From NCBI RefSeq assembly GCF_020921035.1, contig NC_063155.1, positions 8,107,001 to 8,171,000 on the forward strand: a DNA stretch of 64,000 bases, in the 5' to 3' direction. The stretch comes from Rhodamnia argentea (taxonomy: Eukaryota > Streptophyta > Magnoliopsida > Myrtales > Myrtaceae). A program made the translations under genes and the position numbers. Of the stretch, positions 1 to 64,000 are shown piece by piece. Numbering within the stretch: the first letter of the stretch is position 1; each line of letters starts with the position of its first letter. The notes under the pieces were generated by a model, which saw nothing but the letters and a program-made list of their open reading frames with translations, was not told the origin of the DNA and searched no databases.

Positions 1-421
1 TTACCAAGCACAATCTATGTATACATTGCAAGAAAGGAAGGAAAGAGATAATTTCACCCAAAAGAGAAAAAGGAATGACATAGCTGCCAAACATTCTAGA
101 TATTTGTGATGTGAATGGACTAGAAGCAATGTACATGGCAGAAGACATTTTGTCGACAAGACGATCTGTGCATCAAGTTACTATTATCAACCTCTTAAGC
201 CCCAGCTGCATCCATAGTCAATTATCTATAGGAATAGCTAACGTGCAAATTCCACATTTGGATAATTTAAGTAACTGATGGAAGACGGGTTTGGTTTTAT
301 CAAAACAACCAAGACAAGTCCATAAGCATGACCCAAAAAGCAAACAAAACATGCTCCTCACAACACATTCCATGTCTAGGAAAAGACTTGAGCATAAACC
401 ACCGAATTCTTAAACGCGTAC
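1..421 (-). other. Intron of the NEN1-like gene, running off the left edge
   Basis: AT-rich sequence following the donor at 421-420. No acceptor followed by the conserved next family segment was found, so the intron is probably longer than 421 bp. Confidence 0.6.
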
Positions 422-1014
422 CTTCATATCACCAGCTCTTCTTCCAAACTTTTTAGTCAACAACGCTAAAGAATCAATTGTCCCCTTTGGCTCCGGCGCT
501 GGCCTACCAATCTCGGCGAACGCCTCCCTAATTCGAGCACAATCGAACTTCAATATGTTGTGCCCCGCCCATATCCTTCCTATCAACACAAAACCCCCCC
601 AGCACAACGTCAGAAAAAAAACCCAGAACGGGACCAAGCCCAAACCACAACACAACATCTCCAACACCCCCCGCATTTCCATCATCACGCACAACGGCGA
701 CAGGAAAAACAAAGAAGCTCGCGCTCACCGTGGAGGATGTCGTAGACCTTGTCCGCGATCTCCGCGAAGGTGGGGGCGGAAAGGACGGCGTCGTGGGAGA
801 TGCCGTTGCAGCGGACGGAGAGCGACGAGATGAGGGAGAGATCGGAGGGCTGGACAAGGGTGGAGTAGTTGTCGAGCTCCACCAGCTTCCTCGGGCACAC
901 CAGGATGGACCCGAACTCGAGGATCGCGAACCGCTGCCCGGACCGGGTCGGCACGGTGGTCTCCACGTCGAAGAACGCGATCTCCGATCGGGCGTCGTCG
1001 GCGGTCGGACTCAT
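422..1014 (-). CDS. NEN1: NEN1-like DEDDh 3'-5' exonuclease, 5' part only
   Basis: Two exons are visible: exon 1 at 1014-729 and exon 2 at 579-422, joined in frame with GT donors at 728-727 and 421-420 and an AG acceptor at 581-580. The rest of the gene lies beyond the left edge. The protein starts MSPTADD and carries Exo I (FFDVETT, acidic residues D16 and E18) and Exo II (GHNILKFDC), two of the three DEDDh active-site motifs; the third must be off-window. The phrasing matches plant NEN1 proteins, RNase-T-like exonucleases named for NAC45/86-dependent nuclear degradation during sieve-element enucleation. Role here is by family. An in-frame ATG ten codons upstream (1044) exists; I chose 1014 because family proteins begin at MSPT. 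1-421 reads as intron: I found no coding match to the expected next exon. Confidence 0.88.
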
Positions 1015-1044
1015 CGATCCAAAGCTCCGATCTGAATCGTACAC

Positions 1045-2650
1045 AGAGAGAGAAAAATGGAGGGTTTTAGAGTGGTTCTTGCAAAGGTTTATCGTTCTGA
1101 GGTTAGAGACTGACGAAGGAAGGAAGCGCGCATTCGTTGGGTACTTATGGAGGGAAGGAGGGCTGGGATCGCGTGCGGGTGAGGAGTACGGGGTTGCTTC
1201 GGGGATTGGTTGTGCGCGGTGTTACCGTTTACCGGTGGGACACGCCTCCCCGTTGGGGGTTTATCCTCTCGGGAGTGCCTTGCGCGACCGGGCAGATCGT
1301 TTCGACGTCCAGGATTCGACGGTACCCCGCTGAGCACCGTTCAGATCGGACGCAGAGAATCGGATCCCCCTCGAACGGGGGGATGTTCGTTTGACCAAGG
1401 GGGAGCTTTGACCGTGTAGTTTCCGTTTGGGCCGATGTGGGGGTAACAAATGACTTATGTCGTACATTTTCACCTTTCCCCCAACAGTGCAGTAACGTGA
1501 CGAAATGTTTTGGGAACCTTGTTGGCATATGCCCGTTGGTCGATTAAGAGAGTAGTTTATCATCATTTTCCATTTGATGTCCGTTGTAATCACGATCTGA
1601 CCCGTTAAACACCACAATTAAGAGGAAATCGAGATAATTGAACTGGAATAATATTGTGTGCCCACCAGAAAGAAAAAGTTTTCATCGTTGGCCAGAATTT
1701 CCGATACTGTACCGGCACGACAAAAGCAACCTCGTTCCGCGATAAGAAAAAAATATGGGGAGTTAGACGTCATGATGGACATATTTTGATTAGAAAAATG
1801 ACCCAATTGATTCACGAACTTTTAATTTATTTAATATAATCTCTAAATTTTGATCTAACATCATTCAAAGTAATTTATGAACTTTTAAATATTTTTATAT
1901 AATTTAAGAATTACATTAATATTAAATTCACTAATGCAAGTATCACGTTGAATAAATTAAATATCTAGAATCACGTAACACGTGATACCAAAGTTCAGCA
2001 CCGCATTGTAACAAATTGAAAGTTTCGCGGCAAGATTCAGAAACCATCCCTTATTCAAATCGAACACGAAATGCGTGCTCCGAGAGAGCTAAACACCGGC
2101 GGAGCTACAGACGGGACTGGCGAACGCGTTTCGTAACTCGCTCGGTTTCTCCGGTGAGTTTTCTCCCCTTTTTTTCTCGGATCGCGAATCGACCGAGCAG
2201 GCGAGTTACGGATCTAAGGTTTTTCCCGAAGGGGGTGGGGGGTGGAAAAAAAGGAGCAATGAGGAAATGAGAGTGCGACGGACGTTGCTTGTCGTGCGGA
2301 CAGAGAGAACTACAGGAACAGGGAGAGAGAATCGGAGAATCATTCCTTTCCTTACCTGAACCTCCTGCGCTCGGACCGGTTGGAAGAAAGCGGAAGGATC
2401 CTCGGACGCAGTCGCAGGGTTTCCCGGAAAATGCCGAGCGGTCGTGCTGCTTCACGATTCCCTCTGCTGGTACTATTTTATACTGCTTTCCGTTGCAGAG
2501 AGGGAGGGAGAGAGTGAGACAGAAAGAGGCGTTTCGGCTTAACTTCCAGTGCAAGCTTTGGACTTTTTTCTTTTTGGTTAGATCGAGATTTGGACTTTCA
2601 TGGCGAGAGAAGTTGAAATCGTTTCCCTCTCTTCCGAATCCGAAGCTCCC
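1045..2650. other. Intergenic: NEN1-like promoter and unassigned sequence
   Basis: 1045-1640 is the likely NEN1-like promoter and 5' leader. 1795-2000 is AT-rich and resembles the start of the foldback family seen at 52795 and 60295. 2040-2650 is not obviously repetitive and has open frames on both strands (for example 2105-2656 minus and 2289-2678 plus), but none encodes a recognisable domain. It may hold a 5' UTR exon; I cannot support a gene. Confidence 0.4.
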
Positions 2651-2664
2651 TTTCACTGCTTATT

Positions 2665-2722
2665 GGGCCGTAGCGTGAGGCCCACGATTGGGCCGAACCA
2701 CATGGGCCTTTAGGCCCACGTC
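2665..2722. promoter_or_regulatory. Cluster of GGCCCA / TGGGCC site II-type motifs
   Basis: Several GGCCCA or reverse-complement motifs lie within about 60 bp. Such TCP-bound site II clusters are typical of plant housekeeping and organelle-protein gene promoters. The cluster resembles the one at 5693-5775 just before the PPR gene. Confidence 0.55.
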
Positions 2723-2752
2723 AGGTTTGAATAGCAAGAGTGTAAACCCTTC

Positions 2753-3219
2753 GAGTGCGTTTGGTAGTCGGGATAAAAATCATTTATCCTATCGTGTGTT
2801 TGGCTTCCTCCTACGACCGGATAAAGTGGGATATAAATGGGATATAGACTGAGATAAAATTATCCAATGGGGGAGGTGGGATGAAGGTGGATAAGATTTC
2901 TTATGTTCGTGCTATAAAAACTATTTTTTTCTCAAATAACAAACTTCTCAAAAAAATAATTAAATATGAATTATAATTGAATTATAATAATTCTTTAATT
3001 TATTTGTATATGTATTTATAAATTTTAGTTTCTTTCTAGTTTATACTATATATTTTGTGCATATATACATATGCATATATATATATATATGATATGAACA
3101 TATATGACTTTATTATTGTGATTCGCCAAACAATGGATGAGATATGACAAAATTTTCAAATTTCGTATCCTATTGTATTCCATCCTATCTTGACTAGAAA
3201 TTCATACGACCAAACGTAA
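2753..3219. mobile_element. MITE-like element, ~467 bp
   Basis: The left end contains GCGTTTGGTAGT; the reverse complement of the right end contains ACGTTTGGTCGT. The pentamer CCTTC sits directly outside both ends (2748-2752 and 3220-3224), a possible short target duplication. The interior is AT-rich and non-coding with an (AT)n tract near 3078-3090. Superfamily is uncertain; GTTTGG ends recall hAT-like MITEs. Confidence 0.55.
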
Positions 3220-3320
3220 CCTTCTATTATTTAGAACCGGGACACAACCCCGTGTCTTGGATATTCCATCCAGTTATCAATCCCAAATTGCTGTAAGATT
3301 TTCTCAAAAAGGGTAGGGGA

Positions 3321-5177
3321 TGTTGGGATACACGTAACATGCATAGGCAAATAAAATATATAAAATACGCAGCGGAAATAAATAAAAACCTATACACGTA
3401 TCTCCGGAGGCGTAGTTCGTGCGTTTCAATCGAAAATCATATATTGATTAAGAGGGTTTAAAGATTATCTCTCGTAACGTGCTTGAAAACGAGTTGGTTC
3501 GGATGTTCTTTGTTCGAGCCCCACAAATGTCGAACCTCTACTTCAAACACACCACAAATCACGACGTTGAACGGAAGAACGAACTTGCGAGAGTCACTAC
3601 TTAAATTGTGCTAACAAAATTGTGGAATCAATTCTCCGAACTCTTAAAATTTCGCGCACGATCATGTTGGTTGCTGATCGCGTGCGTTGTGCATTTTTGT
3701 TGTGCACGATTGATCGTGCACTGCACAAGCGGTCAGCAAGTAGTTGCTGAGCAAGTGGTTGTTGACCGTGTGGTGAGCAACTACTTGCTGACCACGTAGA
3801 GCATAGAGCATTATGTGGTGAGCAACTACTTGCTGACCACGTAGTGCATTACCCTTTTGTTTTATTTTTATTTTTTTTACAAATAATAATAACAATTGTT
3901 ATTACTATAAAAACAAAAGGTACACCACCCTTATGTGCGCAAATTGGGCACATCAATATGTGTCCGAACAATACGTGTATGTCATTATATGCACGTACGT
4001 CAATGACCGAAAATTAAATTAAATTAAATTAAATCTCATTTAATCTAATTTTAGTCCGACTAATTCGATAGTCGTGATTGCAAACATATTTGTAATATCA
4101 TCTTTCCGTTTAATGTCGTCATGTATTGGTTAAGGTGTGTGATATCCCTAGGTTCATCACTGAATTGGCGATAAGACATGCAATACCACGTTAGTACTTT
4201 CAAGAGAATTAATTGTCCCGATTAACCTCTAGGTCCCACAAGTCATGAGTGACATCTAGTAATATGTCATGGCTACCCATACAATGTGAATTTTTTAAGA
4301 ACATAATGAACCTCTCAACTTTGACTACGGTATAATTCAATCCCCCTGTCTTACTATATCCCGATCAAACAAAGACCATGGAATATTTGTCAAGTCACTA
4401 ATTCGATAATATGCACAAATCTAATCGACATGCATTTATACAAGACATGAACATTTCATTCTTAGTTACAACCCTCGCCAATGATTTCAATGCATTGTCG
4501 TAACTAGATTACATAGGATGTCATACCTTGCATGTAACGAGGAGGTAGATTCCATTTTGCGCACACGTGTGACTTCGTATGTGCATGAACTATGACCATC
4601 AAGTATAGAGACGAATCAACGAACCGCCAATATGCGCACTGGTGAACCATAGCCATCCAACGTACAACTCAACACCGTGCCTCGGGTCTAAGGATTATTT
4701 ACACAAGACTAAAACATGAACAATTAGACATTGATTGATCACGTTAAAAGCTTCCATGTTGCTAATCGTTCAATGTGTGCCACGTTCGGTGAACTTGTGC
4801 GGTACAAGCACTTGTGTTCTAACTCGAGTATCGCAATACCCAATGACTTGTGATTCGTCATTCCCTTAAGTATCCAATACTTAATGGTGAAGTTAAGAAC
4901 GCACCGGTTTCAACGGGATCATTAATATCCATTCAATGATCCATCGATCGGGAACAGTTTAAATATTCAGTCTAACCGTGAATCCCATAACATATATTCT
5001 CAACGTCTCAAGAATAGATCCAGCCACAATTGATCTTATGGAATTTATTTATATAAGTAAATAATTTGACAAGTGAATAAATACGTCTTTGCCTTTAATT
5101 AAATAGGAAATTGAAAATACAATTGAAATCCCTAACATGTAACTATTACATAATCTCTTTAGGGCATATCTCTAACA
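3321..5177 (-). mobile_element. Solo LTR of a Copia (BARE/Angela-like) retrotransposon
   Basis: A 1,857 bp block starts TGTTGGGATAC and ends CTCTAACA, so both strands show TG...CA ends. On the minus strand it begins TGTTAGAGATATGCCCTAAA, like the first bases of long Angela/BARE-type Copia LTRs, which are also about 1.8 kb; orientation is inferred from that. Flanking pentamers are GGGGA (3316-3320) and GGTGA (5178-5182), matching at 4 of 5 positions as an aged target duplication. No primer-binding site, gag-pol frame or second LTR is present, so this is a solo LTR left by LTR-LTR recombination. Confidence 0.8.
3731..3844. repeat. Inverted and direct repeat inside the solo LTR
   Basis: A 30 bp unit ending in CTGACCACGTAG occurs at 3770-3799 and again at 3815-3844 (45 bp period). 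The arm GGTCAGCAAGTAGTTGCT at 3731-3748 is the exact reverse complement of 3776-3793, giving 18 bp hairpin arms with a 27 bp loop. Confidence 0.85.
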
Positions 5178-5527
5178 GGTGATTCGGTAAAGTTTTCCAC
5201 TCGATCATATCTCTAACATGATGGATCTACTCGACAAGGTGAATCACGTTGTGCCTCGGGGTCTTCACTTTTTAACCCAACCTTCGCTTAGTCCATTGCT
5301 CTAGAACTCAGAATAATATTGCAGATTGGATTGTCAACACCCAATTCATTTCTTTTTTTTGGTTGTTGTACCAAGAAAAAAACACGTATCATTCAGTGCT
5401 ACTATCAATTAATTTTTTAAGCAAAATGTTTTTACAAAATGATAGTTTATATCGCTTATAAAATTGAATAAAAGATAAATATTTTCATTGTTAAAGCAAA
5501 TGTTTGGGCACAAATTGTTAAGCTTTG
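5178..5527. other. Intergenic, with a remnant of the GTTTCG-type MITE family
   Basis: No gene seen. 5405-5520 contains phrases (such as TTTATATCGCTTATA and CACAAATTGTT) shared with the ~220 bp MITEs at 33109, 51766 and 52161, so it is probably a truncated copy. Confidence 0.45.
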
Positions 5528-5579
5528 AATTGATTTTTTTTTTTTTTTTTTTGAGAGAGAGAGAGAGAGAGAGAGAGGA
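5528..5579. repeat. Poly-T plus (GA)n microsatellite
   Basis: A run of about 24 T is followed by about 13 GA units, roughly 350 bp upstream of the PPR start codon. Confidence 0.95.
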
Positions 5580-5692
5580 GAGTATTGCTTTGAATTGATT
5601 TTTCGAGAGAGTGGGTTTTTGCGGGGTTGGAGGAATTTTTATGTTTGTGTCCAATTCCCTCTCTTTGAATCTGACGCTCTCGTTTCGCCGCG

Positions 5693-5775
5693 CATTGGGC
5701 CTGGTCCATAGTGTGAGGCCCAATACATGATGGGCTAAACTTGGGCCTCGCACTGCGGGCCTTTGAGACCCACGA
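5693..5775 (+). promoter_or_regulatory. GGCCCA cluster, probable core promoter region of the PPR gene
   Basis: Five or more GGCCCA/TGGGCC/GGGCC motifs lie 150-230 bp upstream of the ATG at 5925. The text around it (TTCCCTCTCTTT, then ATTGGGCC, then GTGTGAGGCCCA) echoes 2622-2680, suggesting a duplicated promoter segment. Confidence 0.6.
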
Positions 5776-5924
5776 GACCCCTATCGCGGCCCACCAGAAA
5801 ATGAAAGAAGGTGTTATGGTTTTGCGGAAAATCACGTCTCGTTCCTTTTCTCGTCTCTCCGGCTCTCCCCCATGCTCATGGATCTCCATGAAAGCCAGGC
5901 GAGCTCGAGCGGATTCCATTTTAA

Positions 5925-7583
5925 ATGTTCGCTGAAGCAGCGTTTCCCGCGTACCCAAGAACTTCGAGAGCGCTGCAGCAACACCTCTTCTCTCTGCTCC
6001 GGAGCTGCGGCGCCTCGAGGGGCCTCCCTCAGATCCACGCCCAGATCGTCGTCAACGGCTACACCAGCAGCAATTTCGTTCTCGTCCAGTTGCTCGCTCG
6101 CTACGTCGGTTGCGGCCTCTTCGCGGACGCTTCGAAGGCCTTCCAAGGCGCCCGGAACTCGAGCACTTCCGTATGGAACCAGATGATCCGGGGACACGGG
6201 CGAAGCCCGGCGCCGCGAGGATCGGTCGAGTGTTTCAATCGGATGGTGCGCGGGGACGCCGAGCCCGATGGTTACACGTATTCCCATCTCTTGAGCGCTT
6301 GCGTGAGGTCGGGCTTGTTCGGAGAAGGACTGCAGGTGCACGGGAGGGTTTTGAGGGATGGGTATGTCTCGAATCCGTTTGTGAAGACGAATTTGGTGAA
6401 TTTGTATGCAATGGGTGGAGGGGACAGTGGGATGAAGGACGCGTGCAAGGCGTTCGACGATATGGGCGAGAGGAATCTCGTATGTTGGAATTCATTGCTT
6501 GCCGGGTATGTTAGACGGAGAGACATGGGTGGCGCGAGGAAACTGTTTGACGAGATGCGCGGGACGAATGTCGTCTCTTGGACAATAATGGTTGCTGGGT
6601 ATGCTCGGAATGGAATGTGTAGACAAGCGCTGAGTGTGTTTAATGAGATGCGGAGACTTCGGGTGGAGTTAGACCAGGTGGCTCTGGTAGCTGCACTGTC
6701 GGCTTGTTCGGAGTTGGGAAATTTGAAACTTGGCCGGTGGATCCATTCCTATGTTTTCGAGAAAATATGTGCTAAAAATCAGCAACTGTCGGTCACTCTG
6801 AACAATGCGATTATACACATGTATGCTAGCTGCGGTTCTATCGATGATGCCTACGAGGTGTTCAGGAAGATGCCAAGGAGAAGCACGGCTTCTTGGACGA
6901 CCATGATCATAGGATTTGCAAAGCAGGGGCTTGCGGATGAAGCTCTTGGGATATTCCATATGATGCTAAGCATAGGAGAACCAGAAGCACAACCTGACGA
7001 GCTAACTTATATTGGGGCTCTGACTGCTTGCAGCCATGCCGGGTATGTTGATGAGGGCCGCCATATTTTCAAAAGCATGAGTGCAAGTTGGGGAATCAAA
7101 CCGAGAATCGAGCATTATGGCTGTATGGTCGACCTCTTGAGTCGTGCTGGAAACTTGGAGGAAGCCTGTCGGCTCATAGAAACCATGCCCATGAAACCGA
7201 ATGAAGCTGTGTGGGGTGCCCTGCTTGGTGGTTGCAGGATTCATAAGAATCCCGAGATCGCCTCTGTTGTGGCTCAGAGACTAGAAGTTGAGCTCAACCC
7301 TGACGGCTCTGCGGGCTATCTTTTGCTTTTGTTGGAAACATATAGGACTGCTAAAAGATGGATGGACGCGAACAATATCAGGCAGAAAATGATTGACACA
7401 GGCACGAAGAAGCCAGCACCTGGCCGAAGTTGGGTTGAGGTCAATGGAGTCATTCATGATTTCGTGGCCGGTGACATAAGCCACACGCATACGTTTTTCA
7501 TACACGAGATGCTTAGAAAGGTGAAAGTTCAAGCTGAGTCGGGAGGATGCCAGCCAGATGAGGCTTTGTGTGTTGCAGCTTAG
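5925..7583 (+). CDS. PLS-class pentatricopeptide repeat protein, E+ subgroup (552 aa)
   Basis: One uninterrupted 552-codon frame, as usual for plant PPR genes. Tandem PPR motifs run from about residue 80 to 425, for example SVWNQMIRGHG, NLVCWNSLLAGYVRR, NVVSWTIMVAGYARNG, ASWTTMIIGFAKQG and HYGCMVDLLSRAG. They are followed by an E motif (AVWGALLGGCRIHKN) and an E+ motif (PGRSWVEVNGVIHDF). There is no DYW deaminase domain; the protein ends about 50 residues after the E+ start. The family acts in mitochondria or plastids as site-specific C-to-U RNA-editing factors that recruit a separate DYW protein. The first 45 residues lack a clear acidic run and could be a transit peptide. Target RNA and orthologue cannot be read from the sequence. 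It is tail-to-tail with the epimerase gene. Confidence 0.93.
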   Translation: MFAEAAFPAYPRTSRALQQHLFSLLRSCGASRGLPQIHAQIVVNGYTSSNFVLVQLLARYVGCGLFADASKAFQGARNSSTSVWNQMIRGHGRSPAPRGSVECFNRMVRGDAEPDGYTYSHLLSACVRSGLFGEGLQVHGRVLRDGYVSNPFVKTNLVNLYAMGGGDSGMKDACKAFDDMGERNLVCWNSLLAGYVRRRDMGGARKLFDEMRGTNVVSWTIMVAGYARNGMCRQALSVFNEMRRLRVELDQVALVAALSACSELGNLKLGRWIHSYVFEKICAKNQQLSVTLNNAIIHMYASCGSIDDAYEVFRKMPRRSTASWTTMIIGFAKQGLADEALGIFHMMLSIGEPEAQPDELTYIGALTACSHAGYVDEGRHIFKSMSASWGIKPRIEHYGCMVDLLSRAGNLEEACRLIETMPMKPNEAVWGALLGGCRIHKNPEIASVVAQRLEVELNPDGSAGYLLLLLETYRTAKRWMDANNIRQKMIDTGTKKPAPGRSWVEVNGVIHDFVAGDISHTHTFFIHEMLRKVKVQAESGGCQPDEALCVAA

Positions 7584-7814
7584 AAAAGGTAAAGAGGAGA
7601 GTTTGCGCATCAATACTTCACGTACATGCGCTACCACCTGCGATGTCGATGCTTGTTTGGACTCCTAAGGTTCTTGGTGAATCCACATCAAGCAAGAATT
7701 TTTTAGCACCATTTGATTACACTTCAAACGCTCTAATTAACGTCAACTGTCATCCGAGAAAAACACTTTTTTGGAGAGGATCTTGGTACTTTTACAGTAG
7801 CTTCCATTCTTTTG

Positions 7815-8072
7815 TACTCTCCTATGACATTATCCGTGCCGATGAGTCTAACCAATTGTACAGATACTTTAGGAGCATTCTTGATCATTGATTCTTCAGA
7901 AAAGACATAAAATGGTGATGTTCGGTCTATGGAACTTTTGTTACTCTCTCCTGTGACATTATCCGTGCCGATGAGTCTAATGAATTGTACAGATACCTTA
8001 GGAGCATTCTTGATCATTGATTCCTCAGAAAAGACGAAAAATGGTGATGTTCGGTCTATGGAACTTTTGTTA
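7815..8072. repeat. 129 bp tandem duplication downstream of the PPR gene
   Basis: Two copies, about 7815-7943 and 7944-8072, are nearly identical (shared phrases GACATTATCCGTGCCGATGA and GGTGATGTTCGGTCTATGG). They lie about 230 bp past the PPR stop codon, probably in or just after the 3' UTR. A few substitutions separate them. The open frames through this block are products of the duplication. Confidence 0.9.
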
Positions 8073-8114
8073 CCAGCGAAATGAAAAAATTTCGCGAGTT
8101 AATTAATAAATTAC

Positions 8115-8118
<4 letters not shown>

Positions 8119-8162
<44 letters not shown>
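8119..8162. repeat. (CT)n microsatellite
   Basis: About 21 CT units, followed by a short GTGCGCACACGCACAC stretch. Confidence 0.95.
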
Positions 8163-8166
<4 letters not shown>

Positions 8167-9001
8167 GCACACGCACACAAATACTCAACATTTAAAGAAC
8201 AGATAGAATGATGGTAGACAGTAAGAACGATTTGAATAAATTGGGAACAGAAGCGCGGGGCTAAGATTTTGTTTTATGCCTCTTTTAATGAAACTTAAGC
8301 TGTATTCCTGTTGGCTGAAAGACGATTATCCTGATACTACCAGCACAATGACAAGTGTAGAGATGAAATGGGCTATGCAGATTGTGTGCATTGACACCTA
8401 GAAGAGATCGTAGGTAGCAGCATTTGTGGGTTAGAACCAAAACTTACTGCGTGCACGAGGTTTTCCGAAGGTGACCATACATCAGTTGATATACGTGCCA
8501 CAGATGAATTTTTACTCGAATGATGATCTTTATTATTCAACCCGTAACATGTTGTACACTCCCTGTCATATCACTATTCTTGGGCTGGATGATCTATGAG
8601 TCTTATAAGATTAACAGCACCCAATAGAATTGACCAGGATGTAGCAGCATATGCGACGACATGTTCTTGCAATATTCTGCTGCCTCGGCAATCTTTCTGC
8701 AGATGAAAAGAAGAGATATGAACAAGTTAAAGAGAGCTTATTGAAAAGGTTAGAGAACCAATCCTGAGCACAGACAAAAAAAATTCACAATGAATTATCT
8801 TTGCTGGCCATATTAACACTGAATCAAGATATCACGGTTGTGATTCTCACTACTAATCATCTATCATTTCTTTCACTAAAGATCATAGTCCAGACAAATT
8901 AAACTAGTTAAAATACTGAAAGGAATTCTGATGGAGTGAAAAGCTGACATACATGATGTGAAGAATTCAGGATCAAAAATTAAACTGGAAGACTGAGAGC
9001 C

Positions 9002-12000
9002 TTAGACAGCAACTGGTTCAGGCCTCTTGCTGGTTTTGATACCTCTGATAGCTGTAAAACATTCAAAACATACCCAAGGGAGTGGGTCAAACCAAATTAT
9101 AGGGAATGGATTTTTCCTTTCCGAGTCTAAAAGGATCAATGTGGCCCTACCTTCCGCATAATCCTTCGCACCGAAGACTGCAGAACCAGCAACTAAAGCA
9201 TTTGCTCCAGCTTCAATGACCTGCGTGCATAGAAACAGCTTAAATATGAATCGTGCATGTCATATGATCTGTCAGTGGAGCCTGTATGAGTTAGCAGAAA
9301 CAATGTTCTGGTTCACTTTAGCTGCAGCAATATTCGCAGCCATGTTTAATTCTAGGGTAGGGTGCCAGCATTCTTCCCTTGATAGACCATGAATAGAATC
9401 CTTCTTTTTTGGTCAAAGCATTTGAACTTTGTATTGGTAACTACTGGTAGGTTCAAGCATCAAGGCATGCCTTGTTCTTATTTTCCCCCTCCCATCATTT
9501 TAATTGCGCTAGAGTACCCAAGGATAATATACATTTTAGGGACTCTGAGAGGAAAATGGACATGGAGCATCCAGTTTATTGTAACGGCTAGAACACTTAG
9601 TTTGGTTCTTCTGGGATGTCTTTGAAATGTCTTAGGAAAAATGGCATACTTTCAGAATTTGAAGTCTCGTGATTTGCTAAGGAATTGGCGCTGGTTAATA
9701 CACTCAAAAGCTCTTTAAGAAAACAATCTAAGATGTACCTTTGAGTCAGCTGGCAACAATTCAATACAATTCAAAATTCACTTCCTTCCCCAAGATTATA
9801 GAGTCATCAAGCAGTCAGTCAGATAGATCAAAATACTAGTAGGCACAAATAAATTATACTACAGCACCTTAAATGCATTAGTTGGGCCGACTCCACCATC
9901 TACTTCGATCCACGGGTTGACTCCCTGCAGAAAGGAGAAGACATATTCAAGAGGAAAGTTCATTATAGCCGAACAGATAACAAAGTAAAGAAGAATGAAA
10001 TAGGACTATATCCCAGCCCCAGGAAATTTACCTTCTCCACACACATCCTTCTCAAGTCCGATATTTTCTTCACTTGGCTCTCAATAAAGCCTTGTCCACC
10101 AAAGCCAGGGTTCACCGACATGATCAACACCAGATCAACCACTATTTGCATAAAGAAAGGTAGAGTCATATTTCCTCTTTCATCAAATAAATTTGCCACC
10201 TTTGTGATATTTTTTCCTTGGACATTCCCCTTGGAAGGAAAAACCTTAGTATAAATTCTTAGGAAATATATTGAGAAAGTTCAAGAAAAAAATGGAAAAT
10301 TTACGACCAAAGTGAGCAAACAGTAACTCACCATCAAGGACATATTCTATAGCACTTAGTGGGGTACCGGGGTTCAGGACAACTCCAGCTTTAACTCCCA
10401 GACTTTTAATCTAGATAACAGTAACCAAAATTCAGTAAAAAGATGCATAAGTTGCAGCAATGCAAGGGCAGGTATGTAAAGAGGATTGGGGGCAGTTATA
10501 ATACCCATGCAGTATTAGTATAATACCTAAGACTCTTAGGTACTAATAGATACATCAATATATCATATAAAGAAGCCAAAATGTTGGGATTATGAAAGAT
10601 CAACCTCTACCTAAGTTGTCATAATTAATTGATACAAGATGACTAGTGCACTACATCAGTATTCCAGAGGCCATATTACTGAATTACAATCAGATGGCAA
10701 TGTATGCCCTGCGTTAGTGTTTAAGACAGCAAAAGGGCAGCATGCTGCATACAATCCAAACAGTAATTGTCAGTAGCAAAAGATAAAGGGAACATGTGCA
10801 ATAGAGGCCACTATTATTCTAAGTCCTAAGGGAAAAAACTGTGTTGCCAGATTAAGACATGGCATGCAATGTAAAATACTGAGGATCTACATGGTCGAAG
10901 GTGTTTATATTACTGAAAAGCTTTATCATTAGCTATTGCACTTATTTTACAAGGCTGCAACCTCTCTTTTGTTATGAAAGCATATTTCCCAAGGAATCTG
11001 CAGTGGTTCACTTGATACACACACTTCTCCATGCAAAGAGACCCATTAAAGAACATGAATAACCACAAAGAACAATGCATTCTGCATCTATAGAATGGAG
11101 AAAGGATCATACTTGGTTGATTGTGCGATGCAAGTGGATGGTAGCAGTTTGTTCGCAATGTACACTGACTATGTCAGCTCCAGCCTTGATGAAATCCGGT
11201 ACTCGCTGTTCAGGTTCTACAATCATCTGCACACACGATTTCCAAGTTATTAAGTATTCATTAGAAAACCTTCTCTTATGAAGAAAATCCACCAAATGAA
11301 TAGGTTACCAAATGAACATCCAGAGGAAGATCTGTAATAGGGCGCAGGGCATCAACCACAAGGGGACCGATTGTAATATTGGGAACAAAACGGCCATCCA
11401 TTACATCGACATGGATCCAGTCACATCCTGCCAACTCCACAGCTTTCACCTATATTACTATATAAGAGTCAAATACCGAAACATATGTACACATGACAAT
11501 CCTTAGCAGAAACAATCTGAGAAAAAAACCAAGCTTGCGACTTGGACTATTGTTGAAGCATACAAGCTACAAAAATGCTAAAGATCCAAGTAATGGGATA
11601 GAAACAAATCAGACACTACATAGCTCCTTAAAAAACAAGTGATAGAATGGAACCTGATCTCCCAGCTTTGCAAAATTAGCAGATAGTATTGATGGAGATA
11701 CAATAATATCACTTTTGGAGTATTTGTCAACTCGTGCAGATGCCGTCACCACCGTCTGGATTTTCCTATTTAGACCCAAAAAAGGGAAGTAATCATATCA
11801 GAAATGGGAGATAAAGAGCTGTAAAATAGCTTAAGGCCAATTTCCATGAAAAGCAGTATTAAAAGTGAAGTCCCAACAATCTTACATGTAATAACTTCAC
11901 TCTCAAACGACAAAAGAGAAGTGAACAAGACTAGTAAGAACTGTCAGATGAAGCAAGAAAGATACATGCAATAGGCTACTAATAATGACAACTTTTTTCC

Positions 12001-12720
12001 CAATTACTCTGGAAGTGCGATCTGTCTGTTAGTTGATGGTGTACTATCTTCTGCATATATGCGCAATCTTCTTAAAAGACTGACATCAAAAGTGAACATG
12101 AGTTCTACTCTGAACACTGAATCTGATCTTGACATCCGGTCATTATTGCTCTTGATGGCCACAGGATCTTCGTACATTGCTAGTACGATCACGAAGCTAG
12201 AAGAGAAACTCGCAGAAACTTCTACTTAATGGCCAAAGGAATAGTCAACATCACTAGAAGTATGGATGGACCTTCAGTATCATAATTCAGCTTTGCATTT
12301 TCACAAACATATAGCGCCTCAACTTCAATCCAAGTCGTCAACATAACATCTTGCCACAAACAATTCGCGACTCGCCACAAACAATTCGCGACTCGCTTAG
12401 TTCCTACCAGAACGTCTCAACCGATATCCAGTCGAAACAACCTCCCTCCGAAGATTATACGCTCTTCCGCACAGGTTTTGAGCACTAGACAATCTCGAAC
12501 TCCAAACGGAACATCAACCTCTCCAAACGAAACATCAATCTCACCAAACTTTAGCTCCCGCAGACAAAAGGCAGCGATAGCTTCGATGGAGGCAGCAGTA
12601 CCTGGCGAAAGCAACATTGCCCGGTCGACGAAGAGGAGAAGATCTCCGGAGCTTGAGACCTCCTCCGAGCCCGCCGATCTGAGACTGGAGCGTCGAAGAG
12701 CATAGCGAAGCAGATGACAT
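9002..12720 (-). CDS. RPE: Ribulose-phosphate 3-epimerase, chloroplast precursor (283 aa, nine exons)
   Basis: It interconverts ribulose 5-phosphate and xylulose 5-phosphate in the Calvin cycle and oxidative pentose-phosphate pathway in the stroma. Exons (minus): 12720-12602, 11765-11654, 11449-11309, 11226-11113, 10410-10332, 10141-10032, 9924-9868, 9220-9151 and 9051-9002. All introns are GT-AG and the sum is 852 nt, 283 residues plus stop, close to the usual ~280. Exon 1 encodes a Ser/Arg-rich transit peptide starting [10 protein letters not shown]; the mature region follows KIQTVVTA. Both family signatures are present ([15 protein letters not shown] and [16 protein letters not shown]). 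Predicted metal and catalytic residues H90, D92, H123 and D234 (in VDGG) are intact. The ATG at 12720 opens the transit-peptide frame; other open frames in exon 1 are shadows. A G-box lies about 235 bp upstream. Confidence 0.96.
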
Positions 12721-12738
12721 CTCTCGCTGAGTTGCGCG

Positions 12739-12756
12739 CTCTCTCTCTCTCTCTGA
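12739..12756. repeat. (CT)n tract in the RPE 5' leader
   Basis: Short CT run just upstream of the RPE start codon (GA on the coding strand), a common 5' UTR or core-promoter feature in plants. Confidence 0.8.
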
Positions 12757-12954
12757 ATTGCGTCCTTACAGGAACTTTAACGGTTAGGTAGAGAGAGAAA
12801 GTTTTGCGTTGACGATTGAGGACCTGCTTCTCTGCGGATATTTCACCAACCGTTCAGACGGGAGAGGGAAGAGTCCGGTGGAAGAGGAGACGCCTGATCT
12901 CCCCCCACGAGGAGATATATTTCTGGGCAGGGAAAGAAGCAAATTTTGAGGCGA

Positions 12955-12960
12955 CACGTG
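12955..12960 (-). promoter_or_regulatory. G-box (CACGTG) upstream of RPE
   Basis: A palindromic CACGTG in the context GACACGTGGC lies 235 bp upstream of the RPE ATG. G-boxes bind bZIP and bHLH factors and are frequent in light-regulated photosynthesis genes, which fits a Calvin-cycle enzyme. Function is inferred. Confidence 0.55.
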
Positions 12961-13199
12961 GCGGGCGGCTGGTGGGTCGGGGGGCGGCCTTGCTTTGCTT
13001 CTCTTATCGGTAATGGTTGGCGCGCCAAATTGCTGACCTGGAAAATTCCTACTTTTATTTGTAGATTAATTTGTGTGCTGTTTATGCACCGTGAAGCAAA
13101 TTAAGCGTAAATATTATGAAAAATCTCAAACTGGTATATCTGTGATAAATATATCTCAAATTACAAAAAATCATAAATCGATACACTTGTGATAAATTT

Positions 13200-14877
13200 G
13201 AAAAAATGCCAAAAAAGGGCCCCAACTACACTTATTTTCTCAATTAAGGGCCCGAAGTGCAACTTGTCTCAAAAAGGGGCCTGAAGTGCCTTCTTTCAGT
13301 TCAAACAAGGGCCTGAATGGGGACACTTTCGTCTTTTTACATTTTGATATTTTTTTTTCCTTTTTTCCTTCTCTTTTTTTCCTTTTTCTTTCTTTCCTCT
13401 TTCCCTTGCACCGGCGTACGGATGGCTCAGCCCCTGCACCTCTTTCAGCCGCGACTTCCCCGACGGCGACCCCTCACCCAAGCCGATGGCCTCCCCACCG
13501 CGTCCCGCGGGCGGATCTGCGGGGGGTCCCTCCACCCCCCGGGGGAGACTTCGAGTTCTGCCTCAAAGATGCAGTCGCTGTGCTCCCGGCCGACGAGCTC
13601 TTCTCTGACGGGAAAATCGTCCCGCTTCAGCTCTCCGTCGCGAAGCTGTCGTTGGAAGCGCCCTGTGCGGCGAGCCTGCAGTCGCCGGAGAACAACTCCG
13701 AGCGCAGCCGGAGGATCAAGATGAACTCCAACCGCTGAAAGGAGCTCCTCTGCCTCAAGAAGCTGTACCAGAATCAAAACCCTAAGCGTGCTGAGTCCAG
13801 TTAGAAGAACACCCAATCAACGTCCAAATCGGTGATGTATTTTCTCCACCGCAGCTCCAAATCTACCTCCGATGCCTCAAATCCGAGCCTCCCGTTGCCC
13901 AGAGAATCCTCTGATGGCGAGTCCGTCTCCATCTCCGTGTCACTCGCTGTCCTCTTCGTGTCACTCGTTGTCCTCTTCGTCTTCCTCCAATCACGAGCTC
14001 GAGGACCTCCACCGCCTCTCGCTAGATTCCGACTAGCCTATCCCTAACTCACTCCACAAGAACGGTAATACCGTGGCAGCGATGAATGTCCCCAGGATGA
14101 GGCTCGTGAAGCCGAGACCGGACAATCCGAAGGCGTCGACGGATCACCATCCGGCGGCGGGCAAGGCGGAGAGGAGCCCGATGCGGAGATCCACGGAAGA
14201 GTCATCGGGGGGCTTGATGAACAGACGAGTGACGGCGGACAGCCCGAGGCTGAACACGTCGGGGAAGGTGGTGTTTCACAGTCTGGAGAGGAGCTGGAGC
14301 AGCCGAGCAGTTACGGTGGGTCCAGATTCAAGTACAGAGGCGTGGAGAGGTCGTATTCAGCGGGTGTTAGGGTCAGTCCGGTCCTCAACGTCCCAATCAG
14401 TTCGATTAAGGCGGGCTCCGTCTTCGGGTTGGGTAAGCTGTTTTCATCCTTCTCCTCCTCGTCTTCTTCGTGTCATCTTATTCGCAGCAGAAGAGAGAGG
14501 GCAACAATGGGAAAGGATCTTCGGGTGGAAGAAACCAGTAGAGTAACAGCAAGAATCGGAGCGAGCAGAGTCGGTGAAATCTCTCTATCCATCTTCGATT
14601 ATAGGACAAATCTCCTGAAAAACGCCGTGAGGCGGCCGCTCAGCCCACGGCCACCGGCGACGAGGAAGAGAACAAAAGGAAACAAGAAAGAAAAAGGAAA
14701 AAAAGAGAAGGAAAAAAGGGAAAAAAATCTCAAAATGTAAAAAAATGAAAGTGTCCCCACTCAGGCCCTTGTTTGAACCGAAAGAAGACATTTCAGGCCC
14801 CTTTTTGAGACAAGTTGCACTTCCGGCCCTTAATTGAGAAAATAGGTATAGTTGGGGCCCTTTTTTGGCATTTTCCC
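13200..14877. mobile_element. Pack-MULE-like transposon, 1,678 bp, with 9 bp target duplication
   Basis: The two ends form long TIRs: about 195 bp at 13200-13395 matches the reverse complement of about 14683-14877 with few differences. The shared outer phrase is AAAATGCCAAAAAAGGGCCC. GATAAATTT flanks both sides exactly (13191-13199 and 14878-14886), a 9 bp duplication typical of Mutator-like elements. Inside the TIRs are a pyrimidine tract (left) and a purine tract (right), then a GC-rich payload derived from a host gene. No transposase is present, so it is non-autonomous. It sits inside an older element, and paralogous copies show the GATAAATTTACCC site uninterrupted. Confidence 0.88.
13480..14510 (+). 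pseudogene. Captured, disabled DUF1645-like gene fragment inside the Pack-MULE
   Basis: Two conserved segments are readable. Near 13545-13640 is DFEFCLKDAVAVLPADELF then GKIVPLQLS, the PADELF...G.I.PL pattern of DUF1645/membrane-associated-kinase-regulator-like plant proteins. Near 14315-14440 are YRGVERSYSAG, VRVSPVLNVPIS and SVFGLGKLFSS, resembling the C-terminal motif of the same family. Between them a TGA at 13736-13738 stands where NR-Trp-KEL would be expected, a TAG follows at 13802-13804, and at least one frame change separates a Ser-rich block ending HELEDLHRLSLDSD. The copy is therefore disabled. Order and orientation of the parent are kept and no intron is evident. Family assignment is from memory of motifs. 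Confidence 0.7.
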
Positions 14878-15240
14878 GATAAATTTTACCCTCTATTTAT
14901 TTTCATTAAACTTTACCGTCAAATTATTAAGTTAGATGATACATGGTAGTTGATGGGTCTATCGATTTGAGAGTTTTTTTTATCCTCCATTTGTCGCAGG
15001 TGTATTAATTTGAGATTTTTCATGGTATTAACCTAATTTAAAGAAAACTTATGGATGGTAAATTTGTCGCGTATATATCGGTTTGAGCTTTTTGATGGTA
15101 AAAAAAAAATAATTTGAGATAAATTTATCGTAGACGTACCAATTTGAGATTTCTTGTGATTAAAAAATTAATTTGAAATAAATTTATCACAAATGTATCG
15201 GCTTGAAGTTTTTTTTTTTTATGGTATTAAATACCACAAG

Positions 15241-15456
15241 TTAATTACAAGGGAAACAAGATGGTCCGACTGTTACTCGATATATTCCCTTGCTATCATC
15301 AAATATGCCAATACCATCTTTTGACCTTACTAGCAAAGGCTTGGATCCGGTTACTTTATATTCTAAGCACATTCGCGGCGGGGCGGTGCATGCACAAACT
15401 CCACCGATAACTTCGAATAAGTGGTCTAATCCTAGATTATGTATAGTACCATTCAC
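15241..15456 (-). other. Unassigned 71-codon open frame between transposons
   Basis: A minus-strand frame begins MNGTIHNLGLDHLFEVIGG and ends VTVGPSCFPCN. It is flanked by the outer MULE remnant and another TIR element. I recognise no family. It is less AT-rich and more protein-like than its surroundings, so it may be a gene fragment; a chance open frame is equally possible. Confidence 0.2.
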
Positions 15457-15481
15457 CGATCTTTAGTATTATACGATTCAT

Positions 15482-16320
15482 GGGAAAAGGGAAAAAAAAG
15501 TCATAAATTTATTGCATTTGGTATCAATTCAGTCATAAACCTTTTAATTTCATTAATTTAGTTATAAACCTTTTTGCTTAGGTATCAATTCAGTCCATCC
15601 GACCAATTTTAGCCAGAAACTACTAACGTGGACGTCAATCATCTTATGTGGCACCACCAGTAATGACGTATTTTTTTATATATATTTTTAGAATTTTTCA
15701 TGATATTTTTTTGTTACTTTTTTTCTTCCTCCCTTGTTCTTACTGCAAGTGGCCAGCTGGGGGTCGGCCACATGTGGGGGTTAGCCTCATCGGACCAAGG
15801 GGGAGCACCCCTCACCAGATCTGGCGAGGCCTCGCCTAGGCAGGGACCACGGACTTGGAGCCCAGCTCCAGAACGGACGGGGATGACGCCGACGACGAAG
15901 AAGAAGAAGAGCCATCTTCGTGTCCATTTCATTGATGGAAAAACCAGAATTTTCAGCTCGTTGTCAGGCCTCGCGCTCGAAATTGGCATCTGAACCTAAT
16001 TTTTCGTGTCCATCTCACTAATGGAAACTATAGGCAGCAAGAACACGGGGGAAAGAAAAAAAAACAGAAAAAAGGAAAAAAATAATAAAAAAATCCAGAA
16101 CAATATTTAACAATTATAAAAATATAACACGTCATTGTCGGTGGTATCACGTAGAACGATTGTCGTCCACGTTAGTAGTGTTTCCGGCCAAAATTGATCG
16201 GACGGACTGAATTGATACCAATGCAAAAATATTTATGATTAAATTGATACAATTAAAAAGTTTATGACCGAATTGGTACAAATGCACTAGATTTATGAGT
16301 TTTTTTTTTGTACTTTTTCC
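15482..16320. mobile_element. Non-autonomous TIR element (~840 bp) with GC-rich core
   Basis: Left end GGGAAAAGGGAAAAAAAAGTC...CATAAATTTATTGCATTTGG is mirrored by the reverse complement of the right end. Inverted similarity extends about 240 bp inward (shared ATTCAGTCC.TCCGA.CAATTTT and ACTAACGTGGACG phrases). The core 15740-15990 is GC-rich and non-coding. No target duplication recognised. Confidence 0.75.
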
Positions 16321-17811
16321 TTAAGTCTCTAGTGTTGTAAGGTGATGAGATCTCATTCGCTTGCTATAGAACCACACCCCTCTATGGAGTAATTCTCATG
16401 TTATTCATGAAGATCAAGAATTCATCATCGGAGATCGACGAAAGAGCTCCCTCCTTGAACAATTTCCATCCCTCCTCCTCGATCAAGCTCTATCCTAACT
16501 ATCGAATACGGAATGAATCAAATCTTACCTATCTCAATTTGTTCCGATCGCGGACTTAAACTTTATGTAAAATGTGTAATTAAAGTTCTTCCGATGAATA
16601 ATGCGTAAAGTTGCTTAGGTAACATCTTTGAGTTGTGATTTTAAGCAACGAGTTTTAGGACTCGTTGCGTTATTCGGTGAAGATTTGTGATTTAATTGAG
16701 CCAATTGAATGGTTTATGGCTTAATTGCACTTATTATTACTTGGATGGAATCGATTAGAAGATTTACAACCTCGATCGCATTTAGCAACGTGAGGTTGAA
16801 GACCCCGTAAACTCCGATTTCGCTCGGGCAACGGTTTGATCTTCTCATGGCAAATTGAGGACATGTATGGATTTACTTTTGCTTTTACTTTTTAAAAATG
16901 ACATATCATGATTTTGACAGATTTTTTTAAATTCCAAATGCATGAAACTTTCTCGATTTATATATCGATTCACATTCAACTTTCTTTTTAAAATTTAAAT
17001 AGTGTCTCGAGACTTGACGGGAAAAAGTTAAATAGGTTTTTTTTAAAAAAAACTTTTGATTAAAAGTAAGCAAACAAGCCTCAAAACTACTATCAAATTT
17101 CATAAGAACATGAGGTTTAAAGAGCTTTTTCGTATGATATCCTTATAAGGCGGTATTGGGGCTGACTTTTAGGCATCTCGATTAATCCACTTTTCAAGCG
17201 ATCTTCACGACGCATGTCCCCCATGTCGGCATTGAGCATTCGAGATTTTGCTCATGGAGTACTTCCAATGAGGCTTTAGTCCAAGACCACGAAGAGAGAA
17301 GCAAACTCAGATCATTCAAGGAGATACCTTATTGCTCCAAAGATTTTTTAAGTTCTTGAATAACAACATTCCCTTCGACCTAAGTGTAAGATCATGTGAG
17401 AGATATATATAATCAAATACCACAATTTAAAAAAAAAAGTCAAAACTATCAATTACAGTCTCTCGTTCAGGAACAGCTTAGCCCACATTAATAATTTTAT
17501 TGCCTTTCTAAATATACCCCTACTAAACCATAATGAATAACTAAACCAAGGGGTAAAACTGTAAATACACATGAATTGAAAGTTCATAGCGAAAAAGAAA
17601 ATGTAGGGAGCCGCGCCTTCGACTTTATGAATTGAAAGTTACCTAACACGCATGAGCGTTATGATTCGATTGCCTATTTAGAGGTTAATCGACCAGAATT
17701 TTTTTTGTATCTCTCTCTCTCTCTCATAAAAAGAATTATGAGAAAACTAAAACGTCAAAATTCCAATAATTATTTTATTCGATATGAGTGTGATGAGGGC
17801 ATATAAAGAAA
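16321..17811. other. Intergenic, no gene seen
   Basis: AT-rich sequence without a supported frame; possible decayed transposon. A short (CT)n tract lies near 17709-17725. Confidence 0.5.
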
Positions 17812-18465
17812 GGATAAATTTCAAATAAAAGGCTCCAAGTGCTATCGTTTTTTCAAATAAGAGCTTGAAATACATATTGTTCAAAGAATGACTTGGAGTG
17901 ATTATATCGATCTCAAAAAATGATACAACTTGCTAGTTAATTAGGAGCATTTTCGTCATTTTTTTTAATTTTTAATTTTCGATTTTTGTTTCTGAATTTT
18001 TTTTTAAAAATGAAATAGAGGCCAAACCACCACCTATGCCTCGATGAGGGGCCGACGACCCCACCGACCAAAGGTGAGGGGCTATTAGCCCTTGCCAAAG
18101 CCAAGAGAGAGCTACAACTCTTTCCTAGATCTAGGCAAGGGTTGACAGCCCTCTTCCGGCTCTAGTATGACTTGTTGGCCTTTGCCTCTAGTCAACGGTG
18201 TCGCCGGCTCTCGTCGAGGCGTTGCCGCCCCACCGGTGAGAGGGTAGCCTTCCCAATTATATATATTTTTTAACTTTTAGTTTTATATTTCAATTTAATT
18301 AAAAATTAGATTAAAATTGTATTTTGACGAAAATATATTTGATCGGCTGGAATATTAAGTCGGTCGAATGGTAAGGTCAAGGCCTTTATTTAAAACGGCA
18401 ATGGTCATTATGGGCCCTTATTTGAAACTGTCGTCACATTTCAAGCCCTTAGTTAAAATTTTTCC
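17812..18465. mobile_element. Non-autonomous TIR element (~650 bp) with GC-rich core
   Basis: The left end GGATAAATTTCAAATAAAAGGC matches the reverse complement of the right end (GGAAAAATTTTAACTAAGGGC). GC-rich core at about 18020-18250 rich in GAGG and CGACGACC phrases. Related in plan to 50422-50990 and 57709-58650. Confidence 0.7.
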
Positions 18466-18781
18466 TTACAAGAAATACAATAATAATAATCGATATGGTT
18501 ACCTTCTTTGAATATTAAAGAAGATTCTTTCATTATTAAAAAAAGAAAAAAGAAAAAAAGAGAAGATTTCGCCCTTCTTCTTTTCCCGTTCCATTTTTTA
18601 TAATTCTTCAAGAAGTCCACTCGTTCATCTTCTCTTCCAACTTCCAAGCTCGGCAGACTGCAACTCCCACCGCCATCGCCACGGCAATCGAAATGAACCC
18701 AAATTGCAACTTCTTCGCCACTTTCAGAGCCAGATAGGGAGGAAGGGTCCTCTCCTTCTCTCTCTCTCTCTCTTTAAGCCA

Positions 18782-21184
18782 ATGAAGAGGCTCAGCAAAA
18801 ATGTCGGCGACACTGACGAGCCCTCGAAGCAATCCGACCCTGATGCTCTGGTCGTCCCGAGAGATCCGGACAAGAAACCCGGGTTCAGCCCAATGCGGGT
18901 CATGGGTGTGGTCCTCGCTTGCTTGATGGTCATGTCGGTTGTGTTTTCTGTGTCGGTGGTGCTCAGAGACCCGCCCGCGAATGGTGTTCCTGCAGAAGGA
19001 AGAGTTCATGAAGATACAGCCCCCAAAGGTACGAACTTCACGTTTGTTTTGCTGAGCATTGGATCTGGCTTTTGTGTGTCGCCAAGCATAAGCATCTGTG
19101 TTCAGTTGTTACTTCTTACTTGTGGAGCTGGATTTGACTTGAGCCTCTCTGGTGACTGATGAAATCTTGGCGAATGATTAGCAAGAAACGCCTTGTTTGC
19201 TGTAAATAACCACACTTTGTAATTCCTGGGTTGCTTAACCAGCATCCATTGTTTAGTACCTCAATTCTGCGGTCTTTAAAGATTCATCCAACTGTGTAGT
19301 TGCTTGAAATTTCTAATGGGACTCGGGCACTGATGTAGGTGTAGTTAGAAAATCATAGTTCTGTTATGTCCATGTTGACAGGCTTCTTTACAAGCAATTT
19401 GAATTTGAGTTGGCACTCAGATTTGCTCCGTTAAAATACGGTGCTCGCAGATAGCTCATGTGGACTTTACTTCCATGTGCTTCCCTCGACTTCTCTGACC
19501 ATGTTATCTTATGTCACTCAGCATCTTGGATTAATGTTTGTGTAATGTTTGTGATGATCTGGATCTTATAGATGGACATAACAGATAGAATAAGTTGATA
19601 CATCCCAAATGAGTTTTTAGCAGCCTTTCCTTTTTAACAATCTGCACTGCAATTCATAGTTGGAGATGGTCAAGCCCTTCTCTGTTGTCTAACCACAATC
19701 ATAGCTTTTTTCTTTCTTCCGACAAGCCATTGGTTCAGATGAAGTTGCCTCTGAGACTGTGGGGGAGCAAAAGAATGAACTGCTGGGTGGATTGCTTGCT
19801 GCTGGGTTTGATGAAGGATCTTGTCTCAGTCGATACCAATCAGTTTTATTCCGCAAGGAGTCAAAGCAGAAACCTTCTTCTTATCTCATCTCTAGATTAC
19901 GAGGCTATGAAGCTCTCCATAAGCGATGCGGACCTCATTCCGAGTCTTACAAGAGAACCTTGGAAAGGCTCAAATCTGGCCATTCCATGGGAATCTCAGA
20001 CTGTAACTATGTTGTATGGATTTCCTTCAGTGGATTAGGGAATAGGATATTGACTCTAGCTTCAGCATTTCTCTACGCGCTTCTCACGAACCGCGTTCTT
20101 CTCATTGACCCTGGAGTTGATATGACCGATCTCTTCTGTGAGCCGTTCCCAGAGGTTTCATGGTTTCTTCCTTCAGATTTTCCCCTTAAAGACCAATTCA
20201 GTGGCTTCAATCAAAAGTCTCCACACTGTTACGGAAAGATGGTAACCAGTAACTCCTTACGTAAGTTGGAGATACCCTCTTTCACATATCTCCATCTTGT
20301 CCACGACTACAATGACCATGATAAGCTTTTCTTCTGTGATGATGACCAGTCTTTTCTCCAGAGCATACCCTGGTTGATCATGAGGACAGACAATTACTTT
20401 GTTCCATCACTCTTCTTGATCCCTTCGTTTGAGCAAGAATTGGACAACCTCTTCCCAGAAAGGGAAAACGTTTTCCATTTCCTGGGACAATATCTTTTCC
20501 ACCCTACAAATTCTGTATGGGGACTCATAAGTAGATATTATCAAGCTTATTTAGCTAAAGCAGATGAAAGGATAGGGATCCAAATCAGAGTCTTCGATAC
20601 TGGAGTTGGTCCATTTCAGCATGTTCTAGACCAGATCCTAGCTTGTACCACGAGGGAGAATCTGCTACCGAGGACAATCGAGGAAGGATCCCCAGAGGTT
20701 TCATCCTTGAATCAGAAATCCAAAAGCCGTGCTGGTGACATCTTTATCGTCTGGTTATTTTGAGAGGATAAGAGATATATACTGGCATTACCCGACGACC
20801 ACAGGAGAGGCAGTTAGTATTGTGCAGCCGAGTCATGAAGAATATCAGCAAACCGAGAAGGAAATGCACAATAGGAAGGCATGGGCGGAGATGTACTTGT
20901 TGAGTTTGACCGATGTGCTGATCACGAGCTCTTGGTCAACTTTCGGTTATGTAGCTCAAGGTCTTGGAGGTTTGAAGCCATGGATCCTCTACAAGCCTGA
21001 GAATCGAACAGCTCCTGACCCACCCTGCCGCAGAGCAATGTCCATGGAGCCTTGTTTTCACGCGCCTCCATATTATGACTGCAAAGCTAGGCGAGGGGTC
21101 GACACTGGCAAGCTGGTACCCCATGTGAGGCATTGTGAGGACATGAGCTGGGGCCTTAAGCTCGTCGATCCTCATGATAATTGA
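18782..21184 (+). CDS. GT37 galactoside 2-alpha-L-fucosyltransferase (FUT1-like), with a frameshift
   Basis: Type II Golgi enzyme family that transfers fucose from GDP-fucose to galactose on xyloglucan or arabinogalactan side chains. Exons are 18782-19028 and 19727-21184 (GT-AG, joined at PK|AIGSDE). Residues 40-61 form a signal anchor (VMGVVLACLMVMSVV). The luminal domain contains GFDEGSCLSRYQS, YVVWISFSGLGNRILTLAS, the donor-site motif IGIQIRVF, WSTFGYVAQGLGGLKPWILY and PHVRHCED. At 20722-20725 a run of four A shifts the frame after K415: the first frame stops at 20761-20763 (about 427 residues), while the conserved continuation AVLVTSLSSGYFERI reads on in the next frame to 21184. Without the extra base the protein would be about 567 residues, the usual size. 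Either a sequence error or a real null allele/pseudogene. The ATG at 18782 was preferred over the upstream in-frame 18704. Confidence 0.92.
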
Positions 21185-22427
21185 CAGACGCGTTCTTGCA
21201 TTTTAAGTGGATTCAATGCAGTAGTACTCACTGTTGTAATTGCAGATGTTCCTGGGAAGCAGCAATACTTTCATGTGGTACTAGTCCTTCAAAGCGGCAC
21301 TCACCGTGTCTGAGCGAAGGTTCTTGAAAGAGCGTTTCATGAGCTTGGTAAATGAGTCTGGAACATGATCCTCAGTTTGAAGTTTTATCAAGTGATCTCT
21401 GGAAGACTTCTGTTTGCTAGCAAAGCAGTTCGTTAACAACTCTTTCCGAATACATGAATTGAGAAAGGTGGCAACTGCAATTGAAAGAGAGGTTTTTACA
21501 AAGGAGAAGTGGTTCTTAAAGAGTTTCAACTGAGATGAATGTGGGAATTTAGTCGAATTCAGCTACATTTTTTCGAGTAGTGTAAGTTTATATGTCATCC
21601 TATAGATTAATCATTTCCAAGAACCTGTACGGATGTACACCACCTTTAAATGTCGAATGTCCCATGTCCGAATTTGGTTTAGTTTTTTTCATCTCCAATC
21701 TTTAGGTTGCCCGGTTCCCTTGTGAATTATGCATAATGCATACTAAAATTTCCTCGGATTAGCAATTTGGCAAATGGAACTACTTATTCACTCTTCCATC
21801 GAAGATCCAATTTTTCCGCTGGATATATGAAAATAGGCTATAACCTGTAACTTGGCATGGATTTTCATTGGCTTAATGCTAATAGCAACCCATCAAGCAA
21901 GGGAAACTTTTTCACACTTGTTTAGTCGTGAATATATATGCAGCACATAAAACACAGGAAAGTATTTTATGAGTTCATCCTACTTGGCATAACCCATGTA
22001 TGTAATTGGTCGGTCACATCAAAGCAACTATGGCTGGTACTAACTCTTTACCAGAATTTATCCAGACCGAAGCGAATTGCATGATGGCAACTTCTGCAAT
22101 AACTCCATTATTTGAGTGCACTAAGATTGGACCGCTAACTTAGGAATTATTAACAAATTCAATCTAACAAAGGCAATAATTTAGCATCTCTACCAGTGTG
22201 AAAAAAGTTATGGAGCAAAGGATGATCAAGGCAGGTGCAAGCAGTTCATCCATCACATATACTTTCCTTAGTGAGGTAATGTCGTTTTGATCTTCAAAAG
22301 TGAAGCTAAAACCGGCAATGATGGTTGCTTGCCTCCCCCCAGTATGTTGTCTCACGTGGTGAACAAGTTAAACTTCCTTGTAATGTTCAAACCCACCCAC
22401 TACCATTGCTGAGAATAGGCATCTTGA
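21185..22427. other. Tail-to-tail spacer between FUT-like and J-like genes
   Basis: Expected to hold the 3' UTRs of both convergent genes. Open frames here (for example 21281-21529) have no recognisable content. Confidence 0.5.
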
Positions 22428-25400
22428 CTACTCAGAATCGGAATCTGAAAGCGGCATTTGGTAAGCATCTTTAGGTTCTGCATCAGTAACTGAAGAAGGC
22501 CCATCATTTTTTGAAGCCATTCTCCGTCGTTCTCTGCGTCTTGTTTTAGCTTCCTCCTGCCGAGATATCATACGGGCATGGGTAAGTTGAGAATTGAGAA
22601 TATATACTTCCTAGCCACCATGGCCACATCCAATTATATAGCTCCGACTTAATGACCAAATTTATCTTTCGAGATGATGAGTATATGGTGACCATAACAA
22701 TTCACCATTCCAACTCCAAACAGAATAGAATCGATGATAATACGACTCAAGGGGATGGGTTGACTTTTTTATTGCTGAAATAATGAATTGACTTCAGGAG
22801 CTTACCCCTGTGCTTGGCTGTTCGGATTGATCTGGTTGACTGGGCTGACTTGGCTGACTCGGTTGACTTCTACGCAGCCATACGGTACCAAAGGACATCA
22901 ATGCTCCTAAAAGCAAGAAGGGACCGATCCTAGGATCTGCCAGACGGTCAAAAAATCCTCTTATAAAGCCAAGGATCTTCTGCTTCATTCCTGTACCCCT
23001 GGATAAGATGCTCTGAGCACCTTTGAAAAACATGGGTTCTTCGTCCTCAGGAACAAGCTCAGGAGTCTTTGCTCTCTGAAGATGTATTAAGAAAATTTGA
23101 AAATGTGTTCATACATTGAGCCCAGGATATTCTCTAGAACTTCTCATGAAATTAAATATGGTCAGATGAGGCAGGCATTTTGTGCTGTTTGCACCCCAAA
23201 ATCAACATGTAAATACATGGGTTTCATGCATAGTAATTAGGTAGCCCAACAAACATTATGGCAGCAGAAAAAAATGAAAAAGGTGATCCTGAAACCAGAT
23301 GCCATGCAGGAGCCTTTTTTGGTTAACAGATGCAATTCCAAATGACCAATTCTACTAGTTTCAGACAAAAATAAGTTATTGAACTCTCATGATAGCAAAT
23401 TCAGAAAGCATGATTGCCCGGCTTTTCCAAAATTGACTATCAAAAGACTTTTTGAAAAATGAAAAATACTCAATGGAGCCAAATAGAAGTAGATCTATAT
23501 TGCATGTTATGAAGTTAAGTTCTGGAGCAATGAGATGTACCTCCTGTAAATTAGATATACGAGGAAAACCAGAAGGTGCCTTAATGACACAAAAGGACGT
23601 TAAGAAGAAAGAGCCAAAAACATAGTAATATTGGCGAAGCCATCAAATCCCAAATCTCCAATCAACTACATCATTGTACTATGCCTATGCATAAAAAAAG
23701 GTTGCTTACATAGAATGGGAGATCTCTGGTGTCACCATCCTTGATAATATCAGATATCCATTTAATAATCTGCACGTGCTCAGACAACATCATATTAAGC
23801 TAAAAGAAATGGAGCTCACAGAGTGACAATATGACTAACAATCCCACCACAACAAAATGATATTTCTACCTGAGGAATTTCGTTGGAGCCATTGTACCTT
23901 GCCACAAGCTGTGCTGCGGGATCCACATCATCGTTTAGCAACGCATCCCACATATTTCTGGGGTTTTTCTTAACCTCAGTGTTTTCCACAGTTGAGTTTC
24001 TCTTGTAACGTACAATGAACAACCTAGGCACATCGGCAATGTCCTTTCTAGGTCCACAGGTATCATAGCTGGTTTCTGATTGAAGATAAAATAAGCAATA
24101 TTTCTGGGAGGAAAAATAGATGATATCAGTGATTGACCCAAGCACAATTATCATGGCTGTTGTCTACCAAGTTGTAGCTATTGGGAATAGCATAACTTAC
24201 AATCAAACAGATTCCGCCTACATCTACATACTATCCGTAATGTCACATGTTGAAGCATAGAAGAAATTATCAACTAATGTAACACCAGTAACTCGAGGTT
24301 CTAGGAGTAATATTCAGCCAATCTTCTCTAACAAAATCTGTTTTAATGCACATAGCAAGAATACAAGTAGCCTGACATAAGTTTACGTCCTTGGGATGAT
24401 AACATGCAAGACTCGAAAGCACCTACCCTCCTAGAAACATGCTAGAAAGCACAAGAAGACAGGAGAGACGTCTCCAACAAATGGGTGGTGACATGGATGC
24501 TTTCTGTTAGATAATTAAATATTAAAACCAAGCCTTCATCTAACAGCTTAAGCTTTTAGAACGGACGGCAATGGCCTTACAAAATTTCACACAGTATCAG
24601 AGCAGGAGGTCTTGAGTTCAAACCTTTTCAGGCCGATTTGCCTCCCCAATAAAATATGTCCACTCTTAGTATTAGGCAAAAAAAGACTAGACTAAGCGTG
24701 AGAGGGCCTTCATCTAACAGTTTAAGCTTTTAAAACAATCGGTAGTGGTTCCACAAAATTTCTCACTTTCAAAGTATTCATTTCTGCTGGAATTATTATG
24801 AGACCTGCTTGTCCACTTCTGACATGCCATTAAATGCGATGTATTCAGTATATCAACTCTACGGATTGCAGTACGCTTCTGCATACAGTTGTTACCGCAT
24901 AGCAGGAGCCACTTTCAACAATTTCCACCTGCCTAAATGAGTGCATCGTAGATGAATCCTCTGTAAACCATCCAAATTTGTCCATGGCATTATGCAGATA
25001 AAAATTTTAATTTGGTTCTGCACGAATAGCTATGAGCGCCGACAACTCTGTCAGGCACATCCATTTGCTAGGTGACCATTTAGAAGATAAGGACAACCAA
25101 AATCTTTTGCACGCAAATTTGAGGAAGTCCAAGATGGGCATAATACATGCATCAACAATGTCAATCGTACATTGACCATACTCAAAACGATAAAACATAA
25201 AAACAAAATAACTGCAAAAAAATAAAGACAAACTCACTTGCTGAGATTCCCCATTAAGCCATGTAAAAGTGAGCCGCTTATCTTTCAATGCAACAGCTGC
25301 ATGTATTGAGGATTCCTCATTGTCAACTGAACTTAAATCACCGTCACTAGATAACTTTTCTCGGATCCTGCACATAGTCTGTCAACATGTGAAATATTGC

Positions 25401-28400
25401 AATTGCCAATTTAAAAAAATGATCAGAGGAGGAACTACAAAAGATATAATCTTGCTTAATAATTCCAGATAAACTATTAGAAATTAAGATTTAAGCTTGT
25501 TTGCTAGAAAACAACATATATATATATATTTGGTCAGAGCTAGAAAAGAATATTGAAAGGTTGTGAAAACTTATGTGTACATAAAAAGTTTTTGGACTAC
25601 TCATTTCAGGCCTCTCAGAGACAATAACACGTTGGCTGAGATAAGCTATTCAAGGATATTTAACGCCACGTTATGGATCACGAAATGCATGGCACCGCAA
25701 AACCATCAGCTCATCGCCTCGTCCTGCCAATGTAAGCTCACGACATGTCCACTCAAAAAGACATAGGTTTCTCAACCAACCTCATTAGCTAAGCAAGCTT
25801 TCCTTTGCCTTGCCTTGCCTTGGCCATCAATATTCATTAACTTGTCAACCATTCACGGCATGATTTACAGGTGAGGACATTGAAGCTTTATCTTTCAAGA
25901 GTTCTTTCATTCAACATGTTATGGAAATGTGAGACTGAATTATCTCAATCAGATCTTTCATTCATAAGAACAACGCTGCAAATCAGTAGAGAAATACTTT
26001 GTTTAAGCCTTAGTTTTGGCCAGCAGTGGTGTCAGAGGAGAAATGTTGACAGCGATGGCTGACCAGGGATGGCATCTAGTTTTACCGTCTTGAAGATCAC
26101 AATTTGCCAATTGGTCTCTCGTAGCTATTTGGAAATAGCTTTTCTAAGCGTAAACAGGACAATACGAGCAGGTTCAAGAAGTGCCAGTTTTAGGATTTAA
26201 AAGGGTAACAGCCATTCAAAAAGTCAAAGAGAGATTAAATTGAACATTATTTAAGAGGAGAAAATATTAACTCTTGCCATATCTGCTGAGAAACTTTCAT
26301 CTTAACAGATTCAAATGAAAGAATCTAACAAAAAGACAAAATGACTTATGGCAGAGGAATGATTGACTTAGAACTTCAGAAAGCTGAACTTTTTTTGAAA
26401 ACTAGCTCAAAAATGGGAATGGAAAAATGACAGGGGCTCTTTGAAAATTATCACAATTGGATTACGGAGAAGGGATGGACCCTGATGCTTCCCCATCTAT
26501 ACACGTCTTCCATGAGAACAAGAAAGAATCAACTGTGGTCCATGGAGGGTCATATACACACAGGATCTCAGAAACATAGCTGTTTAGTCTTTCATCAATT
26601 GAACTATGGTCTACAGGACAGAACCTATAAGCCATTGCTAGAAGCAAGCATATAGATGTTTAACAATGAAAAAGTGACAAATGAAATGGAAGGTAAAAGA
26701 CTTTGAACCTATTTTAATTCTATCCAATTTATGTATTTGCATGCAAAACCTTATGCTTTCATCACATATGTCGATATTGTAATTAAAACTTGGAAGCAAT
26801 ACTTAAAAGTATACTTTATTCGTCTGAGAAACAGGGGACGCTTACTTGGCGCATTTCATTTAGCTCCCGGCTGAGCCTCCCCGCAAGTATCACACAGTAC
26901 CATGATTGCACGTCAACACCAGCTCGGGAATAGCCTCTCGGGTCGCAACCCAGTTCATGTGATGTTACAGGCCGCAGTTGAGGAAGTTCTACAAATATGA
27001 GGTTGCACACTTTAAAAACGACAATAATTCTGTGCTCTTTTTACTTATTCTAATCCCAAGAATTCAAATAAAATGCCTTCATGTCCTTAGTTTTGTCACA
27101 AGGATACAACCGATCAGCCAAGTAAAAGTACAGCATCAATGATCATTCTTCCTCATGCCAGATGCAACTACCTCCTAAGATGCCCAGAGTACAGGAGGCA
27201 CATTATTAAAGTAATCCTGAACAACTGCTACATAAATTCCTTCTATCAACCAACTGTCAAGATAACGAGCCTTTACACTAGAAATGGGTTGGCAGGAAGG
27301 GCTACTTCAACATGACACCCATTCACGTGGCAACCATTAACAGTTCCTATTTGCAGCTTAATTGATGAATTTACCCTTGAAAATTAACTTCCAAGATAGA
27401 AAAAGACAAACTACGAAATCAAACTAATTATACTGCATAGCTATACCTTTGCAACCAGACAGTAGTCGAGAAAAACCAAACAACAATAGATGCACATAAT
27501 TACCAAAATTGCAAGTGATAACCGTGTCCAACTTATTGTACTCCAAAATCTAGGAACTCAGAAACATTATCCTTAATTAATCCAGCTGACATAATATCCT
27601 ATTTCACTAAAGTGGATGCAAGAAATAAAACAAAAAAGGAGGGAAAGTTTCTAAACAAAAGAAAAAGGATGCATGAAATAGGGTATCCAATTTACTATTT
27701 TGTTTTAGCTCCACAAGTCTCCACTATCTTGTGTCATACCGTGCTATTCAATTAACAATCATGCAAATCAATGTCATGTACTCCTTCAGACTGTACAAAG
27801 ATCAGTCATATAGTACAGCAGCAACTTCATCAGACAAAATAAGAAAAACCAATAACCATAAAACACTCGCATCACCTTGATGTTTGTTCTGTTCTATCAA
27901 ATCGGAAAACCAAGAGTTGTTGACTGGTCCTGCAAGTTCCCAGTGTTAATTGTCAAACAAATTCATTTGTCCGCAATAATAACAGCTAAAAGAGAAAAGA
28001 CAACCCTGTTACATACAAAGGGTGCAAAATTTTCCAGATGAAAAATGGAAACCTAACTTTTCTGTGGAATATTTACGAATGGGAAAAAACTGCGTATTTG
28101 GGTCTAATCGCCGCAACATGTAGAAAATTAGCAAAATCCTTGGGCATACATCTGTTATTAGAAAGTAGCAGGAGAAGCAACATGAGGCACGTGGTTTCAG
28201 ACAGCCTTCAGAAAATTGTTAATTTGGCATACAGATGACATCTTTGCAATGTAATGCTAAACTTATCAACCATTTTCTTTGGCATTTCAAGTGGAAAATG
28301 CAAGCGCAAGTCTTTTCATTCTCAATGTAAAACTTAGCTCCCCTTTATGGGCGGCAAGGTCATTGTGATCATCTCAACAAAGAACCACCATTATCGTTTA

Positions 28401-31400
28401 GTGTTAAATGTGTCGGGGACTGCTCAAGCTCTGACAGGAAGCAAAAGTGTCAAAAGACCACACTTGCAATTTCTTTCTCTGTATATCAATGAAATAGAGA
28501 GCAGGGATTCCAATGGGTTTGGATGGGGAAAAATAGCATCTCCTGCCCTTAAGTAAATAGGAAAAATGCCATCCAATCATCTTTATCTATGTTCAGCAAA
28601 ATGAGGAATACCATGGTGTACAACAGGCTTGACTCCAGGATCTTTCAAAATTACAATAGCAGGTGCAGATTCCACCTCAAACCTAGCATCAAAGTTCAAA
28701 ATGCAAAAATGCTATCAGCAACTTATGCTACTCATGGAAGTGAACTAAAGCAAAAAAATTGAGGTATTTCACATAGAAAACCAACACTTTTCTACTTACG
28801 CATTCCACCAAAAGGAAGATTCCTCTTCTCTCCACAGTATGAAAGCAAACGATGCATAAGCCCAATAATTCTTAGCAGCAAGACGCACAAATGGAGTGGC
28901 ACGTTCCCCCGTTTTTGAGAAGAAAATAACCTTTACCTATGCGGAAGAAGTATGCAAGGTTTAAATGTACACATGAAGTTACATAAATGAAGAGATGCAA
29001 ATAATTGATTTCTTTTTATAGGTGATATGGGGATGGATAATGCAGGAATCTAGATCTTGGTAAGAGTACCGTCAATACAACAACAACTTTTCATGATTGA
29101 TAAAGGTTCAGATCTCCCAGATGACATAGTTCTCTCTTTTTTTTCCTTTTTTCTTATTTTAAGCTTTCTCAAGGGATTGAGCCTTGGATCATTAGTGCAA
29201 GTCCTGACCCCCACCCAGACATGACAATAAAGCCAATGCATGACATAGGCATCTGGCCATATATTTCATACACGGATGAACTCATTATACGCCTGCATGA
29301 AATAGCTGAGCCCAAAGTCAAAAGAAAAAAACAGCATGCTTTTACAGAGTTGTGCAATGGATTCAGCAAAACAATGTTAACTGTGTAAGAAAATGCACAA
29401 CTGATGGAATCAGAGATATTGGAGTTTTAAAAGTTGGGAGACAGTGTCTATTGCAGCTATTAACATTCAGGTTGATTACTGCTTGGATCATTTCATCTTA
29501 ACAAACGAAGAATAAGCATTCTTGGTTCTTGATGGATAGAGGGTCTGCTGAGGACACTTTAATGCTTACTATGTTGTGTCGAGTGCTCATATCTCATTCT
29601 TTGCAATAAAAAAACACTGTATTATAACAAGAAAACGAATGTATCATCAATGGAAGAGGAGCATAAACACTGTACTTGCCAGAATGCATAAAAAATAAAC
29701 TAGTAGCCTTGTATGACAAGCTGTCATGCTTTTTCTTTTTGGCACTGAAAAGCTGGCTGATTTTAAGGTACATGAACCCCTTTCTCAAATCACGTCAGGC
29801 TTCACTGAAAAAAGTATAGTCGACCTATTCTAAATGGTCGCTCAAGATTACTAGCTCGTTGTAAAAACAGATGACAAAGAAAACAGGAGAAATGTACTGG
29901 CTGAAAAAATTAATACACCATCCCCAACTAGTAGGATCAACCAAGTACCTTATGAGGGCTGGTCTTTGCTATAAAAGCTTGTCCCTGCAAGTATATTTCC
30001 CGCCATTAAGCAAAGGAAGCAAGAAATAATCACAACTAGCAACTAGTGAACGAGCAAAATGCTTTAATCTTAGTTGTTTCAAACAGAAGAAGAAGAAAAG
30101 AAGTGACTGAGAAAAGGAGAGAGATATCTGGTATCTGAGTGACATTCTTATGAAAACACACCTGGAGAATGATCAAATTTTTTGAATCTGAACATTATGA
30201 TATTAACCTGTGGAGATGTTGAATGATCATACATATTCGTAGCCACTAATTATGAAGAACTTAAAGAGATTTTCTGGATTTTTTAATGAAATAAGCTGCA
30301 TAATAAAAAAAAATTCTCCTCTAATGTGAATTGTAATAAACGAACAACTTGTGGACTGAACAAGGTCCTATCGTTCTCTCTCTTTGAAAGGAGTAGTTTA
30401 TCACAAGGGTGACATACTATGTGCAAAAAGAATAATCTCCAACATTTAGAACAAGTACTAGATCTGCATTCTGCAAGAACCCAAAGAAAAGAATAAAGCA
30501 CAACAGAATTGTTGAGACTAGCATTTCCACGAAACCTTAAACTGCCCAAAAACATGCCCATTGCCCATGCCATATGTAAGAGCATATATCTCAACAATCC
30601 ATCTCAAGTATAAGTCGGACCTTACACAAGAAACTTATGACGTAGATCTACCACATCAAACAACAAAGCAAGGAGTAACAACCGGAATCAAAACAACAGG
30701 GAGTGACTTAAAGCTTAGATACCTAAATGAAACTTAAACAATCAAATTTCATCCCAAACAACAGAATTAAAGGAAAGACAAAAGGAAGAGATCAGCATGT
30801 GATCTTTTGCCTCTGTACTATTCCAACATTAAGATTGGTTCAGAAAGATAAATGATAAAGGGCCTCGAACCTGCAGTTTCATAGGGGTAAGCACAATAGC
30901 TTTAAGTGATTAAACGAAAGGGGCAGTCAGGGGCCTGATTGATTCAACTTGAACATACATGAAACAAAAAGTTAATATGACTAGAGATGCAGCTTCTATC
31001 CTTAGCAACACGGCTGGATAGGACTATTTAAAGCAAACAGCCGACTGATGTTAGATATGGAAAGGTAGTTGACTAGAGATAGAGATAAGAGAATCAAAGG
31101 GCAAATAATGGGAACACAAAGAACGTATGTCAATTTTACAATTGGGTAGGTATATTAATCCTGAACAATTTTGAAGATCACTAGCTCCATATATGTGATT
31201 GGCAATTATCTTTCTCAAAGAAGTGTTCTGCTCCAACAATCATGCTTAGTTTGGTTCTCATTTTTATCAAAACATCAGTGAGGTACGTGAAGATCAATCA
31301 GCAAGCTAAGTAAAGTAAAAATAGAGATTGATATCCATAAATTTAGTTGTTCCTATCAAAAGAATCTGGATCTGGATCTGGCCCATCCAACTTATTCAAC

Positions 31401-34400
31401 AGTGCTTTGTACTGCAAATGCTACGGAATAACAACCCTGATGATAAATGAGGATGCGGTCAAAACATTATCTTCTCTTCCTACAGTTATTATAATCTTTT
31501 TCTGCAAAAGTAACAACAGAAAAGAGAACATCCACACTGTCAACATGGATAAGAATAGGTAAGGAATCCGTAACTTACAAGTGATTCCTTAGAGTAGTAT
31601 CGAATGCGAGGTAAACTGAGTAGGGTTGTTGCAAACCAATCGGTTACCGCATCAGTACTTAATTCTCCTTCAAACCTATTAAAATTCCCAGGTAATTTAT
31701 ACTCACGCTTCTCTTCTCATTTAGAACAAATAGAAGAACTTGCAATCATAGCCCTTCCATAGGAGAGGCATTTCCACAACTGACACAGACTCAGAAATCA
31801 AAGCTTACTTAGTACACAAAAAGGCCTAGAAAGTGAAACTCACCTAACTAGACAGTCTGCTTTTCTACATTGAGGTGGAAAAGCAACCACTGAAGGTATA
31901 CCTGTAGTAAATTTCTCAAATTAATAACAAAGCAAATGGAGTGCAATGTCATCTTTAGTACTCTCTCTTTGCTGGACTGAAAATACAAGTGTAAAGATAA
32001 CAAATTCCTCGCTCAAAGAAATAAGCTCAACACGTATTCCTGTCTTGCTTGTCGATTGCGTAAAATTTGTGACAAATAGATATGTTACTGGATGCATGCC
32101 AATGATGGTTTGATACAACCCACACCAGGAATTGAAAAAATAAATAGGAGACCATTTTCGGTCTTCCTATCCAAAGGAAACCCATGGCGTTTAAGGAAAA
32201 TAAAGAGCATTTTTGGATATTGGCCCCCATAACTGTAAAACAAGGGAGCACATGGAAGAGCTGAGAAGATGGGCTACCTAGCTTTTTAGACACTTTAGCC
32301 ATGGAGTCAGTAGTGGGAAAATTCTATGAGAAGCCAGCAAAGGTGCATTCCTAATGTCCTCTAAGCATTTCCTAGGATCAAAATGTGTTGTTCCGGTTAA
32401 CATGAAATATAAATCACACAAGAGGTCTCCAGTTCGATCCTCATTCTCTCCTTTCAGTTCCACTTATTTACATAATGGATTTAAACAATTTTTTCATCCA
32501 CACATTGTGTTTTGAATGCTTAAGGCCTTCGTCATCCTAGCAGCCTACATGGGAGGGGGGATGCTAACTTGAGACATAAAATCTAAAGAGTGTTGCCCTC
32601 TAAAACCTTAAATGGTTGTGCAATCAACTTCACACAGATTCTTGTTGAAATGAACTTTTGATATAGTGGCAATGGCAAACCTGCCCGTTTCCTGATTGAT
32701 ATGCAAAGAGAAAAATCAAGGGCTTCTTTTTTTAGGTGACCTGCTAGATTACCTTCCACATGGTCCAAAAGATTTCTATCCAACACAACCAAATTCAAAA
32801 CTAATAGTGATACATCAAATAATCTTACCATTCCTGTAAAACAATTGTCCTGTTGGTTTTCTCTCAGCAAGATATGCTGCAAGTTGAACCTCACCAAGTT
32901 CCACAGCACCAGTATTTGCAACTCCATCCAATAGAGCAGCTGAATGTAATTTAGAGGGCAACAGGATAAAGGGAAAGCACATAGTGAAACCAAAGTGATA
33001 ATTCTTTAGTCATCATAATTATTGCACATAGAGAAACAGCTACCATCAAGTACTGAAAATTCTGTTTGCTTCAGCCAAAAAATTTACTTCAAGTCTCTTT
33101 AGATCTAAGGCTCTATTTGTTTTTCAGAAAATGAATGATTTGGAAAACATTTTCCTGAAAAATGATCGCTTGAAATAATTAGTCAATGGTAAATGTTTTA
33201 CATTATCAACAACAATTTACGTCTAAAACATTTCCATGGACAATAAAAAAAAATTCGTTCATTCTTTTTTTAAACGATACAAGCTATCACTTACAGGAAA
33301 ATGTTTTTAAGATCATTTATTTTCCATGAAACAAACATAACCTAATAATTTGAATAACTTTTCAGTGCTTACCTTGCATTGTGAGCAAAAAGTTTAGCAT
33401 GACCATAGCATTCCCACTTTTCTTTGTACTATAGGCCAAAAGAAACTCTCAACCATCTTGAAAACTCACAGTCTAATTACATTGAAACTTGAAAGGCAAG
33501 ATTTTGAAGATTGTGCGTATGAATTAGAACTAGAAAAGGAAAATGACAAACAAAAAATGTAGACTTCATTTGAGACTTTAAGAAGTAAATTGTCAGAATT
33601 ATGCCAAAGCACTTTTCTCCACTTAGAGATGAATTGATATCGGTTGGAAGGTATTCCACTTTTTGAAATAACAACTAGCCACAAGAAGATGACTCTGAGC
33701 ATGAATGGCACAAAAACAAATGACCCAACATGCACTTCATTGACGGGAAGAGCGATGGGCTTGCACATAATGGACGAGTTCAGGACTTAAGAAAAAGAAG
33801 AAGAATGCAGCAATTTATTTCTGAAACTGTGTTTACAAGTTTACAATAGAATGTGAGGAGCAGCAATGCATCCATCTCAACTAAATATCACGTATAAGTA
33901 CCGGGGAACTTGGCAGCTCAATTATCCAGAGAAACAATAGAGGAAACAAAATTTGAGTACTAGGAGACTAAGACTTAACAATGAATTCTTGTAAATTAGG
34001 AACATACCTATTCTATTCCAGATGCCAAAGCCATGAGCACAACACTTGCTCCCAGATGAATATATCTGAAAGAAACTATTTATTAAATAAATTATTCGCC
34101 AGACTGCGTGCATTGAGAGGAAAATAAAGTAGAAAAAGGAAAACACGCGAAAAGCACAGAAGCACGCAAAAAAAAAAAAAAAAATTTGCGGTTTTGGGTT
34201 TATTTCTGGTTCAATTTAGGTCTCTCAATTGTAAAATTCTGTGGATCCACTTTCAACAATTCTAAATGCTTACACTATTAGATGAAAGAATGGTTTAATA
34301 TGCAAATATTCCATCACTCCCCCCCAGACGTAATATGGACTTTCGCTTAAGACTGAAGAATGGAAATATAATGGAAGGCACATAAAGGAGCCTTGATAGA

Positions 34401-37400
34401 ACCAAATTCATCCAACCCTGATGCCATGCAAAAAATCTGTGGAACTCTACTCACTGTTTTAAAAGTTTAAGCTCTTAAAAAAAGGCGCAATTTAATACTT
34501 CAACATTCTAATGTTAACAATGTAGAAAGGTCCCTAAAAATCACAGCGCAGCTTATCAGCCGGCCACTATCAATCTTCTAAAATTTTGCAACTAGATGAA
34601 CCCTCCAACTGAAATGCAAGGGTCATCTGCTTGAAATACTCTAATTGATACCAAGTATGCACAATCCAACTAAAGCATCGGTCATGCTCTTCCTCTCGCT
34701 CTTGACCACAACTCGGACGCTTCACATAGCAAATCCTATTATTGACCTGTCTTTTGCGTGTGGACCCATTTTTGCATGTGTTGACACCACGTGAAGCCTT
34801 ATCCTCCTCCACCATATTCATCATAGAAGATTAATAGCTCTACAGCTTTACCATTTTCATCATCTGCAACTCAACCATTCATTTTTTATCTTTGTTGTCA
34901 TTCTATCAAGAAATCAGTAGTCTCTAGACTCCAAGCATAACATTTATCATCAAGTTTTTTTATTAACTCATTAAACAAACTATAGTAAAGCCCATACAGG
35001 CTCAAGGAATAACTTTGACAAGAAAACATACACCACCATACAACTACGATAGGACAGGTTGCTTCTCTTTTCTTTAATTTTGTCTATCAGAGTATATAAG
35101 GCCAGTCATATCAATGGTTCTCAGTTACTTGGTGTAATATTTTGCAATCAACTGCCCTTCCCACCCTCCCGCCCCGCAAGTGAAAAAAAAAAAAAAACTC
35201 CGCCGGGGCAGAGAATAGATTGCATTTGAAATGAATTTGTCCTTATTTAACAGAAACCACCAAATTTCCAACGACAATGGAAAAGATAAGGACCAAGATA
35301 AATTGTGAACACATTAAAATAACTTGCATAAAAGCCCAAATAAGATGTAGATAGCGGTCGTACCATAAATAGCCATGGCCTGTCAACTTCAGATGCAAAA
35401 ATATCCTTCAAGGTAATGGCATTAAAAGCTTGGTCTCCAGTGTCTGATCAGAAAATGAATAAATTGTCTATAAGCTCAACCAATTCTTGGAATAGGCGGA
35501 GGTTTATAACCACTCCCGATCTAAATCCAAAAAAGGATGACCGAGAAATCACAGCACATATTCTTACTTACCAGAAGCAGCGGCTTCTAGTAACGGAAGG
35601 TGTACTTCAGAATAGCTTTTCCCAGCATATAGCTGTTTGGCCTCTCCAATCACATCCTGCAGACAAAAAAGTTAGATGTCGTACTGCATCTACATGTATT
35701 CTCCAGTAGACGGATTGTATATAAAAATGTATACATACACACCTATCATTATTACTAAGAAATACTACTCACATGTTGCTCTTCAATGCCAAACATGTCA
35801 TAATTTCTTTTCCAAGTGGGGTTGGTCAGCAGTTCATAAGCATAACGAATCTGCAAAGCATGAAATGAAATGGGGTCGATATTCCATGAACCAGAAACTC
35901 AATGGCAATGGAAACAGGACGCAAAAAATCCTGCAGATGAGAGAAAATAGGGTGGAAGAACAAAAGAGAAGACAAGAAAATTCACATATGTAGATCGGTT
36001 AAAACTTTATGAGAGAATTTTTTGGCATAAGTATTCCACCAAAACTGCTAGTTCAAGACAAATGGAGAAATTGTAGATCCATTGCGGGATAGAGTCACCA
36101 GAATAGAGCGATACAACTCAAACACAAATAAAGTGGCAATGCTAAAATTCCAAAAGGGAAAAAAAAACAATTAAAGAGTTATATGATCAAGTTCACCGTG
36201 AAATTGTAGTGCGAAACATGAAGCAACCACCAACTTCTTGGCAAGGCACCAATAAGTTGAAGTCCACAAAAAATAGAAAAATGGTTGGAAGAACAAACTT
36301 TTCTGAAAAAACCAGTCTGGAAAGATAGACACTATGCTCTCAATATGCAACTTTCAGCAACAAAAAAGATATCCGAGAACAAGCAAGGCGTAGTTTAGTT
36401 TTGCCACACTCCAAATTAACATTGAAAGAAACACCCCTGATTGCAGTCATTCCAGTTTTGCGGAACAGCACATTAGTTTGGTGATGAAAGAATTACTTCC
36501 GAAAGGCAACTTATAGGCGCCAACTGTTCACAACTTTCAGAAAGAGGAAAAAGAACGTGGAAACAAGTAGGACCATACGAAATTCCCCGTCTGTTTTGAT
36601 AGAAGCCTAGACAATGAACTCTTCATAATTGCAGATGATAAACACTTAGAAATCTACTCACTCCCCAAATAAAACGTGGATAGAAGGAGTGAAGTTGTAA
36701 AAGGGAAGAGGAACCACACTCTAGAGGAGACGCGCATAATCCACACATGTTGGCGATTATGACTTTCTAAGACACCAAAAGAGGTAAAACATTGTCAATT
36801 GAACATTCCACAAAACTGATACGCGAGCAAACATAGTTGCTGCTGACTAAGTATATTTTGCCAGCTATTTTCTTGTTTTAAAGCAAAATAAGGATGAAAA
36901 TCATTCTAAACCACTCTTTCTAGACAAAGAGCAATGGCATCATGACAAAAGATTAAAGGGAAGGATTTCAGGCCACATGCTCCCAAAGTCTCTAAGGTCA
37001 CAATTACTGACGTAGGAAGTATGTCGGTTTTATTTGAATGAAGCAATGGCAAAGCTACTGCTACCAATTGATCAACAGTGTCAAGGAAGTTAGTTGTTGT
37101 TGAACGAGAAAGTTCTACGGTGTTTTGCCATGACTCCAAAATTGATCAAAGAGGCATGGAGCCAATTCGAGTAAAAGGCTTAAATAGTAGGAGCATGTTG
37201 CAGCAAATAATGAGCTGACCTTTATAAAGTCAGATGACTTTTGCGATTCACCATTTGAGCTCCTGAGATCATCATGGCGGCCCAAAAAATCAATTTGCAT
37301 AGGATTGTAAATGACCAAAATTGTTATTTATAATACACATTGTGAATGTAAATCGTAATGAATAACGTAGGTGCAACAAAAGTAAAAAACCAAACCGGGA

Positions 37401-37775
37401 ATAGAAGCAACTTAGAGAAACTAAAACAGACCCGGATGAGACAAGCTTCTCATACGCCTCTTCTACTTCCTGGATAGAACTATACCTCTTCAAGCCCAAA
37501 ACTACAATTTTCGAACCCCGAAAAGAAAAAGAAATTAGATAACCTCTGACAAAACTCATTGCAACAATCACATAAATTCCTCAGAGCAAACACATCGAAT
37601 GCTCCCCAATTCCCATATATCGCTGGATCAAGTAGTGAAGGGAGATACCGTCATAGTGAGAACGAGGGAATGTGTTAGGAATAATGACGAGCTGATACAA
37701 CATGGCTCCAAGGAATAGCATCAGTGGAACCGAGTATGCTTTCAACGTCGTCAACATCGAAGAAACTCTCGCCAT
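22428..37775 (-). CDS. Membrane protein with HPD-less J-like domain and thioredoxin-like regions (690 aa, 20 exons)
   Basis: Exons (minus): 37775-37649, 37501-37432, 37262-37220, 35850-35773, 35656-35572, 35434-35364, 34065-34008, 32939-32829, 31901-31844, 31675-31579, 29984-29949, 28936-28800, 28682-28612, 27929-27876, 26988-26846, 25378-25238, 24103-23870, 23769-23710, 23075-22806 and 22556-22428. All are GT-AG and sum to 2,073 nt. An N-terminal hydrophobic segment (about 13-32) precedes a J-like region (SHYDVLGLKRYSS to KRNYDMFG, about 39-103) in which the HPD tripeptide is absent. A thioredoxin-like stretch follows, with RPWLFMIYSSGSKCC and a cis-Pro-type GIPSVVAFPP at 215. A C-terminal membrane span (about 607-626, GPFLLLGALMSFGTVW) is followed by an SQP repeat and a basic/acidic tail. 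Layout resembles DNAJC16-like ER proteins; exact role unknown. Confidence 0.88.
24533..24775. repeat. SINE-like repeat with ~65 bp direct repeats, inside an intron
   Basis: A phrase beginning CCTTCATCTAACAG occurs at 24533 and again at 24706 and stays similar for about 65 bp. Between them lies CAGTATCAGAGC and GAGTTCAAACC, the latter like a pol III B-box. Possible tRNA-derived SINE; tentative. Confidence 0.35.
33109..33341. mobile_element. ~230 bp GTTTGTTT-type MITE in an intron of the J-like gene
   Basis: Ends GGCTCTATTTGTTTTTCAG and, reversed, GTTATGTTTGTTTCATGG, with inner phrases (GAAAACATTTTCCT, GTCTAAAACATTTCC) shared with copies at 51766, 52161 and 52600. CTAA borders both sides, a possible short target duplication. 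Confidence 0.7.
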
Positions 37776-38279
37776 CTGCAACCACAAACAAAGTTACACG
37801 CACGGTCAAGCTCCTCCTAGCCCTCGGATTAAACTGCGGGTCAGTTAGCTTGGCAATGATGATCAGCACACGCTAAGTTAAAGCCCCTCAAGGTTACATT
37901 TCGTCATTATCAACCTCTGCAAAGAACGGAAGCCAAAACCAATCCCAATCAAAATTGTCCACCGCAAACCAAGCCAACATATGCATTGAAGCCGAAACAG
38001 TCATTCAACATTGAAACGCAACAGCCATCACACACGATCCAACAAGGACGATGCTAACGAGATGCTCGACGAAGACTTAGGGCAAAAAAAAAAAAACAAA
38101 AGAAAGGCTGAATACCGATATCCGTGCGCTAAGCGATCACAGAGCAATGACGCCTCCAATCACGGCCAAACGAGAGCGGATTCGTGATGGAAACACCGGA
38201 ATGGAATTGCTCGACGAAGACTTAGGGAAAAATTAAGGTTGGAACGCGATCGAAGAAGACATATGCAAGAACCAGAGAC

Positions 38280-38345
38280 TGACCTGGGCCACTTCGCCGT
38301 AGCAGGGAGAGATGGAGAGAGACGAGGAGCATTGGCTGGCTGTCA
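38280..38345 (-). promoter_or_regulatory. Probable 5' UTR exon of the J-like gene
   Basis: On the minus strand, a GA/CT-rich leader ends GGCCCAG|GTCAGT near 38284, a good donor site, about 500 bp upstream of the ATG. This would make the 5' UTR spliced. Inferred from the donor and promoter position only. Confidence 0.35.
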
Positions 38346-38451
38346 TACGAGGAAACGGATCTTTAGTTATTTATTACAAAACAAAAAAGTAAAGCTATGA
38401 AAAAAAAAAAAGGAGGACCACCTAAAAAGTAGTGAGCAGTGATCACAATGT

Positions 38452-38516
38452 GGGCCTGTGGAAAATGGGCTTCACGGCCCACGGGCGTCAGAGGCCCAGC
38501 CCCGCTGGCCCACGAG
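38452..38516 (-). promoter_or_regulatory. GGCCCA site II-type cluster upstream of the J-like gene
   Basis: At least four GGCCCA/TGGGC motifs within about 65 bp, just upstream of the likely leader; consistent with a broadly expressed gene. Confidence 0.55.
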
Positions 38517-38882
38517 ATCGGTACTAACTTGTCGTCCCCGACGTGCCCATGCTGCGTAGCTTTCGGGTCGGTCCGAGCCGAATTCGGCCCTTTTCTTTCG
38601 TGTGTTCCTAGGTACGTGCATTATACAAAAGACAATTAATTACGTGACAGTCATTAATCTATTGAAAGAATAACAATCTATTCTTGTCTACAAAAAAATA
38701 ATAACAAATAATTACACATCGTTGTGGGGTCCCCTCTTTCAAGAATTTGTGGCTCACAATATGTTATTACTCTTACGATTACCAAAAAACTATTATACTA
38801 GCAAAATTCTAAAAAATATATATAGACATCGAATTCTTATTATAATTAATATAGTTATATGTATTGCATGGAAAAAGTACTA

Positions 38883-39011
38883 GTATTTCATCGATTGGAA
38901 TACTAATGCGACTTGATCGGCCCGTGCATTATACCCAAAAAGTGTTCGTATTTCATCGATAGGAACACTAATGCGACTTGATCGGCCCAATAATTCGCAA
39001 TCGCGTGCTTT
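38883..39011. repeat. 65 bp tandem duplication
   Basis: The phrase GTATTTCATCGAT and CTAATGCGACTTGATCGGCC occurs at 38883 and 38948. The open frame 38971-39213 runs on from it (MRLDRPNNSQS...) but resembles no known family. Confidence 0.8.
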
Positions 39012-39603
39012 GGGGAAATATGAGCGAGCAACGACGCCGGATGGATTCGGCTTTAATTTAGCGATAAACGGAAAGTACAACCGATCCGAAATTTTTCCAT
39101 TCGGGGAAAATAAGGTGAGGAAGGTGCTCGAAGATCCCCTTTTAGGGATCAAGGTGGGTTTAGTGTTAATCATCCGAAAACATCATCAAAAGTGCAAAAT
39201 GATATGTGGTTGAACTCGAGCCCTCCTTTCCCCCATTAGGTTAGATTCCTCTTTCGATGCCCTTTTGGAAGGCAAGGACGAACTTCCTACAAAAATAGCA
39301 AAGAAAGATAAGATTTTTGACTTCATGGTACGTTAGCCCTTATCCTTTCGAAACGAAGGCCATTATTGCTATGCTGGCTAACACAATGCTCGAACGTACC
39401 ATCAAACGTTCTCTTTCTGCACGTTTCATTGGCGAATGATTTCGGGGGCTTCGATTTGGCATCTTCTCGTGCCCCGCTTGAGATCTTTCCTCGCTTTGGC
39501 CCCCTGGGAGGAATTGTACAGGTCGCGACACGTGTGCTTTCGAGGCCGTGCGAACGAATGAATCCCGCTGACTTACGAGTCGTTCGCGAGGAAAAATAAA
39601 AAG
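39012..39603. other. Intergenic, no supported gene
   Basis: Moderate GC content and overlapping open frames on both strands, none recognised. Could be remnants of a gene fragment. Confidence 0.4.
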
Positions 39604-39982
39604 GAAGGATAAGTGCATCGGAAGTCCTAAAACTTATCACGAGAGTGCAATTGAGTTCCAAAACTTTCAAAAAGTTCGATTGAATCCTAAAACTTGTCAC
39701 GAAGTTATAATCGAGTTTTAAAACTTTTAAAAGATACGTCTAAGTTATAAATCTTATCACGAAAGTGCAATCGAGTCCTAAAACTTTCAAAAAAATGCAA
39801 TCAACCGAAGGACATGATTTGCATATTTGACAAGTTATATGACTTGATTCGATTTTTTTAAAGCTTTAAGATTCAATTGCACTTTTTAACAATTTTATAG
39901 GACTTAATTGTACTTTTTAAAAGTTCTAGAGCTCGATCATACCTTCTTGACAAGTCTTAGGACTTCCACCCCCACTTATCTT
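39604..39982. mobile_element. Foldback MITE (~380 bp) with GGAAGTCCTAA ends
   Basis: Left end GGATAAGTGCATCGGAAGTCC pairs with the reverse complement of the right end (AGATAAGTGGGGGTGGAAGTCC). The interior consists of repeated units with GAGTCCTAAAACTT, each followed by its inverted counterpart on the right side. Confidence 0.65.
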
Positions 39983-41280
39983 AAATAACAACGAAGTTCC
40001 CGATGATAAGCAAGGCAATGGCCGATCCAACGAGGGCGAGGAGTCATCGTCGGCATCCGAGCGAACATCATGTGCTCTCGACACCAATTCCAGACTGCTC
40101 AAGGCGGAATCAGTGGACCGAGGTCTGCATCAGATAAATAATGAGCATATGTGTCGCGCAAAAGCGGAAATGATCTACAGTAGTAAGCATGATTCGATAT
40201 AATGCTTGATCTAAACAAAACTCCACTAATACCCTTTAATTTGTTCTTATGCAAGACTTTCTAGAATCCGGATTATCCCTAATCTTTAATTTGGATACAA
40301 TAGTATTTGAGAATTTGGCTTTTCCTAGGGGATACACCCCTTCTTTGATTAACTATTGGTTTGGCAAGGGCAACTTGGTATTTTTCAAAATTATCCTATT
40401 GAAAGCGACACGAGGTCGAATGGAATATCTTCTATCAATTGCAAGTTACATGACATTCACGAGTCTTCTCCTTTTCTTTTTTAAATAAAAATAATTGGAT
40501 TAAGGCATGATTGTCCAAGAATGACGATTGATTAGATTCGATTGCGCTATTGTAATCTCGCCTTTCTAGTTTTATTACATAGGAATTTCGTAAAGCTCTC
40601 GGCCACCGGCATCTCCATAAATCAACTCAAAGGGGGTATAACAACTAAGTACCTTCCCTTTGGAAGAAGAACCACTTTATTCGAGTATGATTTGAAATAT
40701 GAGATCACAAAGGACGATCCACGAGTTTCGTATTCCGTTTAGCTACGTTTTCGACCCGGCTGACTAATAAGGACAAGGTGATGTGGAACCCGTGAGGTTT
40801 GAATTGTCAGGTTCCTAATTAGAGGAGAGTGTAGGTCTAGCAGCCTATTGAAGCACGCTTAGGCATGATCGATGAAAAAAAAAAAAAGAGGGTGAAATGA
40901 ATAGGGTTGATTATGCAATTATCTTCTCGAGGGCAGCTTATCACCTCAGCCCACACGTAGGCCCGTCGCTTTTTCATTCACATGCTCAATGGCCTTCTAA
41001 ATAGTCTATAGACTTTGACAAGGACTTTCAGGTTCGACAGCTGTCCTAACTAGCACCGGCTCGACCATCGACAGAGTCCAAAACTTGAATGACACATCGA
41101 CCCGCTCCCGTCACTGTGAGCGTCACGCGAATTCAATGGAAGTGATTGACTCGGTCGAGATCTAAGCAAGAGACTCTGAGGTGGCTTTATCCCTACTTCA
41201 TAAATGCGCAGTCATGGGACATGAGGACGATCTTCTTCCTCAGGGCCCACAAAGACAGACAATAATACTGTTATCTCCTT
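39983..41280. other. Intergenic, no supported gene
   Basis: Contains two open frames (40249-40488 and 40542-40742, plus) ending in or near AT-rich DNA; neither has a recognisable domain. Probably decayed repetitive DNA. Confidence 0.4.
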
Positions 41281-41286
41281 GTCCTT

Positions 41287-41322
<36 letters not shown>

Positions 41323-41640
41323 CTTTTTTTCCGGAGAGAGCGGTCACCCAGCTGTAATGGGACCTAACCCTTCCCACGTGGCGGCCAGCCATAGGCGGGC
41401 GTCGCGCTCGTTGGGGGGCACGGGGTGACGCCGGCGCCACCTGAACCGCGTGTCGAGCTAAGCGCGGGAATCGCAGGTGGGCCCCAAGGACGCGAGTACG
41501 TGTCGACCGTTAGAAAGGCCGAACTCTCCCGTCCGAATCTGACTTCCACCCGTCCCCCCCCGGTGGGCCTCGCCGCATGGAATTATTACTCGGAGGAGTG
41601 GACCTCCGCAGGCTTTTTTCGCTTTCCTTTTCCCCTCTGA
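41287..41640. promoter_or_regulatory. Orphan GC-rich, G-box-bearing segment with (CT)n tract
   Basis: A (CT)n tract (about 41289-41319) is followed by GC-rich sequence with CACGTG at 41375-41380, GGGCCC, and ATATAAA near 41641. It looks like a promoter, but no coding gene follows within 5 kb on the plus strand. Confidence 0.3.
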
Positions 41641-42029
41641 GATATAAAGACAAAATTGTAGAATTTATTGAATTGGGAGAATTTTTACCTCCTATAAATT
41701 TCAGTGGACATGCGAAAAATGATAATAAATCTCCTCGTTAACGTTAACAACATGAATAAATTATTAACGGGATTGCATGGTCCTGAAATATGGATGTCCA
41801 ATCCTTATACGAAACTAAAGATACGGTAGAGCTGGGAAAGTTACGCATTTTTTAAAAGAATTTTGTTTTTTCCTTCTACATCTCGCTTATTGAGCGCTCG
41901 AGATATTTTATAAGTACAGGGAAGGGGTAAAATGGTAGTAAGTCGTTATGATTCAACCAAAGGCGAACTTGAAACCCCTATCTCGACAATTGTTAGAGAA
42001 CTGTGCATGTCATATGTTACATCGTAATA

Positions 42030-42420
42030 ATTCCTTTTTTTTTTTAATGATAGTCTTATTAAAATCTCAATTTTGGTATTCTCACGATACTTTCACCTTA
42101 AACTAATTTTGGTCCCACAAAGAAAACAAAACCAGTTCTCCCGACCTTAACCGATTTTCCACGCGCGGGCTTGTCATACTTCACATCAGATCATGACTGA
42201 TTTGTCTTGTAGTCGTTAATGGATTATTGGATGGAATGTTAAAGGAGACTAGATTTGAGTTAGAGATACCATTGTGGGCCTTTTTTTTTGGTGGGACAAA
42301 AATTAGTTTGGAATAGCTGTATCACATGATAATAGTTCGACGTTTTTTGAAAGACGGAAGGCTGATTTGTAATAAATGTGTTGAAGTATCGATTTGGAAT
42401 TTCTAACGATACCAACCATA
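42030..42420. mobile_element. Possible foldback MITE
   Basis: The left part (AAACTAATTTTGGTCCCAC) is mirrored on the right (GGTGGGACAAAAATTAGTTT), and outer phrases about GGTATT and GATACC also pair. Boundaries approximate. Confidence 0.5.
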
Positions 42421-42593
42421 TGTCTATAGAAACATTTTAACTCTATCCGATAATTCCTTCAATATATACAATTAAGTCTATATGAAAATTACTTAAGGGC
42501 AATTTTAACATAACTGTCTTTAGGTAATTGTGAAAGTAACAATAAGTTGTGGGCAAAAAATCCTCGAAGGATTGAATCCCAAAATAATTTTTA

Positions 42594-42620
42594 ATTATTA
42601 TTATTATTATTATTATTATT
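42594..42620. repeat. (TTA)n microsatellite
   Basis: About nine TTA/ATT units. Confidence 0.95.
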
Positions 42621-42639
42621 CAAAACATGTTATTAATCT

Positions 42640-43519
42640 CATAATAAATTAAGAATGATTACATAATCATTTTTCACTGCCAGAACTCCATTGTACGGTC
42701 GGTCAGGAGGTTTAAGATGGAGGACTTCTCCACTAACTAGAAAGACAGAGTACATAGGAAGGTGACAAAAGATCATTAGGCATGGTGATCTGTCTATCTT
42801 GCCTCTAATTAAATTCTTGGTTTGGTGAACAATAATTACGAAAATAGGCACCCACGAATCTCGATTGGCGGGCATTTTAAATTGTTTTTATTTCACAAAA
42901 AATAAATGTTTTGCAAAACATTTCTCTGAAAATAATCACTTGAAATAAATAATTAATAAGAAAATACTTATATTATCTACAACGGCAATTTATGCCCATT
43001 TTTTTTCGTGCATTTTGAAGATGAGTCTCCTACTTCGATTGTAGCTGAGGATCATGTCGTGCAGGACACGAATTGGTCGCCAGTTCAACTGAGGGTGCTT
43101 GTTCTTCATGTGTTCGAAATCGAAAACCCACGTGGTACACAACATGTTAATAACGAAATTTGAAATTTGGGGCATATAGAATGTATGTTGTCGTCGACTT
43201 ACATCATCATGCATTACAGCTTGATAACTGAACGTGGGGGATCATGTGAAGGAATGAGAATTGAGTGCGCGAAAGGGGAGGGATTCGGGGGAATAATGTG
43301 ATTAATCTAAACAGGAGATTGTTTAATTAATGGGTTAATCGTGCTTTACATATTGTGATTAAGAATAATATGTATATTAAGAAATAATTAGGTGCACTCT
43401 GAGATTTTTGTGACGAACACTGAGATTAACCGCCTATTTTGGACCACAAAAAAATAAATAATAAATAATTAAAACTTGTTTTGGGGTGGTCCATTCTTTC
43501 AAAAAATTGTGACCCATAA
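42640..43519. other. Intergenic with a MITE remnant, no gene seen
   Basis: 42890-43010 carries GCAAAACATTTCTCTGAAAA and a TATTATCTACAACGGCAATTTATG phrase shared with the ~220 bp MITE family, apparently truncated on the right. No supported coding frame. Confidence 0.45.
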
Positions 43520-46318
43520 TATAATGGCATCGTCACTTTTTGAAAATTTACTGGTATTTTCGATAACATGTTCGAATTTTCATTCTCGATGGGCTTCCTA
43601 ATTGAATCCTATTTTTTGCAATGAACCTCACCGACCTGTTGCGTGTAGGGACCGAAGTGGCTCTTAAGATTATTTTGAGTGTCGTGACTGTTTTAATACG
43701 AGATTTCTAGTGTTTGGATTGAATACTTGAGTACTCATCAAAACCCCATTAAATTTGATTAATGGCAACACCGCTTCTTGAAAATTTTATCGGTATTTTG
43801 ATAAAAGGTTCCTAACAAAACCCTATTTTTGGCAATGAATCTCGTGACCCACTTGCGTGTAGTAACTGCGTGACTTTTAAGATAATTTTGAATGTTTTTA
43901 CTACTTTAATACGAGATTTCTTATATTTGGATCGAATGCTTGAGCACTCAACAAAATCCCATTAAATTTGATTGATGGCAACGCCACTTCTTCAAAATTT
44001 TATTAGTATTTCGATATTGTGTCCGAATTTTCATCCCCGATGAAGCTCCTAACTCAACCCTATTTTTGGCAGCGAATTCACTAACCCACCTCATTCAGGG
44101 ATCGGTGTGACTCTTAATATTATTTTGAGTGTAATTATTGCTTTAATACGAGATTTCTTCTAGTATTTGGATCGAATGCTTGAGCACTCAGCAAAATCCC
44201 ATTAAATTTGATTAATGGCAACGCCACTTCTTGAAAATTTTACTGGTATTTCGATATCGTGTCCGATTTTTCATCCTCGATGAGGTTCCTAAAAGAACCC
44301 TATTTTTGGCAACGAATCTCACCGACCAACCGTATGTAGTGACTACGCGACTCTTAAGATTATTTTGAGTGTCGTTACTACTTTAATACGAGATTTCTTG
44401 TATTTGGATCAAATGCTTGAGCACTCGGTCAAACCCCATTAAATTTGATTGATGGCAACACCGGTTCTCGAAAGTTTTATTCGTATTTCGATATTGTGTC
44501 CAAATTTTCATCCTCGATGAGGTTCCTAACCAAACCCTGTTTTTGGCAACGATTTGCTGACCCATCGCGTGCAGTGATCGGCATGACTGTTAAGCTTATT
44601 TTGAGTGTTTTTTATTGCTTTTATATGAGTTTTCTTATATTTGGATCAAATGCTTGAGCACTCAGAAAAACCACATTAAATTTGATTAATGGCAACGCCA
44701 CTTCTTGAAAATTTTACCGTTATTTCAATATCGTGTCCGAATTTTCATACTCGATAAGGTTCCTAATTGAACCCTATTTTGGACAGCGAATCTCGCCAAC
44801 CCACCGCATGTAGTTACTGGCGTACACTTAAGATTATTTTGAGTATTGCTTTAATACAAGCTTTCTTGTATTTGGATGGAATGCTTGAGCACTTAGCAAA
44901 ACCCCATTAAATTTGATTGATGGCAATATCATTTCTTGAAAATTTTATCGGTATTTCAATATTATGTCCGAATTTTTCTTCGATGAGGTTCCTAACCAAA
45001 CTCTATTTTTGGCAGAGAATCTCGCCAACCCACCATGTCCACTAATTGGCGTGGCTCTTAAGATTATTTTGAGTGTCACTATTGCTTTTTAATACGAGAT
45101 TTTTTGTATTCGGATCAAATGCTTGAGCACTCGGCAAAACCCCATTAGATTTGATTGATGGCAACGCCACTTCTTAAAATTTTACCGGTATTTCAATATC
45201 GTATCCAAATTTTCATCCTCGATGAGATTCCTAACCAAACCTTGTTTTGGATAGTGAATCTCACCGATCCACCAGGTGCAGCGACTAGCATGACTCTTAA
45301 GATTATTTTGAGTGTCGTTACTACTTTAATATGAGATTTCTTGTATTTGGATTGAATGCTAGAGCACTCAGCAAAATCCCATTAAATTTGATTGATGGCA
45401 ACACTACTTCTTGAAAATTTTACCAGTATTTTGATATCATGTTCGAATTTTTCCTCGATGAGGTTCCTAACCAAACCCCTTTTTGGTGGCGAATCTCCCC
45501 AACCCACTGTGTGCAGTGATTGGCATGACTCTTAAAATTATTTTGTTTGTTGTTACTACTTTAATACGGGATTCCTTGTATTTGGATTGAATGCTTGAGC
45601 ACTCGGGAAAACCCCATTAAATTTGATTGATGGCAACGCAACTTCTTGAAAATTTTATCGGTATTTCAATACCGTGTCCAAATTTTCATACTCGATGAGG
45701 TTCCTAACATAACCCTGTTTTGGGCATTGAATCTCACCGACCCACTGCGTATAGTGATTGGCATGATTCTTAAGATTATTTTGAGTGTCGTTATTGCTTT
45801 AATACAAGATTTCTTGTATTTTGATCAAATGCTAGAGCACTAAGCAAGACCTATTACATTTCATTGATGGGAATGCCACTTCTTAAAAATTTACCAATAT
45901 CTCAATATCATGTCTGAATTTTCATCATCAATGGGGTTCCTAACCGAACTTTGTTTTCGGTAGCGAATCTCACCGACCCACCGCATATAGTGACTAGCGT
46001 GACTCTTAAGATTATTTTAAGTGTTGTTACTGCTTTAATAGGAGATTTCTTGCATTTAGATCCAATGCTTGAGTACTCAACAAGCCCCATTAAATTTGAT
46101 TGATGACATTGCCACTTCTTGAAATTTTTACTAGTATTTCTATAGCATGTCAGAATTGTCATCCTCGATGAGATTCCTAACTGAACCCTGTTTTTAGCAG
46201 TGATTCTCGCCAACCCATCTCGTATATTGACTGGCGTGACTCTTGAGATTACTTTGAATGTCGTTACTGCATTAATACGCAATTTCTTGCATTTATATCG
46301 AATGTTGAATATTCAGCA
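43520..46318. repeat. ~237 bp tandem satellite, about 12 copies
   Basis: A head-to-tail array. The landmark TTAAGATTATTTTGAGTG recurs near 43668, 43881, 44118, 44358, 44594, 44832, 45062, 45301, 45537, 45774, 46010 and 46247. Spacing averages 237 bp; the first interval is 213 bp. Each unit also has ATTAAATTTGATTGATGGCA, TTTTCATCCTCGATGAGG and TTTAATACGAGATTTCTTG. Copies differ by scattered substitutions and small indels. No conserved open frame runs through it. Confidence 0.95.
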
Positions 46319-46705
46319 AACTTCTTCAGATCACCTGGTCGCATTAATTATAAGATGGCATAAAATTGTGTATCAGCTTTATCAAGAGTCACCACTCCAT
46401 AAAAACGGGGTGAGTGTTGGGATGATCCTTGCCTTGTTTTTTACGTTGTTATTTCCTCCATGCGGTCATTTTATTTTTGTCTTCCTGTACATAGCCAAAA
46501 AATGAAAAAGATTCTTCAAGAGTCTTAGGCCGATCGACTACTCCTCAGGTGCCTATCAGGTTCTGGCAGCTGAACATGCTTCGAGATGTCCTCCCTATGG
46601 TCAAAATCTTCAATCTGAAAGCTCTGCCGATGCACCAGGCCAACAAGACATGTATGCGATCATATGCCACTATTGCATTCAAACCGCGTGTATGTGTGGG
46701 GGCGA

Positions 46706-46706
46706 G

Positions 46707-46746
<40 letters not shown>

Positions 46747-46749
46747 TGA
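46706..46749. repeat. (GA)n microsatellite
   Basis: Interrupted GA tract of about 20 units. Confidence 0.9.
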
Positions 46750-47318
46750 GTGGTGGGGGGTTAGGGAAGGTTGTCCATAATGTGTGGCCTACTCACTTCA
46801 GTCCCCACAAGTACAACAATAGAGAATGAGCAAAGCCATGTTTTTTTCTCCAACTGTACGAGAATGCAGCTCGTTTCCTCAGTGATGTAAGAACTGGGAA
46901 CCACCTGGGGCTGCCATGGAAATGCTCTGTTGCTCAGAAAATCCAATAAAGAATGAAGATCAGTTAGCCTCAGCCACCAACTTAATCTTCACGTATGTCA
47001 CATGTTTTGTACTCGAGCAAATCGCCAACTGGTGATGCTATTGCTAATGCTGCTAACAGAACATTACACTAGATAAAATACTCCAAGAGGGCTATCAGAA
47101 AATTGCACTAAAATCTCCTTACAAATGCATAAAGACCTCATACAGAACATGCTTCACTTTCTTTTCAATCACTCCTTGGGATTTAGAAAATCTATACACA
47201 GGCCCACAACTCACCCATAATCTTTTTTATGACAGCAACAAATGACCCCAAGCCTTTGCTTCTAATGACCAATCTGTATCTTGCTTAGGAACAACATGAA
47301 ATTTTTCTTTTTTTTTTT

Positions 47319-48620
47319 CTAGCTTGAATAGTTCCAGAGGAGGTCCACGTCCAGCGGTCCAGCTGAGGTTGATGGAGCTCGTTGATCCTCGAACTGCCTC
47401 CTCCCCATTTCGAAACTCTGTACAGCAGAAGAAATTTCAGCGTTCACATCGTCGGCGAGCGCCGTGTCTCGAGAGACGCCGATCGCTCCCCTCTCTGTTC
47501 TCATGCTCTGCCTCGCGTTCAGCCCGTTGCTCCCGAGGAAAGCCTTGAGGACTGAATGCTCCGGCATGAAAACAGGGCCCGGGTACTGCAGATTTGTGGG
47601 CACGGGGATGGCTTGAGCAGGGTACAACGCGCTCAGGAGTGAGACTTTGGGGATGGGATTTGCGGGATTCGAAGAAATGGGGAACAGAGGATTGTTGAAG
47701 TAACCGTTCATGTTTTCCTTGTTCTTTTCAAATTCCGTCGGGCTGGAGAAGCAGGGCACGTAAGCTGGTCCGGGGTTGAATTTCGGCTTCGAATCGTGCG
47801 GAGAAGAATCCGTTAATGGCGGCAAGCCGGAACTCATTTCGTTCTCGAGAGACCCCGTCCTCACGAGGCCCGAGATATGGATTTTCTTCCCACCAGAGCT
47901 CTTTTGGAAGACCCTGCAAATGACCCACTCGTTCTGCAACACAGAGAACCAGAACAGTAAATCTGCGCGCTTTTAATTTTCACGGGAGAGAAGACGGAAA
48001 AAACAGGGGAGGGGCAAAGAAAACATGAGAAAAACCACGGCGCTAGCTATTCATTACCTTCGAAGTCTTGGGTAGATAATTCGGAGAGAGTTTTCCATCT
48101 AATCTGTATTCATGCATGACCCAATTCGTCTTCTCGCCCTTTGGAGCTCTCCCTCCATAGAAAACCAAGGTCTTCTTCATACCAACCAGAGATTTTCCCC
48201 TGTAAATCTCTTTGTCTTTCCCGGTAGCCTTCCAATAACCAGCTTCTGTGGCTCTGTTGGTCCTCAAACCAGTCGGGTATTTTCTATCCCTCACACAGAA
48301 GAAATACCACTCCTTCTCCCCCATTTTCGCCTTCCCTACACTCAAAACAAAAGTAATCACGCCTGTTAATCTAATTTCAGAATGAATCGGTCGGGAACAG
48401 AGAAGTGAAACGGGGCGATTTCATGATGCTTACAAGGCAATTCCCAGGGCTCAGACTTGTTCAAATCCACTTCTCCGATAGCTTTAGCGGTGAACCCAGC
48501 GTCCATCACCTTCTTCTGCAGGTAATGGGTGATGAGCTCTTCATCAGTCGGGTGGAACCTGAACCCCGGCGGCAACTCTATTTTATCATCTTCCTTCCCA
48601 AGCCCGGCCATGTTCTCCAT
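47319..48620 (-). CDS. NAC100: NAC100-type NAC transcription factor (359 aa, three exons)
   Basis: Nuclear DNA-binding regulator. Exons (minus): 48620-48434, 48335-48058 and 47933-47319, GT-AG, the canonical three-exon NAC layout. The NAC domain (about residues 13-162) shows all five subdomains: [70 protein letters not shown] and [21 protein letters not shown]. The C-terminal half carries clade phrases close to Arabidopsis ANAC100: SLTDSSP-like [22 protein letters not shown] and the end [10 protein letters not shown]. Exon 3 contains a miR164 complementary site, placing it among miR164-controlled NAC genes (CUC, ORE1, NAC100 group). MENMAG at 48620 was chosen as start; MAGLG at 48611 is possible. 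Role by family: leaf/flower development or ageing. Confidence 0.95.
47744..47764 (-). promoter_or_regulatory. miR164 target site in NAC exon 3
   Basis: The plus strand here reads TGGAGAAGCAGGGCACGT, identical to miR164 bases 1-18, so the NAC mRNA is perfectly complementary through the seed and cleavage region, with mismatches only toward the miRNA 3' end. It encodes the AYVPCFSSP segment, where known miR164 sites lie in NAC100-group genes. Confidence 0.92.
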
Positions 48621-48774
48621 TTCTTGAAACTGGGAATCGCCCCCACAGAGAAACAAAAAAAAGAGATTTAAATTCTTCAAGAATCGAAGAGCCCAGAATT
48701 GAACACCTGAAAAATCCTTAGGACGCCAAAACTTCTAAAGGGTAGGTGCTAAAACCACTCACGACATGCTGTCT

Positions 48775-48780
48775 ATATAT
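48775..48780 (-). promoter_or_regulatory. TATA box of the NAC gene
   Basis: TATATA in GATATATAGAC (minus), 155 bp upstream of the ATG; predicts a 5' UTR of about 125 nt. Confidence 0.5.
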
Positions 48781-48786
48781 CAGCCA

Positions 48787-48796
<10 letters not shown>

Positions 48797-48822
<26 letters not shown>

Positions 48823-49055
48823 AGGGGATTTGAGATTCAGTGAATAGAGAGATATTTGAGAGAAAAGATTGTAACGAAAAGCTATGGGAAAAGTTAATGG
48901 GAGGAGAAAAGCTGGGGACAGATGAAGATAAAAACTTGACAAAGAGAAGAGAGGCGATTTGAACTCGAAAGCTGCAATTTTCAAAGGGAAGATGTCAAGG
49001 GCCAAAAAAAAAACGCATTTGGCAGGAACAGAGGCCCCTAAATACTGCTCTCTGG

Positions 49056-49091
<36 letters not shown>

Positions 49092-49210
49092 AGAAATAAC
49101 CTACCAAAGCCAAGATACGAGCTGCCTTACGTTCCGCGCAGAAATAACCTACCAATGCCAAGATACGAGCTGCCTTACGTTCCACGTCTCTCTCTCTCTC
49201 TCTCTCTCTT
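48797..49210. repeat. GA/CT microsatellites and a 48 bp tandem duplication in the NAC promoter
   Basis: (GA)n tracts lie at about 48797-48820 and 49061-49090 and a (CT)n tract at about 49186-49210. CAGAAATAACCTACCAA repeats at 49091 and 49139 (48 bp period). GAGA tracts are bound by BBR/BPC proteins in plants. A 213-codon frame across 48718-49359 is made of these repeats and is not a gene. Confidence 0.85.
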
Positions 49211-49219
49211 CTGGGTTGC

Positions 49220-50421
49220 TTTTTGGTACTAATCCTATCTTCTACTGTTTGACTTGAAGACAACTCGCATCTCCATGTCCCGAACGTGTGCTTTTGAGTT
49301 TTGACAACAACCGATTCATCATTTCTCAGTATGGCCAGTGGAGATGGAGATAGCCCCATCAGTTGATTTCATTCGAACGACACTGTTCATATCACCATCA
49401 AGAGCAAGAGGTATCAGCGGGTCATCGCAGCATGTGAGAATTTCTTATGAACATAGTTCGGTTCGGTCGACCATCCCAAGCCGTTGCTTGGCTGCATTTT
49501 CTCGCTCGCAGTCGAACAAAAGTCTCGTTATCAAGGAAAAAACGAGCAATGAATCTGGTGCAAAAGAAGGGTATTCGCAGAACAAACTCTCCCCTTTCTT
49601 GGCAGCCCTTGCAAGCTGTGTGTGAATGCAACGGAAGACTTTAAAGAAAGCCTCTTCAGATTCCGACCCCCTTACCCCGGGTAGGTTCTAGATTTTAAAA
49701 ATTGAAGAATCGATTTTGACCGGAAACAAGTCTTTGAGATTTTTTTTTCTATATTTTCGTGTGATCTTGCAGTATTCTATAACGTCCGATGATAAGTAAT
49801 CTAGCATTACTATTCGGAGCTTTCATTTATGACGATATCCATTACTTGAAATTTTTACTTTGTTAATATTTCAAATTTTTTATGTGTCTAAATATGAGTT
49901 GTGGTCAATAAACTGTAACATCAAATGGTAATCAATGACGATTTACAGCAATCCTTCAATTAAGAATATAGTTGAAATCTCGATAGACCCTCGAACCAAT
50001 CTTAGAACTTGTGACAGAATAAATTTCAGGTTTCAGACTAGATTTCAATGTTTCAAAAATTAGAAAATCCATTCCGATGGGTGGGTTACCGACCTTGAAA
50101 TCGCTCACCCCTAATTCGGACGCTCGACATGAGCTCGTGCACATTTCACGTGGAAAGCTAGAAGCATGGAAAATGGAAGAATAAAGATTCAAATTGGTAT
50201 AGGAATTGGTTTTGGTTTTGGAAAACCGACGGAGGCATGGAAGCTTTCATGCCATCACCATTGACAAGAACTGCGAGGGACAGATGAAAGCAATGTCAAG
50301 CAGTAGGTTCAGCTTGACGCTTTCTTCAGCAGAAAAAAGATTTTGAGAGGTCCGTAGGCTCTTGTGGTCAAGTCACTTTCAATAAAAATATCCAGGAAAA
50401 TATTCAAATAAGGAGATGAAA
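49220..50421. other. Intergenic, no gene seen
   Basis: Distal NAC upstream region; short frames only. Confidence 0.5.
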
Positions 50422-50990
50422 TAGATCTTATTTTAAATAAGAGCATGTATTGCTCAAACCGTCTCACGGAAGGTTCTGGTCAAATGGCATTTTTGTCTTT
50501 TACCTTTCTGCTTTTTTTTTTAATTTATGTTTTTCCCTTTTCCCTTCCTTTTTTTACTTTTTTTTTCTTTTCCTCCCTCGACCATCGCTGGCATCGGGTG
50601 AAGGCGGCCCTCGCCTAGAGGCGCCTAGGCAAGCTTGTTGAATGGCACCGTAACTATAACAGTCCTAGATAGCGAAGGTTGCCCTCGTAGGCGTCGAGCG
50701 AGTCAGCCTGGCTAGGGCGGTCAAGGGCGAGGGTCGCCCTCATTGGCGTCGAGTGAGAGTTAGCCCGACGCTAGTGATGGCGGAGAGGGGAGAAGAAAAA
50801 AAAATGAGAAAAAACAAAAGAAAAGGAAAATAAAAAAAATTCAAAAAAGCAAATGGATGAAAATACCATTCGGCCATATCTTTTTTGAAACAATAAGATC
50901 ATTTCAAACCATTATTTGAACAAGATCTACTCCAGGTCCTTATTTGAAAAAGTGAAAGCACTCCATGCTCTTATTTGAAATTTACTAGAC
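50422..50990. mobile_element. Non-autonomous TIR element (~570 bp) with GC-rich core
   Basis: TTAAATAAGAGCATGTATTG on the left pairs with the reverse complement of CATGCTCTTATTTGAAATTT on the right. A pyrimidine tract (50510-50580), GC-rich core (50580-50780, CTCGCC and GTCGAG phrases) and purine tract (50785-50840) follow the shared plan. Confidence 0.7.
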
Positions 50991-51765
50991 AACGTTGAAA
51001 AATAATTATACCCAATTTTTAGCCAATATGTCCTTTTTTTTTTCTCATGTTATATATGATTAAATTATTTAAATCTGTGGTAGTAAATTTGAAGCTAAAT
51101 TATGTGGATGTTATAAGTATTGCAGTTACATGTACATGCATCTTCTATTTCGTCCTAGCCCTTCGATAGCAATGATGACAATAATTATGAGATGACCACG
51201 ACATGTCGGTAAAAAATAATGTTGCCACAGTTATTTCCCACATTAAAAATGCTTAGTCTTTATAACCTTCATGCACGTAAATTGAATGAACATCGGAGTA
51301 ATTAGTGCCGAATTGTTCCGATGTCGGCATCATTATCTCGAGTCGGCGGCTGAGATTACGCTCCAGCGATCACAGTTGACAATAACACGGTGACTTTTGA
51401 AAGTAAGGTAAAATTCGAAGAAGAATTATAAGCTAAGAAATGGCACATGCATCTCACATTCAATCAATCCAAAGGAAAAAAAAACAAAAAAAAAAAAAAA
51501 GAGGAAGAGGGTGTCAATAGGTGCAATGAACCCATGGATGCAACCTCGATCTCACTTGGATTGAGCAAGCAATGGAGCCTTGCGTGCCTACCTTAGCCAA
51601 ACCTTATCAAGAGCATTTAGGACTTTTCGGAAGTGATAAGGTTGCAGTTGGATTTGGTAATAAATGGAAATCAAATGACTCTCTTGGTATTAGTTTGAGA
51701 TTATATGGTCATCACAACATATATATCCTCTTTTTTCACAACCTCCTACTTCTATATTGCTAGGG
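50991..51765. other. Intergenic, no gene seen
   Basis: AT-rich; one short frame (51572-51763) without recognisable content. Confidence 0.45.
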
Positions 51766-52000
51766 AAGCGTTTGTTTAGTAGAAAACTCAAGATTTGAAA
51801 AACGTTTTCCTAAAAATTATTGGTTATATCGCTTAGGAAAATTAGTCAACAAAAAATATTCTTATCATCAACAATAATTTGTGTCTAAATACTTTCGTAG
51901 ATGATGAAAATATTTTTCATTCATTTATTTTTTTAAATGATACAAGCGATTATTTTTTAAAAACGTTTTTAAAATCTTGAGTTTTTCGTGAAACAACGTT
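51766..52000. mobile_element. ~230 bp GTTTGTTT-type MITE, copy 2
   Basis: GCGTTTGTTTAGTAGAAAAC on the left pairs with GAGTTTTTCGTGAAACAACG on the right; the interior matches the copies at 33109 and 52161. Confidence 0.7.
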
Positions 52001-52160
52001 TTCATTTCTAGCGCCCATGATAAGAAAAAGCATCAAATGGTTTACTGGTAATTGGCTAAAAGGAAGCAACAATTAGGTCTATGCTTTGCACACCCTTTTT
52101 CTAGATTAGCATGGAAGGATAAGATTTCACTATTAATGCAGATGTTTAAAAGATATAATT

Positions 52161-52381
52161 AAGCTCCGATTGTTTCGCGAAAAATGAACGGGTTTGGAAA
52201 ACAGTTTCCTAAAAACAATAGTTTGTATTGCTTATAGGAACGAATGAATAAAAAATATTTTCATTGTCCACAAAAATATTTAGACATAAAGTTATTAACT
52301 AATTGTTTCAAGCGAAACAAGTAATCAAATTTTAGAATATGTTTCACAAATCATTTATTTTTCTCGAAACAAACGGAGCTT
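52161..52381. mobile_element. ~221 bp GTTTCG-type MITE, copy 3 (best preserved)
   Basis: TIRs AAGCTCCGATTGTTTCGCG and, reversed from the right, AAGCTCCGTTTGTTTCGAG. Interior shares TTTCCTAAAAACAATAG and TTTTCATTGTC phrases with other copies. Confidence 0.8.
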
Positions 52382-52599
52382 ATCAAGATCAAGCATCGAG
52401 AAAAGTCGTAAATCTTGCTATTAGACATGCGCCAAGTAGCATCTCCAAGAAGGTTCGTATTGTTGTTAATGACACATACTTACGCATCAAGGAGGTGGAG
52501 GAAGATATTTCGTAATCACTAGATAATGCTACTTGACATTTGATATCAAATGTCAAGTAGCATTTGGAACGTCCAAGGTCCCATTTAAAAAATGAGTGG

Positions 52600-52762
52600 A
52601 CGAAAAATATTTCCATCGTCTACGCAAATACTTAGACACAAATTGTTGTCGGCGATGATAATATTTTTTTATTGACTAATTATTTCAAGCGACACGTGCA
52701 ATAACTTTTAGGAAATTTTTTCTAAATCAATCGATTTTCGAGGAACAAATGGAGCCTTAATG
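52600..52762. mobile_element. GTTTCG-type MITE, truncated copy 4
   Basis: Starts internally (GAAAAATATTTCCATCGTC) and ends CGAGGAACAAATGGAGCC, the right TIR of the family; the left TIR is missing. Confidence 0.65.
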
Positions 52763-52794
52763 TAATGCAATATTTTACCAAATCACACAAGTGC

Positions 52795-53175
52795 CATTAA
52801 ATTACTTAGTATCTTTGGCATTTTACAAAAAAGGAATTATATCTCAAACGATTCATGAACTTTGGCTTACTGTATAGTGTGGTACCCGAATTTTTAATTT
52901 GTTCAACGCAATCACTGGACTTTTGGTGCATGCTCAATTTAGTTTATGGACTATATCAAAATGTTTAATGTTGTCATTGGACTTGAATTATTGAAAGAAA
53001 AACAATTACATTTCCATATAGTTCAAGGATTACATTGAACACGTACCAAAAATCCAATGATCCCACTAAATAAATTAAAAGTCCAGAAACGACATTGTAT
53101 ATTGGACTAAAGCTCACGGATCACATCGCACATCGGCTCAAAATTCAAGAACTATTTGTATTATTTTTTCTGTAA
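52795..53175. mobile_element. Foldback element of the GATTCATGAACTTT type, copy 1
   Basis: Left phrases (GATTCATGAACTTTGGCTTA, TTTTTAATTTGTTC) recur inverted on the right (TAAATTAAAAGTCCAGAA, GGACTAAAGCTCACGGATC). Related to 60295-60690. Confidence 0.6.
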
Positions 53176-53369
53176 AAAAAAAGTCGAAAATGGCCAGAGA
53201 AAAAAACAAATCAAGTTAGAACCAGTGATTTTCCTAAACGTTTAATATGAAAAACGAGGGTTTCCTCAAATGTACGTCAAGAAAGCAAGAGAGTCCAACG
53301 AAATCGGCTTTGCTAATCTAAGGTATCTATATCTATATTATCTACTAGCTATTATAGTGAATCCCATAT

Positions 53370-53693
53370 GAGCGTCGTTTGCCATTTTTAATGATGCGGA
53401 TGACGAAGATGACCTTTCCCTTTCAGGGAAACCCCTCCAATCGCCACCGCACACGTGTCGCCCCCGCCCCCATCTGGAGGAATTCCAGTCCTCTCGGTAA
53501 TCCCCCCCAATCTGACCCGCCCAGAGCTACGCGCCTCTTCCCCACCGGTCAACGTCCGCATCCGCTATGCGACCGCCCGTAAAATTGACAGTTGCTGCCG
53601 CGCCGGGTCAATCGCAGCCCAGCCTGGCGGTAGCCACGTGGCGCCAGCTCGGGTGATTAGGGTTAAATCAAACCCGAGAGAGTTGACTTGGGA
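53370..53693. promoter_or_regulatory. Orphan GC-rich segment with G-boxes
   Basis: Contains CACACGTGTC near 53449 and CACGTG at 53635-53640, and continues at 54534-54680 beyond a TIR element. It resembles a plant promoter or CpG-rich 5' region, but no coding gene follows. Function unknown. Confidence 0.3.
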
Positions 53694-54533
53694 CCCCGTT
53701 TAGTTCAACGCTGAGGAAACATCCTTGCAAAAATGCAACTACTTTTGAGTTAAAAGGAGATTTTCAAAATACAAATAATATTTGATAAAATATATTTTAA
53801 AAACACATTGAAAAGAATATTTGATGTAAATGCCGTTTCGTAAAAAATACCATCCGTAAATAATTTGAATTTTTTTAATTATTTTTTATTTTTATCGAAT
53901 ACAGATTACTTTTATTTTTATCCTTCTTCCTTCGTTAATTTTTTCTCTGCTTGTTGTCGACCACGATGGCGGCCGATGAGCCGAGGCCGAGCCTCGCCGG
54001 ATCTAGTGAGGCTAGTCATGCTCACTCGAGGCCAAGCCGGATCCGACGAGGCTAGGTCTCCCTCGAGGCCGCCGACGTCGAGGCTCGCCTCACTCGCTCG
54101 AGGCCGAGCCAGATCCAGTGATGCCAAGGCTTTCATCGTCGACCCTCAAGCTTGCCGGCCCACATGTCACGGTCAATCGTCGGGCGACCGTTGCCACCGA
54201 GGTCCGCGGTTAGTGGAGGAAGGAGCAACAAGCAGAGGAAGGAGGAAGCAGGACGAAGGAGGAGGGAGAAGGAGAAAAGAAAAAAAAAAAGAAAAAGAAA
54301 ATAAAGAAGAAAATAAGAAGATTACAAAAATAAAAAAATGATAGTTGCATTTTGGAAATGCAATTTTCTAAAGTACTTTCAAAACTATTTTGGGCTAAAG
54401 GCATTTAGGATCCTTTGAAAATGCAATTGCATTTTCTCAAAGTTGAGTAAAAAACGAACCAAACGCCATTTGTGTTTAGCCAAAGGATTTTTGAGCCCCA
54501 AAGCCCATTCCAAATGCTGAACCAAACAGGCCG
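53694..54533. mobile_element. hAT-like TIR element (~840 bp) with GC-rich core
   Basis: Left ACCCCGTTTAGTTCAACGCT resembles the reverse complement of the right end (GGCCTGTTTGGTTCAGCAT). The core 53965-54230 is GC-rich (GAGGC and CTCGCC phrases), flanked by pyrimidine and purine tracts. The decamer TTAGGGTTAA occurs at 53657 and 54534, but 53657 lies outside the left TIR, so I do not call it a target duplication. The 158-codon frame inside is low-complexity. Confidence 0.6.
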
Positions 54534-54679
54534 TTAGGGTTAATCCGTGAGCTCATGAGTCTCCCGAGCTGGCGAGCTCTCCTCCTTGCTTCGTCTAACG
54601 CGACATGTGGGGCACGAAAGGGTCAGCTACGTGGCGGGTGCTAATTGGCCACGGGAGCCTGATTTAGGCAGAGTGTCAA

Positions 54680-56807
54680 CTCCTTTGAATTCCGAAAAAG
54701 TAAAAAAGAGTCGTATCCTCTGATTTCTCTTTTTATTTGATCGAGTTCTCATGATCCGATATTTCATGAACTTCTTGCCTAACTTTGACATAGGCCCTAC
54801 CCAAAGTGGGAAATTTTAATTTATTTTAATATATTTTTTAAAAAAATAAATTTTAGTACGCGACTGCTTTTGATCACGCTCTTAATGCTTTCTCTCTTCT
54901 GCGGTTGACAAATTGCGACATTGTTTTTTTCAGGGTTGAGTTGACTCGGGAATTGGTATTGAATGTTCATGGCCAGCGATTCGTTTGCAATAGACAATTA
55001 GAGGATGAGCAAGATTCAAATCTCTCGGAGGTTTGATCTGATGATGCTGAGGATGTAACGGGGGGAGATGATAGACACGTTCGTGGTTCCAGAAGTTGCA
55101 AGCAGTTTAGTTGCTTGGTTTTGTTTCACTCCTTTCACCATTTGCCCAACTTAGCTTCGAATTGAGAGGCATGGCGTCGTCGATTTCGTGAGGAATTCCG
55201 ATACATAAATATCTATCGGAGAGAGGTAGCTCATTAATTATTGGCAAGAAACATGCCATTGTTACAGTCTTACCCGGAAAAAAAAAAAAAAACAATCGGT
55301 GTCGGTGCCGGGATCGTCATATAAGTTGTCACACCGCAATGTAGTTTCCAAAACATGTATACTTAAATTTGTGACAAGTAAAAACCAGATCTTTCAACCA
55401 AACACTCCAAAAGTTGTTCTTGCAAAGATGATTACCAGGGTTTTGCACAACCCTCTACAATAGATTACAAACCCTTCTGTTGGGAACAGTTGCAACCAAC
55501 AAGCTGGGGTTGGAGCATCTTTCTCCAACTAATTATGCAAACCAAACCCATTAACTCTTTGATTTTGCTACTACCTCTAGGATGCATTAGCCACTAAAGT
55601 AACTCAATTACATCCAACTGGAGAACCTTGCAGGATTCAATCTTTGTCCTTCTCATTCAATTTGGCAGAGGACCCGGCATCTGTTCAGAGTTGAATTAAA
55701 AAGGTAAACCTGATTAGAGTCAGATCCAACAACCGAATTGAACTTATCTATTTCACCATCTTTCACACTTTGGTTTGGTGAACGAGTCTCGGACACCATC
55801 TTCGACTTTAGCGGATGACTAGGCATAATCCCTCAGCCGCCATAATTAAACTATCTCTCTCATTCTCTCTCTCTCTCTCTCTCCTTTGTTTAGCTTTATG
55901 TACCTAAACACTTCGATTGGCTCAGATGGCCTGTAGGCATTGGTCAGATATTTCCTAGTTTATGAGGATGGTGAGTCCATTGGTCCACCGGTTCATAACT
56001 GAGAATAGAACTGTTTCGTTTGCTATCACGGCATTGTTCATTATTCTATGCCTCTTCTCTCCATTCACATGCTGCCCTCCCCCGTAGCGGCGAGCAAAAG
56101 GAACCAATTGGACCGAGAACCGCTCGATCGGTTTGGTCCCTTGGGGGGCTAGTCCGGTTCTCGATTATATTGAAACCGGTAATTGTCAAGTCCGATTTTC
56201 GATTTCAAAGGTGGAATTGCTCATCAAGATCACATCAAGTATTTTTTTAAAAAATGTTAATTTCATTTCTAAAAAATCTTTAAAGAAATCAACTCTTAAT
56301 TATTATGGATATTTTTACACATTAAAAATGCAAATATATATTTCAAGCGCATACAATCAATTTATTGAATCGTCGAAAAAACAGATCCGACCGGACCGGT
56401 GACCCTAACCCTACTTCCACCTCAAAAGATTCCACAAATCTCATCACTTTGACCATTCGGCTCACCTAATCACTCATCACATTGATGTCACGGCAGCAAT
56501 TTGTCAGATCTTGCTCCAATCCCAGTCGATCTTAGTGGCTCAGAACCCCTGCATAATTGCCGATAAAACAAAAGAACCAATATGCTTGACCTAATATCCA
56601 TAGGGCTTACGTTTGAGTGGATGTACGTATATTCCCTTCCCTCCACCAGTTTCTAGAGAAAGTGATAGTGCATGAATAACAGGTTTCATTAGGTAAAGAT
56701 CGTATGCCCCAGAGAACTATGACCCAGGAACAATCTCGTTCATGCCTAATCTTGTGTTTAACTAATACAGATTCTTCAGTCAAATTTGTGAAGCCCCTTT
56801 TGAATTT
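54680..56807. other. Intergenic, no gene seen
   Basis: Short frames only. A (CT)n tract lies at about 55856-55882. Nothing recognisable. Confidence 0.5.
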
Positions 56808-57330
56808 GGGTTAATATCACAGAAAATCCCAAACCGATACATCTATGAAAAATTTACCATAAACTATTTTTTTAACCACAAAAAATCATAAATTGATATA
56901 TTTGTGATAAATTTACCCCAAACTGAGTACACCTATAACAAATTTATCCTCCGTTAATTTTCGATAAATTTAACTATCAAATTATTTAGTTGGATGACAC
57001 GTGACGGTTGACAAGTATATCATTTTAGGGTTTTTGCCCTTTGTTTGTCATAAGTTTATCAATTTGAAGTTTTTCGTGATATTAACTCCATTTAATGTAG
57101 GATAAATTTGTCACAAGTATACCAATTTGGGGTATTTCATGGTCAAAAGAATTAATTTATGGTAAATTTGTCCCAAGTATACCAATTTAAGGTATTTCAT
57201 GGTCAAAAGAATTAATTTAGGGCAAATTTGTCATAGGTGTACCGGTTTGGGATTTTTCGTGGTAAAAAAAATAGTTTTTGGTAAATTTGTCACGAGTGTA
57301 CAAGTTTAGGGTTTTTCATGGTAATAACCC
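56808..57330. mobile_element. MULE-type foldback element B (523 bp) with 9 bp target duplication
   Basis: TIRs GGGTTAATATCACAGAAAAT and, reversed, GGGTTATTACCATGAAAAAC. TTTGAATTT flanks both ends exactly (56799-56807 and 57331-57339). The interior repeats a degenerate ~55 bp unit (GGTAAATTTGTCACAAGTAT then ACCAATTT...GGTATTTCATGG). No coding capacity. Related to 13105-15234 and 59056-59550. Confidence 0.88.
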
Positions 57331-57361
57331 TTTGAATTTTGACCTTCTTTGATTCGTTTTT

Positions 57362-57712
57362 GGGAGAATTAGCACAAAAAAAAAAACCCTAAACTTATTA
57401 CAATTATGCCGATTCAGATCTTAATCCCCCCTTTTTTTTGTCAATTCAGTCCTAAACATTTTGCATTTGTGCTAATTCAGTCTATCCGACTAATTTTGTC
57501 CATCGAAAAAATAGAAAAACTAAAGAAAAGAAAATGGAGAAAAAAGAAGAAAAAAAGTTATAAAAATCCCCAAAAATTATTGAAATATTATATAAAAAAT
57601 TTACATCGGCGATGGCGGACAAAATTGGCTAGATGGACTGAATTAGCACAAATGTTAAAGGTTTAGGATTGAAATGACAAAAAAAAAGTTTAAAATTGAA
57701 TCGACACAAGAA
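57362..57712. mobile_element. Non-autonomous TIR element (~350 bp)
   Basis: Left GTGCTAATTCAGTC.ATC and GTCCTAAAC phrases are mirrored on the right (GGACTGAATTAGCACAAATG). AT- and purine-rich centre with no GC core, so it looks like a core-less relative of 62610-63242. Confidence 0.65.
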
Positions 57713-58650
57713 AAATTTTAAAATAAAGGCCTGGAGTACTCTGATTTTCTTAAACAATGGCATAAATTGGACATTGTTTGAAACAAGGACATAAAATGCC
57801 CTCTGTGTTTAAAAAAAAAAAAAGACCTCACTAATGGCATTTTCATTATTTTCCTTTTTGATTTTCCCTTTTACCATGTCTATTTTTTTTCCCTTTGTTT
57901 TGCTTAGACCATCGCATGCTTACCCTCCCTATTGTTCATCGTCTTCAATCTAGGGCACTGTTCATCATCTATTTTACAGAGACAACCCATGTCTCTTTTC
58001 TATGAAATTTTTTCCTTTGCTTGTGGCACCCGTTTGCAGATAAGGCTTCTGGTTGCTTGGTCGACGCTCGGTGACAGTCGTACCGCCCCTCTAGTTCTAT
58101 TCATCGCCAAGCTTGCCGAGGTCACACGACCCTAGCGTTGGCGCGACTAGGGACTAGCGACCTCCTAGGCTCACATCGACAACCCACTGCAAGACTCGAG
58201 GCTCGTCATCCTCACCGTCAATGGTGGTGATGATCGATTTTCTTCTAGTGTTCTCGACAAAATGTGGCCCCCTAAAATTGTTGAGCACTTCCATGGAGAC
58301 TCGACAACAAAACTATTGAAATTGTCTCTCTTGGCCTCGCCTTGTCCAAAGACAAGGCCGTCCTCTATGGCTGCGAGGGACACCTTGCTGGCAATAGGCA
58401 AGGCTGGCCCTCATTAGATCTGGATTGTTTATGAGATGATGAACAGTGCCCTTCTTACATAACAAAGGCAAAATATAGAAATGGGAAAAAAAGAAAAGAA
58501 AAAAAAAGAAGTGACAAAAATATCCTTAGTCATGCCTTTTTTTGAAACAAATACGACACTTCGGGCCCTTATTTAAAAATAAGATTCACTTTATGTCTTT
58601 ATTTGAAAAAATGAGGGTATTTCAAGTTCTTATTTCAAATTTTTCCTCGA
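57709..58650. mobile_element. Non-autonomous TIR element (~940 bp) with GC-rich core
   Basis: AAAATTTTAAAATAAAGGCC on the left pairs with the reverse complement of the right end (AAAAATTTGAAATAAGAACT). Core about 57900-58430; purine tract 58480-58520. It abuts the preceding element. Confidence 0.65.
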
Positions 58651-59055
58651 CACAATTATAATAAATTGAGGATTTTTTTTTGTGGTAATTCTTCCAATGG
58701 TTTTCGGGGGATTAAGAGCACGTTGGCAACGGCCTTTTGAGCGCGACATTGATTAGGGACGTACGAGGTGGTGCTGTGTAATTATCCCATATTTTTCTGT
58801 CTCTATTTGACTAGTTCAGTTGAAGGATTACCAACATAATGATGCTTTGTCATCTCTCTTCAGCAATTTCATTTCCTTTTCTAAACATACAGTTTGAATT
58901 CAGTGATCCTTTTGTTTTTTTATCACATTAGCTACCGATTAGGGATTTTAAAATAATTACGACGGGCTATGTCGTATAGAATATGCAACATGGTTCCTTT
59001 TTAACGTCCCAACTTGATAAAAGTAATTTTCGAAGTTACATATAATTAATTTTTT

Positions 59056-59550
59056 GGTTAATACCACGAAAAATCCCAAATTGATATGCATGTGATAATT
59101 TACTTCAAATTATTTTTTTGATCATAGAAATCTCAAATTGATACACGTTTGACAAATTTACTCTAAGCTATTTTTTCCAAAATTAATATATCTGTGATAA
59201 ATTTATCTTAAATTAATTTTTTTGATAGGAAAAATTACCAAACCGGCACACATATGATAAATTTACCCTCCATTAGTATTCGTTAAATTAGATTAATACC
59301 ACAAAACCCTAAATTGATACGCTTGTAAACCCAAACGTGTACACCTGGCAATTGCCACGTGTCTCGAACTCAACAATTTGATGATAAAATTTAACAAAAA
59401 TTAACGAAAGGTAAATTTGTCACGTCAGTACTAGTTTGGGGTAAATTTGTTAAATGTGTCCTAGTTTTGGAATTTTAGGTGATCAAAAAAATAGTTTAAG
59501 GTAAATTTATTACATGTATACTAGTTTAAGGTTTTTTGCAGTATTAACAC
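59056..59550. mobile_element. MULE-type foldback element C (495 bp) with 10 bp target duplication
   Basis: Left end GGTTAATACCACGAAAAATC, right end GCAGTATTAACAC. TTAATTTTTT flanks both sides (59046-59055 and 59551-59560). It contains ATATGATAAATTTACCCTCC, the uninterrupted form of the site into which the Pack-MULE at 13200 inserted. Confidence 0.82.
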
Positions 59551-59560
59551 TTAATTTTTT

Positions 59561-60294
59561 CTCTAATTTGGAAAGTAATATTGTTATTCTAAGTCAATAA
59601 ATATGTATTCTAGAAAGCACACACACTTTTCGGGATTCCACACTCTGAGATATAGTCCGCGCTCCGGACATGCTAACAACACGCAGTTTAGCATCCCGAC
59701 TTGCCATTTCGACATGCAATGGGTCAATTTTAAGCATTTTTATTAAATTAGGGATAAAAAATGCAAATACATCAAAAATATATACACTTAAGTCATATCC
59801 CATCCGATAAAAAAATTCATATACCCAGCCATTCCAAAAATTAATATACCCAGCAAGCAAAAAAAGAACATAATCGTGAATTCCTAAGAGAAGAAGAAAA
59901 AGGAGAAGAAAAATAAGGAAGTCACCGTTGATATTTTTATATACACATGATAATTTATCATTTATGTAAAAATAAATATTTAATATACATGTGTCGACAT
60001 GTATGAATTCTCAATTTTTAAAAAATAACGTGTCAACGTATCATGTTGTATCGATGGATACTCCCTAGCATGTATTTGAAGTGGCCACGAGTCCTCATCC
60101 CCACCTGGAATTGAACATCGCATGGCCTTTAGAAGCCCGACCGTGCGACTTTGTTAACCGCCTTGCCGAACAGAAAGCAAGCGTGGCCCATGCCAGCCCC
60201 AAGAGACATGGAATGACAAAGTTAATTTTATTAAAAATGAAGCACAAGTCAGTTGCCCACAAAAATCTCAAAAAACATAAATAACATGAAAAAA
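59561..60294. other. Intergenic, no gene seen
   Basis: Short frames on both strands only. Confidence 0.5.
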
Positions 60295-60690
60295 AAATGA
60301 CACAAATGGTTTTTAAACTTTGACCCAATATGTAAAGTGATCTTCGAACTTTTAATTTGACCTATATGGTCTCCGAAATTTAGTTCAATGTACAATGTGA
60401 TCCATGAACTTTCAATTTATTTAGTGTAGTTTCCGAACTTAACATGTTCAACTTATTCCTTGAACTATAAAAAAAAAATGTTCAAAGTCGTCCTTGAATT
60501 TCAATGAATAGAATGAATACATTAATATCTTCATATAATTCAAGGATTAAGTTGAAATGTTCTAAAAGTTCAGGGACCACATTACACATTTGACTAAAGT
60601 TCAAGAACTATATTGATCAAATTAAAAGTCCATGGGTCAATTACACATTGAATTAAAGTTTATGAATCATTTGTGCAAATTCTACTTTAC
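60295..60690. mobile_element. Foldback element of the GATCCATGAACTTT type, copy 2
   Basis: GACACAAATGGTTTTTAAAC on the left is mirrored by TTTATGAATCATTTGTGCAA on the right; inner phrases (GATCCATGAACTTTCAATTT) have inverted partners. Same family as 52795-53175. Confidence 0.65.
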
Positions 60691-60998
60691 AAAGTAAATG
60701 TCAAGAAAATTGCCTCTAAAAGAAAGTTTTCTTTTTTCTTAAGTAAAATGGGCAAGTCAAAATGTCCGCTCTAGACCGAAAGTTTAAGCCTCATAATTGA
60801 GCAAGTCGGCTTGGACGGGGGCTAGTCTGATCTATGGTCCGGCCTAAATGTAATTAGAGTTCGCGGGCTATTATAGTTTCGGAAATCACAATCAAGCTAA
60901 TGATTAAAAAGATTTACGTGAAAAAGAAAGAAAATAACAGGTTACTTTGCGTGGCCAAGCTTAATTTATGAAGTTCTAAGCTATTCGGGGGATCAAAT

Positions 60999-62429
60999 TT
61001 GATCTTTTTTCCATGCTTTTCTGAAGCACTGATGCTACAATATTTCACGTCCCTTTTCAAGAAATGCTCCACCCTCTCAGACATCAAGCAGATCCACGCG
61101 CGCGTTGTCCGGACCGGCTCGATCGAGAACAAGAGCAAGAACCTGTTCGTCATCGGCAAGATCATCAATTTCTGTGCTGTTTCCGTGCACGGGGACATGG
61201 GTTACGCGGTCAAGATCTTCGAGAACACGGGAAAGCCTGATGGGTTCCTCTGGAACACGATGATCAGGGGGTTTGGGAACTTGGGTCAGCACGAGAGAGC
61301 CTTCGTGTACTACAAGAGAATGCTGGACGAGGGAGTTGTGGCCGACAATTTCACGTTCTCTTTCTTGCTCAAGGCCAGTTGGCATCTGGGTTCTGTCCCT
61401 CTGAGCAAGCAGTTGCACTGTAGTACCGTTAAGTGTGGTTGGGACAAGCATGATTTTGTGAGGAACAGCCTCGTTCACATGTATGGAATGATCATGGACA
61501 TGGAGGCTGCAATGCAACTGTTTGATGAAATGCCTGAGCCGAATTTAGTGGCGTGGAACACCGTGCTCGATTGCCACGTCTCCTGCGGCCGGTGCAAAGA
61601 AGCCCTTGACGTGTTCGCGAATATGCTACGAAGTGGCATAGGACCCGACGAGGCCACTCTTGTTGTGGTGCTCTCAGCTTGTTCCCAAGTGGGTGCCTTG
61701 GATTATGGGAGGTGGCTTCATGACCTCATTGATCCTACTGGTCTTAGTGATATTGTTCCAGTGCGTAATGCATGCATTGATATGTATGCAAAGTGTGGTG
61801 CTGTTGGAGAGGCATATATGGTCTTCGCAGATACGAGCCCAAAAAATAGAATAACATGGAATACCATGATCTTAGGACTGGCGATGCATGGCCACTCGAA
61901 AGACGCGCTCAAACTCTTCTCGAGGATGTTAGAGGATGGATCGCAAGAGCCGGATGGTGTTACTTTCTTGGGTGTTCTGTGTGCTTGTAATCACGGCGGG
62001 ATGGTCGACGAGGGAAGAAGGCACTTTGAGTCCATGAGAAGAGACTACCACATCGAACCAACTATAAGGCACTATGGTTGCATGGTTGATATGTTGGGAA
62101 GAGCAGGGTTCTTGGAGGAGGCGTATCAATTAATAAGGAGCATGCCCATAAGATGCAATGCCATAGTGTGGAGATCGCTGTTGGGTGCTTGCCGGATCCA
62201 CGGCAATATTGAACTTGGGGAGACGGTGAGGAAGAAACTGCTGCAGTTAGAACCGGATCACAGCAGCGACTATGTTCAGCTTTCGAGCATGTACGCGAGT
62301 GTTGGTCAGTGGAATTCAGTATTGAACGCGAGAAGATCGATGAATGACAGGGGAGCCGAGAAACCTAAGCCAGGTTACAGTTTTGTGGGGGTTGACGATC
62401 TTAGCGATGGAGTCATTTGCAGCATATAG
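60999..62429 (+). CDS. PLS-class pentatricopeptide repeat protein, E subgroup (476 aa)
   Basis: Single intronless frame. PPR motifs include GFLWNTMIRGFGNLG, NLVAWNTVLDCHVSCG, NACIDMYAKCGAVG, RITWNTMILGLAMHG and RHYGCMVDMLGRAGFLEEA. They are followed by an E motif (IVWRSLLGACRIHGN) and end shortly after KPKPGYSFVGVDD. No E+ extension or DYW domain, so it is shorter than the gene at 5925. Expected role: organelle RNA editing or processing. The start could be 60999 or the internal ATG at 61032 (MLQYFTSLFKK), which lies nearer the usual family start. The N-terminus begins almost at the first PPR, so a targeting peptide is not obvious. It is tail-to-tail with the Mpo1-like gene. Confidence 0.92.
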   Translation: MIFFPCFSEALMLQYFTSLFKKCSTLSDIKQIHARVVRTGSIENKSKNLFVIGKIINFCAVSVHGDMGYAVKIFENTGKPDGFLWNTMIRGFGNLGQHERAFVYYKRMLDEGVVADNFTFSFLLKASWHLGSVPLSKQLHCSTVKCGWDKHDFVRNSLVHMYGMIMDMEAAMQLFDEMPEPNLVAWNTVLDCHVSCGRCKEALDVFANMLRSGIGPDEATLVVVLSACSQVGALDYGRWLHDLIDPTGLSDIVPVRNACIDMYAKCGAVGEAYMVFADTSPKNRITWNTMILGLAMHGHSKDALKLFSRMLEDGSQEPDGVTFLGVLCACNHGGMVDEGRRHFESMRRDYHIEPTIRHYGCMVDMLGRAGFLEEAYQLIRSMPIRCNAIVWRSLLGACRIHGNIELGETVRKKLLQLEPDHSSDYVQLSSMYASVGQWNSVLNARRSMNDRGAEKPKPGYSFVGVDDLSDGVICSI

Positions 62430-62609
62430 AAAGGGAAACATTCAGATGGCTATTTAACCTTGCCAACTTCCCTCGTATTCGACAAGAAGATTGTTGGGTA
62501 AAGCTTAAAGAAGCAAACGCGTATAGAAAGTAACCAACTTTAGGTTCTTGAGTTCAGATGGCTTTTGACACTTTCTGAAGCATTCCCATTTGATGTGCTG
62601 ATAAAAAAG

Positions 62610-63242
62610 CGAAAGAGAACTACGAAAAAGTCTTAAACCTATTGTAATTATGTTAATTCAATTTTATACTTTTTTTTGCTAATTGAATCCTAAACCTGTT
62701 GTAATTATACCAATTTAATCCATTTTGTGAGCTGACGCTGCTATGGATAATTTTTAATAATATTTTTTTCTTATTTTTTTTCTCTTTTTTTTTTTTTCTT
62801 CCTGCTATGGTCGGTAAGGGTTCCCAACCGACCTTGCTAGACCTTGCCAAGGCTACGTGGGGGCGGCTTCACCTGCGGCCGGCGAGGCTATGGTCGCCTT
62901 TGCCTGTGGCCGGCGAGGCCGACCTTGCCCACGACCGCACTTCTCGCCGGTTAGTTAGGCGCGGCCACCTCGCCAAGGCCTAGCCGACCACGAGCGAAGG
63001 CGGCCATAGCCTCGCCCAACGGCTCTGGCCGAGGGCGTGAAACCCTCGCCGGCCATAGTAGCAATAGGAAGGTAAAACAAACAAAGAAAAAAAATAACAA
63101 ATAAAACATATTAAAAGCTGTCTACAGCCAACATAGTGTACTAAATTGGCATAATTGCAAAATATTTAAAACACAACCGATAAAAAAAATTAAAAAATTG
63201 ACACAATTGCAATAAATTTAAGACTTTTTAAATAATTTTTCC
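62610..63242. mobile_element. Non-autonomous TIR element (~630 bp) with GC-rich core
   Basis: Left phrase AAAAAGTCTTAAACCTATTG and right phrase (reversed) AAAAAGTCTTAAATTTATTG, each followed by matching CAAT/TAATT phrases. Core 62810-63060 is GC-rich with repeated GGCGAGGC and inverted GCCTCGCC. It sits between two convergent genes. Confidence 0.75.
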
Positions 63243-63475
63243 AAAAAGCACATAGAGAAGTAAAGGCATTTATCAGAGGAGCTTGGAAAATGGTACACAC
63301 GGTAGCATCAACTCATAATTAAAGTGAGAGTTGTGAAATAAGGTGAAGAGTCTTTGATAACACGTAATTTACAACAGATTCCATCACTAATTTGACACTC
63401 TCGGACAAGTCCAGGAGTCTGACTTGCTTACAGTGTTGCGCACAAGTAAACAACAATTGAACAGGGCCATCACAA

Positions 63476-63933
63476 TTAGGACATCTTCTTCTGCTTCTTT
63501 TCCTTCCAATCCGCGATTTCGGCGTCAATCCTCTTTTGCACGGTAGCATGAAACCCTGGGTATGGCTCATATCCAAAGACAGATTGAAGAACCTGCAAAC
63601 CGCAATTGGATAATATATACTCAAGCCATTCCGAAAAGGAAACAAAGGGGCTCGAAACTGAGCAAGATCCAACGACTTGCCTCAAACAAAACAAAGAAAG
63701 GAGCCATTAGAAAGGCCTGTACAAGGTTGTCCAAGAGAGCTGGCGCTCGTTTCTGAAACAAAGTCATCCAATTGAAATGAAGCCTTTTTCTTTGGCCGAA
63801 GGTGACACATAATTGGTTATAATTAGTCAACAAAGCAGAACAAGTTTGCAAATTTGCAGGATATTCTGACCTCAAATATGCCATGTCCGAGAAATTGCCC
63901 TGTCCAGCAGAATAATTGAGCTGCAAGAACGAC
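63476..63933 (-). CDS. Mpo1/DUF962-like ER membrane protein, 3' part only
   Basis: Three exons are visible (minus): 63933-63871, 63752-63681 and 63592-63476, continuing beyond the right edge. They encode VVLAAQLFCWTGQFLGHGIFE, KRAPALLDNLVQAFLMAPFF, then VLQSVFGYEPYPGFHATV and a lysine-rich end KKQKKMS. This matches the C-terminal half of plant DUF962 proteins related to yeast Mpo1, an iron-dependent dioxygenase of 2-hydroxy fatty acid alpha-oxidation in the ER; the GHG..EKRAPAL region holds a conserved histidine. The KKxx-like lysine tail fits ER residence. The middle intron uses a GC donor (GAG|GCAAGT at 63680-63679); the other introns are GT-AG. Biochemical role in plants is inferred from family. 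Confidence 0.85.
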
Positions 63934-64000
63934 CTGAAGAGAGATAAACCTTGTCAATGAACATGAAAAGGAACGAGGAAGAGATGCAGTCAGAGTCACA

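Follow-up and report, generated by a model that had tools for sequence, protein, structure and literature searches.

A Rhodamnia argentea Pack-MULE carrying nearly all of a host open frame, gained once and now present at six genomic sites

The Pack-MULEs of rice, maize and tomato, as described in parts of PMC3310237 and PMC8277862, are non-autonomous elements with long terminal inverted repeats (TIRs), a 9-11 bp target-site duplication (TSD) and an interior derived from host genes; their payloads are GC-rich, and multicopy forms with distinct TSDs occur. The element described here resembles them in each of these respects. It differs in holding nearly a whole open frame and in retaining, at one junction, an inverted piece of the flank of its source gene. 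Most Pack-MULEs hold shorter gene fragments. Animal Pack-TIRs, in the sections of PMC8277862 concerned with them, likewise have microhomology at their breakpoints and are discussed under gap-filling and fork template-switch models. Single-copy animal cases are described there as biased to nearby sources, whereas the present element is multicopy and its source lies on another chromosome. Pack-TYPE elements and Pack-CACTA are also TIR elements with host coding DNA, and the capture route proposed for them in passages of PMC8903248 is the fusion of neighbouring insertions, which the junctions of our element do not support.

The window is a stretch of 64,000 nucleotides (G000:C6:8107001-8171000), and it was compared with the whole assembly (346.66 Mb, 74 contigs). 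It contains a long open frame at 5925-7583, which we take to encode a pentatricopeptide-repeat protein, and open frames at 19705-21184, presumably related to plant xyloglucan fucosyltransferase. Between them lies a genuine Pack-MULE, a kind of element that is already well known. Its outer parts are given below in window positions, and coordinates within the element are prefixed el.

13200..14877, + strand: Pack-MULE element, 1678 bp, defined by TIRs, TSD and genome copies with matching ends
13191..13199, no strand: left copy of the target-site duplication GATAAATTT, exact (9/9)
13200..13394, + strand: left TIR, termini GAAAAAATGCC / GGGAAAATGCC
14632..14877, + strand: right end derived from the TIR family, common to elements without the DUF1645-like payload
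14684..14877, - strand: right TIR, from a BLAST self-match of the element
14878..14886, no strand: right copy of the target-site duplication GATAAATTT, exact (9/9)

The original prediction of a Pack-MULE-like element, with TIRs of about 195 bp, a flanking 9-bp duplication, a GC-rich payload and no transposase, is borne out. BLAST of the element against the window aligned el 4-195 with el 1485-1675 over 192 columns at 93.75% identity, and an inverted-repeat search of the window returned an ungapped match of 184 nt at 89%. Payload GC is 0.57-0.59 in 500-bp windows between 13250 and 14499. No long transposase-like frame was found in the element, and Pfam searches with four payload frames gave only a sub-threshold DUF1645 match and one chance-level match (E=0.69). 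The element has the long TIRs and a TSD in the 9-11 bp range of a MULE; it also has the marks of a Pack-MULE, with no transposase, a host-gene interior and movement as a unit together with its payload, seen in its multiple genome copies.

The TIRs belong to a family that is found across the genome. The 21-nt terminus, with up to 2 mismatches, matched 156 + 164 places, compared with 0 + 0 for a reversed control, so the family is genuine and chance is excluded; the lack of any other copy with the same TIR, which had been named as grounds for rejecting the element, does not apply. At their nominal ends, 18 elements (the window element and 17 of 20 retrieved regions) have 13 exact 9-bp TSDs and four at 8/9, and the remaining one (L017) becomes exact once one end is moved by 1 bp. 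A further 16 elements, drawn from another 20 retrieved regions and with ends movable by up to 3 bp, have 15 exact TSDs and one at 8/9; these rates are not valid for all sites, because the elements were chosen for two matching ends. Family members are mostly about 1-1.6 kb long and make 9-bp target duplications. The retrieved members without the window payload have GC-rich cores of their own (0.52-0.73; 0.45 in L016), which are unrelated to the payload except at the right end, where el 1433-1678 (or from 1434-1440) matches L016-L027 at 80-86%; L018 to L028 cover both ends. Two members about 28 kb apart, L055 (C3:18679280-18680436) and L056 (C3:18651182-18652340), may represent one segmental duplicate instead of two insertions, since they have an identical TSD and interiors that are 98.6% identical. 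TIRs are not necessarily identical at insertion, and their divergence is therefore a poor basis for dating.

The element interrupts an older repeat, which has two uninterrupted relatives elsewhere in the window.

13107..13190, + strand: older repeat, left part (13107-13199 matches 56810-56914 at 70%)
14887..15213, + strand: older repeat, right part (14882-15213 matches 56940-57257 at 68%)
56808..57330, + strand: MULE-like relative of the interrupted repeat without the insertion, exact 9-bp TSD TTTGAATTT, terminus GGGTTAATATC
59055..59550, - strand: MULE-like relative of the interrupted repeat without the insertion, exact 9-bp TSD TTAATTTTT

Nesting inside an older MULE had been proposed, with the two relatives taken as in-window empty sites. 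The MULE-like label is fair, because both relatives have exact 9-bp TSDs; for the interrupted copy itself, the range tried yielded no TSD with 8 or more of 9 positions matching. When the two flanks are joined, their longer aligned pieces are about 67-74% identical to the relatives, and the junction is crossed by the 59055 relative with a 1-nt gap and by the 56808 relative with 30 extra nt. The relatives are distant paralogues and not clean empty alleles. They are supportive of an insertion here, and the TSD carries the weight. Between the two relatives there is another TIR element (57710-58646) with an exact 9-bp TSD TCGACACAA, with distant similarity to the focal TIR over part of its length. 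Inverted arms of about 240 bp at 80% identity bound 15492-16307, with no TSD of at least 8/9 in the range tried; this is probably another MITE or MULE-like element.

The payload proved to be a copy of a host gene with an intact frame elsewhere in the genome.

13411..14601 (el 212-1402), + strand: captured copy, running from source codon 18 through codon 399 and the stop to 26 bp beyond it (1201 alignment columns, 90.3% identity)
14603..14626, - strand: 24-bp inverted piece of the source 3' flank (fold-back filler), identical (24/24) to L003:1458-1481 on the opposite strand

The predicted capture of a host-gene fragment is confirmed by an open frame at G000:C2:27324211-27325407 (399 residues, no internal stops), at a different locus from the window and about 90% identical to the payload at the DNA level; nearly the entire frame was taken. 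A protein search of the genome, in which all 34 first-look candidates were scored, found one intact copy, this one, along with pieces of it at the six sites of the element and a pair of distant relatives (30% and 38% identity). To judge from its open frame, the source is probably a single-exon gene. The payload lacks a start codon, codon 18 being counted from the first ATG of the source frame, and the window copy has four in-frame stops in the source frame and seven frameshifting indels, as counted on the alignment. The two separate DUF1645 motif blocks described earlier are ruled out, as both belong to one collinear copy of codons 18-399. The DUF1645 label stands only as a likeness: PF07816 scores 20.3 bits on the payload and 17.2 bits on the intact source protein, each below the gathering cut-off of 25, and the payload gene is DUF1645-like without reaching the Pfam threshold. 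Genes with DUF1645 have been linked to stress tolerance and to grain length; nothing found here connects the source gene with either.

The payload copy has spread to at least six genome places. These are the window, L009 (C1), L011 (C4), L012 (C5), L013 (C7) and L014/L015 (C1). L011 is interrupted by 3.26 kb, L012 has an internal deletion and L014/L015 is split by about 10.9 kb. The left payload junction is common to all six copies and the right junction to five, L009 having lost the right segment. Because the copies share these junctions at sites with different TSDs, a single capture followed by transposition is indicated, and the chimera carrying nearly all of the C2 host frame was gained once and now occupies six sites. 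The TSDs of three copies are imperfect (8/9 in L011 and L013 and, by hand count, 7/9 in L014/L015). L013 and L014/L015 have one internal deletion in common (el ~716-1171 missing), which is consistent with transposition of the deleted form. The copies differ from one another by K2P distances of 0.084-0.158 and from the source by 0.080-0.144, with the window copy nearest to the source. The tree of copies is a star in which none of the 4 inner branches is supported, and 201 of 257 derived states are confined to one copy.

The intact source, together with an unusual seam in the copy, gives a fairly clear hint at the manner of capture. On the left, the payload joins the element at a 6-bp microhomology (CCGGCG), and on the right the exit lies at a 4-bp microhomology (CGCC), both read by eye against chosen comparison elements (of the L024/L026 type on the left). 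The 24-bp filler beyond the payload matches its origin at 24, 21, 22, 23 and 22 of 24 positions in five copies, the window copy being the one with 24. Five elements without the payload match at 12-14 of 24, a background level at which L009 (14/24) also lies, and the longest match of this type among 100 shuffles was 13. An inverted filler of this sort would be the signature of a fold-back template switch. As a possible sequence of events, an element undergoing DNA repair or replication may switch template into the source gene, guided by microhomology; synthesis may then fold back onto the opposite strand of the gene's 3' flank and finally return to the element.

Insertion into a MULE of a processed copy, made by reverse transcription of the source gene, would be another way to arrive at such a chimera. 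Lack of introns does not discriminate here, since the source consists of one open frame. The payload ends show neither poly(A) nor a duplication in any of the copies with intact junctions, the payload lacks the 5' part of the frame along with its start codon, and it has microhomology on both sides and a piece of the 3' flank from the opposite strand; moreover, other family members hold other genomic segments in the same arrangement. We regard a processed copy as very improbable.

Those other segments came from a survey for the same TIR with different payloads, as suggested in the original prediction, which was carried out in part and found a PB1 segment (n=4), a third payload (n=2) and a fourth (n=3). 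In all, the TIR family thus has at least four payloads: the focal one, pieces from at least two further host genes, and a fourth segment. The PB1 payload is a 585-bp segment, of which about 550 bp derive from a C5 gene at 89% identity, and the open frame of that gene has a Pfam PB1 match above the cut-off; all six candidates in this search were scored, and the sixth match (C6:24945031) reaches only 71% over 119 bp. The third payload, a 359-bp segment, matches a C2 locus at 94% (3/3 candidates scored), where the open frame has no Pfam match. The fourth is a 442-bp segment, split in one of its three elements (8/8 candidates scored). On C1 it has three matches arranged in tandem, with identities of 95-98%, and on C11 one that is partial and diverged (78%). 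Pfam searches with the payload pieces of these other elements gave nothing, PB1 being found only through the intact source.

Capture might also have occurred by tandem insertion and re-mobilisation, with one element on each side of the source gene and the whole moving as a composite, a route put forward for Pack-TYPE elements in several superfamilies (PMC8903248). Such a fusion predicts element ends around the source. A search with the first 200 bp of L024 (E up to 1e-3) found no TIR match within about 3 kb on each side of the focal source gene (L010), and the source loci on C5 and the second one on C2 have only short similarity (38-51 bp, 72-82%) to the pyrimidine-rich part of the TIR. The C1 cluster has, within the retrieved 10 kb, a 107-bp stretch with 72% similarity to the TIR end (L078:2209-2315), which points to an older relative of the family near that cluster and lends the composite route some support. 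Within the focal element, BLAST against the window found no second TIR pair. Its payload begins within the open frame at a microhomology and ends in inverted source 3' flank, and composite excision alone gives neither. The composite route is therefore unlikely for this element.

The junctions of the other captures are, by eye, roughly 1-4 bp overlaps, save for one left side with 48 bp that are unexplained. No inverted filler was found in four junction stretches from the three other captures, so it is present in one of the four captures examined. The 48 bp lie at el 189-236 of L046, between the TIR and the PB1-gene segment, with similar stretches in L048 and L052; compared with the PB1 source locus, the stretch in L046 has no match above the shuffled background. 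By eye, the distance from the element's end to the break on the element side is about 210-218 bp for three captures and near 188 bp for the other one, which hints that breakage or stalling may favour the base of the TIR.

The fate of the captured frame was examined by comparing the six copies with the source. In the source frame, in-frame stops are present in five of the six copies and frameshifting indels in all six; L009, with no in-frame stops, has four frameshifting indels. Copy-specific changes are spread evenly over the codon positions (64/71/64, P=0.78), and differences between the source and all copies fall mostly at third positions (6/4/24, P=2e-5), which indicates that the source has been under constraint and the copies have not. 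A protein-coding role of the copies is disfavoured by the stops and frameshifts and by this flat distribution. Retention of the copies for a function, either as a new coding gene or through small-RNA control of the source gene, is improbable overall. PMC8277862 mentions suggested small-RNA roles for Pack-MULEs and describes coding roles as rare, and the payload copies here are about 87-92% identical to the source (from substitution counts); the coding form has against it the disabling changes and the lack of codon-position bias in copy-specific changes.

The copies have decayed in a way that is consistent with silencing. With the source base as reference, C-to-T changes number 88/1005 at CG, 72/761 at CHG and 39/1539 at CHH, these counts being not fully independent because some changes are common to several copies; mirror controls within CHH gave 7/274 (GHC) and 12/353 (GC). 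Counts against the majority base lead to the same picture (CG 101/1102, CHG 83/793, CHH 34/1634), and on that basis A/T-to-G/C transitions number 70/2287. An excess of C-to-T changes at CG and CHG is what past plant DNA methylation would leave, and the copies would then be silenced by CG/CHG methylation and yield no protein.

The genome is rich in MULE transposase domains: 150 of 474 candidates were scored and all 150 exceeded the cut-off. When 100 of the 320 TIR sites were compared with these 150 domains, one pair lay within 20 kb, and there the MULE domain is not inside L016 but about 5.5 kb beyond it. Three long TIR-bounded loci (L016, L041+L042 and L043) were considered as autonomous partners and rejected, as eight chosen frames from L016, L041 and L043 contain no MULE domain by Pfam. 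One L041 frame matches the integrase models rve and Integrase_H2C2 above cut-off, and the length of this locus is therefore probably due to an inserted retrotransposon. Since no autonomous element with these ends was found among the 100 of 320 TIR sites and 150 of 474 domains compared, we infer mobilisation in trans, with the transposase probably supplied by another MULE. Very probably, then, the element is a non-autonomous Mutator-like Pack-MULE that captured a host gene, was mobilised in trans and left silenced copies.

PMC3310237 (2012) and PMC8277862 (2021) treat the way in which MULEs and their relatives gain host DNA as an unsettled question. We tentatively propose, as a reading somewhat less likely than not to be right, that this TIR family is a natural record of MULE gene acquisition, in which synthesis exits near the inner edge of the TIR at a microhomology, copies a distant gene, possibly folds back in its flank and returns at another microhomology. 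The CG and CHG decay of the copies suggests that the captured coding DNA was silenced in the past. With an intact source, six copies from one capture, an inverted filler and three further captures, competing models of capture can be tested on the junction sequences of this family.
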